In this document: positions 1 through 64,000 of the stretch, in pieces | Layout: each line of letters opens with the position of its first letter | Position numbering within the stretch: position 1 is the stretch's first letter | Assembly (NCBI GenBank): GCA_029213195.1 | Contig: JARGNI010000002.1 | Span: forward strand, 186,001-250,000 | Length of the DNA stretch: 64,000 nt | Reading direction: 5' to 3' | Origin: Verrucomicrobiales bacterium | GTDB lineage: Bacteria > Verrucomicrobiota > Verrucomicrobiia > Verrucomicrobiales > DEV007 | Position numbers and translations under genes: made by a program | Notes under the pieces: generated by a model | Seen by the model: only the letters and a program-made list of their open reading frames with translations | What the model was told of the DNA's origin: nothing | Databases searched by the model: none

Positions 1-1093
1 CCACGGGATGACGGCAGACGGCTCCTGCCGCAACCTTGCCCGGCTGGTGGACGATCAGGGGAGATCGGATGTTGGCGTCGTAGGGTGCCTTCTTCACCTG
101 GAAGCCATGCTGTCCCCAGGCAAAACCCTGGTCCGAAGTGAAAACGACGAGAGTATTTTCCAACTGACCAGTCTCTCGTAAGGCCGCCATGACCTCCCCC
201 ACCCCCTCATCCAGAGAGCGAACCGCCTGGTTGACCTGGCGAACCCAATCCGTGAGCGTCTTCCTCCCATCGGCGTGGATCCCTCCCTTCGTCTTTCCCT
301 TGATGAGAACAGGTTCCCCCGAGGGCCCCTTCTCCCATTGCTCCACCTGCCGCGAGTAGGTAGGCTTGCCATCGCGGGGAGGATAGATGTCAGCGGGATC
401 TTCGACCTGTGCATCCGGGTAGTCCTCGAGATGACGATCGGCAGGAGTGAAGGGCCCATGCACGCCACCATAGCAGAGCCAGAGATACCAGGGCTTGTCT
501 TCGCTTCGGCCTTTCTCGCCCCGGATGTATTCCACTGCCCATCGAGTGTAGTTGTCCGTCGAGTACCCGGTTGTCATTTCCGGAGCCCCTCCATTCTTCT
601 CGATCAACTGATCATAGTAGTAATTTCTCGAGTTCTCGGGATAGCGAGGACGATTCCACACAATTTGATAATCCCAGTCCCGACCGAAACCGGTATCGGT
701 GCCCGTATGCCATTTTCCGATCTGGGCAGTTTGGTAGCCATTTTTTCGAAAAACCGAGGGCCAGAAACGGCACTTTTCGGGATCGTATTCGCTACCGGGG
801 TAGGCTCCCTCCATCCTCATAGACTCGATCCCGAATCCGTGATGCCCCGTAAGCAGCATCGCCCGAGAAGGCATGCACCAAGTCCCGATCGTGGCGTGAT
901 GAAAGCGCACCCCGTTCTCGGCGAGAGCATCGATATGGGGGGTGCTCACCCAATCGTAAGACTCCGGATAGCAGGATATAGTGCGATGTGAGTGATCGTC
1001 GGTGTAGATGAAAAGAATATTGGGTTTCTCCTCTCCACGCACCGTGAAACTCAACCCCGCGATGAAAAGGAGAGAAAACAAGCGAATCGGCAT
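1..1093 (-). CDS. Secreted sulfatase, C-terminus beyond the window edge
   Basis: The start ATG is at 1091-1093 on the minus strand and the frame stays open to base 1, so about 364 residues are visible and the C-terminus is missing. Residues 1-20 (MPIRLFSLLFIAGLSFTVRG) form an export signal. NILFIYTDDHSH then gives the metal-binding Asp pair of the alkaline phosphatase/sulfatase fold. Residues 73-77 are CMPSR followed by a TGH motif, the formylglycine signature of Cys-type sulfatases, so activity would need a formylglycine-generating enzyme, which is not in the window. The family hydrolyses sulfate esters, in this phylum usually on algal or animal polysaccharides; the substrate cannot be told from sequence. 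It lies downstream of a His-rich secreted protein and is separated from it by a strong terminator, so it is probably transcribed on its own. Confidence 0.9.
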   Translation of the reverse strand, partial: MPIRLFSLLFIAGLSFTVRGEEKPNILFIYTDDHSHRTISCYPESYDWVSTPHIDALAENGVRFHHATIGTWCMPSRAMLLTGHHGFGIESMRMEGAYPGSEYDPEKCRFWPSVFRKNGYQTAQIGKWHTGTDTGFGRDWDYQIVWNRPRYPENSRNYYYDQLIEKNGGAPEMTTGYSTDNYTRWAVEYIRGEKGRSEDKPWYLWLCYGGVHGPFTPADRHLEDYPDAQVEDPADIYPPRDGKPTYSRQVEQWEKGPSGEPVLIKGKTKGGIHADGRKTLTDWVRQVNQAVRSLDEGVGEVMAALRETGQLENTLVVFTSDQGFAWGQHGFQVKKAPYDANIRSPLIVHQPGKVAAGAVCRHPV

Positions 1094-1166
1094 ACGCACC
1101 TTACTGAAGAAAATCCCGGATCTGCTCAAGAGCAATTGTTCCAAAAAAAGAAAAAGCGACACAAAA

Positions 1167-1194
1167 ACGGGGCAGCCACAAGTGACTACCCCGT
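1167..1194 (-). terminator. Rho-independent terminator after the His-rich protein gene
   Basis: A 13-bp stem with a 2-nt loop (arms 1167-1179 and 1182-1194, two G-U pairs) is followed on the minus strand by a run of five T, then further T-rich sequence. It lies 43 bp beyond the stop of the gene ending at 1237 and upstream of the sulfatase start. Confidence 0.88.
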
Positions 1195-1236
1195 CCCTGG
1201 TCGCTGTCAGGAGGAGCGTTTGGAAGGTGGCAATTC

Positions 1237-1647
1237 CTAGGGGAAAGTCCGGGTGTAGGTGCGATACGTGCCGTTGGAATACTGGTCGCGGTAGGTCACG
1301 ACGGTCATGTGAACTGGGTAAGGCCGACCGCAAGAGGTGTAAGCCGTGACACAGTGCTGTCTGCGACTGATTTCACAGGTACGAACCACATAGGGGGTCG
1401 CGCAATGCCCTCCCGTCACAAAGCCGCTGTGGCCACCCTGATAGGAGTGAGACTGATGTGATCCGTGATGGGGGCGATGCACGCTGTGCCCCTGGAAGGG
1501 CGAAAAGGGAACGCGAGGAGGAACGATATGGTTCCCGAAAGGTGAGTGCCCGAATCCGATGGAGAAGCGTGGGCCAGCCTGTGCTTCGGGTGCCAATCCG
1601 ATGAAGGCCAGGGCGCCGAGGGCGAGAGTCAGAACAGCAGTTTTCAT
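1237..1647 (-). CDS. Small His/Tyr-rich secreted protein, function unknown
   Basis: 136 residues from the ATG at 1645-1647; an upstream ATG at 1701 would put 18 unlikely residues before the signal peptide. MKTAVLTLALGALAFIGLAPEAQA is a clear signal peptide. The mature part is low-complexity and rich in His, Gly, Ser and Tyr (for example HSVHRPHHGSHQSHSYQGGH), followed by a segment with paired cysteines (GGHCATPYVVRTCEISRRQHC) and a Tyr/Thr-rich end. This composition suggests an exported protein of the periplasm or cell surface, perhaps metal-binding or disulfide-stabilised, but I recognise no family. Two palindromes lie directly upstream (1695-1714 and 1730-1747) and a strong terminator follows, so it looks like a separately controlled single gene. 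Confidence 0.75.
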   Translation of the reverse strand: MKTAVLTLALGALAFIGLAPEAQAGPRFSIGFGHSPFGNHIVPPRVPFSPFQGHSVHRPHHGSHQSHSYQGGHSGFVTGGHCATPYVVRTCEISRRQHCVTAYTSCGRPYPVHMTVVTYRDQYSNGTYRTYTRTFP

Positions 1648-1694
1648 GAGTAGAAGTGGGGTTGATGTGGTTTCAGCAATAATGCTGGGAGATG

Positions 1695-1714
1695 GACGCA
1701 CGAATAAGTGCGTC
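1695..1714. promoter_or_regulatory. Perfect inverted repeat upstream of the His-rich protein gene
   Basis: GACGCAC and GTGCGTC are separated by 6 nt, with further pairing outside. It lies 48 bp upstream of the ATG. It could be an operator or a hairpin in the 5' leader. Confidence 0.5.
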
Positions 1715-1729
1715 TATGCAGAAGATTTA

Positions 1730-1747
1730 GAAAATCGAACGATTTTC
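1730..1747. promoter_or_regulatory. 18-bp perfect palindrome, operator candidate
   Basis: GAAAATCG and CGATTTTC are separated by 2 nt. It lies between the stop of the propeller/cytochrome gene (1778) and the His-rich gene. The AT-rich arms and lack of a following T-run favour a protein-binding site over a terminator. Confidence 0.45.
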
Positions 1748-1777
1748 CTATTCGAGCGCCCCTCCCCTTTTCCAGAC

Positions 1778-4135
1778 CTAGCGAGAGTTGGCGAGCCAAT
1801 CGACAAGACTGGCGAGGTCCTCGCGAGACATGATCCGTTGCAATCCCGGCGGCATCAGGGAAACCGAGATCTGCTTCCGCTCGAGAATGTCCCGATAGTC
1901 GATCGTGAATTCATTGCCTGCGATATCGGCAAAGAAGCTCTTCCCGCCTTTCTGGCCAAGGAGAAATCCGATCCGCTGCGAGCGATCTTTGAGCAATAGC
2001 TCCCACGGCTCGTACTGGGGAGCGACTTCTGCTCCGGGATTTACGATCGAATTCAGGATATGCTTTCTTCCTCGCTCTCCAATCAGGGTCAGATCGGGTC
2101 CTCCCTGCTTTCCGAACCCATCGACACGGTGACAACTCGCACAGTGACGGTGGAAGACCAGCCGCCCTCGATCCATCCAGCCCGAATCCTGGGCCTTTCT
2201 CTTTGCTGGAGCCGTCTCGTCCACGTAGCTCAGCCACTCCGCGAGGTCGTCGCCAGCCGGCTGACTTTCCGCATCGCCCAACGGCTGCGCCGCACGGCCC
2301 ACTACCTCCCTCGCAAATCGTCGCACTCGCGGATCGGTTGCTTCATCTCGGAGGGCTTCCTGAGCAAACTTCTCGCTCGCTTTCCGACTTGGGTGCGACA
2401 GCAATGTCAGCATGACCTCAATCTGCAGATCCACGTCTGCTGCTTGATAGAGGTTTCGAAGGTCCTGCACCGAGAGAAACTCTTCCCGGTTCGCGAGGAC
2501 ACGGAACGCGGCCTTCTGGACCACTGGATTGACGTCGGCCCGCTTCAGCCGATTTCCCATGTTCTTTTGAATCGCGCCATCGTCAACGGGTTCACCATCA
2601 ATGCGAGACAGGGCCGTCACCGCAGCGAGAAACAGGGTCGGCGAGGGTGGATCCTGGGCAATTGCCTCGACGAGACCTCGATCCGCCTCCAGGCGTTCAT
2701 CACTGATCCACTTCAAAGCGAGAAGTTGCACGATGGGATCGGGATCACGAAGGCATTCTCGAGCGACACCCGTAGGGTCCTTAGGATTGCTCTTTCGCCA
2801 CGCGAGAAGCATCAACGCTCGCTGATGAGCATCAAACTCGGGGTTCTCAGGGTCGGGCCGATGCAACCCAAGCTGAATATTTTCTGGTTCCGCCAGAGTC
2901 TTGATGAGTGCCGTGGCCAACCACGGATCTCGCCAGTAGGCCTCGGGGAACTTTGCATCCTCGACCGGGGCGACCATCAGCTTGGCCCGCTCGAGTGGAC
3001 TCGGCATTTCGCGAGGACGCCCCTGCCAGTTCTCGATTCTCCAGACGGCCCCTTCTCCATGCAGCTTGTAGTCGCTCTTGACCCAATCACTGCAATAGAG
3101 TGCCCCATCCGGCCCGACCGCAAAGGCGACGGGACGAAAATCTCCCGTGCTGCGAACCACGATCTCCTGCTCGGTATCGAAATGCGTCCCGTCCCAGGTC
3201 AGCGGGTATCGCTCGATCTGTCGATCGGCCCAGCTTGCGACATAAAGATTCCCTTCGTGAAAAAGGACATCGCAGGGAGCTTCCCCGGTCCCGGCGAGCA
3301 TGGGAACCGTTCCCGGCAGCTCGCCATCCCAGGAAATGAACGGATGCTGTCCGCTCCGTCCATAGCGATACTGATACCCGTGATCGCTCCCATAACTGGC
3401 AAAGTGGAGTCGACTGGGAGGACGAGAGCTTGGATCGTTGTCGGTTGCAAAGATGAACCCGCCAGGCGCATGACACACCCCGAAAGGATTCCAGAAGCCC
3501 GTCGCAAAACGTCGCAGGTCTCCCCCATCGGCCCGACCCCACCAGAGGTTCCCCCCTTCTCCCTGGTCCGAGATCTTGGTCTTCCCTCCAATGAGGGTGT
3601 AAGCAGCGCCAAGGTTTTCGCCGATCCCGAAAAGGAGATTTCCCTCGTCATCGAAGGTCAGCCCGGAAATGCCATTGTGAGGATAGTCTCCCTCCGTTTC
3701 GAGAAAGATGATCTTTCGCTCGACCCGGTCCGGATCGGCGACTCCGTCGTGATCTTCGTCCCACAATCGAAGGACTTCGTTCCGAGTCGCGACATAAATC
3801 GCCCCCGTATCCGGGTGCGTCGCGATGTCCATCGTTGCTCTCAGATCTTCCCCGAAAAAGACGACGCGAGTGTCGGCGACACCATCGCCATCCTCGTCCT
3901 TGAGCCAGTAGATCTGGTCGGTTGCTGGCCCCGTGTAGCCTTCGGGGCGAAAGTGAGTGTTCGACTCCACCACAAGCAGTTTCCCGCTTTGGGTGAAAGT
4001 AATCCCAGTCGGAGTCCGCACCAGATCCGAACCGGCGAAACGGTGCACCGAGACGTCTTCTTCGGTGGAAAACTCGACCTCTCCGAAACTCGAAAGGATC
4101 CAGGAAACAGAGACGAGGAAGCAAAGCCAACGCAT
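1778..4135 (-). CDS. Beta-propeller dehydrogenase with C-terminal PVC-type cytochrome c domain
   Basis: 785 residues with a signal peptide (MRWLCFLVSVSWILSSFGEV). The N-terminal half resembles the propeller-type membrane-bound dehydrogenases abundant in Planctomycetes and Verrucomicrobia: PTGITFTQSGKLLVVE, DEDGDGVAD repeats, and propeller blades to about residue 370. A helical HEAT-like region follows to about residue 640. The last ~120 residues carry a heme-binding CASCH near residue 665 and the GKQGGPDLTLIGERG segment, ending in the SLMPPGLQRIMS motif typical of PVC-type cytochrome domains. It probably oxidises a sugar or similar substrate in the periplasm and passes electrons to a c-type heme. 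The PQQ or substrate identity is not visible. It follows aroE by 69 nt on the same strand. Confidence 0.85.
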   Translation of the reverse strand: MRWLCFLVSVSWILSSFGEVEFSTEEDVSVHRFAGSDLVRTPTGITFTQSGKLLVVESNTHFRPEGYTGPATDQIYWLKDEDGDGVADTRVVFFGEDLRATMDIATHPDTGAIYVATRNEVLRLWDEDHDGVADPDRVERKIIFLETEGDYPHNGISGLTFDDEGNLLFGIGENLGAAYTLIGGKTKISDQGEGGNLWWGRADGGDLRRFATGFWNPFGVCHAPGGFIFATDNDPSSRPPSRLHFASYGSDHGYQYRYGRSGQHPFISWDGELPGTVPMLAGTGEAPCDVLFHEGNLYVASWADRQIERYPLTWDGTHFDTEQEIVVRSTGDFRPVAFAVGPDGALYCSDWVKSDYKLHGEGAVWRIENWQGRPREMPSPLERAKLMVAPVEDAKFPEAYWRDPWLATALIKTLAEPENIQLGLHRPDPENPEFDAHQRALMLLAWRKSNPKDPTGVARECLRDPDPIVQLLALKWISDERLEADRGLVEAIAQDPPSPTLFLAAVTALSRIDGEPVDDGAIQKNMGNRLKRADVNPVVQKAAFRVLANREEFLSVQDLRNLYQAADVDLQIEVMLTLLSHPSRKASEKFAQEALRDEATDPRVRRFAREVVGRAAQPLGDAESQPAGDDLAEWLSYVDETAPAKRKAQDSGWMDRGRLVFHRHCASCHRVDGFGKQGGPDLTLIGERGRKHILNSIVNPGAEVAPQYEPWELLLKDRSQRIGFLLGQKGGKSFFADIAGNEFTIDYRDILERKQISVSLMPPGLQRIMSREDLASLVDWLANSR

Positions 4136-4204
4136 GGGACTACTTTGCCTTCACCCCCCCACCCTGACAAGCCCGAGTTCCACGGAAAGAGGCCCCCTGC
4201 GATG

Positions 4205-5143
4205 CTACAGGCTGGCGTGCAGTCCCTTTCGCATCGCGTCGACCGGAGCTTTTTCGGGAAACCAGAACTCATAAGCAAGGACGCCCTGCCAGAGCAGCAT
4301 CCCCAGCCCATTCGCCGCCCGTGCGCCAGCAGACTCGGCGTCGGCCATCAGTCGTGTTCTCGCGGGAGCATACACCATATCGTAGACAAGATGGTGCGGT
4401 GCCAGCAGGGCATCCGGCACCACGACGGGATCGGTGCGCTTCATCCCGATGGAAGTCGCATTGATGATGAGATCGATCTGGTCCAGTTCTCGCTCCATCT
4501 CCTTTTCTTCCCACGGAATGGCCTTGAGCCGATCCGCCGGGCCTTCGAGCCGGTCGGGATCAGTCAGCAACTCTTCCAACTCGGCCGCCAGGGCCTGGGC
4601 TTTCTCGACGGTGCGATTCACGAGCACAAGTCGATCGCAGTGATCCATCGCGCACTGCACCGATGCGGCCTTTCCAGCTCCGCCGCCTGCTCCGAGGACC
4701 ATGATCCTGAGATCCGTCAAATCCATGGAAAACTCCTCCCGGATCGCTTTCTTCAAACCGGGGGCGTCGGTATTGTGGCCGATCTTTGCCCCGTCTTCGA
4801 ACACGACGGTATTTACGGCACCGATTCGCTGGGCCACTTCGGTGACATCGTCCATCGCCGCGTGGACGGCTCCCTTGTGGGGGATGGTCACATTCGTCCC
4901 GACAAATTCCGCCTGGGCCATGAGATCGAGTGCTTCCTCGACTTCCTCCGGAGTGACATGGATGCGGACATATTGCCCTTCCTTTCCCGCCTCTTCGAGT
5001 GCCGGATTGTGCATCTGGGGAGATCGGGAATGTTTCACCGGATCTCCGATGACCGCCAGCCGCGCCGGCGGGTCGAGAGAGGCAGAACCATCACTCCAGC
5101 TCCGCAGATCACTCAGATCATAAACTTCTTTCGACTCACTCAT
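4205..5143 (-). CDS. aroE: Shikimate dehydrogenase
   Basis: 312 residues. It performs the NADPH-dependent reduction of 3-dehydroshikimate in aromatic amino acid and chorismate synthesis. Diagnostic motifs are AVIGDPVKHSRSPQMHN (substrate-binding Ser-Arg-Ser), NVTIPHKG with the catalytic Lys, NTDAPG with the catalytic Asp, and the Rossmann loop GAGGGAGKAA. The C-terminal NATSIGM and GMLLWQGVLAYEFW match the family. It is longer than the E. coli enzyme because of about 25 extra N-terminal residues before RLAVIGD. It lies downstream of dhaL, after a terminator. Chorismate is also the precursor for the men operon in this window, although the genes are not linked. Confidence 0.95.
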   Translation of the reverse strand: MSESKEVYDLSDLRSWSDGSASLDPPARLAVIGDPVKHSRSPQMHNPALEEAGKEGQYVRIHVTPEEVEEALDLMAQAEFVGTNVTIPHKGAVHAAMDDVTEVAQRIGAVNTVVFEDGAKIGHNTDAPGLKKAIREEFSMDLTDLRIMVLGAGGGAGKAASVQCAMDHCDRLVLVNRTVEKAQALAAELEELLTDPDRLEGPADRLKAIPWEEKEMERELDQIDLIINATSIGMKRTDPVVVPDALLAPHHLVYDMVYAPARTRLMADAESAGARAANGLGMLLWQGVLAYEFWFPEKAPVDAMRKGLHASL

Positions 5144-5214
5144 GGGAAACCCTCAACGAAACCTCGTTCGATACGCTTGGCAATCCGAATCGGGAGGGGA
5201 ATTCGCAAAACGAA

Positions 5215-5240
5215 AACGGCTGAGGTCTCCCCCAGCCGTT
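5215..5240 (-). terminator. Rho-independent terminator after dhaL
   Basis: On the minus strand the stem AACGGCTG...CAGCCGTT (11 bp including a wobble pair) is followed by TTCGTTTT. It lies 27 bp past the dhaL stop and ends the dhaK-dhaL transcript before aroE. Confidence 0.8.
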
Positions 5241-5266
5241 GTTCAAAAGTAGAATCTACCGTGCCT

Positions 5267-5902
5267 TTAAGCAGCAGCAAAGTCGCGCATCGTCGCGGCG
5301 ATGATGGAGACACTGACGGCTCCGGCATCGGCCTTCCCGAGGGATTTTTCTCCGAGGGTCTTTGCTCGACCCATCGTCGCGATCATGTCCTTGCTCGCTT
5401 CCTTTCCAGCTTCGGCACCTTCCGCAATCGCTGCGGTAGCTTCGGAAACCGTTGCCGCACCGGCTTTCTCGCCCGCCTCAGCAGCAGGAAGAAGAGCGTC
5501 GACCATGGTCTTGTCGCCGGGCTTGGCACCTCCGCGACTCATGACACCTTCGGTACCTTCCTTGTAGAAAGTCACGATTTCTGCGGCGCCGAGAGTTTCG
5601 GCGTCCTTGATCGCCTTTCCACCGGAGCGGAAAAGAGTTCCAAAGACAGCTCCGGATGCGCCCCCCATGCTGGACATCATCGCCATGCCCACGGCCATGA
5701 AAACTTTGCCTACGGAAGGAAATTCCTCTCCTTCGAGAGCCTCCTTGACGGCGTTCATTCCACGCTCCATACCGACTCCGTGATCCCCGTCTCCGAGGGC
5801 TCGGTCGGCATCCGTCAGGATCGGTTCTGCCTCGATGATTTTGTTGGCGACTGCGATCATCATGTCGCGAGTCTCGTTGATCGAAAGGGTTTCTTTGGCC
5901 AT
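5267..5902 (-). CDS. dhaL: Dihydroxyacetone kinase, nucleotide-binding subunit (DhaL-like)
   Basis: 211 residues. LTDADRALGDGDHGVGMERG holds the conserved Asp residues that bind Mg-ADP in DhaL, and RGGAKPGDKTMVDALLPA is the second family signature. It pairs with the DhaK homologue just upstream (85-nt gap) to phosphorylate dihydroxyacetone or a related short ketose or aldose in the cytoplasm. No dhaM (phosphotransferase subunit) is present nearby, so the phosphoryl donor could be ATP, as in other two-subunit DhaKL-type sugar kinases, rather than a PTS. The substrate is therefore not settled. Confidence 0.9.
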   Translation of the reverse strand: MAKETLSINETRDMMIAVANKIIEAEPILTDADRALGDGDHGVGMERGMNAVKEALEGEEFPSVGKVFMAVGMAMMSSMGGASGAVFGTLFRSGGKAIKDAETLGAAEIVTFYKEGTEGVMSRGGAKPGDKTMVDALLPAAEAGEKAGAATVSEATAAIAEGAEAGKEASKDMIATMGRAKTLGEKSLGKADAGAVSVSIIAATMRDFAAA

Positions 5903-5922
5903 AGCGAGTTTTTGGAGGACTT

Positions 5923-5953
5923 AACAGGGGTTGATCAGGGATTCAACCCTGTT
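5923..5953. repeat. Imperfect inverted repeat with ACCCTGTT core, dhaK-dhaL gap
   Basis: AACAGGGGTTGA (5923-5934) faces TTCAACCCTGTT (5942-5953), one inserted G apart from perfect. The same core forms perfect inverted repeats at 11797-11827 and 21052-21090. Confidence 0.55.
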
Positions 5954-5987
5954 CCATCGCCGGATGTGTGTCTCATTCTGCGAGACT

Positions 5988-7019
5988 TCAGCCGCCGTTG
6001 CGACCTTCCATCTTGCTGTAGCAGTTCGACTGACAGGGCATATCCCAGTATCCCTTCAACTCGTCATCCATCTTGGTGAAGGAAAACGAAATGCCGGACA
6101 TTTCCTGGCAGGTCACCAAGGGACCGACAATGACGTCGTAGATCTTGATTCCCCGCTCAGTCAGGATGGCCTTGGCTTTGCGAAGCGCAATCAGCAGCTC
6201 CATCATCGTGGTAGCACCCAGCGAGTTCACGAAGAGGAGGATCTCATCTCCCTCGGCCAAGGCATCGACTTCTTCGTCTTTTTCAAAGTCTTCGAAAATG
6301 AGTTCGAGCATCTTTTCGGTCAGCTCGTCCGCCGTGGTCATCGGAATCTCGGCCACTCCGGGCTCGCCGTGAATGCCCATCCCCAAACCGATGAGGGCCT
6401 CATCCAGTTCAAAGGTCGGCTTCCCAGTCGCAGGGATCGATCCTGGCGACATCGAAACTCCAACGGAGCGAGTCATGAGCACCGCTTTCTTTGCCGCAGC
6501 CTCGAGCTCATCGAGAGTGGCAGCGGTTTGCGAAGCGGCCCCCACCAGCTTGACTACGGGAACAAGTCCGGCGATCCCCCGACGCTTGTCTTTCTCCGTG
6601 GGAGGAGCCGAGCAGACATCGTCCCAGATCAGGACGGTGCGGACATCGATGTCTTCATCGTCGGAGAGCTCTGCCCCGAGATCGAAGTTCAATACATCGC
6701 CGGCGTAGTTCCCGTAGAGATAGAGGACTCCTTTTCCGCGATCTACGGCTTCGGTCGCCTCAAACACGATATTGGGAGGAGGCGCGGCGAAAATGTCGCC
6801 ACAGGCGGCGCCATCGGCAAGATTCCGGCCGACAAGCCCATGATAGATGGGCTCGTGCCCACTGCCACCGCCGACGAGGAGGGCGACCTTCCCGTCAGGG
6901 ATGTCGGTTTTGACGATGGATCGTTTGCCGACCGATTTGCAGTCTCCGTTGTAGGCGTCGACGAGACCGTCGAGCAGTTCGTCGGCGACATTGAGAGGAT
7001 CATTGATGAGTTTTTTCAT
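5988..7019 (-). CDS. dhaK: Dihydroxyacetone kinase, substrate-binding subunit (DhaK-like)
   Basis: 343 residues. The N-terminus MKKLINDPLNVADELLDG, the loop GGGSGHEPIYHGLVG and LYGNYAGDVLNFDLG are typical DhaK sequences. The covalent substrate-binding His lies in GLGMGIHGEPGV. It forms a kinase with DhaL, encoded directly downstream, for dihydroxyacetone or a related C3-C4 sugar. It is the first gene of a two-gene transcript. A near-perfect palindrome (7093-7117) sits in the divergent region shared with the C39 peptidase gene and may control one or both. Confidence 0.92.
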   Translation of the reverse strand: MKKLINDPLNVADELLDGLVDAYNGDCKSVGKRSIVKTDIPDGKVALLVGGGSGHEPIYHGLVGRNLADGAACGDIFAAPPPNIVFEATEAVDRGKGVLYLYGNYAGDVLNFDLGAELSDDEDIDVRTVLIWDDVCSAPPTEKDKRRGIAGLVPVVKLVGAASQTAATLDELEAAAKKAVLMTRSVGVSMSPGSIPATGKPTFELDEALIGLGMGIHGEPGVAEIPMTTADELTEKMLELIFEDFEKDEEVDALAEGDEILLFVNSLGATTMMELLIALRKAKAILTERGIKIYDVIVGPLVTCQEMSGISFSFTKMDDELKGYWDMPCQSNCYSKMEGRNGG

Positions 7020-7092
7020 CGGATAGGAAAGAATAAGAGTGAGAGAGGCATTGTTCTCTCAGAGATTCGGTCCCCTGACAATCGGAAAATGT

Positions 7093-7117
7093 TGTGTCGG
7101 CAAATTTGCGAGACACA
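7093..7117. promoter_or_regulatory. Palindrome in the dhaK / C39 peptidase divergent region
   Basis: TGTGTC (7093-7098) and GACACA (7112-7117) flank a central GCAAATTTGC. This nested dyad has the size of an operator for a dimeric regulator. It lies 74 bp upstream of dhaK and 31 bp upstream of the opposing gene. Confidence 0.5.
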
Positions 7118-7147
7118 TTTAGCGGAATTCGATACAGTGCTCCCGAC

Positions 7148-8434
7148 ATGCCATTCTTTCGCTCCTCAGCCTACTTTTTTGCCCTCCTCATCCTTGGTTT
7201 CGGACTCCCGCTTGAGACCCATGCTCAGAAAGCACTCAAAGCAGATCTCGATCCCATCATCAGTCTTCCCGGAGCCTACGACCTGACCCCCGAAGACCTT
7301 GAGAAAATGTTCGAGAAAGGAAGCTGGAATCGGAATCCCTATTTCAAGTGGCTGACCAAGGACAAGTCTCGAGCCATTTTCCAGAGGAAGGCCATGCCCA
7401 ACCTCAAAGTCGACCTCAGTCTCCTCGGAGGCACCGTCCCGATCGAGGAGGCCATCGTCGACTTCAAGGACGGCAAGTACCTCGGGACCACCATCTCGAT
7501 CTACAACTGGGGGGACTACAATCGGGAGAAATCCAATCCGAGCCAATACGAAGAAATCCAGGAAGCCGATTTTCAGGCCCGGTTCCGCAGCATGGGGAAG
7601 CATCTGGGAGAACAACTCGCGACCCGTCCGACTCGTCGCACCGCTAAGCCCACCCAGGGAGTTCTCACCTCGGGCTACATCTGGATCTCGGCTCGGGGGA
7701 AAGCCGTCCTCGAACACAATCCGATCGAGGACGGGGAGAAGAAGATGTTTCTCCGCATGCGTTTGGCGCGGCGTGATGCCGAAGGCGCCTACGAGGCCGC
7801 GACCCAGGCCCGCCCCGGTGCCACGGCTCGACTCTCCGACCTCCCCCGTAACGTCAGACGGAGAGCCGAAGGAGACGTCTACGTCGCCAATCTGCCGATG
7901 GTCGACCAGGGGGCCAAGGGCTACTGCGTCGTTGCCTCGGCTCAGCGGCTCTTCGAATACTACGGAATCCCCTGCGACATGCACCAGCTGGGGATGATTG
8001 CAGGGTCGGATCCGGAGCGGGGAACCAGCTCCCTCGATACAAATCGCGAGCTGGGTGCCATCGATCACCTCTTCAAGACCCGTTTCGAATGCCTCGCCGT
8101 CCGGCATCAGTCCAGTCTCGTCGAACTCAAGGATGGCAAGTATGTCGGCGACCGAATTCCAAACGAGGATTTTCACAAGATGATCCGAAAGTCCATCGAT
8201 GAAGGAATCCCCCTCCTCTGGTCACTCGAACTCGGTCGGTATCCGGAAGAGCCGCCAATTTCCCAGCAGACCAGTGGCGGCCACATGCGGATGATCATCG
8301 GCTACAACGACAACGAAGATAAGATCATCTTTTCCGACTCCTGGGGAGCAGGCCATGAATTCAAGAAGATGGATGCCGCTCACGCCCTCAGTGCAACGCA
8401 GGGGCTCTTTCTCATGAAACCCATCGTGAGGTAA
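7148..8434 (+). CDS. Secreted C39-like (papain-fold) cysteine peptidase
   Basis: 428 residues. The ATG at 7148 gives a clean signal peptide (MPFFRSSAYFFALLILGFGLPLETHAQ); an earlier ATG at 7094 would precede it with 18 unlikely residues. Residues ~30-235 are a region I do not recognise. The C-terminal ~190 residues show a C39-like peptidase fold: the catalytic Cys near residue 260 (DQGAKGYCVVASAQRLFEYY), the His near residue 378 (GGHMRMIIGYN) and the Asp in IIFSDSWG. The family cleaves peptides in the periplasm or outside the cell; the substrate is unknown. It is not fused to an ABC transporter, unlike bacteriocin C39 peptidases. A hairpin at 8437-8458 follows the stop. Confidence 0.78.
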   Translation: MPFFRSSAYFFALLILGFGLPLETHAQKALKADLDPIISLPGAYDLTPEDLEKMFEKGSWNRNPYFKWLTKDKSRAIFQRKAMPNLKVDLSLLGGTVPIEEAIVDFKDGKYLGTTISIYNWGDYNREKSNPSQYEEIQEADFQARFRSMGKHLGEQLATRPTRRTAKPTQGVLTSGYIWISARGKAVLEHNPIEDGEKKMFLRMRLARRDAEGAYEAATQARPGATARLSDLPRNVRRRAEGDVYVANLPMVDQGAKGYCVVASAQRLFEYYGIPCDMHQLGMIAGSDPERGTSSLDTNRELGAIDHLFKTRFECLAVRHQSSLVELKDGKYVGDRIPNEDFHKMIRKSIDEGIPLLWSLELGRYPEEPPISQQTSGGHMRMIIGYNDNEDKIIFSDSWGAGHEFKKMDAAHALSATQGLFLMKPIVR

Positions 8435-8436
8435 TC

Positions 8437-8458
8437 GCGGAGCGGAGATCTGCTCCGC
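8437..8458. terminator. Bidirectional hairpin between convergent genes
   Basis: GCGGAGC and GCTCCGC enclose an 8-nt AGATCT-containing loop in the 59-bp gap between the convergent C39 peptidase and the unknown exported protein gene. There is no long T-run, so termination is likely but not certain. Confidence 0.5.
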
Positions 8459-8493
8459 CGCCCCGGGGAACGCTCCTGCTTGAGCGGCTCCAT

Positions 8494-9156
8494 TCAGTGG
8501 CGGTATTTGTTCATCGTCTCCCACCCCACGCTCTCGGCTGCCTCGTAGACGTCATCGATCGTCGCCTGGACCGCAGCATCCTCGCGGGTCATTCCAAAAG
8601 GAAGCCGGATCGCGAGAAACGGAGGATCGCCCTCGTTCTTTTGTTTGAGTTTAGCGAGATTCATCTCCTGGAAAGATGCTAAGACCAGGGCTTTTGAAAT
8701 GGGCGAACCCTCCAGGTAAAGCCTCCCGGAACGATCGATCCGCAGCTCCCGAATCCCGAATTCCTCCACGTCAAACAGCTCGCAAGCCAACCAGTATGCG
8801 CTCCATTTTCCATGCACCACGGCCACCTTGGTGGGGGGAATTACGATGCCGTAAGTGTAGTTCGAGAGGGTGCAGGTGCAGTCCTCGAGATTCCAGGGAA
8901 TGATTTCGATGAGACGCTTGGGGCAGGAAGGAGCTACCTTCCTAAGTTCCACCCATTGTTGGGGTGGAAAAGTGATCGTCTCCAGGGTCTCCAGCTCCTC
9001 CACCTGCGACGAGGTGAGATCGATCAGGGTGTGAGGCACAAGCACTTCCCGAGTCTCTCGATTCACCGGGGGACCATCGGCTACGACTGTCTCGCCGGGG
9101 GGAAAAATAGAAATCAGGCAGAGAAGAGTGAGGGCGTGGATTGGATTCGTTTTCAT
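8494..9156 (-). CDS. Exported protein of unknown function
   Basis: 220 residues from the ATG at 9154-9156; a longer reading frame to 9225 exists, but the chosen start places a signal peptide at the N-terminus (MKTNPIHALTLLCLISIF). The mature protein has three closely spaced cysteines (CPKRLIEI and EDCTCTLSNY) and a C-terminal helix rich in acidic and Ala residues. I recognise no family. It is convergent with the C39 peptidase and divergent from uxaC, so it appears to be a single-gene unit. Confidence 0.65.
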   Translation of the reverse strand: MKTNPIHALTLLCLISIFPPGETVVADGPPVNRETREVLVPHTLIDLTSSQVEELETLETITFPPQQWVELRKVAPSCPKRLIEIIPWNLEDCTCTLSNYTYGIVIPPTKVAVVHGKWSAYWLACELFDVEEFGIRELRIDRSGRLYLEGSPISKALVLASFQEMNLAKLKQKNEGDPPFLAIRLPFGMTREDAAVQATIDDVYEAAESVGWETMNKYRH

Positions 9157-9333
9157 CAGATCAAGGGAAGGTTCTTCCTCTCCCTTCCCTACCGAGAGCC
9201 CCGGAAAAGTTACCGGGAAACACAAAGGAGTTCGACTTGGCTCTCAGGATTTCGCTCTTCGCACGGAAATTTTCTTCCTCTCTCTCCCCGAGTGCGTTCT
9301 TGATCTCTGATCATCAAGCGGCACATTTCGCGC

Positions 9334-10758
9334 ATGTCAGCCCCCTTCATTCACGATGACTTCATGCTGCAGTCGCAGGCAGCGAAAGAGCTGTATCATC
9401 ACTTTGCCAAAGACGAACCCATTCTCGACTTCCACAATCACCTTCCGCCCGACGAAATCGCGGCAAATCGGAAGTTCGAAAACCTCTACGACATCTGGCT
9501 CGCCGGAGACCACTACAAGTGGCGGGGCATGCGGGCCAACGGAATCGATGAAAGCCGCATCACCGGAGACGCCTCTCCTCGAGACAAGTTCGATGCCTGG
9601 GCCGAGACCGTCCCTCACACGCTGCGGAATGCACTCTACCACTGGACCCACCTCGAACTCTCTCGGTATTTCGGATTCGAGGGACTGTTCTCGACAAAAA
9701 CCGCGAGCGAAGTCTGGGAGATCGGCTTGGAGAAACTCGCGCAACCCGAATACTCCTGCCGGGGCCTTCTCGAGATGAGCCAGGTCCGCGCCCTCTGCAC
9801 CACTGATGATCCCACCCATTCGCTGGAGCATCACCAGGCCATCGCCGCGGACGACTCGATCGATTGCCGGGTCTACCCCACTTTTCGCCCCGACCCTGCG
9901 CTCTGGGTCGACGATGCCGAGCATTTCAACACCTACGCCGACAAGCTCAGCGAGGTCAGCGAAGTCGATTGCTCCACCCTCGGCGGTTACTGCGATGCCC
10001 TTCGCTCGCGTCATGACTTCTTTCACTCCCTGGGCGGACGGCTCTCCGATCACGGGTTACATCACCTTTTCGACGCCGATTGCTCGGAAGAGAAAGCCAC
10101 CGCCATCTTCGAAAAGGTCCGTAGCGGTCAGTCGGCCGATGAGGCCGACGCCGAGGCTTTCGGAGCCTACCTCATGCTCTTCTTTGGAGAACTGAACGCC
10201 GCTCGCGGCTGGACGATGCAACTCCACATCGGAGCCGAGCGGAACAACAACCAGCGCCTTTTCGAAACGCTCGGTCGTGACATCGGCTGCGATTCCATGG
10301 CAGACATCCACCACGCAGGAGCACTGCGCCGCTATCTCAGCACCCTGGATCTTCGGGGGCATCTCCCCAAGGTGATGCTCTACAATCTCAACCCAAAGGA
10401 CAACTACGCCCTCGCGACCATGCTCGGCAATTTCCAACAGGCCAAGCCGGGAGATCCCCCGAGCCGTCTCCAGCTCGGCACCGCCTGGTGGTTCATGGAT
10501 ACGAAGGAAGGAATGGAGTGGCAGATCAATACCTTCTCCAACACGAGCCTTCTTTCCCATTTCAACGGGATGCTGACCGACTCGCGCAGCTTCCTCTCCT
10601 TCACCCGTCACGAATACTTCCGTCGCATTCTCTGCAACGTGATCGGAACCGACATCGAAAACGGAGAAATCCCGCGCGATATGGAAATGGTCGGCGACAT
10701 GGTGCGCCGCATCTGTTTTCAGAATCCAGCCGAGTATTTTGGGTTGGAATTAGGATAG
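9334..10758 (+). CDS. uxaC: Glucuronate isomerase
   Basis: 474 residues, the usual UxaC length. It interconverts D-glucuronate and D-fructuronate (and D-galacturonate and tagaturonate), the first cytoplasmic step of uronate breakdown. LDFHNHLPPDEIAANR carries the amidohydrolase-fold metal-binding His-x-His, and LYDIWLAGDHYKWRGMRANG, LHIGAERNNN and GTAWWFMDTKEGME are family signatures. The rest of the uronate pathway (uxuA/uxaB, kdgK) is not adjacent. hemW follows after 48 bp. Together with the sulfatases it points to use of uronate-containing polysaccharides. Confidence 0.96.
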   Translation: MSAPFIHDDFMLQSQAAKELYHHFAKDEPILDFHNHLPPDEIAANRKFENLYDIWLAGDHYKWRGMRANGIDESRITGDASPRDKFDAWAETVPHTLRNALYHWTHLELSRYFGFEGLFSTKTASEVWEIGLEKLAQPEYSCRGLLEMSQVRALCTTDDPTHSLEHHQAIAADDSIDCRVYPTFRPDPALWVDDAEHFNTYADKLSEVSEVDCSTLGGYCDALRSRHDFFHSLGGRLSDHGLHHLFDADCSEEKATAIFEKVRSGQSADEADAEAFGAYLMLFFGELNAARGWTMQLHIGAERNNNQRLFETLGRDIGCDSMADIHHAGALRRYLSTLDLRGHLPKVMLYNLNPKDNYALATMLGNFQQAKPGDPPSRLQLGTAWWFMDTKEGMEWQINTFSNTSLLSHFNGMLTDSRSFLSFTRHEYFRRILCNVIGTDIENGEIPRDMEMVGDMVRRICFQNPAEYFGLELG

Positions 10759-10806
10759 GGTTCTAGATTCAAATTTTTAGTTTTCAGTTTCGAAAAACCC
10801 ACCCGG

Positions 10807-11910
10807 TTGCATCTCTACGTCCACATCCCCTTCTGTCACCACATCTGCCCCTACTGTGGTTTCTACAAGCACCAGCCAGGGAAGCTCGCGAATCGGGAAT
10901 TTGTCGAAGCAATTCTGCTGGAAGCCAAGGCACGGACTGACAGTGCTGGGAATCGGATCGAAACCGTATTCTTCGGAGGAGGCACCCCGAGCCTCCTCTC
11001 TCCCACCCACCTGGAACTGCTCTGCGTGGGTTTGAAAAAATCGCTTCCACTTTCGGAAGTCACCGAATGGACACTCGAAGCCAATCCCGCGACCTTCGAT
11101 CTCGAGAAGGCCGAGCTGATGCGTTCACTGGGAGTAGATCGGATCAGTCTCGGTGTGCAATCCTTTCAGCCGGAGACCCTGAAAACGCTGGGGCGCGACC
11201 ACTCTCGAGACGATGCCATCGAGGCCTACGAAACGCTGCGGGAAGCGGGCTTCGAAAACGTCAGCATCGACCTGATGTTCTCCATCCCGGGACAGACTCG
11301 GGAGCTCTGGTCGGCTGACCTCGAGCAAGCCATCGAGCTCTGCCCGGATCACATTTCGGCCTACAACCTGACCTACGAGGAAGACACCGAGTTCCTCGCA
11401 CGTCACGAATCTGGCGATCTCGACACCGATGAGGACCGGGACGCCGACCTTTTCGCCGACGCCATCTCTCGGCTCGAAGCGGCTGGCTTCGTCCACTACG
11501 AAATATCCAACTACGCCCGCCCTGGCTTCGAGTCTCTCCACAACCAGGCCTACTGGACCGGAGAAGACTACCTCGGCCTGGGACCCAGCGCCGTTTCAAC
11601 TCTTCAGGGAACTCGGTCGACCAGCATCGCCGATACCGCCGCCTATGTGAAAGCCGCGAAAGCAGGATTCGATACTCGCACCGAGATCGAAATCCTGAGC
11701 GCAGAAGATCTTCGCATCGAACGCATCGCCCTCCAGTTGCGGACGCGCGAAGGAGTTCCGGTCGCTCTCTTGCCACGAGGAGAAGAAAGTCAATCCAACC
11801 CTGTTGACACCCTCATTCAACAGGGTTTGATCTGCCTCGAAGGTGACCGAGTTGTTCTCACGCAAAAAGGCAAAGCACTTGCCGACCCGATCTCGGCTGC
11901 GCTAGTGTAA
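10807..11910 (+). CDS. hemW: HemW-type radical SAM protein (coproporphyrinogen oxidase-like)
   Basis: 367 residues. The start must be TTG at 10807: the frame has a stop at 10756-10758 and no ATG or GTG between. The iron-sulfur motif is at the very N-terminus (CHHICPYCGF, i.e. CxxxCxxC), followed by ETVFFGGGTPSLL and the NVSIDLMFSIPGQT segment. The C-terminal HemN domain is present (EDYLGLGPSAVS). HemW proteins are heme chaperones; many are misnamed coproporphyrinogen III dehydrogenases. The PPK2 gene follows after 4 nt, so the two are probably co-translated. A perfect inverted repeat (11797-11827) lies inside the 3' end of the gene. Confidence 0.88.
   Translation: MHLYVHIPFCHHICPYCGFYKHQPGKLANREFVEAILLEAKARTDSAGNRIETVFFGGGTPSLLSPTHLELLCVGLKKSLPLSEVTEWTLEANPATFDLEKAELMRSLGVDRISLGVQSFQPETLKTLGRDHSRDDAIEAYETLREAGFENVSIDLMFSIPGQTRELWSADLEQAIELCPDHISAYNLTYEEDTEFLARHESGDLDTDEDRDADLFADAISRLEAAGFVHYEISNYARPGFESLHNQAYWTGEDYLGLGPSAVSTLQGTRSTSIADTAAYVKAAKAGFDTRTEIEILSAEDLRIERIALQLRTREGVPVALLPRGEESQSNPVDTLIQQGLICLEGDRVVLTQKGKALADPISAALV
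11797..11827. repeat. Perfect inverted repeat inside hemW
   Basis: AACCCTGTTGA (11797-11807) and TCAACAGGGTT (11817-11827) are exact complements, with a 9-nt spacer, within codons for NPVDTLIQQG. The same core recurs in menD and between dhaK and dhaL. Confidence 0.75.
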
Positions 11911-11914
11911 AGGC

Positions 11915-12742
11915 ATGTCCGACAGCTCTCTCTCCGACCACCCGTTCCGTGTTCAACCCGGCCAGAAAGTCGATCTGGAAGCGTGGTCGACACGCGACGA
12001 CCAACTCTTCCCCCTGACCAAGCCCAAGGGAAAGGATCTCTTCAAGCAGTTCAGCCACCAGGTCGACATCCTCCAGGAATTGTTCTATGCCGAAGGAAAA
12101 CATCGTCTCCTTGTCGTCTTTCAAGCACTCGACACGGGAGGCAAGGACGGAACGATCCGAACTGTGTTTGAAAAGATGAATCCGCAAGGCATCCGCGTCG
12201 CTTCGTTCAAACGCCCGAGCAGCAAGGAACTCGCCCACGATTATCTCTGGCGAGTCCACCCCCAGGTGCCGGGGAACGGAGAAGTCGTCATCTTCAATCG
12301 CAGCCACTACGAGGACATCGTCGCCGTCCGGGTTCGCGATATCTATCCCGAGTCGGTCTGGTCGAAACGCTACGACCATATCGTCAATTTCGAGTCCATG
12401 CTCGCCGACGAGGGAACCACGGTTCTGAAGTTCTTTCTCCACATCTCGAAAAACGAGCAGAAAGAACGACTCCAGGCTCGGCTCGACGAGCCGGAAAAGA
12501 ATTGGAAGTTCAATCCTGGTGATCTCGATGATCGCGCGCTCTGGAATGATTACATGAAAGCCTACGGAGATGTCTTTGAGAGGACAAGCACGGAGAAAGC
12601 GCCTTGGTATGTCATCCCCGCCGATCAAAAGTGGATGCGAAATCTCATCATCTCCGACATCCTCGTCAAAACGATGCAAGATCTGGGCATGAACTATCCT
12701 GACATTGATTTCAATCCCGCCGAGATCCAGATCGAAGACTGA
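11915..12742 (+). CDS. Polyphosphate kinase 2 family protein
   Basis: 275 residues. PPK2 enzymes transfer phosphate between polyphosphate and nucleotides (NMP/NDP to NDP/NTP). The Walker A loop is [16 protein letters not shown] near residue 70, Walker B is [16 protein letters not shown], and the lid motif is [21 protein letters not shown]. The single-domain length of ~275 suggests a class I or III enzyme; which nucleotide it uses cannot be decided here. The gene begins 4 nt after the hemW stop and is followed 22 nt later by a sulfatase, so it sits in the middle of a plus-strand run. Confidence 0.93.
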
Positions 12743-12764
12743 TCCCCTCGCCTACTCTCCCCTC

Positions 12765-14330
12765 ATGAAACTCCCCTCTTTGCTCGTCCTCCTGGGATTA
12801 CTTGCCGGCCCCATCATCGCCAAGGATCGTCCCAACATTCTTTTCGCGATCTCCGATGACCAATCCTGGCCCCATGCCGGAGCCTATGGGACCGACTGGG
12901 TCAAGACCCCCGGATTCGATCGCGTCGCCGCGGAAGGACTCCTTTTTCATCATGCCTACACTCCCAATGCCAAGTGTGCTCCCAGCCGCGCTTCGATCCT
13001 GACAGGTCGACCTTCCTGGCAACTCGAAGATGCCGGAAACCACATGCCTTTTTTCCCTGCCAAGTTCCTCGGCTACGTAGAAGCGCTCTCCAGCAAGGGC
13101 GGCTACTTCGTAGGAGCGACCGGCAAAGGCTGGGCTCCCGGCAAGGCGGTCGATGCCGATGGCAAACCGCGCCAACTCGTTGGAAAAAGCTACTCCAAGC
13201 ACAAGGCGAAGGCTCCTGCAGCAAAAATTTCGTCGAACGACTATGCCCGAAACTTCGAAGACTTTCTCACCGACGCCAAAGAGGTAGGAAAGCCGTGGGC
13301 GTTCTGGTATGGCGGGACGGAACCTCATCGAGCCTACGAATACCAGGCCGGGGTCAATAAGGGCGGCAAGAGTCTGGAAGAGATCGACGAGGTTCCTGCC
13401 TTCTGGCCCGACAACGAGATCGTGCGCCACGACATGCTCGACTACGCCTTCGAGATCGAGCATTTCGATCATCACCTCCTCCGCATCATCGAGCACCTCG
13501 AAGAAACCGGGGAACTCGAAAATACCCTCATCGTCGTGACTTCCGACAACGGAATGCCGTTTCCCCGAGTCAAAGGGAATGAATACCTGCTCTCGAATCG
13601 TCTCCCTCTCGCGATCATGTGGAAGAAAGGCATCACGAAACCCGGTCGTGAGATCGAAGACTTCGTCAGCTTCATCGACTTCGCCCCCACCTTTCTCGAA
13701 GCGGCGCAGCTGGCCCCGGAAAATTCCGGAATGGCTTCCCTGACGGGGAGCAGCCTCTTCCCCATCTTCCAGTCGGAAAAAGAAGGCCGCGTCATCCCGG
13801 AACGAGACCATGTCCTCATCGGGAAAGAACGTCACGATGCGGGCCGGCCCAATGACTGGGGCTATCCGATCCGTGGCATCGTCACCCACGACTACCTTTA
13901 CCTGCGCAACTTCGAGCCCGATCGCTGGCCGGCGGGAGATCCCATCACCGGATACCTCAACACCGACGGCAGTCCCACCAAGACCTGGATTCTCGACGCT
14001 CGACGCAAGGGAACGAACACCCACTACTGGGATTTGAATTTCGGAAAGCTCCCGGGCGAAGAACTCTTCGCGATCCAGGAGGATCCTTACTGCGTCCAGA
14101 ATCTCGCGGAAAGCCCGGCGATGCAGGAGATCAAGAAAGAGCTGGCCGAACAGATGGAGAAAGAGCTTCGAGAGCAGGAAGACCCTCGCATGGAAGGCCG
14201 CGGGCACATCTTTGACGAATACCCGATCGCCACGGACTCGGCCCGGTTCTATGAACGATTCATGAAAGGAGAACCGACTCGAGCGGGCTGGGTCAATCCC
14301 TCCGACTTCGAGAAGGAGACCTTGGAGTAG
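12765..14330 (+). CDS. Secreted Cys-type sulfatase
   Basis: 521 residues. The ATG at 12765 gives the signal peptide [20 protein letters not shown]; a longer frame from 12705 overlaps the PPK2 gene and is unlikely. [15 protein letters not shown] supplies the metal-binding Asp pair, and [12 protein letters not shown] at residues 71-82 is the formylglycine signature. [12 protein letters not shown] is the downstream metal-binding motif. It is a full-length arylsulfatase-like enzyme of the periplasm. The natural substrate is probably a sulfated polysaccharide, but this is inferred only from lineage and context. A REP-like inverted repeat follows the stop. Confidence 0.92.
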
Positions 14331-14356
14331 TTTCCCGGAGGCAGTTGACAATAGAT

Positions 14357-14446
14357 GAGGAGGGACGTCGTCCTCGACGTCCGCGGACCAAGAGTGTGCG
14401 GTTCGTGTATGAGATCCCACGGACAACGAGGACGTTGTCCCTCCCT
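14357..14446. repeat. REP/BIME-like pair of inverted ~32-bp units
   Basis: The left arm (14357-14389) starts GAGGAGGGACGTCGTCCTCG and the right arm (14413-14446) is its near-complement, reading GGGAGGGACAACGTCCTCGT on the minus strand. Each arm is itself partly palindromic (GACGTCGTCCTCGACGTCC). The 90-bp element fills the gap between two codirectional genes, as REP/BIME elements do. Confidence 0.75.
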
Positions 14447-14529
14447 TCCAGAATGTCGTCGTTCGGTTTCATTCCCCCCAGATGACTCCGGGATTGCCAA
14501 GCTGTCTCCTTTTCGAGCATCATAGCCGG

Positions 14530-15777
14530 ATGAGGATTCCCCCCACTCCCTTTGCTCTCCTGTTCGTCTTTTCTCTCCCCTTCCTGACAAACAGCCAAGA
14601 CCACGACACGACCCACTGGTTCAAAGGGAATACCCATACCCATTCGCTGTGGAGCGACGGCAATGATTTCCCCGAGATGATCATCGATTTCTATCACAAG
14701 AATGGCTATGACTTCGTCGCTCTCTCCGATCACAACGTTCTGCAAATCGGCGAGAAATGGATGGATGTGGCAGCCATCAAAAAACGCCAGCGAGCGATCG
14801 GCCGAGATGCGATCACCAAGTGTGAAGCCCGATTCGGAAAAGACTGGATCCAATGGGAAACCCGAGAAGAAAAGAAGGGCATTGTCCTCAAGACTCTCGA
14901 CCAATGTCGCGAGGTATTCGAAAAGCCGGGCGAGTTCTACCTTCTCACCGCAGAAGAAGTCTCGAACATGGCGAAAGGCGGTGCTCCGGTTCATATCAAT
15001 GCGTTGAACCTCGCCGAAGTGATTCCTGCGGTGAAAGACAAGGAAGCCTCCGTCGCGGAAGTCATGGCCCGAAGCCTCGGCATGATCGCCGAGGCAGGAG
15101 AGAAGACGGGGCGCCCCATTCTCGCTCACTTGAATCATCCGAATTTTCAGTGGGCGATCACCGCGGATGATCTGGCCAAGGTAGCTCAAGGCGGATTTGT
15201 CGAAATTTACAACGGCCATCCGGGGATCAATCACCTGGGCGATGCGACCCGGCCCGGCGACGTCGAAGTCTGGGACATCGCCAACACGATCCGGATTGCC
15301 GAGATGAACCTTCCTCCCCTCCTCGGTGTGGCGACCGACGATTCGCACACCTATCACGGGGGAGACGTTTCACCGGGGCGCGGCTGGGTCGTGGTGGGGG
15401 CCGAGAAACTCGATGGAGATTCCATCGTCCAAGCGATGCAAGGCGCTCGATTCTACGCCAGCTCCGGGGTCGAGCTGACGTCCATCTCCTTCAATCGTGA
15501 CTCTGGTGAACTCTCCGTCGAAGCGAAACCGGAGGATGGTGTCGAATATACTTTCGACTTTATCGGCACCCGAAAGGGATACGATGCCGCTGCAGAAGAG
15601 ACCGGCATCGGCGAAGTTTTTGTGACTGCCAAAGGAAATGCGGCAAGCTTTCGAATCCCCCAGGATGCCCTTTATCTGCGCGTCACAGTGACTTCGTCGA
15701 GACGCCATCCAAACCCCTCTTTTCCAGGGCAGAAGGAACAAGCCTGGACTCAGCCCATGGGCTGGAAAACGAAGTAA
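14530..15777 (+). CDS. Secreted PHP-domain metallo-phosphoesterase-like protein
   Basis: 415 residues from the ATG at 14530, which starts a signal peptide (MRIPPTPFALLFVFSLPFLT). The PHP signatures are GNTHTHSLWSDG (residues 33-44), YDFVALSDHN, ILAHLNHPNF and ATDDSHTYHGGD, which together supply the metal-binding His/Asp/Glu set. PHP enzymes hydrolyse phosphoesters; an exported PHP protein probably acts on a phosphorylated extracellular compound, but the substrate is unknown. The stop codon (15775-15777) abuts the menE stop on the other strand with no intervening base. Confidence 0.85.
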   Translation: MRIPPTPFALLFVFSLPFLTNSQDHDTTHWFKGNTHTHSLWSDGNDFPEMIIDFYHKNGYDFVALSDHNVLQIGEKWMDVAAIKKRQRAIGRDAITKCEARFGKDWIQWETREEKKGIVLKTLDQCREVFEKPGEFYLLTAEEVSNMAKGGAPVHINALNLAEVIPAVKDKEASVAEVMARSLGMIAEAGEKTGRPILAHLNHPNFQWAITADDLAKVAQGGFVEIYNGHPGINHLGDATRPGDVEVWDIANTIRIAEMNLPPLLGVATDDSHTYHGGDVSPGRGWVVVGAEKLDGDSIVQAMQGARFYASSGVELTSISFNRDSGELSVEAKPEDGVEYTFDFIGTRKGYDAAAEETGIGEVFVTAKGNAASFRIPQDALYLRVTVTSSRRHPNPSFPGQKEQAWTQPMGWKTK

Positions 15778-16905
15778 TCACTCCCTGGCAAGCCCCTCGA
15801 GCGCACTCCGATCCAGTTTCCCGATCGCAGTTCGCGGCAACTCCTTCACCTCGATCCATCGACTCAGTCTTTCGATTCCGGGGAGCTTCCGATTGATTTG
15901 ACCGAAGATCCCGTCCGCCGCAGCCGCCCCGGACTCGAGGACGAGGACCAGCTCATGACCCCGTCGTTCCTCCGGGATTGCGACAATGGCGGCATCCCGA
16001 CCCGAATCACGACTCACCGCGGCGGCGAGGCTGTCGATCTGGCTGAGAGAAATCAACTCCCCGGAAACTTTGACGAGATCGTCAGCCCGCCCGAGAAAGC
16101 GGAGCTGTCCCTCGGAAATCTCGCACCGATCTCCCGTCACATACCATCCGTCCTCGGTTTTTCCGGAACGGTAAGACCAACTATCATCTTCTCGCATGGC
16201 ATAGCCGGAAAACAAGGGATCTCCAAAAATGGCAAGCCGCGCATCTTTCTTGACCCGCGTCTTCCAGCAGGAAAGCAGGGGCAGCCACTCGACCTCATCG
16301 CCCTGAGCCGTCGCAACCTGCGAACTTGCTTCCGTCATTCCGTAACTGACTCGCACCGGCCAGTTCAAGGCTCTTGCCTCGGCAATCAGGGGTGGATCCA
16401 TTCTTCCTCCGCCAAGGAGAACGCAGCGCAAGGAAGGAGGAGCCTGCACCTTGTGCCGAACCAGATCAAAGAGATGCGTCGGAGTCAGGGATGTCTGCGT
16501 CACCCCGTGCTCATGGATCATTTCGACCAGCCAGGAGCCATCACGTTCCCACTTTCGATCCGAGGCATCCACGAGCGCCCCCCCGGTGAGACAGGCGCGA
16601 GCAAAAATGCCAAGCCCACCGACATGGAATCCTGACAAACCAGCAAGACTGACATCCTCCTCATCCATCCCGCAATGATCTACGACGGCACGAGCCGAGG
16701 CGAGAAGAGCAGACTTGGGGAGAACGACGAACTTGAATCCCCCACTCGATCCTGACGTGGCCAGAACAACGGAGGCACTGACACTGCATTCCTCGCGGAG
16801 GAAATCCACCAGTCCGTCCGCCTCGATCCGACGCTGGGGATTGAGCCGGAGATCGACGGAGTCGGACTCCCAGAAATCGATTGATGTCAGGTCAGCCGTT
16901 TCCAT
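15778..16905 (-). CDS. menE: o-Succinylbenzoate-CoA ligase
   Basis: 375 residues. It activates o-succinylbenzoate to its CoA thioester in menaquinone synthesis. The ATP-binding loop is VLATSGSSGGFKFVVLPKS near residue 50, the adenylate-forming motif is VSYGMTEASSQ, and GDRCEISEGQLRFLGRADDLVKVSGE is the hinge region, ending with the catalytic Lys in RTAIGKLDRS. It is shorter than typical MenE (~450 aa), as expected for a compact form with a trimmed N-terminal subdomain. It is the last gene of the men operon and overlaps menC by 19 nt. Confidence 0.93.
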   Translation of the reverse strand: METADLTSIDFWESDSVDLRLNPQRRIEADGLVDFLREECSVSASVVLATSGSSGGFKFVVLPKSALLASARAVVDHCGMDEEDVSLAGLSGFHVGGLGIFARACLTGGALVDASDRKWERDGSWLVEMIHEHGVTQTSLTPTHLFDLVRHKVQAPPSLRCVLLGGGRMDPPLIAEARALNWPVRVSYGMTEASSQVATAQGDEVEWLPLLSCWKTRVKKDARLAIFGDPLFSGYAMREDDSWSYRSGKTEDGWYVTGDRCEISEGQLRFLGRADDLVKVSGELISLSQIDSLAAAVSRDSGRDAAIVAIPEERRGHELVLVLESGAAAADGIFGQINRKLPGIERLSRWIEVKELPRTAIGKLDRSALEGLARE

Positions 16906-17867
16906 GGGAGTTTTTCGAGGAGATCATCGAATCCGAGACCGGTTCCTCCTGGTGGAACAATGCGGGTATCCTCGAAACGGACTTGCTCAAAAAACGAATC
17001 CTTTTCAAACCGCAGGTGGGTGAGCAAACCACAATGATCGAGAATGTCGCTGGCCACCGTCTCGAAGCAACCCGCAGCATACACGGCCCACATCTGCCCG
17101 ACCGCATGATCCATGTAACTGGTCACACTGAGGCGCCGGCCTTCCCGCCGCGCCGCCCAGCCGATGAGTCTCGTATCCAGCGCATTCTCCTGCGGATCGG
17201 ATCCATCCGTCGCCATCTTGTAGACCGCGACATCGGATGAAAAGAGCCTCGTTCCCACGTCGCGATCCGCGGCGATTGGTACACCGATGGATTGAAGAAA
17301 CTTCCATCTCCAACGTCCCCAAGGGCAAGGATCTTCGACCCAATCGATCGCATCGCGAATTCCCGATGGCAGATCCAGCCACCAATTCACCCACTCCCGA
17401 AACGGTACTGATTCGTTGGCATCGAGTCTGACCCGGAAACCTTTCCGTCGCCATCGGTCGATCGCTCCCGAAACTTCATCGAGAAACGGACCGACTTTGA
17501 GCTTCACTTTTCGAAACCCTTCCGCCCTTACCACTGCTGGGTCGTCCTTGGGGGAAGCAAGCCAATGATTGCGCGGTTGGGACATGGGAGATCCAGCGAG
17601 GTGAAAAAGGCTTCTCCCCTCTTCGCGCGCTTCCCCGTCGAGGCGGGCACATTCTCTTGCACTTCGAATCAGATCCGTCTCCCGCCCAGAACGTAATATC
17701 TCCAATTGATCGGAAAGCGGTCGATCTCCGAGCTCGACCCAGGGATGAAGGCATCCCACTCCGGCCCCGATTCGGATGAGACACCCATGATGCGTGGTCG
17801 CACTCCGGCGAGAGTTCAGTGTCCCCTTGGACCGCAGTTCATAGGGCCAGTAGAAGATCTCGTTCAT
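16887..17867 (-). CDS. menC: o-Succinylbenzoate synthase
   Basis: 326 residues from the ATG at 17865-17867. The ATG shares the sequence ATGA with the menA stop, so the two are translationally coupled; a longer frame to 18218 runs inside menA and is not real. MenC dehydrates SHCHC to o-succinylbenzoate and belongs to the enolase superfamily. The acid-base lysine motif is RKVKLKVG, the metal ligands are in RVRLDANES, DWVEDPCPW and IAADRDVG, and the second Lys is in VAVYKMATDGS. Confidence 0.92.
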   Translation of the reverse strand: MNEIFYWPYELRSKGTLNSRRSATTHHGCLIRIGAGVGCLHPWVELGDRPLSDQLEILRSGRETDLIRSARECARLDGEAREEGRSLFHLAGSPMSQPRNHWLASPKDDPAVVRAEGFRKVKLKVGPFLDEVSGAIDRWRRKGFRVRLDANESVPFREWVNWWLDLPSGIRDAIDWVEDPCPWGRWRWKFLQSIGVPIAADRDVGTRLFSSDVAVYKMATDGSDPQENALDTRLIGWAARREGRRLSVTSYMDHAVGQMWAVYAAGCFETVASDILDHCGLLTHLRFEKDSFFEQVRFEDTRIVPPGGTGLGFDDLLEKLPWKRLT

Positions 17868-18751
17868 AACCCATAGGCGATGCAACCGACCACAGCCCCA
17901 AAGAGGAGCAACTGGAGTGCAGCCAATGCGAGGAACTTGTTGTAGATCGGAGAGGGTTTGGCTCGGTAAACTCGACTGACAAGGAAGACGGCCAGGACCG
18001 CCTGGATCCCGAGGATGACAAAAGCAACCGGATAGCCCCCCCTTTCGCTCAGGAGATAGGCCCAGATTGCCAGCGGGCCGAGGCAGAAGAGGGCAATTTC
18101 CGCCCTCGCAAAACCAACACCCCATCGCACTGCCAGGGTTCGCTTGCCGGTCCCCGAGTCTTCTTCGACATCCCGCAGATTGTTGATCGCAATCAGGGCA
18201 CTGGAGTAGAAGCCGCACATCAGGCTGAGGGCGAAAACAAAGAAAACCATCGACGACTCGATCGAACCAACCTGCACGTAGAAGCTTCCTGCCACAGCTA
18301 CAAAACCAAAAAAGAGAATGACGAAGAGCTCCCCCAGCCCTTTATACGCGAGAGGGACAGGACCTCCAGTGTAGCCATAGGCGAAGAAGATCGAGACAAG
18401 CCCGATCGCGATGATAGGCCAACCTCGCGCCAGAACCATCGGGATGGCGACCATGGCAGCGAGGAAACAGAACACGATGGCACCGGCCATGACAGTGCGT
18501 CCCGAAAGGGCGCCCGTAGCGGTAACCCGTGTCGGCCCGAGCCGCTTCTCGGTATCCGCTCCCTTGTTGCTGTCGATCGCGTCGTTGAACAAGTTGGTTG
18601 CGATCTGGATGAAGACACAACTGACAAGAGTGCAGAAAAACAGCAACCAGGAACCCTTGCCCGACGCCAAAGGAAACGCAGCACCCACCCATACCGGCAC
18701 GATCGCTGCCGGAAGAGTCTTCGGACGGGCCGCAAGGATCCAGGATTTCAT
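17864..18751 (-). CDS. menA: 1,4-Dihydroxy-2-naphthoate polyprenyltransferase
   Basis: 295 residues. The ATG at 18749-18751 (MKSWILAARPKTLPAAIVPV) is the natural start. A longer frame to 18820 would translate a low-complexity DNA repeat (MQDQEQEYEQDHEF) and is rejected. It is a UbiA-family integral membrane enzyme that prenylates DHNA. The prenyl-diphosphate motif is NLFNDAIDSNKGADTEKR, and about eight to nine membrane helices follow. It overlaps menC by 4 nt. Confidence 0.94.
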   Translation of the reverse strand: MKSWILAARPKTLPAAIVPVWVGAAFPLASGKGSWLLFFCTLVSCVFIQIATNLFNDAIDSNKGADTEKRLGPTRVTATGALSGRTVMAGAIVFCFLAAMVAIPMVLARGWPIIAIGLVSIFFAYGYTGGPVPLAYKGLGELFVILFFGFVAVAGSFYVQVGSIESSMVFFVFALSLMCGFYSSALIAINNLRDVEEDSGTGKRTLAVRWGVGFARAEIALFCLGPLAIWAYLLSERGGYPVAFVILGIQAVLAVFLVSRVYRAKPSPIYNKFLALAALQLLLFGAVVGCIAYGL

Positions 18752-18786
18752 GCAGATTTTTGCTCCATCTCCAGTCCTGAACTCAT

Positions 18787-18871
18787 GATCTTGCTCATAC
18801 TCTTGTTCTTGATCCTGCACCCTGCTGCGCGATCAACCGATCAAGAGCAAGAAAAAGAGCAGGAGCAAGAG
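18787..18871. repeat. Inverted array of degenerate hexamers between menB and menA
   Basis: The left arm (18787-18814) is a run of hexamers of TTGCTC/TTGTTC/TTGATC type. The right arm (18839-18871) is the complementary run AAGAGC/AAGAAA/AGGAGC. The arms are separated by 24 nt and can form a long imperfect hairpin. It lies in the only sizeable gap (123 bp) of the men operon. Confidence 0.7.
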
Positions 18872-18874
18872 GGA

Positions 18875-19699
18875 CTACGGCACTCGGGGAAACTTCGAGA
18901 AATCGGGTTTCCGCTTCTCGACGAAGGCATTCTTCCCTTCCTTCGCTTCTTCGGACATGTAGTAGAGAAGAGTCGCGTTCCCGGCCAGATCGAGCAGCCC
19001 CATCTGTCCGTCGCAATCGGCGTTGAGTGCGGTCTTGAGACAACGAAGGGCGAGAGGCGAGTGATCCAGCATCTCGCGACACCACTGCACCGTCTCCTCC
19101 TCGAGTTTCTCCAGGGGAACAACCGTATTCACGAGCCCCATATCGAGTGCTTGCTGGGCATCATACTGGCGACAGAGATACCAGATCTCGCGGGCTTTCT
19201 TCTGACCCACGATGCGAGCGAGGTAGCTGGAACCCAGACCTCCATCAAAGGAACCGACCTTGGGACCGGTCTGACCAAATCGAGCATTCTCCGCGGCGAT
19301 CGTCAGGTCGCAGACGACGTGGAGCACATGCCCCCCGCCGATGGCATATCCGGCGACCATGGCTACGACCGGCTTGGGGAGGGAGCGGATCTTCTTTTGC
19401 ACATCGAGGATATTCAGGCGAGGGACGCCGTCGTCACCGACATAGCCTGCATGACCACGAACCTTCTGATCGCCTCCCGAACAGAAGGCGAGGTCCCCTT
19501 CCCCCGTAAGGATAACGACACCGACCTCGGGGTCCTCATGAGCGAGATCGAAAGCGACCAGCATCTCTCGGACCGTCTGGGGTCGGAAAGCATTCCGGAC
19601 CTCGGGCCGATTGATTGTGATCTTGGCGATCTGTCCATCCTCCGAGGTTTCATAACGGAGGTCTTCAAATTCGTGAGCGGTGATCCAGTTCATGAGCAA
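18875..19699 (-). CDS. menB: 1,4-Dihydroxy-2-naphthoyl-CoA synthase
   Basis: 274 residues. It is a crotonase-fold enzyme that closes the second ring (Dieckmann cyclisation) of o-succinylbenzoyl-CoA. The signatures are [38 protein letters not shown] (the oxyanion-hole and bicarbonate/Asp region of MenB), [34 protein letters not shown] and the C-terminal [20 protein letters not shown], which is nearly invariant in MenB. The start is either the ATG at 19699 or the one two codons inside. It is followed in the operon by a hexamer hairpin and menA. Confidence 0.96.
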
Positions 19700-19747
19700 A
19701 AAAGGTTGCGAGAAGAGACTAGCGAAGATCCCCTCTCCTGCAATGGA

Positions 19748-20461
19748 TTACGCTTCAGAGGAAAAGGACGTTGCCGAAAGCCACGAACGAATCTCCTGCC
19801 CCATTTCGGGTCCCAGGACCCGGTGCCCGTGATCCGCGAGAACTCTGCGCGTCATCGTGGGAAACACCTCTTCCATCTCCTCGGCCAGTTGGGAAAACTT
19901 GGCATCCCGCTCACCGGTGATCCAGAGAACGGGAGCGTGAAATCGTCGCAGGCTGCTCCGAAGATCCTCCTGTCGCCCAAGGGACCAGGTCTCGAAAGCC
20001 ATCGCGATGGAGTCTCTACGGGCTTCGAGAGAGCGCTGTCCTCCCGTGACTTCCGACGAGGTGAAAACCGGCTGATCATTCCAGGCCTCGAGAAATTCGT
20101 CCCACGGGAGCTCGCGAACCCGCTTTGCCCAGATCGCATCGGAGGTGCGCCTCGCCAGCCGGTCCTCGACACAAGGCAGCCCCGGATGCGCCGCGGCAAC
20201 GATGGCGCCTCCCCAGCGTTCCGGATGAATCGCCATGGCATAGAGCGCGAGCCGCCCCCCGAGCGAATACCCGGCGAGGATGGGCCGCTCCATTCCATGG
20301 GAAAGCGAAGTCGCCAGATCGTGAGCGAATTCAAAGAACGAAAGCTCACTCCACTCCCAGAGATCCACAGCCTTCAGATTCGGGAGTTCGAGATTCTCCC
20401 AGTCGGAGGGCTGACCGAGGTTTCCATGGAGAGCGAGGACAGGTGGAGTTTCTATTTCCAT
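19748..20461 (-). CDS. menH: MenH-like alpha/beta hydrolase (SHCHC synthase)
   Basis: 237 residues from the ATG at 20459-20461, which lies inside the last codons of menD (10-nt overlap). A longer frame to 20578 is entirely within menD. It is an alpha/beta hydrolase: oxyanion region LALHGNLGQPSDW, nucleophile GYSLGGRLALYAM, Asp in ITGERDAKF and His in DHGHRVLGP. In this operon position it is best read as the enzyme that removes pyruvate from SEPHCHC. Alpha/beta hydrolases are hard to assign by sequence alone, so context carries much of the weight. Confidence 0.85.
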   Translation of the reverse strand: MEIETPPVLALHGNLGQPSDWENLELPNLKAVDLWEWSELSFFEFAHDLATSLSHGMERPILAGYSLGGRLALYAMAIHPERWGGAIVAAAHPGLPCVEDRLARRTSDAIWAKRVRELPWDEFLEAWNDQPVFTSSEVTGGQRSLEARRDSIAMAFETWSLGRQEDLRSSLRRFHAPVLWITGERDAKFSQLAEEMEEVFPTMTRRVLADHGHRVLGPEMGQEIRSWLSATSFSSEA

Positions 20462-22044
20462 GCCCGCCAGAACTCCTCGGTCGCGTCTTCTTCTGGAAAG
20501 ACCTCCAGGACTACCTGATCGGGAAGGCCTTCGGGAAATGGGTGCCCGGCTCTCCACGATACGTAGTCCAATCCCCACATTGCGGCCCAGGAAGAAAAGG
20601 ACACCTCGTGACGATTCTCGGTCACTTTTTTCTCCTTCGGATCGAGTCCGGCCATGCTGGGGAGGCGTGAGAAAATACGGCCGCCCCCGTTGTTGATGAC
20701 CACGATCCGTCGCTTTGCGGGAGGCAATTGTTCGAGAATCGCCGGGGCGTTGAGATCATAGAGCAGGGTCAGGTCACCGAAGACGCCCCAACTTTCCTGT
20801 TCTCCCACCGACATCCCGAGAAAGGTGGCGAGCTGGCCATCGATTCCATTCGCTCCTCGGCTCGCAAAGACTTGCGGATGCGGCTGGACATAGCTCGCCG
20901 CGAGATTCCACTCTCGAATCGGAAGGCTATTGCCCAGGAAAACCAGCGCCTTCTCCGAAATCCGCTCACTGAGATCTCGCATCATCGCCGGTTCCGACTT
21001 CGGGTGCTCCCGAAAAGCCTTGTCCGCCGGTTCAGCGGAAAAAACAACCTCATTCAACAGGGTGGAGTCTGCCACCTGACCCTGTTGAATCGCGCCGGAA
21101 TGTGCCAGCTCCGGGGGAGTTGGGAATTCGGAAACGGCAAGGTGTCTCGAAGGGCGGGCCAGCCCGGAGAACGGCTGGGACGAGATCGACAAGACCTCGA
21201 TCTCCTTGTGGGTTTCCAGATCCCGCCAGAAACGGAGACTGGGAACGCCACCGATGCGGAGAACCTTTCGCGGCGAAAGCTCTCGGATGTTCTTTTCCAG
21301 CGGCACTTGGAAGGACACGAGTTCAGAAACTTCTCGAAGTCCACTCGTCCCCTCAGCCCAGAAAGGGACCTGCAGCTGCCCGAGAAAATGCTCGACGGGT
21401 TTCCGCCAGTGCTCCGGGAGTTCTCCCAGCACGACCACGAGTGATTTCGGATCGGCGACAAACGCTTCGAGACGAACTCCGTCTTCGGAATCGACCTGAT
21501 CCTCGGGAGACGGGAGTTCGACTGCTGTCACCTTGGAAACTGTGTCCTCGGAGCGAGGCTCTTCGAAACAAACATTGAGATGCAGCGGCCCCCGCCGATC
21601 CCAGGACAAAACCCAACTGAGATCGGTCACTGCCGTGACATCGATCTGCTTGGTCGCATAGTCTCCAAACAACTTCAGTTGCTCGATCGCCTGGGGTGCT
21701 CCACTACCCCGAAAATCGGGAGGACGATCCGCGGTGACGAGAACAAGCGGAACTCCGGAGTAGTGAGCCTCGATCGCCGAGGGAAGGAGCTCTGCCACCG
21801 CGGTGCCTGAAGTCGTGACTACCGCGACGGGGGACCTTTCCTTCTTGGCCCGCCCCATCGCGAAGAAGGAAGCCGTCCGCTCATCGAAGTGATGCCGAAT
21901 TTGCAGGTCGTGTTTGTCCTCGATCTGGAGCAGCGAGGCGACGAGCGGAACATTCCGGGCACCGGCGCAGACGAGAAATTCCCTCACTCCCAATCCGAGA
22001 AGATGAGCGAGAGTCGCTTCCGCGATCGTGGCATTGTGGGTCAT
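20452..22044 (-). CDS. menD: SEPHCHC synthase (2-oxoglutarate decarboxylase)
   Basis: 530 residues from the ATG at 22042-22044, overlapping the menF stop as ATGA. It is a thiamine-diphosphate enzyme joining 2-oxoglutarate to isochorismate. HHFDERTASFFAMGRAKK contains the catalytic Glu, VAVVTTSGTAVAELLPSAIE and VTADRPPDFRGSGAPQAIEQ are MenD signatures, and GDLTLLYDLNA is the ThDP/Mg motif. The N-terminal substrate loop reads CAGARNVPLV, where many MenDs have a PGSRS-type loop. It is somewhat shorter than E. coli MenD (556 aa). A perfect inverted repeat lies inside the gene (21052-21090). Confidence 0.93.
   Translation of the reverse strand: MTHNATIAEATLAHLLGLGVREFLVCAGARNVPLVASLLQIEDKHDLQIRHHFDERTASFFAMGRAKKERSPVAVVTTSGTAVAELLPSAIEAHYSGVPLVLVTADRPPDFRGSGAPQAIEQLKLFGDYATKQIDVTAVTDLSWVLSWDRRGPLHLNVCFEEPRSEDTVSKVTAVELPSPEDQVDSEDGVRLEAFVADPKSLVVVLGELPEHWRKPVEHFLGQLQVPFWAEGTSGLREVSELVSFQVPLEKNIRELSPRKVLRIGGVPSLRFWRDLETHKEIEVLSISSQPFSGLARPSRHLAVSEFPTPPELAHSGAIQQGQVADSTLLNEVVFSAEPADKAFREHPKSEPAMMRDLSERISEKALVFLGNSLPIREWNLAASYVQPHPQVFASRGANGIDGQLATFLGMSVGEQESWGVFGDLTLLYDLNAPAILEQLPPAKRRIVVINNGGGRIFSRLPSMAGLDPKEKKVTENRHEVSFSSWAAMWGLDYVSWRAGHPFPEGLPDQVVLEVFPEEDATEEFWRAWK
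21052..21090. repeat. Perfect 12-bp inverted repeat inside menD
   Basis: ATTCAACAGGGT (21052-21063) and ACCCTGTTGAAT (21079-21090) are exact complements with a 15-nt spacer. The core is shared with the repeat in hemW. Confidence 0.75.
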
Positions 22045-23054
22045 ACTCCGAGGAGAGACTTGACCGAATTTCGCTTCAAGGCAAGCTCGCGCCACTCGCG
22101 ATCGAATCGACTTCCCTTGACGAGTCCCACTCCACTGGGGAGATAGACATCCCGCCCGCTCCACGAAATGTTTCGGATCGCAACGAGAACCTGGAAGAAT
22201 CCTTCGTGCCATGCGCCAAACGGGGCCCCGAAATCACTGGGCACTCCCAATTGATCTCGATAGGAGACAAGCTGACGAAGCGCTCCCTCGCCTCGTGGAC
22301 AAGCCCCGAGTGCGGGCGTCGGGTGAAGCCGTTTGACCAGTTCTCCAAGATCGGAGTTGGCCTCGTCGAGGGTGACGCGAAGCAAAGTGAGAAAATGCAC
22401 GATGGAACCAAGGTCGAGCAGGGTGCGCGGTTCCCGTTCGATCTGCCCCAGCGGGGTCAGCAACTCTTCCAGGTAATCGGCGACCAGCTCGTGCTCGCGG
22501 ATTTCCTTGGGATCATTGGGAAAATCCTCCACTTCGTGGCGAGGTGCCGTGCCCGCGAGCGCCATGGTCTCGAGAACACCGTTCTCGACAGTGAACAACT
22601 GCTCGGGAGTCGCCCCGATCATTCCGGAATCTCCGTCGCGATAGCCGTAGCCCCACAGGCTCTCGGGTGCTGCAATGATGGCCTTGACCAGGGCAGAGGG
22701 CTCGCCTCGATGGAGAATCCCCCGCTCGGTCAAGACAGGAACAGATTTCTTGAGGTCTCCTCTCTCGATCTGGCCGAGAATGTCATCGAAAATCCCCCGG
22801 ACATCCGCGTCGCCCAGACCGGACCAAGCGATCTCCGGGAGAGGGGTCGCGCCGTTTTCAGAAAGGAGCACCCGAAGATCGGAAGTTTCGAAAACCCGGC
22901 TCGGGATTTTCCACGGTTCTGGATCCGAAAGGTCGAAATTGTTTCGATAGAAGGCGGTGGAACCATCCGGGGGTGGATTGGGAGAAGACACGAAAGGACC
23001 GATCCCGCAGAGATATCTCCGGGAGTCGAGCTTGATAAACGAGAAGTCTTCCAT
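22041..23054 (-). CDS. menF: Isochorismate synthase
   Basis: 337 residues from the ATG at 23052-23054; a frame to 23102 adds 16 residues without support. It converts chorismate to isochorismate, the first committed step of menaquinone synthesis, and leads the operon. The chorismate-binding core is clear: GATPEQLFTVENGVLETMALAGTAPR, KEIREHELVADYLEELL, LHPTPALGACPRGEGALRQL, FGAPFGAWHEG and the Mg site in SGVGLVKGSRFDREWRE. The short N-terminal domain is usual for MenF of this size. It is divergent from argA. Confidence 0.92.
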   Translation of the reverse strand: MEDFSFIKLDSRRYLCGIGPFVSSPNPPPDGSTAFYRNNFDLSDPEPWKIPSRVFETSDLRVLLSENGATPLPEIAWSGLGDADVRGIFDDILGQIERGDLKKSVPVLTERGILHRGEPSALVKAIIAAPESLWGYGYRDGDSGMIGATPEQLFTVENGVLETMALAGTAPRHEVEDFPNDPKEIREHELVADYLEELLTPLGQIEREPRTLLDLGSIVHFLTLLRVTLDEANSDLGELVKRLHPTPALGACPRGEGALRQLVSYRDQLGVPSDFGAPFGAWHEGFFQVLVAIRNISWSGRDVYLPSGVGLVKGSRFDREWRELALKRNSVKSLLGV

Positions 23055-23260
23055 CAACGGTAGCCCGACCGGAAAAGGACGCGGTTTTCGCGTCGGGCCC
23101 AAGTCGGGAGGGTCACATATCAGCAGTTTACGGATCTGGCAACTCCGAGGACGCGAGACTCCCCTTCCCCCGTTCGAATTCTCATTCCCCCATCCGAGGG
23201 CATCCTCCGGGAAAAATCATGCAATTCGATCGGTATCGGGTAGACTTTGCCTCGGAGTTC

Positions 23261-24541
23261 ATGAATTTCAGCGACCTCAGAGCCATCCTCCAGTATGTCC
23301 CTCAATTTCGAGGGGCCACCTTCGTCGTCGCTCTGGACGGGGCCGTGATCGATTCTCCCGACTTCTCGCATATCCTGCTCGATCTTGCCGTCCTTCGCTC
23401 GCTCAACATCAAGGTCGTGCTCGTCCACGGTGCCGCCGCCCAGATCAAGGCTCTCGGGGAAAAACGCGGAATCTCTCTTTCCAACATCGACGGGACCGGG
23501 GTGACCGACGAAACGACGCTCGAGGTCAGCATGGATGCGATCTCCAGGCTCAGCAATTCCATCATGCAGAGCCTGACGACCGTGAAACTCCAGGCCGCCT
23601 CCGCCAACGCGATCCATGCTCATCCCTCCGGGATACTGAAAGGGGTTGATACCGAATTCACGGGTACGATCGAGCGCATCGATGCCTCAGTCTTGCAGAG
23701 CTTCCTTGATCAGGACATCCTCCCGGTGGTGCCTCCGCTGGGCTTCGACGCCGACGGACAGACCCTGCGGGTCAATTCGGATATGGTGGCTCGCGAAGTC
23801 GCCACGGCACTTGGAGCGAGCAAGATTCTTTTCCTTTCGATCGATGACCCCCGCGACTCGCTTCCAGCTGGGGTGCGCTACTGGTCCGAAGGCAGTGTCG
23901 GCGAATTTCTCCAGGATCACCCCGATCTCGCGCCCGGGATCGCCTCGAAATTGAAGCACGCCTCGGCCGCTACCCGCGATGGGGTGACCCGGGTTCACCT
24001 CGTCGGCAGCCAGAACGATGACGCCCTGCTTTCCGAACTCTTCAGCAACGAAGGGGTCGGCGTCATGGTGTATTCGGATGCCTACCAGAGAGTCCGACCC
24101 GCGACTCGAAGCGATGCGGATGAACTTCACCTCCTGATCCACCGCGCGGTGGAGGACGAGCAGCTACTCGAAAGACCTCGCTCGGAAATTGTAGCGGCGA
24201 TCGAGGATTATATCGTCCTCGAGGTCGATGAGAACATCGTCGGCTGCGTCGCGGTGCACCCCTATCCCGAAGCTGGAAAGGCCGAGTTGGCCTGCCTTTT
24301 CGTCAAGAAAGGCCACACCGGCCAAGGCTACGGAACCACTCTCGTCGACGCAGCTCTCCAGCGATCCAAAGAGCTCGAAGCCCGAGAAGTCTTCGCACTT
24401 TCTACCCAGGCAGCGGGATATCTCGAGCGCGCCGGCTTCAAAAGAATTGACGATCTTTCTGTTCTTCCTGCAGATAGAAGGGAAAAATGGGAAAAAAACG
24501 GGCGCAATGCGGTAGTCCTTTCTCAGCGAGCTTCGTCTTGA
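23261..24541 (+). CDS. argA: N-acetylglutamate synthase, ArgA type
   Basis: 426 residues from the ATG at 23261, chosen because MNFSDLRAILQYVPQFRG aligns with the ArgA N-terminus and TCGGAG lies ~5 bp upstream; another ATG at 23219 is possible. It makes N-acetylglutamate from glutamate and acetyl-CoA, the first step of arginine synthesis. Residues 1-270 are an amino-acid-kinase domain (VVALDGAVIDSP, VLVHGAAAQI, LPVVPPLGFDADGQTLRVNSD) that senses arginine in the family. Residues ~280-426 are a GNAT domain with the acetyl-CoA loop KKGHTGQGYGTTLVD and the end YLERAGFKRIDDLSVLP. Confidence 0.92.
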   Translation: MNFSDLRAILQYVPQFRGATFVVALDGAVIDSPDFSHILLDLAVLRSLNIKVVLVHGAAAQIKALGEKRGISLSNIDGTGVTDETTLEVSMDAISRLSNSIMQSLTTVKLQAASANAIHAHPSGILKGVDTEFTGTIERIDASVLQSFLDQDILPVVPPLGFDADGQTLRVNSDMVAREVATALGASKILFLSIDDPRDSLPAGVRYWSEGSVGEFLQDHPDLAPGIASKLKHASAATRDGVTRVHLVGSQNDDALLSELFSNEGVGVMVYSDAYQRVRPATRSDADELHLLIHRAVEDEQLLERPRSEIVAAIEDYIVLEVDENIVGCVAVHPYPEAGKAELACLFVKKGHTGQGYGTTLVDAALQRSKELEAREVFALSTQAAGYLERAGFKRIDDLSVLPADRREKWEKNGRNAVVLSQRASS

Positions 24542-24605
24542 GTCCTGAGCTCGTTCTCTCTACAGTCCGGTCCCGACCTATTTCATCCCCGACCTTTTCT
24601 CGACT

Positions 24606-26801
24606 TTGATCCTGACCGAAAGCGAACTGACCTTCTCCTGGACTCCCCTCACGGCGGGCTTCGGGATTACCGTATTTCTGGCGACTGCCATTTTCAGTTT
24701 CCTGATCTGGAAACGAAATCACTTTTCGAAGCCTACGGGGGCACTGGAGTTTCTTCGACTTCTTATCGTGGCCATCGTCTGCCTCCTTCTCGGACAACCC
24801 GAGTGGCGGGAGATCTACACCCCGGATGAGAAGCCAGTCATTGCGATCCTGAAAGATGCCTCGGGAAGCATGGCGACCGCAGATGTCATCGATGCCGACT
24901 CCCCCGGCGAAGCGCCCGGAACCAGGGCCGTTTTCGCTGAGGAACTGAATTCTGCCGCGGATTGGGAAAGCTTGAGCGAAGACTTTGAGATCGTACGACA
25001 GGATTTTTCGGCCGCTCCCGCGGATTCCACGAATCTCGGAGACGCCCTCACAGAAATCTTGGAGCAGGAATCTCAGTTGCGTGGAGTCGTCCTGATCTCC
25101 GACGGTGACTGGAACTCCGGCTCGGCGCCCAATCTCGCTGCGACCCGACTCCGGATGCAACAAATCCCCGTCTTCACGATTCCCATCGGGAGCGAGACCA
25201 AGCTGCCGGATCTCGAAGCGAGCGCCTTTGATATCCCCACCTTCGGGATTGCGGGAAAGCCCATCCGGCTTCCCTTCAGCCTCACGAGTTCTCTCCCCCG
25301 ATCCCAAACCACCAATATCGAGATCCGGACCAGCGAGGGGGAAACGTTCTCCCAGGAAGTCACCATTCCCGCTATGGGACGAGTTCAGGACACCATGCTC
25401 TGGACGCCCCAGACCATCGGTGACTACGAACTGACGCTCACGCTTCCTACCGTGGAAGAGGAGTTTGATCGCGAGAACAACACGATTACGGCTCCCATCG
25501 CGATTCGCAAAGAAGAGCTCAAGGTCCTCGTCATCGACTCCTTTCCCCGGTGGGAATACCGCTATCTTCGGAACGCGCTCGAGCGGGATCCAGGCGTCGA
25601 AGTTCGTTGCCTCCTCTACCACCCCACCGTCGATGCCCTGGGAAATGGCCCGGGTTATCTCGAAGAGTTTCCCGAGCCCGATTTGCTTTCGACCTTCGAC
25701 GTCATTTTTCTTGGCGACATCGGACTCGCGCCGGATCAGCTCTCCCTCGAAGAATTGCGAGCCATCAAGCAACAAGTCGCTACCCAGGCCGCGGGACTGG
25801 TGCTCCTCCCCGGATTTCGAGGAAACCAGTTTTCTCTGCTGGAAACCGAACTGGAAGATCTGTTCCCGGTTCACCTCGACAGCGCGCAACCGCGAGGTTG
25901 GGGCTCTCCTACCCCGGGCCAGTTCGAGTTGACGGAGTTGGGTGCAAGGAGTCTCCTCACCCGGCTTGAGGATACGGAAAATGCGAATGCTTCCGTTTGG
26001 TCTTCACTACCCGGATTCCAGTGGTATGCAGGAGTGCTCCGATCCAAGGCCGGAAGTGAAGTCCTCGCCACCCACAGCTCCGAAACGAATCAATTTGGGC
26101 GGATCCCCCTGATCGTGACCAAGACCTACGGCACTGGAAAAATTCTCTTCATGGGAACCGACGGAGCCTGGAGATGGCGAAAAGGAGTCGAAGACAAATA
26201 CCACTATCGGTTCTGGGGACAAGTCGCTCGCTGGATGGCTTACCAGAGAAACATGGCGAGTGACGAGCTGATGCGTCTCTTCTACTCACCGGACCGTCCT
26301 CGCACCGGAGATGTCCTGACCCTGAACGCCAACGTCATGAGCGTCGGAGGGGAACCTCTGCAATCCGCCCGGGTTTCCGTTCAGATCATCAGCCCAAGTG
26401 GCGCCGTGGAAACGATTCAGCTGCAGCCCGGCGGGGAAGAACAGTGGGGTCTCTTTACCGGAACCTTCGAGCCTTCCGAACCAGGAAAACACCAGATGAT
26501 CATGTCCTGTGTGGAAAACGGAGGCCGGCTCGAACTGGAACTCAACGTGCAGGGTTCCGAACTGGAGCAGACCGGCCAGCCGATTCGTCTCGATGTCATG
26601 AGCGAGATCGCCCGAATTTCCCGAGGAGAAGTGCTTCCCAGCCCGACACCGGATCAAATCATGGAGAAACTCAGTGCGATTCCCGAACCCGATCCCATCG
26701 AGCGGAGGCTCCGAATCTGGGCCAATCCATGGCTCATCGGAGCAGTCATCCTCCTCCTCTCCATTTTCTGGATCGGGAGAAAGATGACGGGGGCAGTTTA
26801 G
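24606..26801 (+). CDS. Membrane protein with VWA and glutamine-amidotransferase-like domains
   Basis: 731 residues. The start is TTG at 24606: the frame is closed by TGA at 24546 and contains no ATG before it. Two N-terminal membrane helices (residues 16-34 and 48-63) are followed by a von Willebrand A domain with an intact MIDAS (DASGSM at residues 84-89, matching DxSxS). Residues ~290-430 hold a region like the class-I amidotransferase-like domain of Verrucomicrobia/Planctomycetes membrane proteins (VLVIDSFPRWEYRYLRNAL). A C-terminal helix (LIGAVILLLSIFWIG) anchors the end. Such proteins often sit in MoxR/BatA-type operons, but no MoxR ATPase or DUF58 gene is adjacent. The function is unknown; a surface or periplasmic scaffolding role is inferred. 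Confidence 0.7.
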   Translation: MILTESELTFSWTPLTAGFGITVFLATAIFSFLIWKRNHFSKPTGALEFLRLLIVAIVCLLLGQPEWREIYTPDEKPVIAILKDASGSMATADVIDADSPGEAPGTRAVFAEELNSAADWESLSEDFEIVRQDFSAAPADSTNLGDALTEILEQESQLRGVVLISDGDWNSGSAPNLAATRLRMQQIPVFTIPIGSETKLPDLEASAFDIPTFGIAGKPIRLPFSLTSSLPRSQTTNIEIRTSEGETFSQEVTIPAMGRVQDTMLWTPQTIGDYELTLTLPTVEEEFDRENNTITAPIAIRKEELKVLVIDSFPRWEYRYLRNALERDPGVEVRCLLYHPTVDALGNGPGYLEEFPEPDLLSTFDVIFLGDIGLAPDQLSLEELRAIKQQVATQAAGLVLLPGFRGNQFSLLETELEDLFPVHLDSAQPRGWGSPTPGQFELTELGARSLLTRLEDTENANASVWSSLPGFQWYAGVLRSKAGSEVLATHSSETNQFGRIPLIVTKTYGTGKILFMGTDGAWRWRKGVEDKYHYRFWGQVARWMAYQRNMASDELMRLFYSPDRPRTGDVLTLNANVMSVGGEPLQSARVSVQIISPSGAVETIQLQPGGEEQWGLFTGTFEPSEPGKHQMIMSCVENGGRLELELNVQGSELEQTGQPIRLDVMSEIARISRGEVLPSPTPDQIMEKLSAIPEPDPIERRLRIWANPWLIGAVILLLSIFWIGRKMTGAV

Positions 26802-26806
26802 ACGGT

Positions 26807-26830
26807 CGGACCAGGCTCGGCGGTGGTCCG
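26807..26830. terminator. Hairpin between convergent genes
   Basis: CGGACCA and TGGTCCG enclose a 10-nt loop, 6 nt past the VWA gene stop, in the 69-bp gap to the convergent DUF1080 gene. There is no clear T-run, so this is a putative bidirectional terminator. Confidence 0.5.
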
Positions 26831-26870
26831 AAAGGGAATGCGCGGCACCCCGCTGAGGAGCGATAAGCGC

Positions 26871-27527
26871 CTAGAGCCGCTTCACTCGGAGGTTCCGAAT
26901 CTGAAAAGGCTGACCGTGGTCTTGAATCGAGATCAATCCCTCGGCGGCAAGATCTTTGTCCTTGGGCTTCTTTGCGGCGAGGTCAAAATTCTGAATCGCT
27001 TCCCCATTGAGCACGACAATGAGCTGGTTTCCTTTCATCGTCACGGTCATGCGATTCCATTCGCCGGGCTCTTTGCTCATGTTCTTGGAAGCTCCCTGGG
27101 TCTTGATGATTCCGCCGTTGTCATGATGTCCCATCTCGGAATCAGGCTTGCCCAGCGAATCGAGAATCTGGACTTCGAATCCCGTCTCCACCGGATCAAC
27201 TTTGTCTGAAATCCGAAAATAGAACCCAGAATTTCCGCCCTTGGGGTGCTTGTATTCAAAATCAAAGACAAAATCCTTGTAGGTGTCTTTGAGCCAGACG
27301 TAGTGATGGTAGCGCTTCCAGCCGGATTCCCCCTCCCGAGGCTCGAGAACGAGCGAGCCATCCTCGCCGATCTTCCAGTTCCCTTCGGTCTCAAGTTTCT
27401 CCATATTGGAGCCATCGAAAATCACCTCAAAGCCCTCGGCATCCTTAGCCGGGTGACCTCCATGAGAAAGAGTCGTGAGTCCGAGGAAAAAGAAAGAGAC
27501 AAGAGACAGGGGTAGATAACGCTTCAT
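26871..27527 (-). CDS. Secreted DUF1080 (3-keto-disaccharide hydrolase-like) protein
   Basis: 218 residues with the signal peptide MKRYLPLSLVSFFFLGLTTLSHGG. It is a concanavalin-like domain protein: FEVIFDGSNMEKLETEGNW at the start, then FDFEYKHPKGGNSGFYFR, VQILDSLGKPD and GEWNRMTVTMKGNQL, all typical of DUF1080. Characterised relatives hydrolyse 3-keto-glycosides made by sugar oxidoreductases, so a periplasmic carbohydrate role is likely, but the activity here is inferred. It is convergent with the VWA gene and divergent from the TlpA-like gene. Confidence 0.88.
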   Translation of the reverse strand: MKRYLPLSLVSFFFLGLTTLSHGGHPAKDAEGFEVIFDGSNMEKLETEGNWKIGEDGSLVLEPREGESGWKRYHHYVWLKDTYKDFVFDFEYKHPKGGNSGFYFRISDKVDPVETGFEVQILDSLGKPDSEMGHHDNGGIIKTQGASKNMSKEPGEWNRMTVTMKGNQLIVVLNGEAIQNFDLAAKKPKDKDLAAEGLISIQDHGQPFQIRNLRVKRL

Positions 27528-27609
27528 AGGGACAGCATGGGGGACGGAATTTCCCGTCGCAAGGCCGCGATAATGTGCCAGATTTACCCAAGACCTCCTT
27601 TTTCAACTC

Positions 27610-28215
27610 ATGAAGTTTTCACTGCTACTTGTCACCACTGCTGCTCTCCTTCCCCTTGCCACGGCCCACGCCCAGCCGGATTCAGGTCTCGGCACTGCGG
27701 TAAAACCCCTTCCCGAGGGAGTGAAGACAGGGATCGAAGGAAAGAAGGCGCCGCCTCTCGGAGTCACCGACTGGATTCAACTACCCGATGGAGCGGATCA
27801 GTTCGACACGAGAACCTTGGCTGACAAGGTCGTCGTTCTCTTCCTCTGGCAGAGCACGTGCGAGGCATGCGAAAAGCGGGAATTCCCCGTCCTGCAGAAA
27901 CTCGTCAAGGAGTTCGAGGGAAACGAGCAGATCATGTTTCTCGCTATCCAGACACCTTTCGAGAACTTCACTTCCAACAGCGAATTGCGACTTAAGCCGA
28001 CTGCTGAGAAATTCGATCTCAAGATCCCCTTCGGACATCTCGCCAAGACTAAGGATAGCTACAGCATCAACGTGGCCTACGAGACTGGCGGCACGCCCTG
28101 GTGGGTCGTTATTAACAAGGAAGGCATTGTCGAGTTCAATGGCTACACCATGGATCCCGAGATTGGGATCGCAAACCTTCGCAAGCTCATTGCTGGTGAA
28201 GCTCTGCCGGAGTAA
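27610..28215 (+). CDS. Periplasmic TlpA-like thioredoxin-fold protein
   Basis: 201 residues. A signal peptide (MKFSLLLVTTAALLPLATAHA) precedes a thioredoxin fold. The redox motif is CEAC (residues 84-87) after VVVLFLWQST, and the cis-Pro loop is GGTPWWVVINKEG. The ordering matches TlpA/ResA-type thiol-disulfide oxidoreductases that act in cytochrome c maturation or envelope redox. The many c-type heme motifs in this window make that plausible, but the gene stands alone and the partner is not known. Confidence 0.85.
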   Translation: MKFSLLLVTTAALLPLATAHAQPDSGLGTAVKPLPEGVKTGIEGKKAPPLGVTDWIQLPDGADQFDTRTLADKVVVLFLWQSTCEACEKREFPVLQKLVKEFEGNEQIMFLAIQTPFENFTSNSELRLKPTAEKFDLKIPFGHLAKTKDSYSINVAYETGGTPWWVVINKEGIVEFNGYTMDPEIGIANLRKLIAGEALPE

Positions 28216-28270
28216 AACGGTGTAAATGCGAACTTGGTTGCCTCGGCCAAAAGCCTATTCCATCGCAGAA

Positions 28271-28296
28271 AACCCTTCGATTGCTTTCGCAGGGTT
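28271..28296 (-). terminator. Terminator after the tpsB-like gene
   Basis: On the minus strand AACCCT...AGGGTT, with an inner CGA/TCG pairing, is followed by TTTTC. It lies 13 bp past the stop of the TpsB-like gene. Confidence 0.6.
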
Positions 28297-28308
28297 GGAA
28301 CCGCCTTC

Positions 28309-30117
28309 TCAATAAGTCAGGGTAACCGCAAAGTGGAACTTTCCTGACGTCGGGTCGTCGAAGACACCATTTTCTCCCAGGGCCCAGCCGTAAGCCGCTC
28401 GGGCATACCCACGATCTGCAATCGTGCAGTTCAGCCCGATTCCTACGCTTCGCAGGGATTGGCTGATCTCTGCCGGGAGAGCTTCGCTGATGTCCATAGC
28501 AGCGATATCATAGAAGACCAGCGCATTCCAAGTGCCTTTGAACTCACCAAGGAGAGGCTGTTTTGAAGGTGTGCAAGTGGCATCCTGGAAAAGCGGAGCA
28601 AAAGAAAGCGGCGGCGAGATCAATTCAACGTTCCCGATGATCCCGGAGTCTCCTCGGATGATGCTCTCATCATAACCGCGAACCGTGTTGTAGCCTCCAG
28701 CAAGGAGTTGTTCCGTCGCGTTCAGTCGATTTTTCGAGGCCCGTCCTCTAAGGCGAAGACGTAGCGTGAAATCAGCAGGCAAGCGCTGAAGTCTTTCCAG
28801 TTCACCGTATCCGTAGAAGTAGCTCGCTTCCGAGTCCAACCTCGCCAAGCCAAAGGCAATATCATCATTGTTGTCGAAGATACCTCCAGGGGACCCAACG
28901 ATGCCAAAACTCCCCTGGGTAACCCCTGTCTGGTCCGGAACGGAAAACTCGTAGACCCCGCGAAATTGTCCCACTACCACATCACTATTGAAGATATTGG
29001 CGCCACCAAAAATCAGGTCCGTGTTCGTCGACTTGTAGTCGAAAGCGAAGGTGAAATCGTGTTTCCAAGCCGAAATTCGTTTTGGTCGTGGCAACGGAAC
29101 CTTGTAAGCCAGGATGAGTTGTCGACTCAGACCTGTCGTGTTTGCAACCGTCTTATCGAGGGCTTCACTCGTGACATGGGCACCCGAAAGCTGGAAGATA
29201 TGCCGCCAAGGGAGGTAGGCCTCATAAAAGAGAGAATGAGCCTTCAGGGTACTCCGGTTCTCGTCCGTCGTATAGTTGTAACCGAGTGTATGCTCCCTCC
29301 TCCCAGGATTGCTGAGAGTCACTCCAAAGGACCACTCCTGCTCCCCGGTAAAGTCGACTCCAGTGTTGCCAAAACTGGCATACGCATGAATAGGCTGACG
29401 CTCAACGACCTCGAGGACAACGTCTGTCGTCCCATCCTCCTCTCCCTTCTCGTAAACCAGGTTGACCTGGCGGACCGGATTCTCATTCATCCATTCGAGA
29501 TCAGCCGCGACGGTCTTCTTGTTGATCCGATCATCCGGGTCCAGACGCAAACACTTCAGGAGATACTCTTCGCGAGTCAACTTGGCTCCTTGAGTAGACT
29601 TCTTACCCAGCACGGCTTCCCTCACTACCACCTGGAGACGACCTCCGGTAATATTCTGCTCGGGATAATAGACATCGACCAAGGGATAATCACTCTCTCT
29701 CCAGGCTACCACAATGCTCTTTCCAATCTCGGAAAGCAGCGCCATCGAGACAGGTCGTCCGACAAACTCAGCCAAGGTTTCCTCGAGACCACCAGGAGCC
29801 GGGAGATCAGGATCGATCATTACCGATTCCTTCCCGGGTGACGCCGACATGGTCGCCTTATCCTGGTTCGAGATCAGTTCAATAGAGGCCAGGTTTACGC
29901 CCAAAGGAGTCGCATCAGCCGTTGCCTCCTCCTCATCAGTTCGTCGATCTTCGCTGGTTCCATCCCCTTCCTGTCTATCGGATTCGGTCTGGAGAACCTT
30001 TCGCTGCAACTCGGCGGCTCGCTCCAACGGACGGTTCTGTGCCGAGGAAGAGATCACGCACAGCCCACTCAGCACGAGGACAAATGCAATTCTCAGCAAA
30101 TGGAACTGAATGGTCAT
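28309..30117 (-). CDS. TpsB-type outer-membrane transporter (FhaC/ShlB family)
   Basis: 602 residues, signal peptide MTIQFHLLRIAFVLVLSGLCVISSSA. It exports the TpsA partner encoded just upstream through the outer membrane. Residues ~85-250 contain POTRA domains (MIDPDLPAPGG, then ENPVRQVNLVYEKGEEDGTTDVVLEV). The C-terminal ~350 residues are a beta-barrel with the FhaC family tetrad motif in LLAGGYNTVRGYDES and a terminal FHFAVTLTY strand. It starts 26 nt after the tpsA stop, so the three genes FecR-TpsA-TpsB form one minus-strand unit, ending at the terminator at 28271. Confidence 0.9.
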   Translation of the reverse strand: MTIQFHLLRIAFVLVLSGLCVISSSAQNRPLERAAELQRKVLQTESDRQEGDGTSEDRRTDEEEATADATPLGVNLASIELISNQDKATMSASPGKESVMIDPDLPAPGGLEETLAEFVGRPVSMALLSEIGKSIVVAWRESDYPLVDVYYPEQNITGGRLQVVVREAVLGKKSTQGAKLTREEYLLKCLRLDPDDRINKKTVAADLEWMNENPVRQVNLVYEKGEEDGTTDVVLEVVERQPIHAYASFGNTGVDFTGEQEWSFGVTLSNPGRREHTLGYNYTTDENRSTLKAHSLFYEAYLPWRHIFQLSGAHVTSEALDKTVANTTGLSRQLILAYKVPLPRPKRISAWKHDFTFAFDYKSTNTDLIFGGANIFNSDVVVGQFRGVYEFSVPDQTGVTQGSFGIVGSPGGIFDNNDDIAFGLARLDSEASYFYGYGELERLQRLPADFTLRLRLRGRASKNRLNATEQLLAGGYNTVRGYDESIIRGDSGIIGNVELISPPLSFAPLFQDATCTPSKQPLLGEFKGTWNALVFYDIAAMDISEALPAEISQSLRSVGIGLNCTIADRGYARAAYGWALGENGVFDDPTSGKFHFAVTLTY

Positions 30118-30143
30118 TCAAGAGTCAAAGATCAGCGCATCAT

Positions 30144-33100
30144 TCATTGATCCAGTGCCGCCGTCAACTCATTCAGCGCTTCCTGATTCAGGTTTGCCTC
30201 CAGCAACGCCAAGGTGGCGGGGCCGACCTCAATGGGAATCGTCAGGATCGAAACGGCTCCATCGATTGACGTTACCGGGATGACCAGGGTCATTTCGAGG
30301 GCCGCCACCAATTCCCTGGCTGAATCCGTGAGAAGGTTCTCTTCGAGAATCGCTTTCAATTCCTCTGGTGGAACCCCATCCAGCAAAATGGAAAAAGGTC
30401 CATCGTTTCTCACTAAGATCGTGGAATCGGAAAATCCGATGGCCTCAGCTAGTTCCGACCAAGCATTTACCTCCAGGTTTTCCTTCAACTGGCCAATAAT
30501 GCTCTGCGGAGGTTCCGTAAAGAATCCATCGAGGCTAGCAGGGGCTTGGAGCTGAAACCTCGTCCCATCGATCTGAACAACAACGGCCTGCCCTGTAATC
30601 AAAGCATTGGCTGCAAATGCAGAAAATGCATTCGCGGCAGCATCGGTAAGACCTGTTCCTGAAAACAGATCGCTCACCGTTCCGTCACCCAGTGGGTTCT
30701 GATTTCCACCACCTTCATTGTTGATGTTGTCTGGGTTGTTCGACTCGTCTTTAACGAAGACAAACTCCTCAACATTGGAAGAGAACAGCTGACTCTCTCC
30801 AAAAAGAAAAGGAGTTCTCCCGACAACAGGTGTGGTCCCAAAATCAACCGTGTCCAATCCCCCCCCGCCGTCTACAAACTGGATCAACCCGTTGTTGCCT
30901 GCCAGGACATTGTCGTTGCCGGAACCCAGCAGAAGCTGAAGAGACTCTATCTCCGAAAACTCATAGTCTGGGTTCCGAGAGACGGAGCCATCCGAGATCG
31001 TGTAGCTCTGACCGGTGGTCAGATTCGAGTCGTTCAAGACAAAGGTATCGGCCTCGGAGCCACCATCGAAACGAACCACATTTGCTTGGTTCTGAAAGAC
31101 AAAGAGATCACTCCCCCCAACACCATTCAAGATCTCGAAGTCGGCGAAAGAGAGCAAGTTCACGAAACCACGATTCTCCTCAGTCACGAGAAACTGATCG
31201 GCGGAAGGCGTGCCCGTAAGTGTGTCTTCACCGGCGCCTCCTACCAGCGATTCGATACTCGAAAATGCCCCCACTTGAGTCGCTGAATTGTCCTGCAAAT
31301 CGACAACCACGGGTTCGGAAAATTTGCCCCAATCGAGAGTGTCGACTCCGCCTTCGCCGTTGATCGTTGCCACATCCCCTCCAGGGCTGATGGAGAAGAA
31401 ATCATTGTCGCCTCCCCCCAGAAGCTCACCATCAAAAGTTTCGGTGTCGGGAAGCGTCACCTCGAACATGTCTTCTCCCAACCCTCCGGAGACGAGCGAA
31501 AAGTTCTCAAAGGCAACCGTTCGTGTGTCAGGAGGACCTTCCACTTCGTATCCGTCTTCCTCATTGAAGAACAAGGTCGAAGCTGTCGTTTCCACAGTCC
31601 CCGTCTCGTCGCCGAAAGCCGACTGCGATTCCACGGCACTCTCGATCTCACCGACTCCATTCGCCGTGATCCTGATCGTATCTCCCCCGCCCGTACCCTC
31701 GATTCTGTTGGTGTATCCGCTGGCGCCGACGATCCTTTCAATACCGGAAAAACTGGTCGTCCCTGTGCCAAACTGGGCTACTCCAGAGTCCAGATTGACG
31801 TCCAGAGCAGAGCCGATCAAACCAAAATCGAGAAGATCAACATCCCCATCGTTGAAGTCTGACTCGAAAACCGAAGCACTTCCCGAGAGAACGGTGAAGG
31901 TGTCACTCCCCAAATCGCCATCCAGTGATCCTCCAAATACGTTTGCACTCCCTAGATCAATCGTGAACGAATCGTCCAGAATACCTCCCCTGACCTGTGA
32001 GAAATCGGTCACATCGATCACTCCCCTCGTGTCGTCTTCGTAGGTAAAACCCGTCGAACTGTCGATATCGAATCTTCCGGGATCGGTATTGCTCCCACGG
32101 AAGGTGGGAAACAGGTCGGGCCTGCCCGACAGAAAATCGATATTCAACAACTGAGAAGCTTCGATTTCCAACCAGCTCCCCGTGTATCCTCCAAAATCAA
32201 GCGAGTTGATTCCACCACCGCCGTCGGCAGAAAAGCCGAAGAGTGGAATCGACCCATTGACTCGAAACGCAGTGCCCGAGGCAGTATCCCCTTTCAAAAC
32301 CAACCCGTTTCCGCTGATCGTAGAATTCAACTCGACATCTCCCCCCATCGAGCCCACTTCCACACCCCCTCCTGAGCTGGAAATCGTTCCGTCCAGGAGC
32401 ACGGCTTGATCAATCCCGTTGGGTGCTGCCCCAGTAATCTTGATATCGGCGGCGGCCATCGAGTCAGCGTTACTGCGCAACCAGACACCAACATTCGGAG
32501 TTCCGCCTGCACTGAAATCCCCCGCTCGACCATCCAGGACAATCTCTCCGAGAGCTGAATTCATGCGACCTCTCGAATCGATTCCGGAAAAGTCTCCCGC
32601 CACCGGAACACTCCCCTGATTCGCCTTGATGGTGAGGTGATTGGTTGAATCGATGACTCCCTGATCGTCCAAAATAAAGTATTCAGAAGTCGCAATGTCG
32701 ATCGCCCCTGAAGAATAGACTTCGGTATTCAAGATCAGTCTTCCCGCCTTCCAGTCAATATCACCGATCAAGGAAGAACTGTCGGAGCCCACTGTATCCT
32801 GAAAGAAAAGCTGACCGTCGCTACCCGCATTCACTGAGAAATTACGCGCTTGGGTTTCGCCACTAACCGGCCCTTCAATGATAACATTGGCTCCACCGAG
32901 CTGGCCTCCTGCCGTGGTATCGATCGAGGAATCGCCTTGCAACACCACATCATCGCTAATCGTAATTCCGTAACCTTCCGTTGAAATCGTTCCACTCAGA
33001 TAGGTCGTTGAGACCTCTCTCTGGAAGCTGGGACCGGAGCCATCAAAGAAAAAGCTCGCATCTCCAATACCGGTCAAATCCCCTACAACAAAGATCTCTC

Positions 33101-35129
33101 CACCAGGAAAGGCGGAACTTGGAGTGGCGAACGTAGTCGGATCGCGGAACTGAACCGACCCGATCGTAATCGTCCCATTCCCAACGACAGCATCGCCAAT
33201 GACTATCGAGTTGAATCCATCACTCAATAAGCCCAATTCTCCGTTTGTGAGATGCAGCCCATTTGTCGGAACTTCCGGCCCGCTGCCAAGATTGATGGCC
33301 AGATCGGAAGTGATCGGGGCAATCGTCAGATCCCCCTGAGATTGAATGATTCCTGCGACCTCGATCGAGTCAGTGATCAATTGAATATCACCAGTTGTCA
33401 GCCCTCCCCCAATCGAACCCCCGGAAAGCAAATCCAGCGAAGCCCCACGAAGGACAACGGCCCCGGTTCCTGAAGAAATCTCTCCTCCCAAGGAGAGATT
33501 TCTCGCGGCAGAAAAATCAATACTCCCTCCCCCGCTGGCTGAGACCTTTGCACCCGGTCGCACGACTATGTCGCGATCTGCATCCAGCGAAAACAGCGCA
33601 TCCGAGTTCCACGAAACATCAACACCAGCTTCGATTGTAATGTCTCCATCACCTTCCCCGATGACCGTCTCAAGAAAGAGATTCTGATCCGCTGCGAGAA
33701 AATTGACGATGTCCTGATCGTGAATTTCGTTGCTGTTGATCGTGGATGTTTCCCCTGCGACTCCATCAATGATCAAAATATCCGTCGGATCGATAAGGAG
33801 GGTCCCCCCTTTTCCAGAAACAGCTCTCACATTGATCTGCTCGGTCAGATTCCCGACAAGGACGGATTCTTTACCTGATACCTCTACGAACCCACCGTCG
33901 CCCCCATGGCGCCCCCCTCTGGCTACGGCCATTCCGGAGAATGTCAGGCTGCCCGAAGAGAATGAAATGATCTCCCCACCATCTCCTTTCTCGATGGCGC
34001 TAGCTTGCAACGAAACACCTCGACCAATCTCAACTGTGTCCGCGTTGAAAAAATCAGGATCCAACCCTCTGCGTCCTCCCCCCAAAAGAATCTGTCCACC
34101 ACCACTTTCGCCATCAGCAATCAATAGACTACCACTGAAGACTTCAATTCCTTTGCCCAGGATGAGGATACCCCCCCCGTTGCCGGAATCTCCTGACACA
34201 TCCACTTTGCCGGAGATCTCAGTTCGGCCAGCCGGTCCACTGTCGGCCACCACATTCCCTCCGCTCTCTTCTTTCTTCGCAACCACGGTTCCCGTCGATC
34301 GCACGCCTCCTCCTCCACCGGCTCGAAGGAAAATCTGCCCGCCTTCACGAGAGACGGAGGTCGCAGCGACTCGCCCTTCGTTCTTCACGGCCATACCATA
34401 GATATTGCCTCCGTGTGCCTTGAGCTCGGCCACATTTGCTTCGATCGTGCCGCGGTTCACGGCTCCCCCATCTGAACTCCCAGAGCCTCTCACAAAAATC
34501 CGTTCCGATCCAGATTCTGCCAACAGGACATCATTTCCACTCGCCAATCCAACCGACCCACGGGGAGCAGTAATGGATCCTTCGTTGATCACAGAGGACG
34601 CAATCAGGAATACATCCCCTTCCACCGCGTGAATCCTTCCCAAATTGACGATTCCAGCCTGAGAATTTCCCCGGAAATCAAGGTCTCCCCCGGCCAGAAA
34701 AGCATCGTTGGAGAGATCGAGCGTCGAGGCAGTGAAACCTGCCGTGTCGATGACGCCGCCTTGGCCTACCAATATTCCAGCCGGATTGAGAAGAAAGACA
34801 CGCCCATTTGAGATCAGGCTTCCATTGATGATTGAAGTCGCACCACCGGTCACACGGTTCAAAGTGACCGACGAAGTTCCTGGCTGAATGAACTGAGTCG
34901 TCTGTCCTGCGGCAATAGAAAATGAGTTCCAGTCGATGATCCCGTGGTTCGTGCCTTGGATTACCTGCAGGGTGTTTCCGTTGTTGGCGAACTGGATGTC
35001 GCCATGAACCACCACACCCCCGCTGGGATTAGTGTATCCAGACCCGCTGAAACACAGAGAAATCGACGCACAAAAGGCAACAACGCGTTTCCTGGGAGAG
35101 CTCCCATTGGCCGATTTCCGCTTTTTCAT
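30144..35129 (-). CDS. Giant TpsA exoprotein (filamentous hemagglutinin-like) with RTX-like repeats
   Basis: 1661 residues, the largest gene in the window. After a basic export signal (KKRKSANGSSPRKR then VVAFCASISLCFSGSG) comes the TPS secretion domain (~40-280): DIQFANNGNTLQVIQGTNHG, FIQPGTSSVTLNRV and the conserved NPAGILVGQGG. A long beta-helix region rich in Gly, Ser, Asp and Asn follows. Residues ~1080-1490 contain RTX-like nonapeptides such as GGLGEDMFEV, GGAGEDTLTGT and GSGNDNVLAGN, suggesting calcium-stabilised beta-rolls. The C-terminal ~150 residues are repetitive (EELKAILEENLLTDSARELV). It is probably a surface adhesin or structural exoprotein exported by the adjacent TpsB. Confidence 0.88.
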   Translation of the reverse strand: MKKRKSANGSSPRKRVVAFCASISLCFSGSGYTNPSGGVVVHGDIQFANNGNTLQVIQGTNHGIIDWNSFSIAAGQTTQFIQPGTSSVTLNRVTGGATSIINGSLISNGRVFLLNPAGILVGQGGVIDTAGFTASTLDLSNDAFLAGGDLDFRGNSQAGIVNLGRIHAVEGDVFLIASSVINEGSITAPRGSVGLASGNDVLLAESGSERIFVRGSGSSDGGAVNRGTIEANVAELKAHGGNIYGMAVKNEGRVAATSVSREGGQIFLRAGGGGGVRSTGTVVAKKEESGGNVVADSGPAGRTEISGKVDVSGDSGNGGGILILGKGIEVFSGSLLIADGESGGGQILLGGGRRGLDPDFFNADTVEIGRGVSLQASAIEKGDGGEIISFSSGSLTFSGMAVARGGRHGGDGGFVEVSGKESVLVGNLTEQINVRAVSGKGGTLLIDPTDILIIDGVAGETSTINSNEIHDQDIVNFLAADQNLFLETVIGEGDGDITIEAGVDVSWNSDALFSLDADRDIVVRPGAKVSASGGGSIDFSAARNLSLGGEISSGTGAVVLRGASLDLLSGGSIGGGLTTGDIQLITDSIEVAGIIQSQGDLTIAPITSDLAINLGSGPEVPTNGLHLTNGELGLLSDGFNSIVIGDAVVGNGTITIGSVQFRDPTTFATPSSAFPGGEIFVVGDLTGIGDASFFFDGSGPSFQREVSTTYLSGTISTEGYGITISDDVVLQGDSSIDTTAGGQLGGANVIIEGPVSGETQARNFSVNAGSDGQLFFQDTVGSDSSSLIGDIDWKAGRLILNTEVYSSGAIDIATSEYFILDDQGVIDSTNHLTIKANQGSVPVAGDFSGIDSRGRMNSALGEIVLDGRAGDFSAGGTPNVGVWLRSNADSMAAADIKITGAAPNGIDQAVLLDGTISSSGGGVEVGSMGGDVELNSTISGNGLVLKGDTASGTAFRVNGSIPLFGFSADGGGGINSLDFGGYTGSWLEIEASQLLNIDFLSGRPDLFPTFRGSNTDPGRFDIDSSTGFTYEDDTRGVIDVTDFSQVRGGILDDSFTIDLGSANVFGGSLDGDLGSDTFTVLSGSASVFESDFNDGDVDLLDFGLIGSALDVNLDSGVAQFGTGTTSFSGIERIVGASGYTNRIEGTGGGDTIRITANGVGEIESAVESQSAFGDETGTVETTASTLFFNEEDGYEVEGPPDTRTVAFENFSLVSGGLGEDMFEVTLPDTETFDGELLGGGDNDFFSISPGGDVATINGEGGVDTLDWGKFSEPVVVDLQDNSATQVGAFSSIESLVGGAGEDTLTGTPSADQFLVTEENRGFVNLLSFADFEILNGVGGSDLFVFQNQANVVRFDGGSEADTFVLNDSNLTTGQSYTISDGSVSRNPDYEFSEIESLQLLLGSGNDNVLAGNNGLIQFVDGGGGLDTVDFGTTPVVGRTPFLFGESQLFSSNVEEFVFVKDESNNPDNINNEGGGNQNPLGDGTVSDLFSGTGLTDAAANAFSAFAANALITGQAVVVQIDGTRFQLQAPASLDGFFTEPPQSIIGQLKENLEVNAWSELAEAIGFSDSTILVRNDGPFSILLDGVPPEELKAILEENLLTDSARELVAALEMTLVIPVTSIDGAVSILTIPIEVGPATLALLEANLNQEALNELTAALDQ

Positions 35130-35152
35130 GAATGGATTGCAGAATGGAAAAC

Positions 35153-35689
35153 TCAGTTCTCTTCCTCATTAGGAATGATTTCGACCCGGCCTTCCTTCAC
35201 CTGTGCGTAGCCCTTGCCATCCTTCACCGCAACCGAGTAGAAAGTTCCTCGGGCAGCCGCAACTCCGCTTGGCGTTCTGACTTTAAAATCAAGCTCTCCT
35301 GCGGCATTTGGCTTCAGGAGCGCCCCCAGGCTCCCCTGCTTCAGGTCGATCAGAACATCTTTCGGGCTGGCTTCCTCGTCGACCGTCTCGATCACAACTT
35401 CGGAATTCGCCGATATGCGAATCGCTGACCGCGGGGTGATCACCACCACAGCACGGGAATCATCACCTGTCTTGATTGTCGTGCCAACCGCAACCTTGTC
35501 ACCTTTCTCGACCGGCGTCGGATCCGCTCCTTCCTCTCCTACAGCACTGACCTCTCCGACCGCCACCGTCACTGTCCCGCTCTCGGGAGCCGCCTGCAGG
35601 CTAGTGAGAAAAAATAAGGTGAGAAAAGAAATTCCCCCCAGTTTCACGAAAGCGATGGTGCTCATAATATGGCTGTGGTCTGATTTCAT
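35153..35689 (-). CDS. FecR-domain periplasmic protein
   Basis: 178 residues, with a signal segment IAFVKLGGISFLTLFFLTSLQA; the start is either 35689 or the ATG at 35665. The FecR domain is clear: VEKGDKVAVGTTIKTGDDSRAVVVITPRSAIRISANSEVVI, then GSLGALLKPNAAGELDFKVRTPSGVAAARGTFYSV. In iron-uptake systems FecR senses a periplasmic signal and controls a sigma factor. Here it is followed at 23 nt by tpsA and is divergent from a CHASE2 cyclase, a combination seen repeatedly in cyanobacteria, Chlorobi and Verrucomicrobia. No FecI-type sigma factor lies next to it. Confidence 0.87.
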   Translation of the reverse strand: MKSDHSHIMSTIAFVKLGGISFLTLFFLTSLQAAPESGTVTVAVGEVSAVGEEGADPTPVEKGDKVAVGTTIKTGDDSRAVVVITPRSAIRISANSEVVIETVDEEASPKDVLIDLKQGSLGALLKPNAAGELDFKVRTPSGVAAARGTFYSVAVKDGKGYAQVKEGRVEIIPNEEEN

Positions 35690-35737
35690 TTTGTGTAGCG
35701 GGAAACGGACCGATTTACAACGAAATTTCCGTGTTTC

Positions 35738-35759
35738 TTCCGACGAATAAGGTTCGGAA
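35738..35759. promoter_or_regulatory. Dyad in the FecR / cyclase divergent region
   Basis: TTCCGA and TCGGAA are separated by 10 bp, midway between the divergent FecR and CHASE2-cyclase starts. It could serve both transcripts. No clear -10/-35 pair could be assigned. Confidence 0.4.
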
Positions 35760-35806
35760 ATTATGTAGTTTTCTCGAAATTTTTGCTTAGTCTTTTCGCG
35801 ATCTCG

Positions 35807-38020
35807 ATGTCCTCCGACAAAAGTCAGTTCTTCGCCCTTATCTTTGCCCCACCCATCATGGCGGCAATCATGTGGTCTGTCTGGTCATCTGATGTTGTCC
35901 GCAGACTGGAAAACGTGACGGTGGACTGGCGGTTTGTTGCCCGAGCAGAGACAGATCCAGAACCCGATCCGCGAATCGCCCTGATTGGGATTGGGGGCGT
36001 TTCATTGGAGAACATCGCACGTTGGCAGGACTGGAATCGGAGCATCCATGCAAAGTTCCTCGAAACCTTAACCCATCGACCACCTGCCGTAGTGGCCTTC
36101 GATTTGTTTTTCTCGGAGAAATCCGTCAACGGAGAAGAGGATATCGTCTTTGCGGACGCCCTGGCTCTATACCCTTCGGCGATCACCGGAATGTATCTGG
36201 ACACGAGTAAGGAAACCTTTGAATGGCATCAGAAACATCCCTATCCGCCGGTCTCACTCTTCGCAACCAAGGCGTTCCCGAACGTGACGGGTGATGTCAG
36301 CAATCTACTCACCGGGCCAACGGCAAAAACACCAGTCGAGGTGATCGCCCAGAGTTCGTGGACAGCTTCGGTAAACTCTCCCCCATCCAATATCGATGGA
36401 ATGAGAAGGAAAATTCCCCTGATCGTACGGGTTGGTGAAGAAGTTTTTCCGTCGCTCGTCCTTCAGATCATCATGCAACTCGAGGAAGCCAATCGCGATT
36501 CGGTTGCCATTGAACTGGGTAGATCAATCACCGTCCCCAAGAAGAGCGGCGGGGAATGGGTAATTCCAATCGATGAAGCAGGAAAGCTCTATATCAACTA
36601 CCGTGACACGGCCCGGCTTCCTATGGTGGAATACTACTCCGTCTGGCAACAGATATTGAGGTCCCTGGACGGCGCGCCATGGCCACTTGAGGTACCGCCA
36701 CTCGAGGATCAGATTGTAATCATCGGTCAAAGTGCCGAAGGCCTTTCCGATTTTGGACCGACCCCCTATTCCGCAGAAGACCCTCTGTTCCGTGTTCAGG
36801 CTACCGTTTTGGATAGCATTTTGAGAGAGGACTATCTTCGCCAGATTCCAAAATCCATCACATTGATTACCTGGATGATCATTGCGTGGTTGACTCTAAT
36901 TGCGTTGAGAAAAGCACCATTTTCGGTCGCCCTGGGAGTGCCGGTCCTGATCACCTCTGGACTCGTCTTCCTGGCTTTCTACCTTTTCGACAAGTATTCC
37001 CTCCTCATCCCGCTCGCCCTGCCTGTGGTCGGCTTCCTTTTCATGCACACGACTATCGTCGGAGATCGCCTCGCTTCCGAGTTTCGCAAGAATCGCTACA
37101 TCCGCGGGGTCTTTGGATCCTACGTCTCGCCCGAGATCGTGAATCAGATTATCGACTCCGGAAAGACTCCAGAGCTAGGTGGAGAAAAAGTCGATATCAC
37201 GATCCTCTTCAGTGACATCCAAGGTTTTTCTACTTTTTCTGAGAAATTGGAACCAGAGGAATTGGTCGAACTGATGGTCGAATATCTCTCCGCTCTCACC
37301 GACATCCTGACCGACAAGGGAGGCTGTCTCGACAAGTATATCGGAGACGCGATCGACGCCATGTTCGGGGCCCCTCTTCCCCTGGATGGCCATGCCTACA
37401 TCGGCGTGGTTTCCACCATCGAGATGCAACGCAAACAGGCCGGTTTGCGAGAGAAATGGAAGTCCGAGGGACGCCCTGATCTCGTTCAGAACATGAGAAC
37501 CCGAATCGGACTCAATACCGGTTCTGCGGTGGTGGGAAACATGGGGTCCAGGCGACGCTTCAACTACACCATGATGGGTGACAACGTGAACCTTGGAGCA
37601 CGATGCGAGTCGGGCGCCAAGTCTTATGGAGTCTACACCATGATCACTGAGGCCACCTATTTGGAAGCCCGGAAAACGGCAGACGACATCGTCTACCGAT
37701 TCCTTGATCAGATCGTAGTCAAGGGAAGAACCCTTCCCGTCAAGGTCTACGAGGTCATCGAGACCCGCGATCGAGTTTCCGATGACACGCTCCGCTGTCT
37801 CGACCTCTATTCCCAGGGATTCGAATCCTACCTGGCGATGCAATGGGACGAGGCAATCCGTCTATTCGAGGAAGCATCCGAGTTGGAACCCTTCCAACCC
37901 GACCGGGATCCCGGAGTCGGCACCAACCCCTCACGGGTCATGATCGCAAGATGCGGAATTCTGAAGACGAGCCCACCGCCAGCCGACTGGGACGGCGTCT
38001 ATCGCATGACGGAAAAATAG
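35807..38020 (+). CDS. CHASE2-domain class III nucleotide cyclase
   Basis: 737 residues from the ATG at 35807 (a TTG eight codons upstream is possible). An N-terminal membrane helix precedes the extracytoplasmic CHASE2 sensor domain (~25-330: DPRIALIGIGGVSLENIARWQDW, PPAVVAFDLFF). Three membrane helices follow (~350-430), then a class III cyclase domain (~455-640). The metal-binding Asp residues are in ILFSDIQGFSTF and DKYIGDAIDAMFG, and FNYTMMGDNVNLGARCES carries the Asn/Arg and purine-specifying residues. The base specificity looks adenylate-like but is not proven. The C-terminal tail looks TPR-like (YSQGFESYLAMQWDEAIRLF). It probably makes a cyclic nucleotide in response to an envelope signal linked to the TPS cassette next door. 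Confidence 0.88.
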   Translation: MSSDKSQFFALIFAPPIMAAIMWSVWSSDVVRRLENVTVDWRFVARAETDPEPDPRIALIGIGGVSLENIARWQDWNRSIHAKFLETLTHRPPAVVAFDLFFSEKSVNGEEDIVFADALALYPSAITGMYLDTSKETFEWHQKHPYPPVSLFATKAFPNVTGDVSNLLTGPTAKTPVEVIAQSSWTASVNSPPSNIDGMRRKIPLIVRVGEEVFPSLVLQIIMQLEEANRDSVAIELGRSITVPKKSGGEWVIPIDEAGKLYINYRDTARLPMVEYYSVWQQILRSLDGAPWPLEVPPLEDQIVIIGQSAEGLSDFGPTPYSAEDPLFRVQATVLDSILREDYLRQIPKSITLITWMIIAWLTLIALRKAPFSVALGVPVLITSGLVFLAFYLFDKYSLLIPLALPVVGFLFMHTTIVGDRLASEFRKNRYIRGVFGSYVSPEIVNQIIDSGKTPELGGEKVDITILFSDIQGFSTFSEKLEPEELVELMVEYLSALTDILTDKGGCLDKYIGDAIDAMFGAPLPLDGHAYIGVVSTIEMQRKQAGLREKWKSEGRPDLVQNMRTRIGLNTGSAVVGNMGSRRRFNYTMMGDNVNLGARCESGAKSYGVYTMITEATYLEARKTADDIVYRFLDQIVVKGRTLPVKVYEVIETRDRVSDDTLRCLDLYSQGFESYLAMQWDEAIRLFEEASELEPFQPDRDPGVGTNPSRVMIARCGILKTSPPPADWDGVYRMTEK

Positions 38021-38065
38021 GCATCGCGACAGCCATCAACTGAAGTCGCGCGTCTGCCTTCAGAT

Positions 38066-38842
38066 TCAATCGAGTGGCTGGGCGACAACTTGAAGGAGCG
38101 GTTTCACCACTGCGGGAGAAATCTCGGGAAAGGCGCTCAGAATTTTTGCGACCTTTCCGGAAACCAGGGGAGCGGCAAAACTACTCCCGGTTTCGACACG
38201 TGTCTGATGATCTGTCCAGGGAACCTCCACCCGCTCGCCCTTGGCAAAGAAAGAGACCATATTGCCTTCCCGACCGAACAGCTCATCCGGCTCACAATCA
38301 ATCCCCCCCACACTGATCACACTCGGAAAGAAAGAGGGCCACTCTCGGACCGTCGAATCGACGTTCGAGCACGCAGCTACCACCTGGACTCCAGCGAGGT
38401 AAGCCGCGTCGACCCACTCCTTATAGTCCATGACATACCGCGGCAATCCACGGCAACCAAAGCTGCAATTGATCACCTGGTATCCACGTGAAATGGCCTG
38501 GGTCACACACTCGGCGATCACGAAACTGCGGGCATGATTGGCACTGTCGAGGGCTCGAAAACTGCCGAGTTGAATTCCGGTTGCTTCCCGCACCAAGAGA
38601 CTTGCCACCGCTGTTCCATGCCCATACACATCCGCCCCCTGATTGTTCTCGATCTTGAGGCTCATCCCGTCACAGGAAACGGCAATGTCGTCCGTCAAGG
38701 TAACGCCGGAAAGCCCGGGATGACTTGTGTCCACCCCGGAGTCGATGACAGCGACCTTGATTCCGTCACCAGTTGCCTCGGCGAGCGCTTCTCGCACGCT
38801 GGGCAAGCTCGGCCACTTCGGATTCCCACTCTCAACCGGCAT
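38066..38842 (-). CDS. Cytoplasmic subtilisin-like serine protease (S8)
   Basis: 258 residues with the full S8 triad: Asp in VAVIDSGVDTSHPG, His in VYGHGTAVASLL and Ser in TGSSFAAPLVSG. The oxyanion Asn is likely the one in VVAACSNVDS. There is no signal peptide, no pro-domain and no C-terminal extension, so it looks like a minimal intracellular protease needing no secretion or maturation. It overlaps the GAF gene by 11 nt. The arrangement with a GAF protein and a small helical protein suggests a sensor-controlled protease. Its substrate is unknown. Confidence 0.88.
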   Translation of the reverse strand: MPVESGNPKWPSLPSVREALAEATGDGIKVAVIDSGVDTSHPGLSGVTLTDDIAVSCDGMSLKIENNQGADVYGHGTAVASLLVREATGIQLGSFRALDSANHARSFVIAECVTQAISRGYQVINCSFGCRGLPRYVMDYKEWVDAAYLAGVQVVAACSNVDSTVREWPSFFPSVISVGGIDCEPDELFGREGNMVSFFAKGERVEVPWTDHQTRVETGSSFAAPLVSGKVAKILSAFPEISPAVVKPLLQVVAQPLD

Positions 38843-39428
38843 CGTTCAATCCCAGGACAGCCGTGAGGAGTGCTTCATTGACGAGTCTTTCGACCACGCA
38901 GGTGACTCGAGCCAATTCCGCAACATCGTCGGAACTGAATCCCTGCTTCTGGTTGGTTTCCTGTTCTTCCAATTGGACACAGGAAACCACACCACGCAGC
39001 CCGAATCCAAAATAGAACGGGACCGCAATCATCGCCGAGGTGTGCTTAGCGATCTTTCGGTCCAATGTATCATCGTGTCCCGCGCTCGCCTGGATCGAAT
39101 TCTCGCAATACGGCTGCTGTTGTGCGTAGACCATGGAAATGATCCCGGAACCGATGAGCTGTTCAAAGCCAACGAGGGAGTCGGCATTGTCCCCGGAATT
39201 GTAGATCGCGACGAGATTTTCCTTCTGGTCACGAAACCAGACCGTGCCTTCGCAGCCGCCCACCCGCGCAAAGACCCGCTTGAACAAAGTCAGGCAGGCA
39301 TCGTCGAGAAGCCCGGCGAGATCCGCTGGAGCACAGGAATCGATCCACTTCTCAAGGTGAGTCGTCACCTCTCCCCCGGCAGAGCACAGGGATGGATCTC
39401 TAAGAAACCGGGTTCGGGTGCTCACCAT
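38832..39428 (-). CDS. GAF-domain-like protein
   Basis: 198 residues from the ATG at 39426-39428, 4 nt after the stop of the small protein gene. The region ~70-190 has the GAF pattern: GCEGTVWFRDQKENLVAIYNSG, SLVGFEQLIGSGIISMVYAQ, then DRKIAKHTSAMIAVPFYFGF and GVVSCVQLEE. GAF domains bind small ligands such as cyclic nucleotides, tetrapyrroles or NO-sensing iron. There is no attached output domain, so the output may be the subtilase whose start overlaps this gene. The cyclase at 35807 is a possible ligand source, though that link is speculative. Confidence 0.72.
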   Translation of the reverse strand: MVSTRTRFLRDPSLCSAGGEVTTHLEKWIDSCAPADLAGLLDDACLTLFKRVFARVGGCEGTVWFRDQKENLVAIYNSGDNADSLVGFEQLIGSGIISMVYAQQQPYCENSIQASAGHDDTLDRKIAKHTSAMIAVPFYFGFGLRGVVSCVQLEEQETNQKQGFSSDDVAELARVTCVVERLVNEALLTAVLGLNDAG

Positions 39429-39432
39429 AGGG

Positions 39433-39651
39433 TCAGGAATTCTGAAGCCGACTCACGAGTTCGTGAAGCGCCTTCTCATTTTCCAGGATCTTCGGGAGCA
39501 GGGACTCCCGAGCTTCCTCGCTGAGATTTCCCTCAGCGAAAGAGTGAATCTGCTCGATCTGCTCCTGGGTCAGAGGCTCGGAGGATCGACCGGAAACCTC
39601 GGGACCGAGGTTTTCAAGAAACTGGGCGAGAATGGAAATATCGTTGTTCAT
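39433..39651 (-). CDS. Small helical acidic protein, anti-sigma-domain-like
   Basis: 72 residues, first of three co-transcribed genes. It is helical and acidic, and the pattern LTQEQIEQIHSFAEGNLSEE followed by ARESLLPKILENEKALHELV resembles the zinc-binding anti-sigma (ASD/zf-HC2-like) module, in which a short loop of conserved Cys follows the Ser-Glu-Glu helix. Here the cysteines are replaced by ENEKA, so it would be a degenerate, non-zinc version. It may be a protein-interaction partner of the GAF protein or the protease. I do not recognise it as a named family. Confidence 0.6.
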   Translation of the reverse strand: MNNDISILAQFLENLGPEVSGRSSEPLTQEQIEQIHSFAEGNLSEEARESLLPKILENEKALHELVSRLQNS

Positions 39652-39710
39652 GGAGTTGGGTAATTAAGTTGCTTTCATGGAGACGAAGCAAACAGCCCTC
39701 CTATGCAGCA

Positions 39711-39739
39711 AAATGACAGAATTTCAGAAAATGTCATTT
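39711..39739. promoter_or_regulatory. Palindrome upstream of the small protein-GAF-subtilase operon
   Basis: AAATGACA (39711-39718) and TGTCATTT (39732-39739) are separated by 13 nt. It lies downstream of a minus-strand TATAAT (39772-39777, extended as TACTATAAT), so it would be in the leader or act as an operator. Confidence 0.5.
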
Positions 39740-39771
39740 CTCAAACCCGCAAAATCACCTGCCCTTATTAA

Positions 39772-39777
39772 ATTATA
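39772..39777 (-). promoter_or_regulatory. Predicted -10 box of the small protein-GAF-subtilase operon
   Basis: TATAAT read on the minus strand. The matching -35 is weak (GTCAAT-like at about 17 bp), which suggests an activated or extended -10 promoter. It lies 121 bp upstream of the small protein ATG. Confidence 0.5.
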
Positions 39778-39795
39778 GTATTTCTTGTTTTTATA

Positions 39796-39824
39796 TTGAC
39801 TATCTGAATGACTCCGATTATATT
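39796..39824 (+). promoter_or_regulatory. Strong sigma-70 promoter of the predicted small RNA
   Basis: TTGACT (39796-39801), a 17-bp spacer and TATATT (39819-39824). Expected start about 39830-39831. It diverges from the operon promoter at 39772. Confidence 0.75.
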
Positions 39825-39829
39825 CAGGG

Positions 39830-39915
39830 ACAAACAACGTCTAACGACGTTTGTTTTGTGTTGAGGGGTTATAAAGGCGGTGCCTGATTTGTTTCAGGTG
39901 CCGCCTTTTCTTTTT
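39830..39915 (+). ncRNA. Predicted ~86-nt small RNA
   Basis: It begins at the start site of the 39796 promoter. A 5' hairpin (AAACAACGTC with GACGTTTGTTT) is followed by a single-stranded TGAGGGGTTATAAAGG-like linker. The end is a strong intrinsic terminator (AAAGGCGG...CCGCCTTT, 15-bp stem with two wobble pairs, 39873-39908) and a T-run (TTTTCTTTTT). It has no credible open reading frame apart from a 9- or 10-codon possibility. It is divergent from the small protein-GAF-subtilase operon, with the two promoters 18 bp apart. Confidence 0.68.
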
Positions 39916-40006
39916 CCCCTGCCCTCGATCCGATCTTCCTCGGCTGAAAACTCCCTGGGAGCTTTCCTATCCGCTCAATTATTCGTCTGGGCCTCCGTCA
40001 CACAAG

Positions 40007-40050
40007 GAAAACGGCCCGGCGTTCGGATTCACATCCGTAGCACCGGGCCG
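40007..40050 (-). terminator. Two-tier hairpin followed by T-run on the minus strand
   Basis: CGGCCCGG (40012-40019) pairs with CCGGGCCG (40043-40050) around an inner CGGAT/ATCCG hairpin. On the minus strand it is followed by TTTTCC, so it would end a minus-strand transcript starting somewhere before 40200. Confidence 0.5.
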
Positions 40051-40101
40051 CCCCGTTCCGCACAAATTGTTGGTTTTCACCAGAAAGAGGGAGATGTCAC
40101 G

Positions 40102-40173
40102 ATGACCGAAGCTTCTTCTTTCCAGCAAGTTACGCAGGTTCTAACACCATACATCACCCTAACTTACCGATAA
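40102..40173 (+). CDS. Possible 23-aa small protein
   Basis: ATG at 40102 is preceded by AGAGGGAG 8 nt upstream, a better Shine-Dalgarno than most genes in this window have. It ends with two tandem stops (TAA TAG). The peptide MTEASSFQQVTQVLTPYITL plus three residues has no recognised family. A real gene here would be very short, so confidence is low. Confidence 0.3.
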   Translation: MTEASSFQQVTQVLTPYITLTYR

Positions 40174-40420
40174 TAGATACTTTTCGCAACTCAAAATTGA
40201 GACTTTTTCAATATTTGTGTCTTATTTTTAAAAACTGAGCACAGTTCTTCCCCAGCTCCTCGATCCAGCACCCGGAAGAATCGTCACTTCCTGAAGGTGG
40301 AAAAAACGTCTTTTTCACTCGACACCGATCAAGATCCCTTCATTGTAAGGAAAGATTTATCATTTCTGAGAATTGAATTCTTAGATTTGAGATCCCGCTC
40401 TACTCCTGCTTCCTCAGCTT

Positions 40421-43400
40421 ATGCGCCTCAAATCGCTCGAAATCCACGGTTTCAAGTCCTTCGCAGACAAGACCAAGCTCGAATTCCACGAAGGGGTGAC
40501 CGGTATCGTCGGCCCGAATGGTTGCGGCAAGTCCAATATCGTGGATGCGATGCGTTGGGTTCTGGGAGAAACTTCCGCCAAAGCCCTGCGTGGTGGTGAG
40601 ATGGCCGATGTCATTTTTAATGGCACGGATCGTCGCTCCCCTCTCGGCATGGCCGAGGTGACCTTGACGCTCAGCGGGTGCACGGGCGTGCTGGAAACCG
40701 ATTATGATGAGGTGGCGCTCGGTCGCCGAGTCTTCCGGGATGGGAAGAGTGAATACCTCATCAACAAGCAACCCTGTCGTCTCAAGGACATCCACAATCT
40801 CCTCATGGGCACCGGGATCGGTCGATCGAGCTACTCCATCATGGAGCAGGGAAAGATCGACATGCTGCTCAGTTCGAAGCCGGAAGACCGACGGGCCGTC
40901 TTCGAGGAAGCGGCAGGCATCACAAAATACAAGCAGCAGAAGAAGGAAGCACTCCGGAAACTCGACTATACCGAGGCAAACCTGGTTCGCATTCGAGACG
41001 TCATCGCCGAGAACGAACGGCAGATTCGCTCTCTCTCACGACAGGCTTCCAAAGCCAAACGCTACCAGGGACTTTTCGACGACGTCAAGACACTGGAGCT
41101 CCACCTCAGTCACAAGCAGTGGCGAGAGCTCAGAGCTGAGAAATCGGAACTCAACACCTCGGCCCGAGCTCTTCGCCTGCAGCAGGACGAACTCGAGGAG
41201 GCGATCGAGAAACGCCAGGCCCAGATGGCCTCTGCCCGTGTTGAATACCAGCAGATCGAGCGTCGCCTCACCGATTTACAATCCCAGCTGGCGCGACTCG
41301 AGAATGAGATCAGCTCGGCAAATAACCGGATCGAATTCAATGGGGAAAGAGCGCACGAACTGAGTGTTCTCATCAAGAAGAACCAGGAAGACATCGCCGA
41401 AGCGACGTCTAAGAAAGAGCGGCAGGAATCCGATATCGCATCCGCGACCTCCCAGTTGACCGCCATCGAAAATGAGATCGAGGAGCAACAGGTCGAAGTC
41501 GAGCGACTGGAATCTTCGACCGCGGAAGCACGCGAAAAAAGAGAGGCACTCAGCATTCAGCTACGGGAAGTGGAAGAAGAGCGCAGCCAGCTGAAGAGCC
41601 GGATCGCCAGCCTTTCCGCGACGATCGAGACCAACCAGAGCCAGGCGGAATCCGACTCGCATCGGGAACGACAGCTCGATGACGAACTGGCACGGCTCGC
41701 TGTCGATGAGGAGTCTCGCAAAGGCGACGCTGGCGAGCTTCACGACCGAATCGGGGAGCAACAGAAGGGAATCGAAGAGTTCGAGGAGAATCTCGCCGAG
41801 ATGGAGCAAAAATACCACCAGGCAAAACGCTCCGCGGTGGACCTGCAGGAAAGTCTTTCCGGTCTTCACAAACTTCATGCCGAGAAACAGTCCCGCCTCG
41901 AAGTTCTCGAGCAATTGCTCGCGGATGGCGAAGGATTCGAGAAAGGAACTCGAGCCGTCGTCAAGACGCTCGGAGAGTCCTCCGAGTTGAATGGGAAGGT
42001 TCATCTGCCTCTTTCCCGCTACCTGCGCGTCGCTCCCGAATTTGCCGAAGCCATCGAGGTAGCCCTGGGCCGACGTCTCCAGGCAGTCCTCGTCGAAGAC
42101 CTCGATGTGGCCCAGAAAGTAGTTTCCGCGCTTCGTGAAGAAAATCTGGGAACGGCCTCCGTCGTGGCAAGAACCCATATCTCTTCTTCGAAGCGGAAGA
42201 AGGCAGGCCGGGCTCCTCTCGGTGCGATCGGTTGGGCCGTTGAGAAGATCGAGGTCGACTCCGAGGTCGATACGCTGGTCCACGACCTGCTCTCGGGGAT
42301 TCTCCTGGCTCCTGACCTGCCCACCGGAATTCGCCTGCGGGAAAAACATCCCGACCTGGCAGTGGCAACCCTCGATGGCGCCTTCCTGACACGGGAAGGA
42401 ATTCTCCAGGGAGGTCGGACCGGCGACGAATCGGTCTCGGTTCTGCGAATGCAGAATGAGATCAGCGAACTCCGCGAACTGGCCGAAACTCTTCGCGCCG
42501 AGGTAGCGCAACGACAGGAGCGTCGGGACGAACTCAACTCGCGAGTCGACCAGCTCGAAGAGACACTCCAGATCGCCCGGGAAAGGTTGCAACAGAAGCG
42601 GGTCGCCAATTCAAAACTGGAAGGCAAACACGCTCTCATCGAGCGAGACCTGAACCAGCTTCGGAACAAGATTGAGAGTATCCAGTGGGAGAAGAAGGAG
42701 GTCAAAGAGCGGCAGGAAGTCATCTCCCTCACCCTCGAAGGCAACCTCGCCGAGCGCGAGAGCACAACCGCTCGCGTAGCGGAACTTGATGCCCTAACCG
42801 AAGAATGTACCCAAGGTCTCAGCGAGGCGAGGATCTGGGAGGAATCCCTCACCGAGGAAGTCACGGAGGCACGGACGACGCTGGCGGTGAAACATGGTAC
42901 CCGGGAAAGCCTCGTCGAGCAACGCGATCCCATGCTGGACCGACTCGCCGAGCTGGAATCCCTCATCGAGAAGAACCAGGCCGAGATTCTCGACTACGAA
43001 GAAAGGATCGAGAGAGCCGCAGGTGAAACCGAGGCCCTCCAGGAAAGCATCCGCGATTGGCAATCCCAAATCGAAAGTCTCTCTACCGAGCAGGAAGACA
43101 TTCAGACCGAGAAGAATGGCTACTCGGAAAAGATCGAGGCCGGCGAAGAAGAATTGACCGCGAAGCGTCGCGAGGTGCAGGTCGTCGCCGAACAGCGAGG
43201 AAAAGAAGAAGTCAAGACAGCTCAGCTCGACATCCAGCTGGAGAATCTGGAACGCAATTGTCGGGATCGTTACCGCACCGAACTGGAGTTCTTCGAGCCG
43301 GACAGCCATGCTCTGCTGCTCGCGATCGAAGAACGGAAGCGAAACGGTGCTGCACGAGTCGTGCGCAAAGCACCTCCTGCAGAGGAAGAAGCGCATTCAA

Positions 43401-44173
43401 CTCCCTCCGGAGAAACTCCCTCCGAAGAGTTGGGCGCTGACGACGAAGCGACCGAACTGGAAGATCCGGCGGAACCCGATTGGGAGTTTGTCGAGGAGAT
43501 CGTGACCCAGTTGAGAACCAAGCTCGATTCCATGGGACCGGTTAACATTGATGCCATCGAGGAGTTCGACGAGTTGGAGGAACACTACCGCTTCAACGTT
43601 CAGCAACTGGAGGATCTCGAAAACTCCAAGGAAGAACTCCTTCGAATGATCGCGAGGATCAACCGCGACACGAGGAAGATGTTCTCCGAGACCTTCGAAC
43701 AAATCCGGAAGAATTTCCGCGACATGTTCAAGGAGCTCTTTGGAGACAAGGCCAAGGCCGACCTTCTCCTCATGGATGACGCCGATCCTCTTGAATGCGG
43801 AATCGATATCATCGCGAAACCCCCAGGCAAGAAGCTTCAGTCGATCAGCCTTCTTTCCGGAGGCGAGCGCTCCATGACCGCCGTCGCCCTGCTCTTTGGG
43901 ATCTACATGGTGAAACCTTCTCCCTTCTGTGTTCTCGACGAGTTGGATGCTCCGCTGGACGAAGCCAATATCAATCGCTTCATCCGGGTTCTCGACCGTT
44001 TCATCGGAGGCAGCCAGTTCGTCATCGTGACCCACAGCAAACGCACGATGTCCCGTGCCGACGTGATGTATGGAGTTTCGATGGAAGAATTCGGGGTTTC
44101 GAAGACCGTTGGCGTGACCTTCTCCAAGGCAAACGAAGCGAAAGGGCTCAAGACTGCCGCAGTCGGTGGCTGA
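40421..44173 (+). CDS. smc: Chromosome segregation SMC protein
   Basis: 1250 residues. MRLKSLEIHGFKSFADKTKL and the Walker A loop GPNGCGKSNIVDAMRWVLGE open the N-terminal ATPase half, followed by long coiled coils (~170-500 and ~670-980). The hinge (~515-650) includes LGRRLQAVLVEDLDVAQKVV. The C-terminal half holds the ABC signature LLSGGERSMTAVALLFGIYM and Walker B FCVLDELDAPLDEANI. A Pro/Glu-rich acidic insertion (KAPPAEEEAHSTPSGETPSE onwards, ~985-1030) precedes the C-terminal head and is lineage-specific. It forms a dimer with ScpA/ScpB kleisin partners, neither of which is in the window, and folds and segregates the chromosome. Confidence 0.97.
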   Translation: MRLKSLEIHGFKSFADKTKLEFHEGVTGIVGPNGCGKSNIVDAMRWVLGETSAKALRGGEMADVIFNGTDRRSPLGMAEVTLTLSGCTGVLETDYDEVALGRRVFRDGKSEYLINKQPCRLKDIHNLLMGTGIGRSSYSIMEQGKIDMLLSSKPEDRRAVFEEAAGITKYKQQKKEALRKLDYTEANLVRIRDVIAENERQIRSLSRQASKAKRYQGLFDDVKTLELHLSHKQWRELRAEKSELNTSARALRLQQDELEEAIEKRQAQMASARVEYQQIERRLTDLQSQLARLENEISSANNRIEFNGERAHELSVLIKKNQEDIAEATSKKERQESDIASATSQLTAIENEIEEQQVEVERLESSTAEAREKREALSIQLREVEEERSQLKSRIASLSATIETNQSQAESDSHRERQLDDELARLAVDEESRKGDAGELHDRIGEQQKGIEEFEENLAEMEQKYHQAKRSAVDLQESLSGLHKLHAEKQSRLEVLEQLLADGEGFEKGTRAVVKTLGESSELNGKVHLPLSRYLRVAPEFAEAIEVALGRRLQAVLVEDLDVAQKVVSALREENLGTASVVARTHISSSKRKKAGRAPLGAIGWAVEKIEVDSEVDTLVHDLLSGILLAPDLPTGIRLREKHPDLAVATLDGAFLTREGILQGGRTGDESVSVLRMQNEISELRELAETLRAEVAQRQERRDELNSRVDQLEETLQIARERLQQKRVANSKLEGKHALIERDLNQLRNKIESIQWEKKEVKERQEVISLTLEGNLAERESTTARVAELDALTEECTQGLSEARIWEESLTEEVTEARTTLAVKHGTRESLVEQRDPMLDRLAELESLIEKNQAEILDYEERIERAAGETEALQESIRDWQSQIESLSTEQEDIQTEKNGYSEKIEAGEEELTAKRREVQVVAEQRGKEEVKTAQLDIQLENLERNCRDRYRTELEFFEPDSHALLLAIEERKRNGAARVVRKAPPAEEEAHSTPSGETPSEELGADDEATELEDPAEPDWEFVEEIVTQLRTKLDSMGPVNIDAIEEFDELEEHYRFNVQQLEDLENSKEELLRMIARINRDTRKMFSETFEQIRKNFRDMFKELFGDKAKADLLLMDDADPLECGIDIIAKPPGKKLQSISLLSGGERSMTAVALLFGIYMVKPSPFCVLDELDAPLDEANINRFIRVLDRFIGGSQFVIVTHSKRTMSRADVMYGVSMEEFGVSKTVGVTFSKANEAKGLKTAAVGG

Positions 44174-44239
44174 CCTCAGCCGCCCCCTTCGTCAAAAAGG
44201 AGTTGAGTCCCCCCGCCCCCTTGCGCGAGAGTATTGATT

Positions 44240-45112
44240 GTGAAAGGAATCGGTTCCATTGCTGTTCTCGCCCTCCTGCTCTTCGCCCACGTCGTCGAAG
44301 CGAAGTCGCCTTGGCAGGGTATCGCCGAGGCCAAACTCATCACCCCTGTCAAAGAGATCCGCCCGGGGAGTTCGTTCTATGTCGGATTTCTTCTCCGACC
44401 GGAACCGGGATATCATACCTACTGGCGTGGTCCTGGCGTCGTTGGCGTCGCCACCCAGCTGCACTGGGAACTCCCCGATGGATTTGTCGCGGGTGACATC
44501 CTCTGGCCTACCCCTCGAAAAACGGACATGGCGGGAATCATCGCCAACGGCTACAAGAGAGAGGTGATTCTCCTGACCCAGATTCGCGTGCCGGAGACGC
44601 TCTCGGAGGACGATGTCACGCTACGAGTGAAGGCCGCCTGGATGGCTTGCTCCGCTTCGTGTCACCCTTCGGTCGACAACTTTTCCCTGACTCTTCCCGT
44701 GGCCTCCGAAAACCCGAAGGACCCGGATCCGAAGTGGGAGAAACGTTTCCAGGAGATACGCGAATCCCTCCCCAAACCCCCACCCGAGGAATGGGAATTC
44801 ATCGTGGTGGCCCCTGGCGCAAATCACATTTTCCTGGAAGCTACCATCCCGGAACTCTCGCAGAATACGACCGAAGAACCGGTCTTCTTCTGTGACGATA
44901 TGCAGGTCGACTCCGATTCGCCCGCTCGCTTCGAATGGGTGGAGAAGTCCCAGGGGAAATTTCGCCTCCATTTTGTTCGCCCCGACTTTGCTCCGGAAAA
45001 CCCCGAGAAGTTTTCCGGAATCCTAAAGCATCCGGAAGGATGGAAGAAAATCGCCTCGTCGTGCGTCGAGGTTTCCGTGCCGTGGCCGGCAAGTGATTCG
45101 CCCGATGAGTAA
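44240..45112 (+). CDS. Exported DsbD N-terminal-like domain protein
   Basis: 290 residues from the GTG at 44240, six bases inside the longest frame (TTG at 44234). A signal peptide (KGIGSIAVLALLLFAHVVEA) precedes a DsbD-alpha-like domain: SSFYVGFLLRPEPGYHTYWRG, then VRVKAAWMACSASCHPS-type sequence with the conserved WxACxxxCxP pattern. In DsbD this domain is a thiol-disulfide shuttle in the periplasm. Here it stands alone, without the membrane or thioredoxin domains, so it may be a dedicated redox partner. It overlaps the SET gene by 8 nt, so the two are translationally coupled. Confidence 0.8.
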   Translation: MKGIGSIAVLALLLFAHVVEAKSPWQGIAEAKLITPVKEIRPGSSFYVGFLLRPEPGYHTYWRGPGVVGVATQLHWELPDGFVAGDILWPTPRKTDMAGIIANGYKREVILLTQIRVPETLSEDDVTLRVKAAWMACSASCHPSVDNFSLTLPVASENPKDPDPKWEKRFQEIRESLPKPPPEEWEFIVVAPGANHIFLEATIPELSQNTTEEPVFFCDDMQVDSDSPARFEWVEKSQGKFRLHFVRPDFAPENPEKFSGILKHPEGWKKIASSCVEVSVPWPASDSPDE

Positions 45113-45656
45113 AAAAAGCGCATTACTCCCCGGCGAGCGTTGCGACTCCGAATGGTGCGAGGTCCGTCGTTCGGGAATTCATGGGCGAGGCCTCTTTGCC
45201 AGAAAAAAAATCCCGGCAGGCACCTACGTTATCGAATACGTGGGAGAACGAATCGACAAGGACGAAGCCAACGAACGCGGCTGGGCCCAGATGGAGCATG
45301 CCCAGGAAACAGGTGACGCCGCAGTCTATATTTTCACCCTGAATGATGAATGGGACATCGATGGCAATGTCCCCGAAAATTCCGCCCGTCTCATCAACCA
45401 CAGCTGTGACCCAAACTGCGAGGCCTTCATCGAAGAAGACGCCATCTGGATCGCCGCGCTCCGCACCATCAAGCGCGACGAAGAGTTGTTCTTCAACTAC
45501 GGATTCGATCTTGAGAACTACAAGGAGCATCCCTGTCGATGCGGCACGAAGAAGTGTGTCGGCTACATCGCAGGAGAAGACTACTGGAAGGAACTCAAGA
45601 AACGCCTCAAGAAGTCTGAGAAGAAGAGCAAAAAGAAGAAACGCTCGAAGAAATAA
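45105..45656 (+). CDS. SET-domain protein lysine methyltransferase
   Basis: 183 residues from the ATG at 45105, overlapping the DsbD-like gene by 8 nt. The SET domain is complete: RRSGIHGRGLFARKKIPAGT, YVIEYVGERI, SARLINHSCDPNCEAF (the NHSCxPN core) and ELFFNYGFD. A post-SET Cys cluster follows (HPCRCGTKKCVGYI), which binds zinc in eukaryote-type SET enzymes. The tail is very Lys-rich (KKRLKKSEKKSKKKKRSKK) and could bind nucleic acid. Bacterial SET enzymes of this type occur in Verrucomicrobiota and chlamydiae; the target (a histone-like or ribosomal protein) is not known. Confidence 0.9.
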   Translation: MSKKSALLPGERCDSEWCEVRRSGIHGRGLFARKKIPAGTYVIEYVGERIDKDEANERGWAQMEHAQETGDAAVYIFTLNDEWDIDGNVPENSARLINHSCDPNCEAFIEEDAIWIAALRTIKRDEELFFNYGFDLENYKEHPCRCGTKKCVGYIAGEDYWKELKKRLKKSEKKSKKKKRSKK

Positions 45657-45716
45657 GTACCTGCTCCTTCTGTTTTCGCCAGAGAGGCTTCCCGCGCCCT
45701 TTCTTCAGCCCCCCCC

Positions 45717-46766
45717 TCACCGAGGCGGAGGACCACCTCTTCCCGGAGGATGCCCACGACCCGGTCCCATTCCCCTCCCCGCGCCCGGTTTCACGATCTC
45801 CACCGGAGTTCCTCGAAAGACGCGAGGAACGACCGGCCACTCGCGTGTCAGGAAATAGGCATAAGTGCCGTCCGGGAATTCAGGAGTGACGCAGAAACGG
45901 CCATTGCATTCGTCGAGATCTCCAAAACCTTCGACGAATTCGTAATCCTGCACGAAGGCCCCGTCGAACTCGCCTGTGGGAAACTCTCCGCCAGGACGTT
46001 CTCCGGAGCGCAGGCGATAGCTGGTTCCCAGTTCGACCACTCCAGAATCGGGATCTTCGGGATCCCGGAATCCATAGAGGGCGTAGATGGGAAAACCGTC
46101 CGCAGCCCAACCGATCTGGGGAGAATGCTCACCCTCTCGGTGCCCGAGTCGACGCATCAAGCCGATAGGCAATCCGTGGTAGTGATAGCTCCCATTGGGC
46201 TGGACATGTCCATAGTTCTCATCCAGCCCCAGTGGAATGGCACCGCCAAGCGCTTCGTAATTCCAACCGGAATCGCGTTTCCCCTGCCAGAACTCCGCCG
46301 TCCCGGGTTCGAGAAGCACTCCGTCGAGCGTGATCCCGAATACCCGCAGCCGAGGTGGACGTCCTCCTCCCCCAGGATTTTCTATCGTCGAAGTCGTTCG
46401 GTCGCTCACCTCCGGATTCTCGGGAATCACGATGTCGTAGCTCTGTTCGCGGATCTCGTTCGGATTCGCCCGATTGGGGAATCGGCCCACCTTGTGATTC
46501 GGCATCCCATTGGAGACGATCTGCTTTTCGTCGCCCTTCTCCGAAATCGAGACTTCGGTCGTTTCGGGAGGAGTTCGATTGGCAGGGACGAGATCGAGTT
46601 CTTCGGATTCGGTCGCGGTGTGCACCCGGGACGGGGGCGGGCCTCCACCAGGCCCCCGCCCGCCTCCCGGAGGCGGACCCGGCGGTTGTGCCCAAAGAGA
46701 AAACGAAGCAACCATGGTGAGACCACCAATGACCAGGAGCCCAACTCGAGAAGAGAAAGTGTGCAT
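45717..46766 (-). CDS. Secreted YHYH-domain protein
   Basis: 349 residues from the ATG at 46764-46766, which opens a signal peptide (MHTFSSRVGLLVIGGLTMVASFSLWA). The upstream ATG at 46826 would add 20 residues without signal character. An N-terminal and C-terminal Pro/Gly-rich repeat (PPGPPPGGGRGPGGGPPPSR and GRGMGPGRGHPPGRGG) flanks a YHYH domain: QPNGSYHYHGLPIGLM, ADGFPIYALYGFRD and DLDECNGRFCVTPEFPDGTY. The domain occurs widely in secreted proteins of aquatic bacteria and its role is unclear. It is convergent with the SET gene and upstream of the LysM lipoprotein gene on the same strand. Confidence 0.85.
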   Translation of the reverse strand: MHTFSSRVGLLVIGGLTMVASFSLWAQPPGPPPGGGRGPGGGPPPSRVHTATESEELDLVPANRTPPETTEVSISEKGDEKQIVSNGMPNHKVGRFPNRANPNEIREQSYDIVIPENPEVSDRTTSTIENPGGGGRPPRLRVFGITLDGVLLEPGTAEFWQGKRDSGWNYEALGGAIPLGLDENYGHVQPNGSYHYHGLPIGLMRRLGHREGEHSPQIGWAADGFPIYALYGFRDPEDPDSGVVELGTSYRLRSGERPGGEFPTGEFDGAFVQDYEFVEGFGDLDECNGRFCVTPEFPDGTYAYFLTREWPVVPRVFRGTPVEIVKPGAGRGMGPGRGHPPGRGGPPPR

Positions 46767-46854
46767 ACCGAATGGAACAGGCGAAGCCTCACAGAAGAGG
46801 AAATCCCCCGATGACAAAACTGTCATTTTTGGCCGATCACGGCAGCCCCCCCCC

Positions 46855-47388
46855 TCACGGAATCCGGAGAGTTTGGCCCTTCCGAATCGAATCTCCCGTC
46901 AGTCCATTGGTGCGTTTCAGATCAGGCACCGTGGTCCCGTAGCGATTGGCAAGGGAGTAGAGAGTGTCGCCCGAGACGACTTTGTGATACTGGGGAGAAG
47001 CGGGCGCGGGAGGAGCCGCATTGTTCGGAGTCGAACCGCCTCCCGAAGAGATATCCTGGTAGTTGGGGTAGTTGGTCGGCCCGGACTGGACCACTTCGGT
47101 CGTTTCGGGAGCGGAAGAGGTCGGTGTCACGTCCCTGTAGGAAGAGCGAGTGCGCCCGCTTGTTTTGTTTCGCACCCAGTCTTTGCGATAGTTGCCCTCG
47201 TCATCGAAAGGGTACTCCTTTTTCTCCAAGCCATGACCTCCGGGAGTCTTCAGCGTAGCGGGATCATACTCGACATCCTTGTAGGTTCCGCCGGTCGACT
47301 TGCACTGGGTCAAAAAGAGCGGTGCGAGCAACCCCAGCAGCAGGGGCCAGCAGCAGAAACGCAAACCTTGCGGGAAACGGATGTTCAT
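46855..47388 (-). CDS. LysM-domain lipoprotein
   Basis: 177 residues from the ATG at 47386-47388. The signal peptide ends in a lipobox (LLAPLFLTQC), so it is probably a lipoprotein. Residues ~85-130 are Pro/Ser/Thr-rich, and the last ~45 residues are a LysM domain (YHKVVSGDTLYSLANRYGTTVPDLKRTNGLTGDSIRKGQTLRIP), which binds peptidoglycan. It is a cell-wall-anchored envelope protein whose partner is unknown. It lies upstream of the YHYH gene with a 88-bp gap, and may share a promoter region with it. Confidence 0.85.
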   Translation of the reverse strand: MNIRFPQGLRFCCWPLLLGLLAPLFLTQCKSTGGTYKDVEYDPATLKTPGGHGLEKKEYPFDDEGNYRKDWVRNKTSGRTRSSYRDVTPTSSAPETTEVVQSGPTNYPNYQDISSGGGSTPNNAAPPAPASPQYHKVVSGDTLYSLANRYGTTVPDLKRTNGLTGDSIRKGQTLRIP

Positions 47389-47616
47389 GGGTGGAAGAAG
47401 GTATTCGGCAGGAATCCGGGACGCCCCGATCTCAGAAACTAGGTGGAGAAGGAAATATACTTTAGATTTCTTAAATAAAAAGAGAGATCCGCGTCTGACT
47501 CTGAAACTGACGAGCCCACCCAAATCTTAGGCGAACCTATTTTCTTCTCCGCAGATCAGTCTCGCCTCCTGCTTTGACGACCCATCCCAAATGTTCTAGA
47601 ATCCCGACCTACTCGT

Positions 47617-49263
47617 ATGAAGCCGATTTTTTCCTGCCTCCTGGTCACTACCATTCTTGCTTTGTCTGCAATCCCCGCTCGAGCCGACAAGGTTCTCGAA
47701 CTCGGCAAAACGACTTACCAGTCCTGTGTCGCCTGTCATGGAGCCGATGGCAAAGGAATGAAAGCGGGAGACCTGCTCATGGCGCCGTCTCTGCACGATT
47801 CCGATTTCGTAAAGGGAGACCACGTCGAGCAGCTCACGGCAATCATTCTGAAAGGCATTCTCAAAGAAGACAACAAGTATGTCCAAGCCATGCTTCCCCT
47901 CGAAGCCGCACTGAAGGATGACCAAATCGCCGCACTCATTGCCTATGTGACCGAGGAATTCGGGGGCAAGCGGCGCTCTCCCACCGCGAATGATATCGGG
48001 AAATGGCGGAAGGGCTACGCCGATCAGAAAAGTCCCTACAAGCGCGCGGACCTGGAACAGATGATCAAGGACGCTTCTGCCCCAGCGCTGATCAGCGATC
48101 TCAAGTATTCCCTCTACCTGGGCAAGTGGGAGGAGCTTCCGGATTTTTCCACTCTCAAACCCGAGGAAACCGGGACACTCAAGGGCGGCAAAATCTCGCT
48201 CGATCCTTCTCGAAAGCACAAAGGCGGCTTCGGTATGGTATTCGAAGGGAAGCTCACCCTTTCCGATTCCGACAATTATCAGTTTGCTCTCACCTCCGAT
48301 GATGGGTCTGCTCTTGCCATCAACGGGGAGACGGTGATCGGAAACGACGGAATCCATCCTGCCAAAACCGTCTCCAAGAAAGAGAAGCTGGAGAAAGGTG
48401 AGCATACAATCAAGGTCCTCTATTTCGATGGAGGCGGACAACGCCAACTGTCTCTCAGCATTCAAGGGAAGAAGCTGGGAACCGCTTGGTTGTCGAAGAA
48501 TCAAAAGAAAGGCGGATCAAAGGGCAAAAGCTACGACCCGATTCTCCTTACTTCTCACAAGCCGGGAGAAGCAATCGTTCATCGGGCCTTTCTCCCTGAC
48601 GCGCTTCCCCGTGCGATCGGGGTTGGGTATCCAGATGGCGTCAACCTGGTCTGGGATGCGGACCGGCTCAATCTCGCCTATGTCTATCGCGGCGAGTTCA
48701 TGGACGCAGCTCCGCATTGGAACGGTCGCGGCTCAGGCAGTAAGCCGCTAGGCCAGGACAAGGTCCAACCAGCTCCGGGGCTGGCGCTCCAGGTTCTCGA
48801 AAGCCTCGATGAACCCTGGGTGATGTCTCCTGAGGCGAAGATCAAGTATGAGCGGGACAAGGCCGACCCGCAGAAGGAGATCACATTTCTCGTCAACCCC
48901 GAGGGTTATCAATTCCGGGGCTACCGCCTTGACGAAAAACGCTTCCCGACGTTCCGCTACGACTTTCAAGATCTCACCGTGACAGACCACTTTGCACCCG
49001 CCACAATCGATGGCGTCGTTTCGCTGACTCGGAATCTCAAGTTTACCGGGAAGGCGGGTGACAATCTCTACTATCGGGTCGCCGCGACCGGTCCACTCAC
49101 CGAGGAGAACGGTTGGTATGATCTTGGAAATCTGAACATCCGTACCGCCGGCGCCGAACCCGTCATCCGCCAGGTGAATGGGAAGAAAGAGTTGCTCCTG
49201 CCCGTCAACGACAACGCTAGCCTCACCATCGACTATCGCTGGGATACGCCCCTCAAGCCCTGA
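47617..49263 (+). CDS. Cytochrome c / PA14-like domain secreted protein
   Basis: 548 residues. A signal peptide (MKPIFSCLLVTTILALSAIPARA) is followed by a monoheme cytochrome c domain with CVACH at residues 37-41 and a distal Met near LLMAPSLHD. Residues ~165-290 form a PA14-like beta domain (GFGMVFEGKLTLSDSDNYQF, ALTSDDGSALAINGETVIGN). The rest is a beta-rich region with no named family. Cytochrome plus PA14-like fusions are typical of PVC bacteria and point to periplasmic oxidation of a carbohydrate ligand. The propeller dehydrogenase follows after 42 nt, so the two probably work together as donor and electron acceptor. Confidence 0.82.
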   Translation: MKPIFSCLLVTTILALSAIPARADKVLELGKTTYQSCVACHGADGKGMKAGDLLMAPSLHDSDFVKGDHVEQLTAIILKGILKEDNKYVQAMLPLEAALKDDQIAALIAYVTEEFGGKRRSPTANDIGKWRKGYADQKSPYKRADLEQMIKDASAPALISDLKYSLYLGKWEELPDFSTLKPEETGTLKGGKISLDPSRKHKGGFGMVFEGKLTLSDSDNYQFALTSDDGSALAINGETVIGNDGIHPAKTVSKKEKLEKGEHTIKVLYFDGGGQRQLSLSIQGKKLGTAWLSKNQKKGGSKGKSYDPILLTSHKPGEAIVHRAFLPDALPRAIGVGYPDGVNLVWDADRLNLAYVYRGEFMDAAPHWNGRGSGSKPLGQDKVQPAPGLALQVLESLDEPWVMSPEAKIKYERDKADPQKEITFLVNPEGYQFRGYRLDEKRFPTFRYDFQDLTVTDHFAPATIDGVVSLTRNLKFTGKAGDNLYYRVAATGPLTEENGWYDLGNLNIRTAGAEPVIRQVNGKKELLLPVNDNASLTIDYRWDTPLKP

Positions 49264-49305
49264 TCTTCGTACTTTTCTCTTTCCCGTAACTTTTTTCTTT
49301 TTCCC

Positions 49306-50793
49306 ATGAATCAACCCTGTTCACTCTTTCATCTGACCCTGTTCGGTCTCGCCTCTCTTTTCCTGCCGCTCCAAGCGGAGGACCCTAAGCAATCGGATTT
49401 TTACACGATCACTTCGATTCCGGCCCCTGAGGGAGTCGTCATCGAGGGTGGCTCCATCGAACTCCTCCCCGACGGGAAAGTCGCCGTCTGCACTCGTCGC
49501 GGACAAGTCTGGACGATCGAGAATGCCGATTCTTATCCCGAATCTCCCCCCAAGTGGACGCTCTTTGCAGAGTATCTCCACGAGCCGCTCGGGCTCGCTT
49601 GGAAAGACGGTTGGCTCTACGCCGTGCAGCGGCCCGAAGTCACCCGCATGAAAGACGAAGACGGCGATGGCCGTGCCGATGTCTTCGAGACGGTCAACGA
49701 TGACTGGGGGATCAACGGGAACTATCACGAATACACCTTCGGCACCCGCTTCGACAAGGAAGGCTATCTCTGGACCACGCTCTGTCTGACCGGTTCTTTC
49801 TCCGCGAACTCGCTCTTTCGAGGCTGGGTCCTGCGAATCGGCGAGAATGGTGAAATGATTCCCACCGCAAGTGGAGTGCGCTCTCCCGGGGGGATCGGAT
49901 TCAATGCCGAAGGAGATGTCTTCTACACCGACAACCAGGGAACCTGGAATGGATCGAGTTCGCTGAAATGGGTCAAGCCCGGCTCTTTCCAGGGCAATCC
50001 CAACGGCAACATCTGGTATGACTATGCCGACGGCAAAGCAGGAGATCGCCCCAAGGACCCCATCTACGAGGACGGTGGGACGACGACGATCGAAGCCCGC
50101 AAAACCATTCCCGAGCTAGTACCGCCTGCGGTGGTGTTTCCTCATGGCAAAGTCGGTAACTCGCCCACCGTCATCGAGACCGATCACAGCAAAGGAAAAT
50201 TTGGTCCCTTCGCAGGACAGGTCTTCGTGGGCGAGCAGACGCACTCCAAGATTCACCGGGTCTACCTCGAAAAGGTCAACGGCCTCTACCAGGGAGCGAT
50301 CTTCCCCTTCCTTGAAGGGTTTCAGTCCGGAAATATCGCCGTCCGTATCTCCGAGTCGGGACTCCTCTACACCAGCGGCTCGAATCGCGGATGGGGAGCA
50401 CGAGGAGGAAAGAACTTCAATTTCGAGCGAGTCGACTGGACCGGAAAAGTCCCCTTCGAGATCCACGAAATGCGGGCGACCCCGGATGGCTTCGAACTGA
50501 CCTTCACCAAGCCGATCGATCCCGAGTCGGCAAAGGACGAATCCTTTTCGATGAAGGCCTACACGTACCTCTACCAGAAATCCTACGGAAGTCCCGAGGT
50601 GGAGAAAATGACTCCCAGCGTATCGGTGACCTCCGTCGCCGATGATGGCAAAAGCCTGAAACTCAAGGTCACCCCGCTGACCCAGGGCCACGTTCACGAG
50701 TTGGAATCCAAGGGCCTTCGATCCGCCGCAGAAGGTCATGGACTTCTGCACCCCACGGCCTACTACACGCTCAACGAGATTCCGGAGTCGTAG
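49306..50793 (+). CDS. Secreted propeller-type dehydrogenase (L-sorbosone/PQQ-like)
   Basis: 495 residues, signal peptide MNQPCSLFHLTLFGLASLFLPLQA. The repeated blades of a six-bladed propeller are visible: IELLPDGKVAVCTRRGQVWT, YAVQRPEVTRMKDEDGDGRAD, ASGVRSPGGIGFNAEGDVFYTDNQGTW and FVGEQTHSKIHRVYLEKVNG. Such proteins belong to the sorbosone/glucose-dehydrogenase-like group and generally use PQQ, but cofactor binding is inferred. It follows the cytochrome c/PA14 gene by 42 nt and lies just before an IS630 insertion. Confidence 0.83.
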   Translation: MNQPCSLFHLTLFGLASLFLPLQAEDPKQSDFYTITSIPAPEGVVIEGGSIELLPDGKVAVCTRRGQVWTIENADSYPESPPKWTLFAEYLHEPLGLAWKDGWLYAVQRPEVTRMKDEDGDGRADVFETVNDDWGINGNYHEYTFGTRFDKEGYLWTTLCLTGSFSANSLFRGWVLRIGENGEMIPTASGVRSPGGIGFNAEGDVFYTDNQGTWNGSSSLKWVKPGSFQGNPNGNIWYDYADGKAGDRPKDPIYEDGGTTTIEARKTIPELVPPAVVFPHGKVGNSPTVIETDHSKGKFGPFAGQVFVGEQTHSKIHRVYLEKVNGLYQGAIFPFLEGFQSGNIAVRISESGLLYTSGSNRGWGARGGKNFNFERVDWTGKVPFEIHEMRATPDGFELTFTKPIDPESAKDESFSMKAYTYLYQKSYGSPEVEKMTPSVSVTSVADDGKSLKLKVTPLTQGHVHELESKGLRSAAEGHGLLHPTAYYTLNEIPES

Positions 50794-50825
50794 AACTCCG
50801 GATCCTCTCGAAAGAGACTTTCCAT

Positions 50826-50850
50826 CTCCTTCGCAAGAGCGGCGAAGGAG
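50826..50850. terminator. Hairpin downstream of the propeller gene
   Basis: CTCCTTCGC and GCGAAGGAG form a 9-bp stem around a 7-nt loop, 33 bp past the stop. There is no T-run, so it may be a hairpin of another kind or a weak terminator. Confidence 0.45.
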
Positions 50851-50899
50851 CAGAAGTGTCGCTGACCCGCACTTGCATGGGTTCAGCACCCCCTTCTTA

Positions 50900-52044
50900 G
50901 ACCCATTCTCAGAAAGAAGTTCGGGAAAACGTGAAATTCGACTTGTACGATAATTCTAGTGGTTTAGTCTACTGAATCGGCAGGAAACGACAGCTCCCCA
51001 ATCCAGAAAATGCAGCGATCACAGAGCTGGAATTGGCGATCGACTGCTCTGAAGACAAGCGTGAGCGCCGCAGGCTGCGCGCCATACACCTTTTGCTGTG
51101 TGGAGGGAGTTTCGAACTCACCCAGGCGCATTCCCGGGTCAGCGAGCGGGCGCTTGAGATCTGGATAGCTCGATTCAACGAAACTGGCATCGATGGTTTG
51201 ACCTATCGTCCTATTCAGGGACGGCCTCGGAGCGTATCGAAGCAAACCGTTGAGGAAGTGATCCTGCCACTGGTTGAAGAACCAGCTCTCGCCGACCAGA
51301 CTCACTGGACGGTGACAAAACTGGTCGGTTGGCTTGAGGAAGAGAAAGATCTTGAGATCGCCTACAGCACGCTGGTTCGCTATCTTCATGAGCACGACTA
51401 CAAGCTGAAAATACCTCGACCAGTTCCCGAACCACCGAATGTCGAAGTGTGGGAGGACCAGCGTGAAGCCTTTGCAGGAGAACTGCTGGAGATGATCGAA
51501 GACAAAAGTTGTGACCTGTTCTTCGGAGACGAAGCCGGTTTCGAAGGAGATCCCCGACCGCGTCGCAAATGGGCCAAAAGGGGCGAACGAATTACCCAGG
51601 GCTACTTCGGGCGACATGTTCGGCAGAACGTGATCGGTGCCGTTGCCCCAAGGACTGGAAAGCTCGTCAGTCTGATCGTTCCTCATTGCAACAGCGATGT
51701 TTTCCAAGTCTTCCTCGACACGATGGCAGAGGAAGTTCCACCAGTGCCCGGACGCCACTGCAAACTGGTTCTCGACAACGCCAGTTGGCACAAAGTGAAG
51801 TCACTCAACTGGCACCATATCGAACCGGTTTACCTTCCGCCCTACAGTCCTGACTTCAATCCTATCGAACGCCTCTGGCAACATCTGAAGAGCCACTACC
51901 TCGCAGGCTTCATCACCAAGAGTGGTGAGGAACTCACAGAGAAATTGATCGATTCGATCCAAACGATGATGCGGGAGCCAAATCTCATTCGTTCTGTCTG
52001 CAATACTCACAGCGAATAAACGAAAATACTTCTGAGAAACGGTC
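50900..52044 (+). mobile_element. IS630-family insertion sequence, 1145 bp, complete
   Basis: Imperfect terminal inverted repeats begin GACCCATTCTCAGAA at the left and GACCGTTTCTCAGAA (minus strand) at the right, with further matches inward. A TA dinucleotide flanks both ends (50898-50899 and 52045-52046), the target duplication made by IS630 elements. One transposase gene fills the element. It sits between the propeller gene and the TonB receptor, just next to a 20-bp GC-rich hairpin (52048-52067). Confidence 0.9.
51033..52019 (+). CDS. IS630-family transposase
   Basis: 328 residues from the TTG at 51033. A helix-turn-helix region (RRLRAIHLLLCGGSFELTQA, SERALEIWIARFNETGIDGL) precedes a DDE catalytic core with the Asp in LFFGDEAGFEGDP, the second Asp in CKLVLDNASWHKVKS and the Glu in SPDFNPIERLWQHLKSHY. 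In-frame homology seems to extend upstream of the TTG (GRKRQLPNPENAAITELE) as far as the stop at 50973, with no ATG or GTG. The real start is therefore uncertain and might be an unusual codon. The catalytic triad is intact, so the element may be active. Confidence 0.88.
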   Translation: MAIDCSEDKRERRRLRAIHLLLCGGSFELTQAHSRVSERALEIWIARFNETGIDGLTYRPIQGRPRSVSKQTVEEVILPLVEEPALADQTHWTVTKLVGWLEEEKDLEIAYSTLVRYLHEHDYKLKIPRPVPEPPNVEVWEDQREAFAGELLEMIEDKSCDLFFGDEAGFEGDPRPRRKWAKRGERITQGYFGRHVRQNVIGAVAPRTGKLVSLIVPHCNSDVFQVFLDTMAEEVPPVPGRHCKLVLDNASWHKVKSLNWHHIEPVYLPPYSPDFNPIERLWQHLKSHYLAGFITKSGEELTEKLIDSIQTMMREPNLIRSVCNTHSE

Positions 52045-52047
52045 TAT

Positions 52048-52067
52048 CCCCGGCCAAAATACCGGGG
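52048..52067. terminator. GC-rich hairpin beside the IS right end
   Basis: CCCCGG and CCGGGG pair around CCAAAATA. It begins one base after the IS target duplication, so the IS landed at its edge. It may be the original terminator of the propeller/cytochrome operon. Confidence 0.5.
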
Positions 52068-52237
52068 TCCAGGTGGGGGAACACCAGCTCGACCCAACTG
52101 TAGGGAGAGTCGGGATCCCCGCAGGAAAATCATAGCCTGCCCCCTCCGGATCAAGCATTCCAGCCGACCAAGGAATCCTTGAATCCCGTCTCTGCATGAA
52201 AAAATCATCACGTGACTAATCCCTTTGTTGCAAATGG

Positions 52238-52262
52238 GACCCGTTATCATTAGTAATGGGTC
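52238..52262. promoter_or_regulatory. Hairpin/operator abutting the TonB-receptor start
   Basis: GACCCGTTA and TAATGGGTC form a stem around TCATTAG, ending exactly at the ATG. It could hide the ribosome site in RNA, or act as an operator. The TTATCATTAGTAA centre recalls metal-responsive (Fur-like) boxes but is not a close match. Confidence 0.5.
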
Positions 52263-54530
52263 ATGAGCCATCCCTACAAGAACCTGTTCCTTCCCCTTTT
52301 CGCTATTTTCTTGTTCAGTTTCTCCAGCTCCGCCCATCCCCAGGAGCTTGAATTGGCCAGACTCGTTTTGAATGATGAAGCTCCCCTGGTCTTCTCGGAG
52401 CTCACCACCACGATCGTAGATGCGACGCCCTCAGTCAGTCCGACAAGAACGGTAGCCGATACCCCTGTCGTGATTCGCCAGACCACGACAATCGCCACCC
52501 GCACGACAGAAGAAGTCTCCGAGGTCCCGGTGACAGTCGGCATCATCGGAGAGAACGAAATTTTTCGTCTTGCCCCTCTCTCCTTCGATGACCTGACTCG
52601 CTTCGAACCCAATGTCGAATCTCTCGGAGGATCCCGATACCTGGCCGAGCAGGTGACGATTCGAGGCGAGGGAGGAAATGCCGTCACCGTGCGAATCGAT
52701 GGGGCACGGCAGAATTTCGTATCCGGGCACACCGGCCAGCGCTTCTTCGTGGAACCTGATTTCCTCAGTGGCGTCGAGATCCTGCGAGGAGCCGGATCTT
52801 TCCTCTACGGCAGTGGTTCTGCCGGGGTCATCAACCTCTCGACCCTGGATCCAGCAGATGTGCTGAACGAAGAAGGAAACTTCGGACTGCGTATCCGGAA
52901 CCAATATCACACCAACTCCGACGAGTGGGCCCATAGTATCGTCGGAGCAGTGGCGGGAGAAGGGGTCGAAGTCCTTCTCGCCACCTCCCAACGAGATGGT
53001 GACAACATCACATTGTCCGATGGCGTCGGACTCCCCTTCTCCGGAATCGAGCGAGAAAGCTCCATGGCAAAGATGATTCTCATCCCGAACTCGGAGCACC
53101 GGATCGAGCTCTCTTTCACCGACTACTCCAGTTTTGATGAAGGCGGAGCGAATCCACAGGTCACCGGTCTCTCGTCCACCAACGAATTTGTCGGACGGGA
53201 GGTCGACTACCAGCAGTTTGTCGCCAACTACCAGTATGCCCCGATCGACAACGACCTGATCCGCCTCAACGCCACCTTCTATCACAACGAAACCACCCAG
53301 GATCGAGGCTACACGGGTGCCTTCGTCGGAGGGAATACCGGACGCCGTAATACGCACTCCCTCGACGTGACAGGAATCGATTTCTCCAACAGCAGCCAGA
53401 TTCAGATCGGCAACCGCGAGCACGAAATCGTCTTTGGACTCGAGTATTTCTCGGAAAACCAGAATGGCGAAGAGACGCGAGCTCTCTTCTTCGTTCCCGG
53501 TGCCCCGGGAAACGCCAGCGGACGGCCAGATGCGGAAGCGGATCACTTCGCGCTCTTTCTCACCGATGAGGTCGACCTGACCGACGAACTGACCCTGTTT
53601 GCCGGACTGCGCTACGATACCGACAACACACTGCAAACCGCAGGAGGAGCGCTCAGCCAGAGCGACTCGGGGCTTTCTCCGAACATCGGCTTCGATCTCG
53701 ACCTGACCGAGAACCTTTCGCTACAGGGGCGGTATTCCCGCGCCTTCACCGAGCCGACCCTCAACGATCTCTACCAGAGTGGCTCCCATTTCGGCATCGT
53801 GCCGAACACCCCTTTCTTCGGCCCACAACCTCCCCCGGTCTTCTTCGGCCCGAACTACTACGAGGAATTCTTCCTTCCGAACCCGGGTCTTGTCGCAGAG
53901 ACGAGCGACAACTTCGAACTCGCCCTCTTCTTCGAAGACGAGGACTTTCACGGGGGCGCCGCCGTCGGACGCCTGACCGGCTTTTACAAGACAGGCAAGA
54001 ATACCTTCGACACGGAAATCGTCAATTCAGCCAACACTTTCCCTTTCGCCGGGTTCGCCGGACCGGGGACACTTACGCAGGACTTCCGACAAAGCGTGAA
54101 TCGGGCTGAAACCGAGATCTACGGGGTGGAATTCACTTTCGACTATGATGCCGATGTCTGGTTTGCTTCTCTCGCCGCCGGAGCGGTCCGGGGAATCGAT
54201 ACCTCGACCGGGAACAAGCTCAACGAAACCCCAGGTGACCAGGTATCGCTCACGCTGGGCTCCCGCCCCACCGAGAAGACCGAGTTGGGAATCTATGGCA
54301 TCTGGAACAGAGGAAGGACCGATCGAGTCGGTGCTGACTCCTTCACCGCGAACAATCAGCCTCCCAAGGGGTACGATATTTACGGCTTGTTCGCTTCGTT
54401 CGCGCCCACCGACAAGTGGACGCTCCGACTGGGAGTCGATAATCTCTTCGATCTCAACTACCAGAGGACTTCTCTCCTCCAGCCCGAACCGGGAAGAAAC
54501 GTGTTCTTCTCCTCGACTCTGTATTGGTAG
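52263..54530 (+). CDS. TonB-dependent outer-membrane receptor
   Basis: 755 residues, signal peptide MSHPYKNLFLPLFAIFLFSFSSSA. The plug domain spans ~90-210 (VTVGIIGENEIFRLAPLSFD, QVTIRGEGGNAVTVRIDGAR, VEILRGAGSFLYGSGSAGVI). The 22-stranded barrel follows and ends with an aromatic residue (NVFFSSTLYW), as outer-membrane assembly requires. The plug sequence and the GQRFFVEPDFLSGVEILRGA segment are like hemoglobin/transferrin-type receptors, so heme or another iron source is the best guess. Ligand identity is not provable here. A palindrome ends at its start codon, and an IS630 lies 218 bp upstream. Confidence 0.88.
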   Translation: MSHPYKNLFLPLFAIFLFSFSSSAHPQELELARLVLNDEAPLVFSELTTTIVDATPSVSPTRTVADTPVVIRQTTTIATRTTEEVSEVPVTVGIIGENEIFRLAPLSFDDLTRFEPNVESLGGSRYLAEQVTIRGEGGNAVTVRIDGARQNFVSGHTGQRFFVEPDFLSGVEILRGAGSFLYGSGSAGVINLSTLDPADVLNEEGNFGLRIRNQYHTNSDEWAHSIVGAVAGEGVEVLLATSQRDGDNITLSDGVGLPFSGIERESSMAKMILIPNSEHRIELSFTDYSSFDEGGANPQVTGLSSTNEFVGREVDYQQFVANYQYAPIDNDLIRLNATFYHNETTQDRGYTGAFVGGNTGRRNTHSLDVTGIDFSNSSQIQIGNREHEIVFGLEYFSENQNGEETRALFFVPGAPGNASGRPDAEADHFALFLTDEVDLTDELTLFAGLRYDTDNTLQTAGGALSQSDSGLSPNIGFDLDLTENLSLQGRYSRAFTEPTLNDLYQSGSHFGIVPNTPFFGPQPPPVFFGPNYYEEFFLPNPGLVAETSDNFELALFFEDEDFHGGAAVGRLTGFYKTGKNTFDTEIVNSANTFPFAGFAGPGTLTQDFRQSVNRAETEIYGVEFTFDYDADVWFASLAAGAVRGIDTSTGNKLNETPGDQVSLTLGSRPTEKTELGIYGIWNRGRTDRVGADSFTANNQPPKGYDIYGLFASFAPTDKWTLRLGVDNLFDLNYQRTSLLQPEPGRNVFFSSTLYW

Positions 54531-54596
54531 AATTCCGTTCTCGGGTCCCCAAAAGGCAGATACACCATCCTAAATTTGCTTCAAATCCCCTCTTGC

Positions 54597-54602
54597 TATA
54601 AT
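54597..54602 (+). promoter_or_regulatory. -10 box of the flippase gene
   Basis: TATAAT preceded by TGC, i.e. an extended -10 (TGCTATAAT). A weak -35 (TTGCTT) lies at 54576. It is 38 bp upstream of the TTG start at 54640. Confidence 0.6.
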
Positions 54603-54639
54603 TTCCATAACCTAGATATTTAGGAGAACGCAGTTTCTT

Positions 54640-56061
54640 TTGAATACCGAAGCCTCGAATACCGAAGCCAGCGCTCACCGTGATCGATCGATTCGACTTG
54701 CGGTGATCACCTCGCTCGTGTCCAAAGTCGGCACCATCGTGCTTCGCTTGGTGTCCATCCCCATCGCGATCCGGCTGCTCGGGATGGATCAATTTGGAGT
54801 CTACGCCGCGATCACCATGGCGGTCGGTCTGATCGATATGCTGCATGTCGGGATCGGGCCGGCCTTGACTCGAGAAATCTCGAAAGCTCTCGCCCGCGGA
54901 GATCGGGAGAGAGAACGAGCTGTCTTTGCCACGAGCATTCTGCTCAGCACGGGGCTGACTTTGCTTGCCCTATTCGGAGCTGCCTGCCTGCTCTATCACA
55001 TCCCGATTCCCACTCTTTTCGGGGAGGAGTTTGCTCCCCTCAGCGAGGTCATGTATCGCGCGGCCTGGCTTGGTCTCGCCATCATATCGATCGAGATGAT
55101 CTGTGTCACTTTCGAGATGGGCCGAGACGGCTACCAGGAGACTCGCTTCACCAATGCCTGGGGGGCCGCCGGGAACGTCCTCGGAGCTGTCGCGTTGATT
55201 GTGGGAATCCGCTACTTTCCCACCATCGAATTTCTTCTCATTGCCGTGAATGGCTCCATCGCTCTTGCCAAGCTTGGCAACACCTGCCATCTCCTGATCC
55301 AGCGGCCGTATCTGCTCCCCCGCGTTTCCCTCTTTCAGCGCCAGCTCGTTCCCCCACTCGTGAAGGACAGCCTTCGCTTCTCGGTCACCTATATTCTGGC
55401 GGCTGCGGTGGAATACAACCTCATGGCTTTCTGCATCGGACGGGTTGCCGGTCCCGAAGCGGTCGGGGTCTTCAACATCATGATCACGGTCCACTTCTCG
55501 CTCACGGGACTGGTAGCCATGATCACTCGTCCTTTCTGGCCCGCCCTCATGGATGCGTATGAAAGGAAGGACTCGCTCTGGTGTCGGGCAGCCACCCGCA
55601 AGTTGCGCCTCGGAGGCATGGGATTCGCCTTCCTCGCTGGTGCCGGAATGACTTTGGTCGGCCCCTGGGCCCTCCCTCTCTGGGCAGGAGAAGAACTCAC
55701 GTCCGTCAGTTCCAATTTCCAGATGGAGCATCTCGCACTCTTTGCCTTTTCGCTCTATTTCAGCCTCCACGTATGGAGGCATATCAATCAGACCATATGT
55801 CTCGGAGTCGGGCGGATCAATTCCGTCGTCATGATCGTAATCTGCGAGGCGGTTTTCCTCTTCTCGGTGACAGGCTATGCCCTCGTCCACTTCGGGTCTA
55901 TCGCGCCAATCTACCTGGCAATGGCGGGCGCGATCCTTCTCTTCACCAGTTGGATGTTTCCCCTGCTCTTTGCCCAGACTTTCCGGAACCTGGAGCAAGA
56001 ACCCGAGGAATCGCAGGGGTCGAGCCCTCCGTTGGTCGATGCATCCCGCCTGATGCCCTGA
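54640..56061 (+). CDS. Polysaccharide-type membrane flippase
   Basis: 473 residues, about 12 membrane helices. The start is TTG at 54640: AGGAG is 13 nt upstream and a promoter lies at 54597. The N-terminus holds a 15-bp tandem duplication (AATACCGAAGCCTCG/AATACCGAAGCCAGC), giving NTEASNTEAS. Helices and the motifs LVSKVGTIVLRLVSIPIAIR, LGMDQFGVYAAIT and GIGPALTREISKALARGDRE fit MATE/Wzx-type (oligosaccharide flippase) transporters that move lipid-linked sugars. There are no glycosyltransferase or polymerase genes next to it, so the cargo is unknown. It is convergent with the rluD-like gene, with a 20-bp gap. Confidence 0.83.
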   Translation: MNTEASNTEASAHRDRSIRLAVITSLVSKVGTIVLRLVSIPIAIRLLGMDQFGVYAAITMAVGLIDMLHVGIGPALTREISKALARGDRERERAVFATSILLSTGLTLLALFGAACLLYHIPIPTLFGEEFAPLSEVMYRAAWLGLAIISIEMICVTFEMGRDGYQETRFTNAWGAAGNVLGAVALIVGIRYFPTIEFLLIAVNGSIALAKLGNTCHLLIQRPYLLPRVSLFQRQLVPPLVKDSLRFSVTYILAAAVEYNLMAFCIGRVAGPEAVGVFNIMITVHFSLTGLVAMITRPFWPALMDAYERKDSLWCRAATRKLRLGGMGFAFLAGAGMTLVGPWALPLWAGEELTSVSSNFQMEHLALFAFSLYFSLHVWRHINQTICLGVGRINSVVMIVICEAVFLFSVTGYALVHFGSIAPIYLAMAGAILLFTSWMFPLLFAQTFRNLEQEPEESQGSSPPLVDASRLMP

Positions 56062-56081
56062 TTGCGGAAATATTGCAGGCC

Positions 56082-57071
56082 CTACCCCTCATGCTTCATC
56101 ACATCGGAACCGGGGCTCAAGCCATCCGAGGGTAGAAAGGGGCCAAATGCCGTTGGAATGGAGGCATCAAAGGACAATCGTCTCCCGTCTCTTGGGTGAT
56201 CCAGGGAAAGCCTCCAGGCATGAAGCATCAAGCGATCAACGTTCACTCGAGCCTTCTTGCGGGGAGCATAAATCGGGTCGCCGAGGATGGCGCAGCCCAG
56301 GACTTCTCGCAGATGCACCCGGATCTGGTGCGTACGTCCTGTATGGATCAAGCAAGCCAGGAGTGCCCAGTGTCCTTCGGGATCGCATTGGACAACTTCG
56401 TAGTCGGTGGCGGCTTCCTTTCCTGCGGGCTCCTCGACAACCGCCATCCGTTGTCGATGCACGGGGTGACGGCCGATTCGAGTTCGAATCTCGCCCTGCA
56501 AAGCGGAAGGCTGGCCATTCGTGACAGCAAGATATTCTTTCCTCGTCCGACGCTCGGAAAACTGTTCGACGAGGGACCGATACGCCACCTCGCTCTTGGC
56601 TGCGACGAGACATCCTGAGGTGTCTTTGTCCAATCGATGGACGATACCGGGACGATCTTCTCCAGCGAGTTCACAGAGCTTGCCTCCCGTATGATGAAGC
56701 AACGCGTTGACCAGGGTACCCGAATCATTTCCCGATCCGGGATGAACCACCATGCCGGGCGCCTTGTTGACGACAATGAGGTCCTCGTCCTCGAACAGAA
56801 CTTCAATTTCGATTTCCTCGGGCAATAGTATGGTCTCGGTAGGTTCGGGAATACAAATCTCGATCCGGTCCCCTGCAGCGATTGCGTGACGAGGTTTGAC
56901 CTTCTGCCCATTCAGAAGGATGTCTCCGTCCTTGATCCACCCCTGGAGAGAGGCTCGCGAGATTTCCCTCCCCAGCTTGGCGACAGATGAGGGCAGGAAG
57001 CGATCGAGGCGCCCTCCTGCGTCGGCCTCCGAGACAATAATCTCGATGGTATCTCCCTTTTTCCCTGCCAT
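56082..57071 (-). CDS. rluD: Large-ribosomal-subunit pseudouridine synthase, RluD type
   Basis: 329 residues. An S4 RNA-binding domain (ASLQGWIKDGDILLNGQKVK) precedes a RluA-family catalytic domain with the nucleophilic Asp in GIVHRLDKDTSGCLVAAKS, NKAPGMVVHPGSG, and the RTHQIRVHLREVLGCAILGD motif. It isomerises uridines in 23S rRNA (the RluD sites in helix 69), though RluC-type activity is a possible alternative. It is convergent with the flippase and divergent from the purine permease gene. Confidence 0.92.
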   Translation of the reverse strand: MAGKKGDTIEIIVSEADAGGRLDRFLPSSVAKLGREISRASLQGWIKDGDILLNGQKVKPRHAIAAGDRIEICIPEPTETILLPEEIEIEVLFEDEDLIVVNKAPGMVVHPGSGNDSGTLVNALLHHTGGKLCELAGEDRPGIVHRLDKDTSGCLVAAKSEVAYRSLVEQFSERRTRKEYLAVTNGQPSALQGEIRTRIGRHPVHRQRMAVVEEPAGKEAATDYEVVQCDPEGHWALLACLIHTGRTHQIRVHLREVLGCAILGDPIYAPRKKARVNVDRLMLHAWRLSLDHPRDGRRLSFDASIPTAFGPFLPSDGLSPGSDVMKHEG

Positions 57072-57194
57072 TCCCCCTTTCTCTACCTCAGTTTCGGAAG
57101 AGAACCAAACACGTTTCGAACTCGTCTGAATCGCCTTTCCCCTTGCGCTCCCTTTTTAGGGAACGCTAGTCTAGGATCCAAATCGAAAGAACTC

Positions 57195-58508
57195 ATGGTT
57201 TCCCTGGACAGAGAATCGACGACTCCGTGGCGCGAACTCCTTGCCGGAATCACCACTTTCGCCTCGATGGCCTACATCCTTGTCGTCAATCCCGACATGC
57301 TAGCCCTCACGGGAATGAATCACGCCGCACTGGTGACCGCTACCGCTCTCTCCGCAGCAGTCGGCTCGCTGCTCATGGCCTTTTCGACCAACTACCCGAT
57401 TGCTCTCGCTCCGGGAATGGGGCTCAACGCCTTCTTCACTTTCACCCTCTGCGGGCAGCTTGAACTCCCCTGGCAGGGAGCGCTATCCATGGTGTTCTGG
57501 TCTGGAATTCTCTTTCTCGTGCTCTCGCTGACCCGCTTTCGAGAGGAAATCCTTCATGCCATCCCATCTCCTCTACGTATTGGTATCCAGGCAGGCATCG
57601 GGCTATTCATCATCATGATCGGTCTCAAGAATCTTGGGCTGATCGATGACCCAAAGCCGGGATGGATGGCGCTCCGATTCCAATCCCCGGAGTCCTGGAT
57701 TCCCCTGGTGCTGGGCTTCGCCGGGCTCCTCCTCGCCCTTGTTCTTTTTCGATTACGAATCGCTGGCGCCCTCCTCCTCACCATCATCCTCGTGACCCTG
57801 GCTGGGGCCTGGATCTCCATCGACGGGGCCGCCATAACGAAGAAACCGGAGAGCATCGTCGCAATGCCTCCCTCTCTCGCTCCCATCGGCTGGCAGATCG
57901 ACTGGCTCTATCCCTTCCGACACTGGGAAACCGTCTGGATCGCCTTTGCCACGCTCCTCTTCGTCGACCTCTTCGACAGTATCGGGACCCTCATCGGAGT
58001 CGGGCGGCAGGCAAATCTGAACGATGAATCAGGCGAGTTGCCGCGCTTGAAGCAGGCGTTGGCTTCCGATGCCGCCGCAACAGCCATTGGGGCCTGTCTC
58101 GGCTCCTCGACAACCACCGCCTACATCGAGTCTGCGACGGGAGTTCGAGCCGGAGGAAGAACCGGCTGGACGGCAATCACGGTGGCCGCTTGTTTTCTCC
58201 TCGCCCTCTTTTTCTACCCTCTCATCGCCGTCGCTCCGGGGGCGGCCGTCGTTCCCGCACTGCTCCTCGTTGGCGGACTCATGATGAAAAGCCTGGTAGA
58301 CTTGAAGAAGGAAGACTGGCAGTCCCAGATCGGGGCTCTCACCATCGTTCTGGCCATCCCTCTGAAATTTCAAATCGCGGAAGGAATCGCGACCGGACTG
58401 GTCGTCTACACCGTCCTCATGATTGCATCTCGTCGAGCCAGGGAGCTCCACTGGATCCTCCTCACTCTGAGCCTCCTCTTTGCCCTGCATCTCGCCTTCG
58501 CGAGGTAG
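57195..58508 (+). CDS. NCS2-family purine permease, AzgA type
   Basis: 437 residues, about 12 membrane helices. The N-terminal signature TTPWRELLAGITTFASMAYI and NYPIALAPGMGLNAFFTFTL, with FVDLFDSIGTLIGVGRQANL and GACLGSSTTTAYIESATGVR, matches the AzgA/guanine-hypoxanthine group of nucleobase:cation symporters. It imports adenine, guanine or hypoxanthine across the inner membrane. It is convergent with the SGNH gene, 15 bp apart. Confidence 0.92.
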   Translation: MVSLDRESTTPWRELLAGITTFASMAYILVVNPDMLALTGMNHAALVTATALSAAVGSLLMAFSTNYPIALAPGMGLNAFFTFTLCGQLELPWQGALSMVFWSGILFLVLSLTRFREEILHAIPSPLRIGIQAGIGLFIIMIGLKNLGLIDDPKPGWMALRFQSPESWIPLVLGFAGLLLALVLFRLRIAGALLLTIILVTLAGAWISIDGAAITKKPESIVAMPPSLAPIGWQIDWLYPFRHWETVWIAFATLLFVDLFDSIGTLIGVGRQANLNDESGELPRLKQALASDAAATAIGACLGSSTTTAYIESATGVRAGGRTGWTAITVAACFLLALFFYPLIAVAPGAAVVPALLLVGGLMMKSLVDLKKEDWQSQIGALTIVLAIPLKFQIAEGIATGLVVYTVLMIASRRARELHWILLTLSLLFALHLAFAR

Positions 58509-58523
58509 CAAGCGAAGGACAAA

Positions 58524-59666
58524 TCACTCGAGTTTTGGAGTGTAGATCGGCAGTTCGAAGTTCGGACGCAGACCGTCCACCATCTGCCAGGTCGAAAGCG
58601 TCTTGTACTTCGACAAAGGAACCACGACCATGGAAATCTGAGACCCGATTTCCCGTTTTGCAGCACTGGTATATTTTCGCCCAAAAACAATCCCATGAGC
58701 AATCCGAACTCGGTCGAAAGGGTAATTTCCTCGAAGATCTTTGACCACTTCGTATTCGTAAACGCCAAGGGCATTGGCATAGTCGAGATCCGCAAGATTC
58801 TTCAACTCAGACTTCTCGACCAACTTCAACAAGAGAGCCAATTCCTGTTCCTGTTTCCCAGAAGCGACATTGCTGCTTTTCTTCAAAAGAGAGGAATTGG
58901 GGGCTGCCTTCGGCGTCTCGATGGGAAGAGCCTGGACAAGAGTTTCCGTATTACCGGTCGAGGCAACCTGCATGAACTCCCGGAAGTGGGTGGAGACTTT
59001 CTCGGCCCATCCCCTCGCCTCGGTCGGTCCATAATGAATCCCGTCCGTTGCCGGGTAGGGATCGACAAACTTGGTCACTTTCTGACTCTCGAAGACCTTT
59101 CCTTTGTATTTGTGGACGACGGTCTTCATGATGGTCGCCAATTCCTCCTGGAGTGACCTGGGATAGCGTTTTTCGTGCGAGTGCGGCGGCAACACTCAAT
59201 AAGAGGTCGCGCCCGCTTGGGCAATGCTGTAGCACATCTGCTCAATCAAGGAAGTCACCTCGGCCACGTTGTCTTCCTTCGCCCTTCGCTTCGAACGAAG
59301 CGTCGCATACAAATTGATCCCGGTCTGGACCACGACCACCTGGGGCTGATGAGTCTCGAGTAGATCCTCGATTTTCGGCACTGCTCGCACATAGCCGACT
59401 CGTCGCTCGATCGACGGAGACTTTTCCCAGAACCCGATCGTGCAGGGAAGCGACTGGTAATTCTTCAGCCAATAGTAAGGACTTGCCCCACCCGCCACCA
59501 CGGTGTGGACCTCGAAGCCAGAAGACCGAAGCGACTGATCAAATGTTTTCCCGAAGGCACCGATACTGAGCGAGTCTCCCAAGTAGAGAACCCTCGATGA
59601 CTTCGAGTATCCCACTGTTGGGAGAAGAAACAGGGCCGCCAAGGCCAAGGCAAAATACCGGTTCAT
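58524..59666 (-). pseudogene. SGNH/GDSL hydrolase interrupted by an in-frame TGA
   Basis: The reading frame is continuous over 1143 bp but has one in-frame TGA at 59196-59198. The first part (156 residues, from ATG 59666) has a signal peptide (MNRYFALALAALFLLPTVGYS), the SGNH block I GDSLSIG, the Gly block AGGASP and the Gly-Asn block VVVVQTGINLY, then ends ...GATSY. The second part continues in the same frame with LPPHSHEKRYP and contains the Asp-His of block V (DPYPATDGIHYGPTEARGWA), followed by a ~120-residue extension. In relatives the residue before such PP sequences is usually an aromatic, so a Trp (TGG) to stop (TGA) change is the simplest reading. Other genes here end normally in TGA, so TGA is not reassigned. 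A sequencing error is not excluded. Confidence 0.8.
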
Positions 59667-59764
59667 AGCAAACTTTTACCACGATTCCTGATCAACGAAA
59701 CTGAATACAATTTTGATATTTTTTGCAAAAATTTTGTCTCATTTTTGCGAAAGCGACATTCTCG

Positions 59765-60472
59765 TCACAAATCGAGTCCGGCCGCACAGAGCTTCTGAAA
59801 ATCCTCCCACTCCAATTTGAGATCCGAATCGGCCTCCTCGATGGTTCGCATCGTCACCACAGCAATCTGCTCTCTCGCTGCGCTGAGGGAGCGACTGACA
59901 CGAGTCTGGTCGCAACGCCACATGCGTGCGATGACGGTTTGGCTGATCCCATGAAGATAGGAAAGTTTCAGCATCAGCAAAACATCAGGGTCGAGAGAAT
60001 CGAAGGCGGCCTTGATTGCCCGGCCCATAAGCTCCGACAGGTCATCATCGAGAAGTTTCTCTCCTGGATCGTCCCCCTTGACTCGATCAAATCGGTCGCC
60101 TGCTCGATCATCTTCCTCCTCATAGGACGGGAGCTCCCCTTTGAATTTGTCACGACGTTTCAAATCGAGCCATCGATTCCAGGTGATTCGGATCATCCAG
60201 GTCGAAAGCGAGGACCGGCCCTCGAACTTCTCCAGGAGTGGTCTCGTTTGCCCTTTTTTCCCCGCTCCGAAACACTCGGCGATCACATCCGCAACGAGAT
60301 CCTGAGCCTGCACCCGGTCGACTCCCCGAGACATCATGACCCGTTCCAACATGGGCTGATACTCGGTCTGGAATGCGAGGACCGCATCCTCGTCACCATT
60401 GACGGCCCGATCCACGAGATCGAGATCTTCCGCGTGCTTGAGAGGTTTTACTTCCGTGGAGGGATCACTCAT
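59765..60472 (-). CDS. ECF-type RNA polymerase sigma factor
   Basis: 235 residues. Sigma region 2 is in DRAVNGDEDAVLAFQTEYQP, ARDLVADVIAECFGAG-like sequence and RSSLSTWMIRITWNRWLDLK. Region 4 is in IKAAFDSLDPDVLLMLKLSY, then LHGISQTVIARMWRCDQTRV, a helix-turn-helix. An acidic linker (EEEDDRAGDRFDRVKGDDPG) joins them, longer than in most ECF factors. No anti-sigma gene is adjacent; the ABC ATPase lies just upstream on the same strand. The regulon is unknown. Confidence 0.88.
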   Translation of the reverse strand: MSDPSTEVKPLKHAEDLDLVDRAVNGDEDAVLAFQTEYQPMLERVMMSRGVDRVQAQDLVADVIAECFGAGKKGQTRPLLEKFEGRSSLSTWMIRITWNRWLDLKRRDKFKGELPSYEEEDDRAGDRFDRVKGDDPGEKLLDDDLSELMGRAIKAAFDSLDPDVLLMLKLSYLHGISQTVIARMWRCDQTRVSRSLSAAREQIAVVTMRTIEEADSDLKLEWEDFQKLCAAGLDL

Positions 60473-60532
60473 CTGTCTTTCCTACTACGCTCCAACCCCT
60501 GACAGTGCTAGAAGAAAATCACGATCAAGAAT

Positions 60533-61231
60533 TCAGGACGTTGTAACTTCGACACGCACATCCTCGATGACCGCACCGTCCTGAAGATGCACTTTACGAT
60601 CCACCCGATCGAGGAGCCGGTCATCGTGGGTCGAGAAGAGAAACGCAGCTCCTCTCTGGTGATTGATCTTTCTCATCAGGTCGATGATGATATTTGCGTT
60701 TCTCGTGTCAAGATTGGCCGTCGGCTCGTCGGCAAGTACGAGCAAAGGGTCTGTGACCAAAGCCCGGGCGATCGCGACCCGCTGTTGCTGCCCCCCGGAC
60801 ATTTTCTGGGGGCGGTGGTCAAGACGGTCGCCCAGTTCCACCTCCTCGAGAAGGGCGGCTGCTTTCTCGCTCGCTTCGCGTTTCGGGTGACCCAGGATTT
60901 GGAGCGGCAACATCACGTTTTCCAACGCCGTCAAAACTGGAATCAGATTGAAATTCTGAAACACGAAACCAATGGCCGTATTGCGAAGCTCGCTCCGTTC
61001 CGAATCTGTCAAACCAGCGGCTGCGTTTCCGTTAACGAGGATCTCCCCCTCAGTCGGGGCGTCGAGCAAACCGATCAGGTTGCAGAGGGTCGATTTCCCC
61101 GATCCGGAGGGCCCCCATACGGCGATAAACTCCCGCTCGGCGATCTCCAAATCGACGCCCTTGAGGGCCTGGACCTCCGTGTCGCCAAAATGGTAAGACT
61201 TTCGAAGCTTATGCGTTTCAACGATTTTCAT
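60533..61231 (-). CDS. ABC transporter ATP-binding protein (LolD/MacB-like)
   Basis: 232 residues from the ATG at 61229-61231; GGGA lies ~7 nt upstream, and a start at 61243 is possible. Walker A is [17 protein letters not shown], the Q-loop is in [19 protein letters not shown], the signature is [16 protein letters not shown], Walker B is [16 protein letters not shown] and the switch His is in FSTHDDRL. The sequence fits the lipoprotein-release/macrolide exporter group. No permease gene is near, so the partner is elsewhere. The ECF sigma gene follows after 60 bp. Confidence 0.92.
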
Positions 61232-61296
61232 ACTGTTTCCCAAGCATTAGCACTTGCAGTCTAGTCACCTAGTCGCATTTTGCACGGGGTAAAATC

Positions 61297-63528
61297 ATGG
61301 AACGCGCTTTATTAATCATCTGGGGCATTTGGCTGCTCCTGATATTCATCGCCGCTTTCCGTGTATTTGCCTATCTCATCGCAAGGCGAAGCCAGGACAA
61401 ACGCTGGCGCGGTGTGAAAGAGGACCCTGACTCGCAGAAAAAGGCAGTCGTCATCGTTCCGGTCAAAGGCTTCGATCTTCAGTCGACTCCTCCCTTTTTT
61501 GATACCCTGCTTTCCCAGAATTATTCCGCTTACCGGGTTATCGTCGCATTCGAGTCCTGGGACGAACCGGTAGCAGAATGGCTTCGCGACGAACTGGAAG
61601 TTTCCGAAGACTCTCCCGTCTGGAACCACCCGTCTGAGGATTCGTCCCTTCGCCAAGTCGTACTGGCCTGCGCGGGCCCTGCTGAGGAGGAAGGCCAGAA
61701 AGTCTGCAATCAACGAGCCGCGTTCGAATTTCTCGAGGAGGAAGACGAAATTATCGCCTTTGCCGATGCGGACATCTCCCTCGATGAGGACTGGCTCTCC
61801 TCCTTGACGGCTCCGATCAATATTGAAAGTCACCAGCTCTCGACGACCTACCGTTGGCTCATCCCGAAGCGCCCCAACTTTCCCAGTCAGCTCGCCAGTG
61901 TCATCAATGGCTCCATCACCACCCAGGGCGGCTGGGAATTCTCCAATGTCCTCTGGGGAGGCTCGATGGCAATCCATCGGGACGTTTTTCAAGAACTGGA
62001 TGTGCCTGAACTCGTCAAAGGTGCTCTCAATGACGATCTCCGAATCTCGAAAGCGGCTCGAAAGGGCGGGAACAGGATTGCCTTTGTTCGCTCCCTCGTT
62101 CTTCCGACCATGATCGATTTTGACGGAAAGGCGTTTTTCGAATTCGCAAAGCGTCAATACACCCAGGTCAAGTTCTTCAGCCCCATCCTCTACTTCAGCA
62201 CCAACCTTTTGCTTGGGCTCTATGCGCTGGGATTTCTTTCCATCATTGCGGCACTCGTCTACGGCATCTTCTACGCCTGGGTTCCGTTGGCGGCGGCATA
62301 TGTCATCGACCAGTTTCGGGGGCTGGCGAGACAACAGGTCTACCTATCGCTTTTCCCTCAAAATGGAATCCGGAAAAAGCTGTCGGCTACCTGCTGGTTG
62401 GAACAGATGCTGACACCATTCTGGATGTTGCTTCACTGGCTCATTGTCGTAAGCACGTGGACGCAAAATCGAATCCAGTGGGGTGGCATTCGCTACCAGA
62501 TCCTTTCTAACTCGAAGACCCGAATCCTCGATCGCGAAACCACTCACGAGCCACTGCCTGTTGGTGTCCCAGGTCTCAGCATGATTGCGGCCCTGCACGA
62601 CCTGCCACGCGCAACGCCTACGACACCGATACGTCCGGTAGAAACCGCTACCGAAGCCGCACCCGTCACGGAACCAATTGCCCCCATGGCTGCGGAAGAA
62701 GTTTCGGCGACAGTTCCGAAAGAGACTTCCGAACCGCTCGAGACCGTTCCTGCCGTCGCTGCGATTTCGGCAACGCCATCGGAACCTGCTCCCAAACTGT
62801 CGCACCCCGGCGTCTCCATTCACGTCACTTCGCTGCGACAAACTGCAATTTCCTTCAAGAGAGAACGTCGCGAAGCCTCGAAGCCTTCCTCGTCGATTCT
62901 CCTTCGCAATGGGAAGCTCCTTCGCGGAATGGAAGCGCATACCCGAGTCCTTCCTTCGACCCGGTATCCGGTTCCCGTTCTCTCGCCCCCGGTTCCCCCA
63001 AGCGAAGACAAAGTCTCGACCCACGTTTTCCCCAAGGTTTCTCGTGGCCTAACCGCAGCCGCAAGCCATGTCGCCGGAAAAACGCGGATCGGATCGGCTC
63101 TGGCCGGACTTTCTCACGATGGCAGCGAGCGTCCTTCCCCAGCAATCCACGGGATGTCTCGTCTCGCCCTGACTCTGAGCAAATCCGCCGATATTCCAAG
63201 AGTCCACTTCCCGACACGCCCCGCACTGGCCCGTTCCTCTCGGCCTACAGGAACCGTCGTTTCGAGACAGGATTCGACATCGCAAAAATCGGAAACATCG
63301 ACCGCTCCGAAGGGGCCGCCTTCTTCCCCACTCCCTGCCATGACATCGCTGGCTTTAGGGAAAGGAGCTGCCGCCCATCGTCCCGTACGACGTTCCCTGG
63401 GCCACGGAGAAAACGGGGCTCCCGTTCGCCCGGCGCGGTCGGGACGTGCCAACCTGGCTTCCTCAAAGCGGCGTGGGCTCGGTCGCAGTCGTCCCGTCAG
63501 TCGGGGAGCCAGTGGCCGCTCCGTTTGA
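61297..63528 (+). CDS. Membrane glycosyltransferase 2 with a long Pro/Ser-rich tail
   Basis: 743 residues. An N-terminal membrane helix is followed by a GT-A domain: VVIVPVKGFDLQSTPPFFDT, ADADISLDEDW (the metal-binding DxD), ALNDDLRISKAARKGGNRIA and RQYTQVKFFS, close to ceramide-glucosyltransferase-like (GT21) motifs. At least three membrane helices follow (~315-410). The last ~330 residues are a disordered tail rich in Pro, Ser, Ala, Thr and Arg with no recognisable domain (for example PTTPIRPVETATEAAPVTEP). The enzyme probably adds a sugar to a lipid or to a surface polymer at the inner membrane. The tail may reach the cell wall or bind protein partners. Confidence 0.8.
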   Translation: MERALLIIWGIWLLLIFIAAFRVFAYLIARRSQDKRWRGVKEDPDSQKKAVVIVPVKGFDLQSTPPFFDTLLSQNYSAYRVIVAFESWDEPVAEWLRDELEVSEDSPVWNHPSEDSSLRQVVLACAGPAEEEGQKVCNQRAAFEFLEEEDEIIAFADADISLDEDWLSSLTAPINIESHQLSTTYRWLIPKRPNFPSQLASVINGSITTQGGWEFSNVLWGGSMAIHRDVFQELDVPELVKGALNDDLRISKAARKGGNRIAFVRSLVLPTMIDFDGKAFFEFAKRQYTQVKFFSPILYFSTNLLLGLYALGFLSIIAALVYGIFYAWVPLAAAYVIDQFRGLARQQVYLSLFPQNGIRKKLSATCWLEQMLTPFWMLLHWLIVVSTWTQNRIQWGGIRYQILSNSKTRILDRETTHEPLPVGVPGLSMIAALHDLPRATPTTPIRPVETATEAAPVTEPIAPMAAEEVSATVPKETSEPLETVPAVAAISATPSEPAPKLSHPGVSIHVTSLRQTAISFKRERREASKPSSSILLRNGKLLRGMEAHTRVLPSTRYPVPVLSPPVPPSEDKVSTHVFPKVSRGLTAAASHVAGKTRIGSALAGLSHDGSERPSPAIHGMSRLALTLSKSADIPRVHFPTRPALARSSRPTGTVVSRQDSTSQKSETSTAPKGPPSSPLPAMTSLALGKGAAAHRPVRRSLGHGENGAPVRPARSGRANLASSKRRGLGRSRPVSRGASGRSV

Positions 63529-63588
63529 CCGGCCCCTCGTTCTTTCTTTTCCTTGGCGGGAACAGGACCTTTCCCCTACCCTTCTCTC

Positions 63589-64000
63589 ATGAAGTCCTTT
63601 TGGATTGCGATCTCTATCGTCGGATTCGTTTCGGTATCAGTTTGCTTCGGCACGGAAGTTCGAACCTGGACCTCCAATGATGGCCGCACCCTGGAGGGCA
63701 CCCTGGAGAAAGCCGATCACGAATCCGTCTCCGTGAGGAGATCCGATGGGCGGACTTTCCCCATCCCGATCGCCAGCCTTTCCGCGGAAGACCAGGAGTT
63801 CGTCGCGCAGCACCTCGCAGACCTGGCCCGGGCCAAGGGATTGGAGTCGGGGCCATTTGCGGACAAGGTCGTCGATGAGTGGGTTCAAGTTCCCGCTTCG
63901 GAGTATGGCATTCTCTTTCAGGTCTTCGGATCCCGGAAACTCCAGCGGCTCAAGGAACCATTTCCCCTTTTCGTCCATCTTCATGGAGCAGGAAGCCGGG
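63589..64000 (+). CDS. SHD1-domain secreted protein, possible hydrolase, truncated by window edge
   Basis: 137 residues visible; the frame runs off the right edge. The signal peptide is MKSFWIAISIVGFVSVSVCFG. Residues ~24-72 are an SHD1 (SLA1 homology) domain (RTWTSNDGRTLEGTLEKADH, RSDGRTFPIPIASLSAEDQE), common in Planctomycetes and Verrucomicrobia secreted proteins. The visible C-terminus ends PFPLFVHLHGAGSR, which resembles the oxyanion region of an alpha/beta hydrolase (esterase or depolymerase). The hydrolase reading is therefore tentative, because the catalytic residues lie beyond the window. Confidence 0.72.
   Translation, partial: MKSFWIAISIVGFVSVSVCFGTEVRTWTSNDGRTLEGTLEKADHESVSVRRSDGRTFPIPIASLSAEDQEFVAQHLADLARAKGLESGPFADKVVDEWVQVPASEYGILFQVFGSRKLQRLKEPFPLFVHLHGAGSR

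Follow-up and report, generated by a model that had tools for sequence, protein, structure and literature searches.

A conserved operon for an anti-sigma-like protein, a GAF-like protein and a cytosolic subtilase, with predicted links to an ECF sigma factor in Verrucomicrobiales

The window analysed here, a 64,000-nucleotide stretch of DNA from a Verrucomicrobiales bacterium, contains a row of three minus-strand genes that encode a small soluble protein, a GAF-domain protein and a subtilase of family S8 (Table 1). A gap of 4 nt separates the small gene from the GAF gene, which in turn overlaps the S8 gene by 11 nt. This spacing, from which the original prediction had deduced translational coupling, is confirmed by the positions of the open reading frames and recurs in relatives: of the 30 loci aligned, the window's among them, 28 have a GAF-S8 overlap of 8-14 nt, and between the small and GAF genes the gap ranges from -4 to 45 nt.

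Table 1. Features of the window discussed in the text, with the evidence for each
Feature	Position	Strand	Basis
Small protein, 72 aa, soluble, zinc-less, anti-sigma-like	39433..39651	minus	29 orthologs in genus loci; predicted structure
GAF-domain protein, 198 aa	38832..39428	minus	sub-threshold GAF_2 match in homologs; Cys-Glu-Asn motif
S8 subtilase, 258 aa, without signal peptide or prodomain	38066..38842	minus	PF00082 93.7 bits; D34/H75/N160/S221
Operon promoter (ECF-type, predicted), TGCATAG-N15-CGTC	39682..39707	minus	30 nt before small gene
Second exact promoter copy	1695..1720	minus	motif search
R1, secreted protein, 136 aa, candidate regulon member	1237..1647	minus	homologs behind promoter in 8 other genomes
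Promoter-like TACATAA-N15-CGTC, 1 mismatch, before FecR-domain gene	35742..35767	minus	motif search
FecR-domain protein, candidate regulon member	35153..35689	minus	PF04773 54 bits
TpsA-like exoprotein	30144..35129	minus	PF05860 TPS domain 92 bits; 23-nt gap to FecR
TpsB-like transporter (ShlB/FhaC)	28309..30117	minus	PF03865 60 bits; 26-nt gap to TpsA
ECF sigma factor, 235 aa, probable cognate sigma	59765..60472	minus	TIGR02937; orthologs upstream of triplet elsewhere

The protease is a member of the S8 family, matching Peptidase_S8 (PF00082) at 93.7 bits against a gathering score of 21.8. Alignment of 24 orthologs shows no variation at its catalytic Asp34, His75 and Ser221 or at the oxyanion Asn160, and these residues are retained in 38-39 of 39 divergent homologs. 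Conservation among the 24 orthologs does not extend to the first 9 residues, and the hydropathy profile contains no hydrophobic leader. The highest Kyte-Doolittle mean over 19-residue windows is 1.18 for the S8 protein, 1.59 for the GAF protein and 0.31 for the small protein; by this measure neither a signal peptide nor a transmembrane helix is apparent in any of them. The protease had been described as a "naked" cytoplasmic enzyme with a full Asp/His/Ser set, and the invariant residues and the lack of an apparent leader or membrane segment support this. The second protein, which had been called a GAF protein devoid of an output domain, is borne out as GAF-like and sub-threshold: Pfam finds no GAF domain in the protein of the window, and its homologs score below the cut-offs (23.4 bits vs 28.6 for GAF_2, PF13185; 18.6 vs 22.4 for GAF, PF01590). 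A Cys-Glu-Asn motif (C108, E109 and N110) is nearly invariant, its three residues being present in 36, 36 and 38 of the 41 divergent homologs compared. A cyclic-nucleotide GAF was considered and rejected, the only matches to phosphodiesterase (PDE) and cyclase GAF domains being weak (E 0.001-0.09); better-scoring rows in that comparison were repeat proteins and were taken as an artefact.

A search with the GAF protein covered 57 genomes, 34 of them from the genus including the window's own (that is, 33 genus relatives). A close GAF ortholog (52-65% identity) is present in 29 other genus genomes, and all 29 carry the small, GAF and S8 genes in the same order and with tight spacing, maintained at about 50-74% identity. 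The triplet of a 30th relative (G015) is diverged (L083/L168). Lack of joint conservation in related genomes had been named beforehand as the sign of a chance neighbourhood; the conserved order across genus relatives therefore refutes such an origin. An SMC gene is a frequent neighbour upstream of the triplet and was rejected as a functional partner, since the triplet persists where SMC is absent (G019, G024 and G030). The CHASE2 cyclase of the window, which had been put forward as a possible source of a GAF ligand, is not a conserved partner: it is not beside the triplet in any of the 24 relatives' neighbourhoods examined. Likewise, FecR, TpsA and TpsB genes were not found adjoining the triplet in relatives' neighbourhoods. 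Anti-phage defence was also discarded as a role, because the protease gave only generic subtilase/IetS matches and the GAF and small proteins gave none.

A fourth gene, c1 (~300 codons), lies on the same strand 3' of the S8 gene in 18 of 22 neighbourhoods. It is displaced in the window genome (G000:C34:37054-37959), and lies apart from the triplet also in G004 and G024; for some triplet carriers, for example G020 and G031, no copy was detected. The predicted c1 structure has a PqqD/RRE-like domain at its N terminus, a single membrane-spanning helix and, at the C terminus, a conserved helical hairpin. Residues 11-99 of the model match TbiB1, lasso B1 and PqqD (Foldseek probability 0.84-1.0; VIA Z 6.5-7.5), and as modelled this part of c1 has the PqqD/RRE fold, a three-stranded sheet with winged helices; the likeness is one of fold, with no Pfam hit. 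In addition, c1 weakly resembles the N terminus of a PqqD-M50-HlyD protein encoded elsewhere in the window genome (G000:C100). At that locus (L103, 8043-12205) a GAF-HlyD fusion adjoins the PqqD-M50-HlyD protein, which matches the daptide intramembrane metalloprotease model at 155 bits (cut-off 300), and the two look like a peptide maturation or export pair.

The GAF and S8 genes also travel as a pair. In a profile search, 37 of the 40 loci that hold a GAF homolog have S8 as the next gene behind GAF; the exceptions are L109 (at a contig edge), L075 (a weak match) and L072, in genome G039, where no S8 stands behind GAF. Such pairs reach beyond Verrucomicrobiota, to a Gemmatimonadaceae metagenome-assembled genome (MAG; L169) and an Acidobacteria MAG (L170). 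The downstream partner of the pair differs by lineage and is often a membrane or exported protein. In ~20 loci, referred to here as cluster B, the pair occurs with an L,D-transpeptidase and with neither the small gene nor a detected sigma gene. The cluster-B transpeptidase has a conserved N-terminal region of ~190 residues (motif FLGPVNxLPAEG) before an internal signal-like segment, and the window genome holds a paralogous operon of this type, GAF-S8 followed by the L,D-transpeptidase (L036, 9546-12285; G000:C109). Elsewhere the partner is an ABC transporter (L163/L164), and a TPR-CHAT protein is found at L164 and L169. Since GAF-S8 pairs occur without the small gene or a detected sigma gene, the original substrate of the pair need not be an anti-sigma. 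The Gemmatimonadaceae locus (L169, 3570-10291), with a CHASE2 cyclase, GAF, S8 and TPR-CHAT in one row, is the only case besides the window in which a CHASE2 cyclase lies near GAF-S8. At a contig end in genome G312 (L109, 661-2061), a sigma-like N-terminal region is fused in one frame to a GAF domain of the type found in this operon.

The window also encodes, 20 kb from the operon, a protein that matches TIGR02937 at 66.2 bits (cut-off 42.9) and Sigma70_r2 at 31.5 (cut-off 24), with a region 4 match below its cut-off and TIGR03001 as the next-ranked family. By the usual marks of the class (a family score over the threshold, and regions 2 and 4 but neither 1 nor 3) it counts as an ECF sigma factor. 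Orthologs are present in 29 of the 33 genus relatives (64-83% identity). Within the genus the sigma gene lies 9-23 kb from the triplet, on the same contig and strand in many genomes, and is not adjacent to it. Outside the genus, three related MAGs (L141, L143 and L144) have a sigma ortholog as the gene immediately before small-GAF-S8. In G039, from another family, the order is sigma-small-GAF with no S8 directly behind; in G045, sigma-small is convergent to GAF-S8; in G174, sigma-small is present with no GAF-S8 directly behind. In all six the small gene thus stands next to an ECF sigma gene, as is looked for in an anti-sigma. The adjacency outside the genus suggests an ancestral arrangement that has since been lost, as happened to c1 in the window genome. 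Very probably the operon belongs to the circuit of this sigma factor.

The small protein has no family match in Pfam or NCBIfam. Its AF2 model consists of five helices (pLDDT 81.6). When this model was compared by Foldseek with 350,542 PDB chains, the best two matches were the anti-sigma domains of DdvA and of SigK-bound RskA, both weak (E 2.0 and 3.7). Alignment with VIA gave weak matches as well, RskA aligning with residues 28-72 at Z 3.0 (1.8 A, 44 aligned) and DdvA at Z 2.8 (27% identity, 45 aligned). Zinc-less and soluble anti-sigma domains are known (PMC7406223). The original prediction of a zinc-less anti-sigma-like protein therefore agrees with the top structural matches and with the position of the gene behind an ECF sigma gene in several genomes. 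Taken together, the weak structural matches and the sigma linkage make it likely that the small protein is an anti-sigma, predicted to bind sigma. A RiPP precursor was dropped as an identity for this protein, which is conserved over its full length, has no variable core and has an anti-sigma-like structure. TAL-effector rows among its matches were taken as an artefact.

Aligned DNA upstream of the small gene yielded the motif TGCATAA-N15-CGTC, which precedes this gene with at most one mismatch in 29 of 34 loci (22 exact, 7 with one mismatch; 0.12% in shuffles). Its 15-nt spacing and CGTC element are as expected of ECF promoters, and the linkage described above suggests that the sigma factor of the window would read it. 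Two exact TGCATAR-N15-CGTC sites are present in the window, compared with 0.06 expected, one before the operon and one before R1. The one-mismatch copy before the FecR-domain gene makes FecR, TpsA and TpsB, which to judge by their arrangement probably share one transcript, candidate targets; a FecR homolog in G005 is preceded by the exact motif. The window's own genome has five exact sites, of which one precedes another secreted protein, R2, and two look like chance. A count over the genus gives 80 exact motifs and 52 copies of a reversed control, so many of the single sites are chance. The families that recur behind the exact motif are R1 in 9 genomes (8 besides the window's), glycine-rich lipoproteins in 5, a 53-residue basic peptide in 4, R2 in one other and FecR in one, all of them candidates drawn from motif pattern searches. 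The basic peptide (L278, L283, L289 and L291, with the exact motif upstream) has the pattern MNxxSLxDRIRxVRxGARAxQPLxYRIxLVR. The motif search did not find the same promoter before the sigma gene or before the c1 gene or cluster-B operon of the window genome. The sigma gene has a different conserved upstream element, and some cluster-B operons have a related one, TGAATCR-N14-CGTC (recognised by eye and by a scan at two mismatches). An inverted repeat, AACAACGTC-TAAC-GACGTTTGTT, lies ~130 nt upstream of the operon promoter (39830-39859). The operon carries an ECF-type promoter that is common to genes for secreted or envelope proteins.

The reading preferred here, to which we assign a probability of roughly one half, is that small-GAF-S8 controls an ECF sigma pathway in which a GAF-gated S8 protease removes the small anti-sigma. 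In the resting state the small protein would hold the sigma factor inactive. The GAF protein would sense a cytoplasmic signal, perhaps through its Cys-Glu-Asn motif, and would bind the subtilase and gate it. Active subtilase would then remove the small protein and free sigma, which would transcribe the regulon together with the small-GAF-S8 operon, so that the inhibitor is remade. The c1 protein, with its membrane location, PqqD/RRE peptide-binding fold and extracytoplasmic helical hairpin, may report the state of the envelope. Among the parts of this scheme, regulation of S8 by GAF is somewhat favoured, while the anti-sigma as main substrate of S8 is a tentative assignment, at a little under even odds. 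The earlier idea that the protease acts on a regulator counts as supported; that the anti-sigma is what is cleaved, we infer. Several observations count against the preferred reading: the weakness of the small protein's structural matches, the GAF-S8 pairs that lack the small gene and a detected sigma, the G039 locus, in which sigma, small and GAF occur without S8 directly behind, the non-adjacent sigma of the genus, and the role proposed in the literature for the subtilases beside ECF54, degradation of sigma itself. More speculative is a bolder version, in which regulated intramembrane proteolysis would have a cytoplasmic counterpart that works in one step: the cytosolic subtilase, gated by GAF, would degrade the soluble zinc-less anti-sigma directly and so turn on the envelope regulon. 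GAF-S8 would then be a portable protease cassette, reused across Verrucomicrobiota, Gemmatimonadota and Acidobacteriota with other targets (transpeptidase, ABC exporter, CHAT).

The main rival reading, possible if doubtful, takes GAF-S8 as a maturation protease of the cytosol. Its substrate would be the exported or membrane protein of a neighbouring gene (c1, the L,D-transpeptidase or the ABC exporter), cut in the N-terminal part that lies in the cytoplasm, and the sigma link would only set expression. The frequency of such proteins downstream of the pair, among them c1, the transpeptidase with its ~190 residues before the signal-like segment and the transporter at L163/L164, speaks for it, as do the GAF-S8 pairs that lack the small protein. 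There is also a precedent in QhpE, a subtilisin-like protease that cuts the QhpC leader in the cytoplasm before export (PMC7876137). Like the protease described here, QhpE is a cytoplasmic subtilase, and its target is encoded in its own operon; moreover, the QhpE model (NF049966) is the second NCBIfam match of S8. However, the score of 83.5 bits falls far below the cut-off of 165, which does not make the protease a QhpE, and neither QhpC nor the radical-SAM QhpD was seen beside S8. Maturation also leaves the small protein and its sigma linkage unexplained, and c1 is displaced in the window genome and undetected in some triplet carriers, G020 and G031 among them.

Alternatively, the subtilase might degrade sigma itself, as an off switch or as negative feedback. 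A subtilase in an ECF sigma context has been noted before: the neighbours of ECF54 include a carboxypeptidase, a subtilase and CHAT, degradation of sigma by these neighbours has been proposed in a review, and the group is described as lacking an anti-sigma (PMC8999054). Compared by genomic context only, the present loci are like ECF54 in the subtilase near an ECF sigma gene and in TPR-CHAT at L164 and L169. Moreover, an operon under an ECF-type promoter, with a sigma gene that has no copy of it but a different conserved element, would suit negative feedback. In contrast to ECF54, however, an anti-sigma-like small protein and a GAF protein are conserved here, and no known cleavage signal was identified on sigma; degradation of sigma is thus unlikely. 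The notion that the genes adjoin by accident, or are co-transcribed with no shared function, which could appeal to the GAF-S8 paralog pairs without the small protein, is scarcely credible given the order and spacing kept in 29 of 29 genus loci, including those from which SMC is missing.

The circuit preferred here, in which the subtilase removes the anti-sigma, resembles pairs of ECF sigma and class I anti-sigma factors: the sigma passes TIGR02937, a small helical protein stands beside sigma genes in several genomes and resembles the RskA and DdvA anti-sigma domains, and the operon has an ECF-type promoter. Unlike those pairs, the small protein has only 72 residues and no transmembrane helix, and its operon partners are a GAF protein and a cytosolic subtilase, whereas systems of the RseA or RsiW type use site-1 and site-2 membrane proteases. 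As a cytoplasmic S8 protease without a signal peptide, the enzyme is also like the intracellular subtilisins (ISPs) of Bacillus. An N-terminal extension keeps ISPs inactive. In the present enzyme the leading segment, of 9 residues, is short and not conserved, and the GAF partner is the more likely seat of control. A literature search of open papers found no description of a conserved set in which a soluble anti-sigma-like protein lacking zinc occurs together with a GAF protein and a naked subtilase, along with the promoter and targets of such a set.

ECF sigma factors rank among the main routes by which bacteria signal stress, and the best-known proteolytic switches are seated in the membrane. 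A conserved cytosolic switch that pairs a sensor protein with a naked subtilase would, if true, be a different design, and the promoter and its candidate targets offer a simple reporter readout. More widely, it may point to a role for GAF-subtilase gene pairs, otherwise unexplained, in three phyla.
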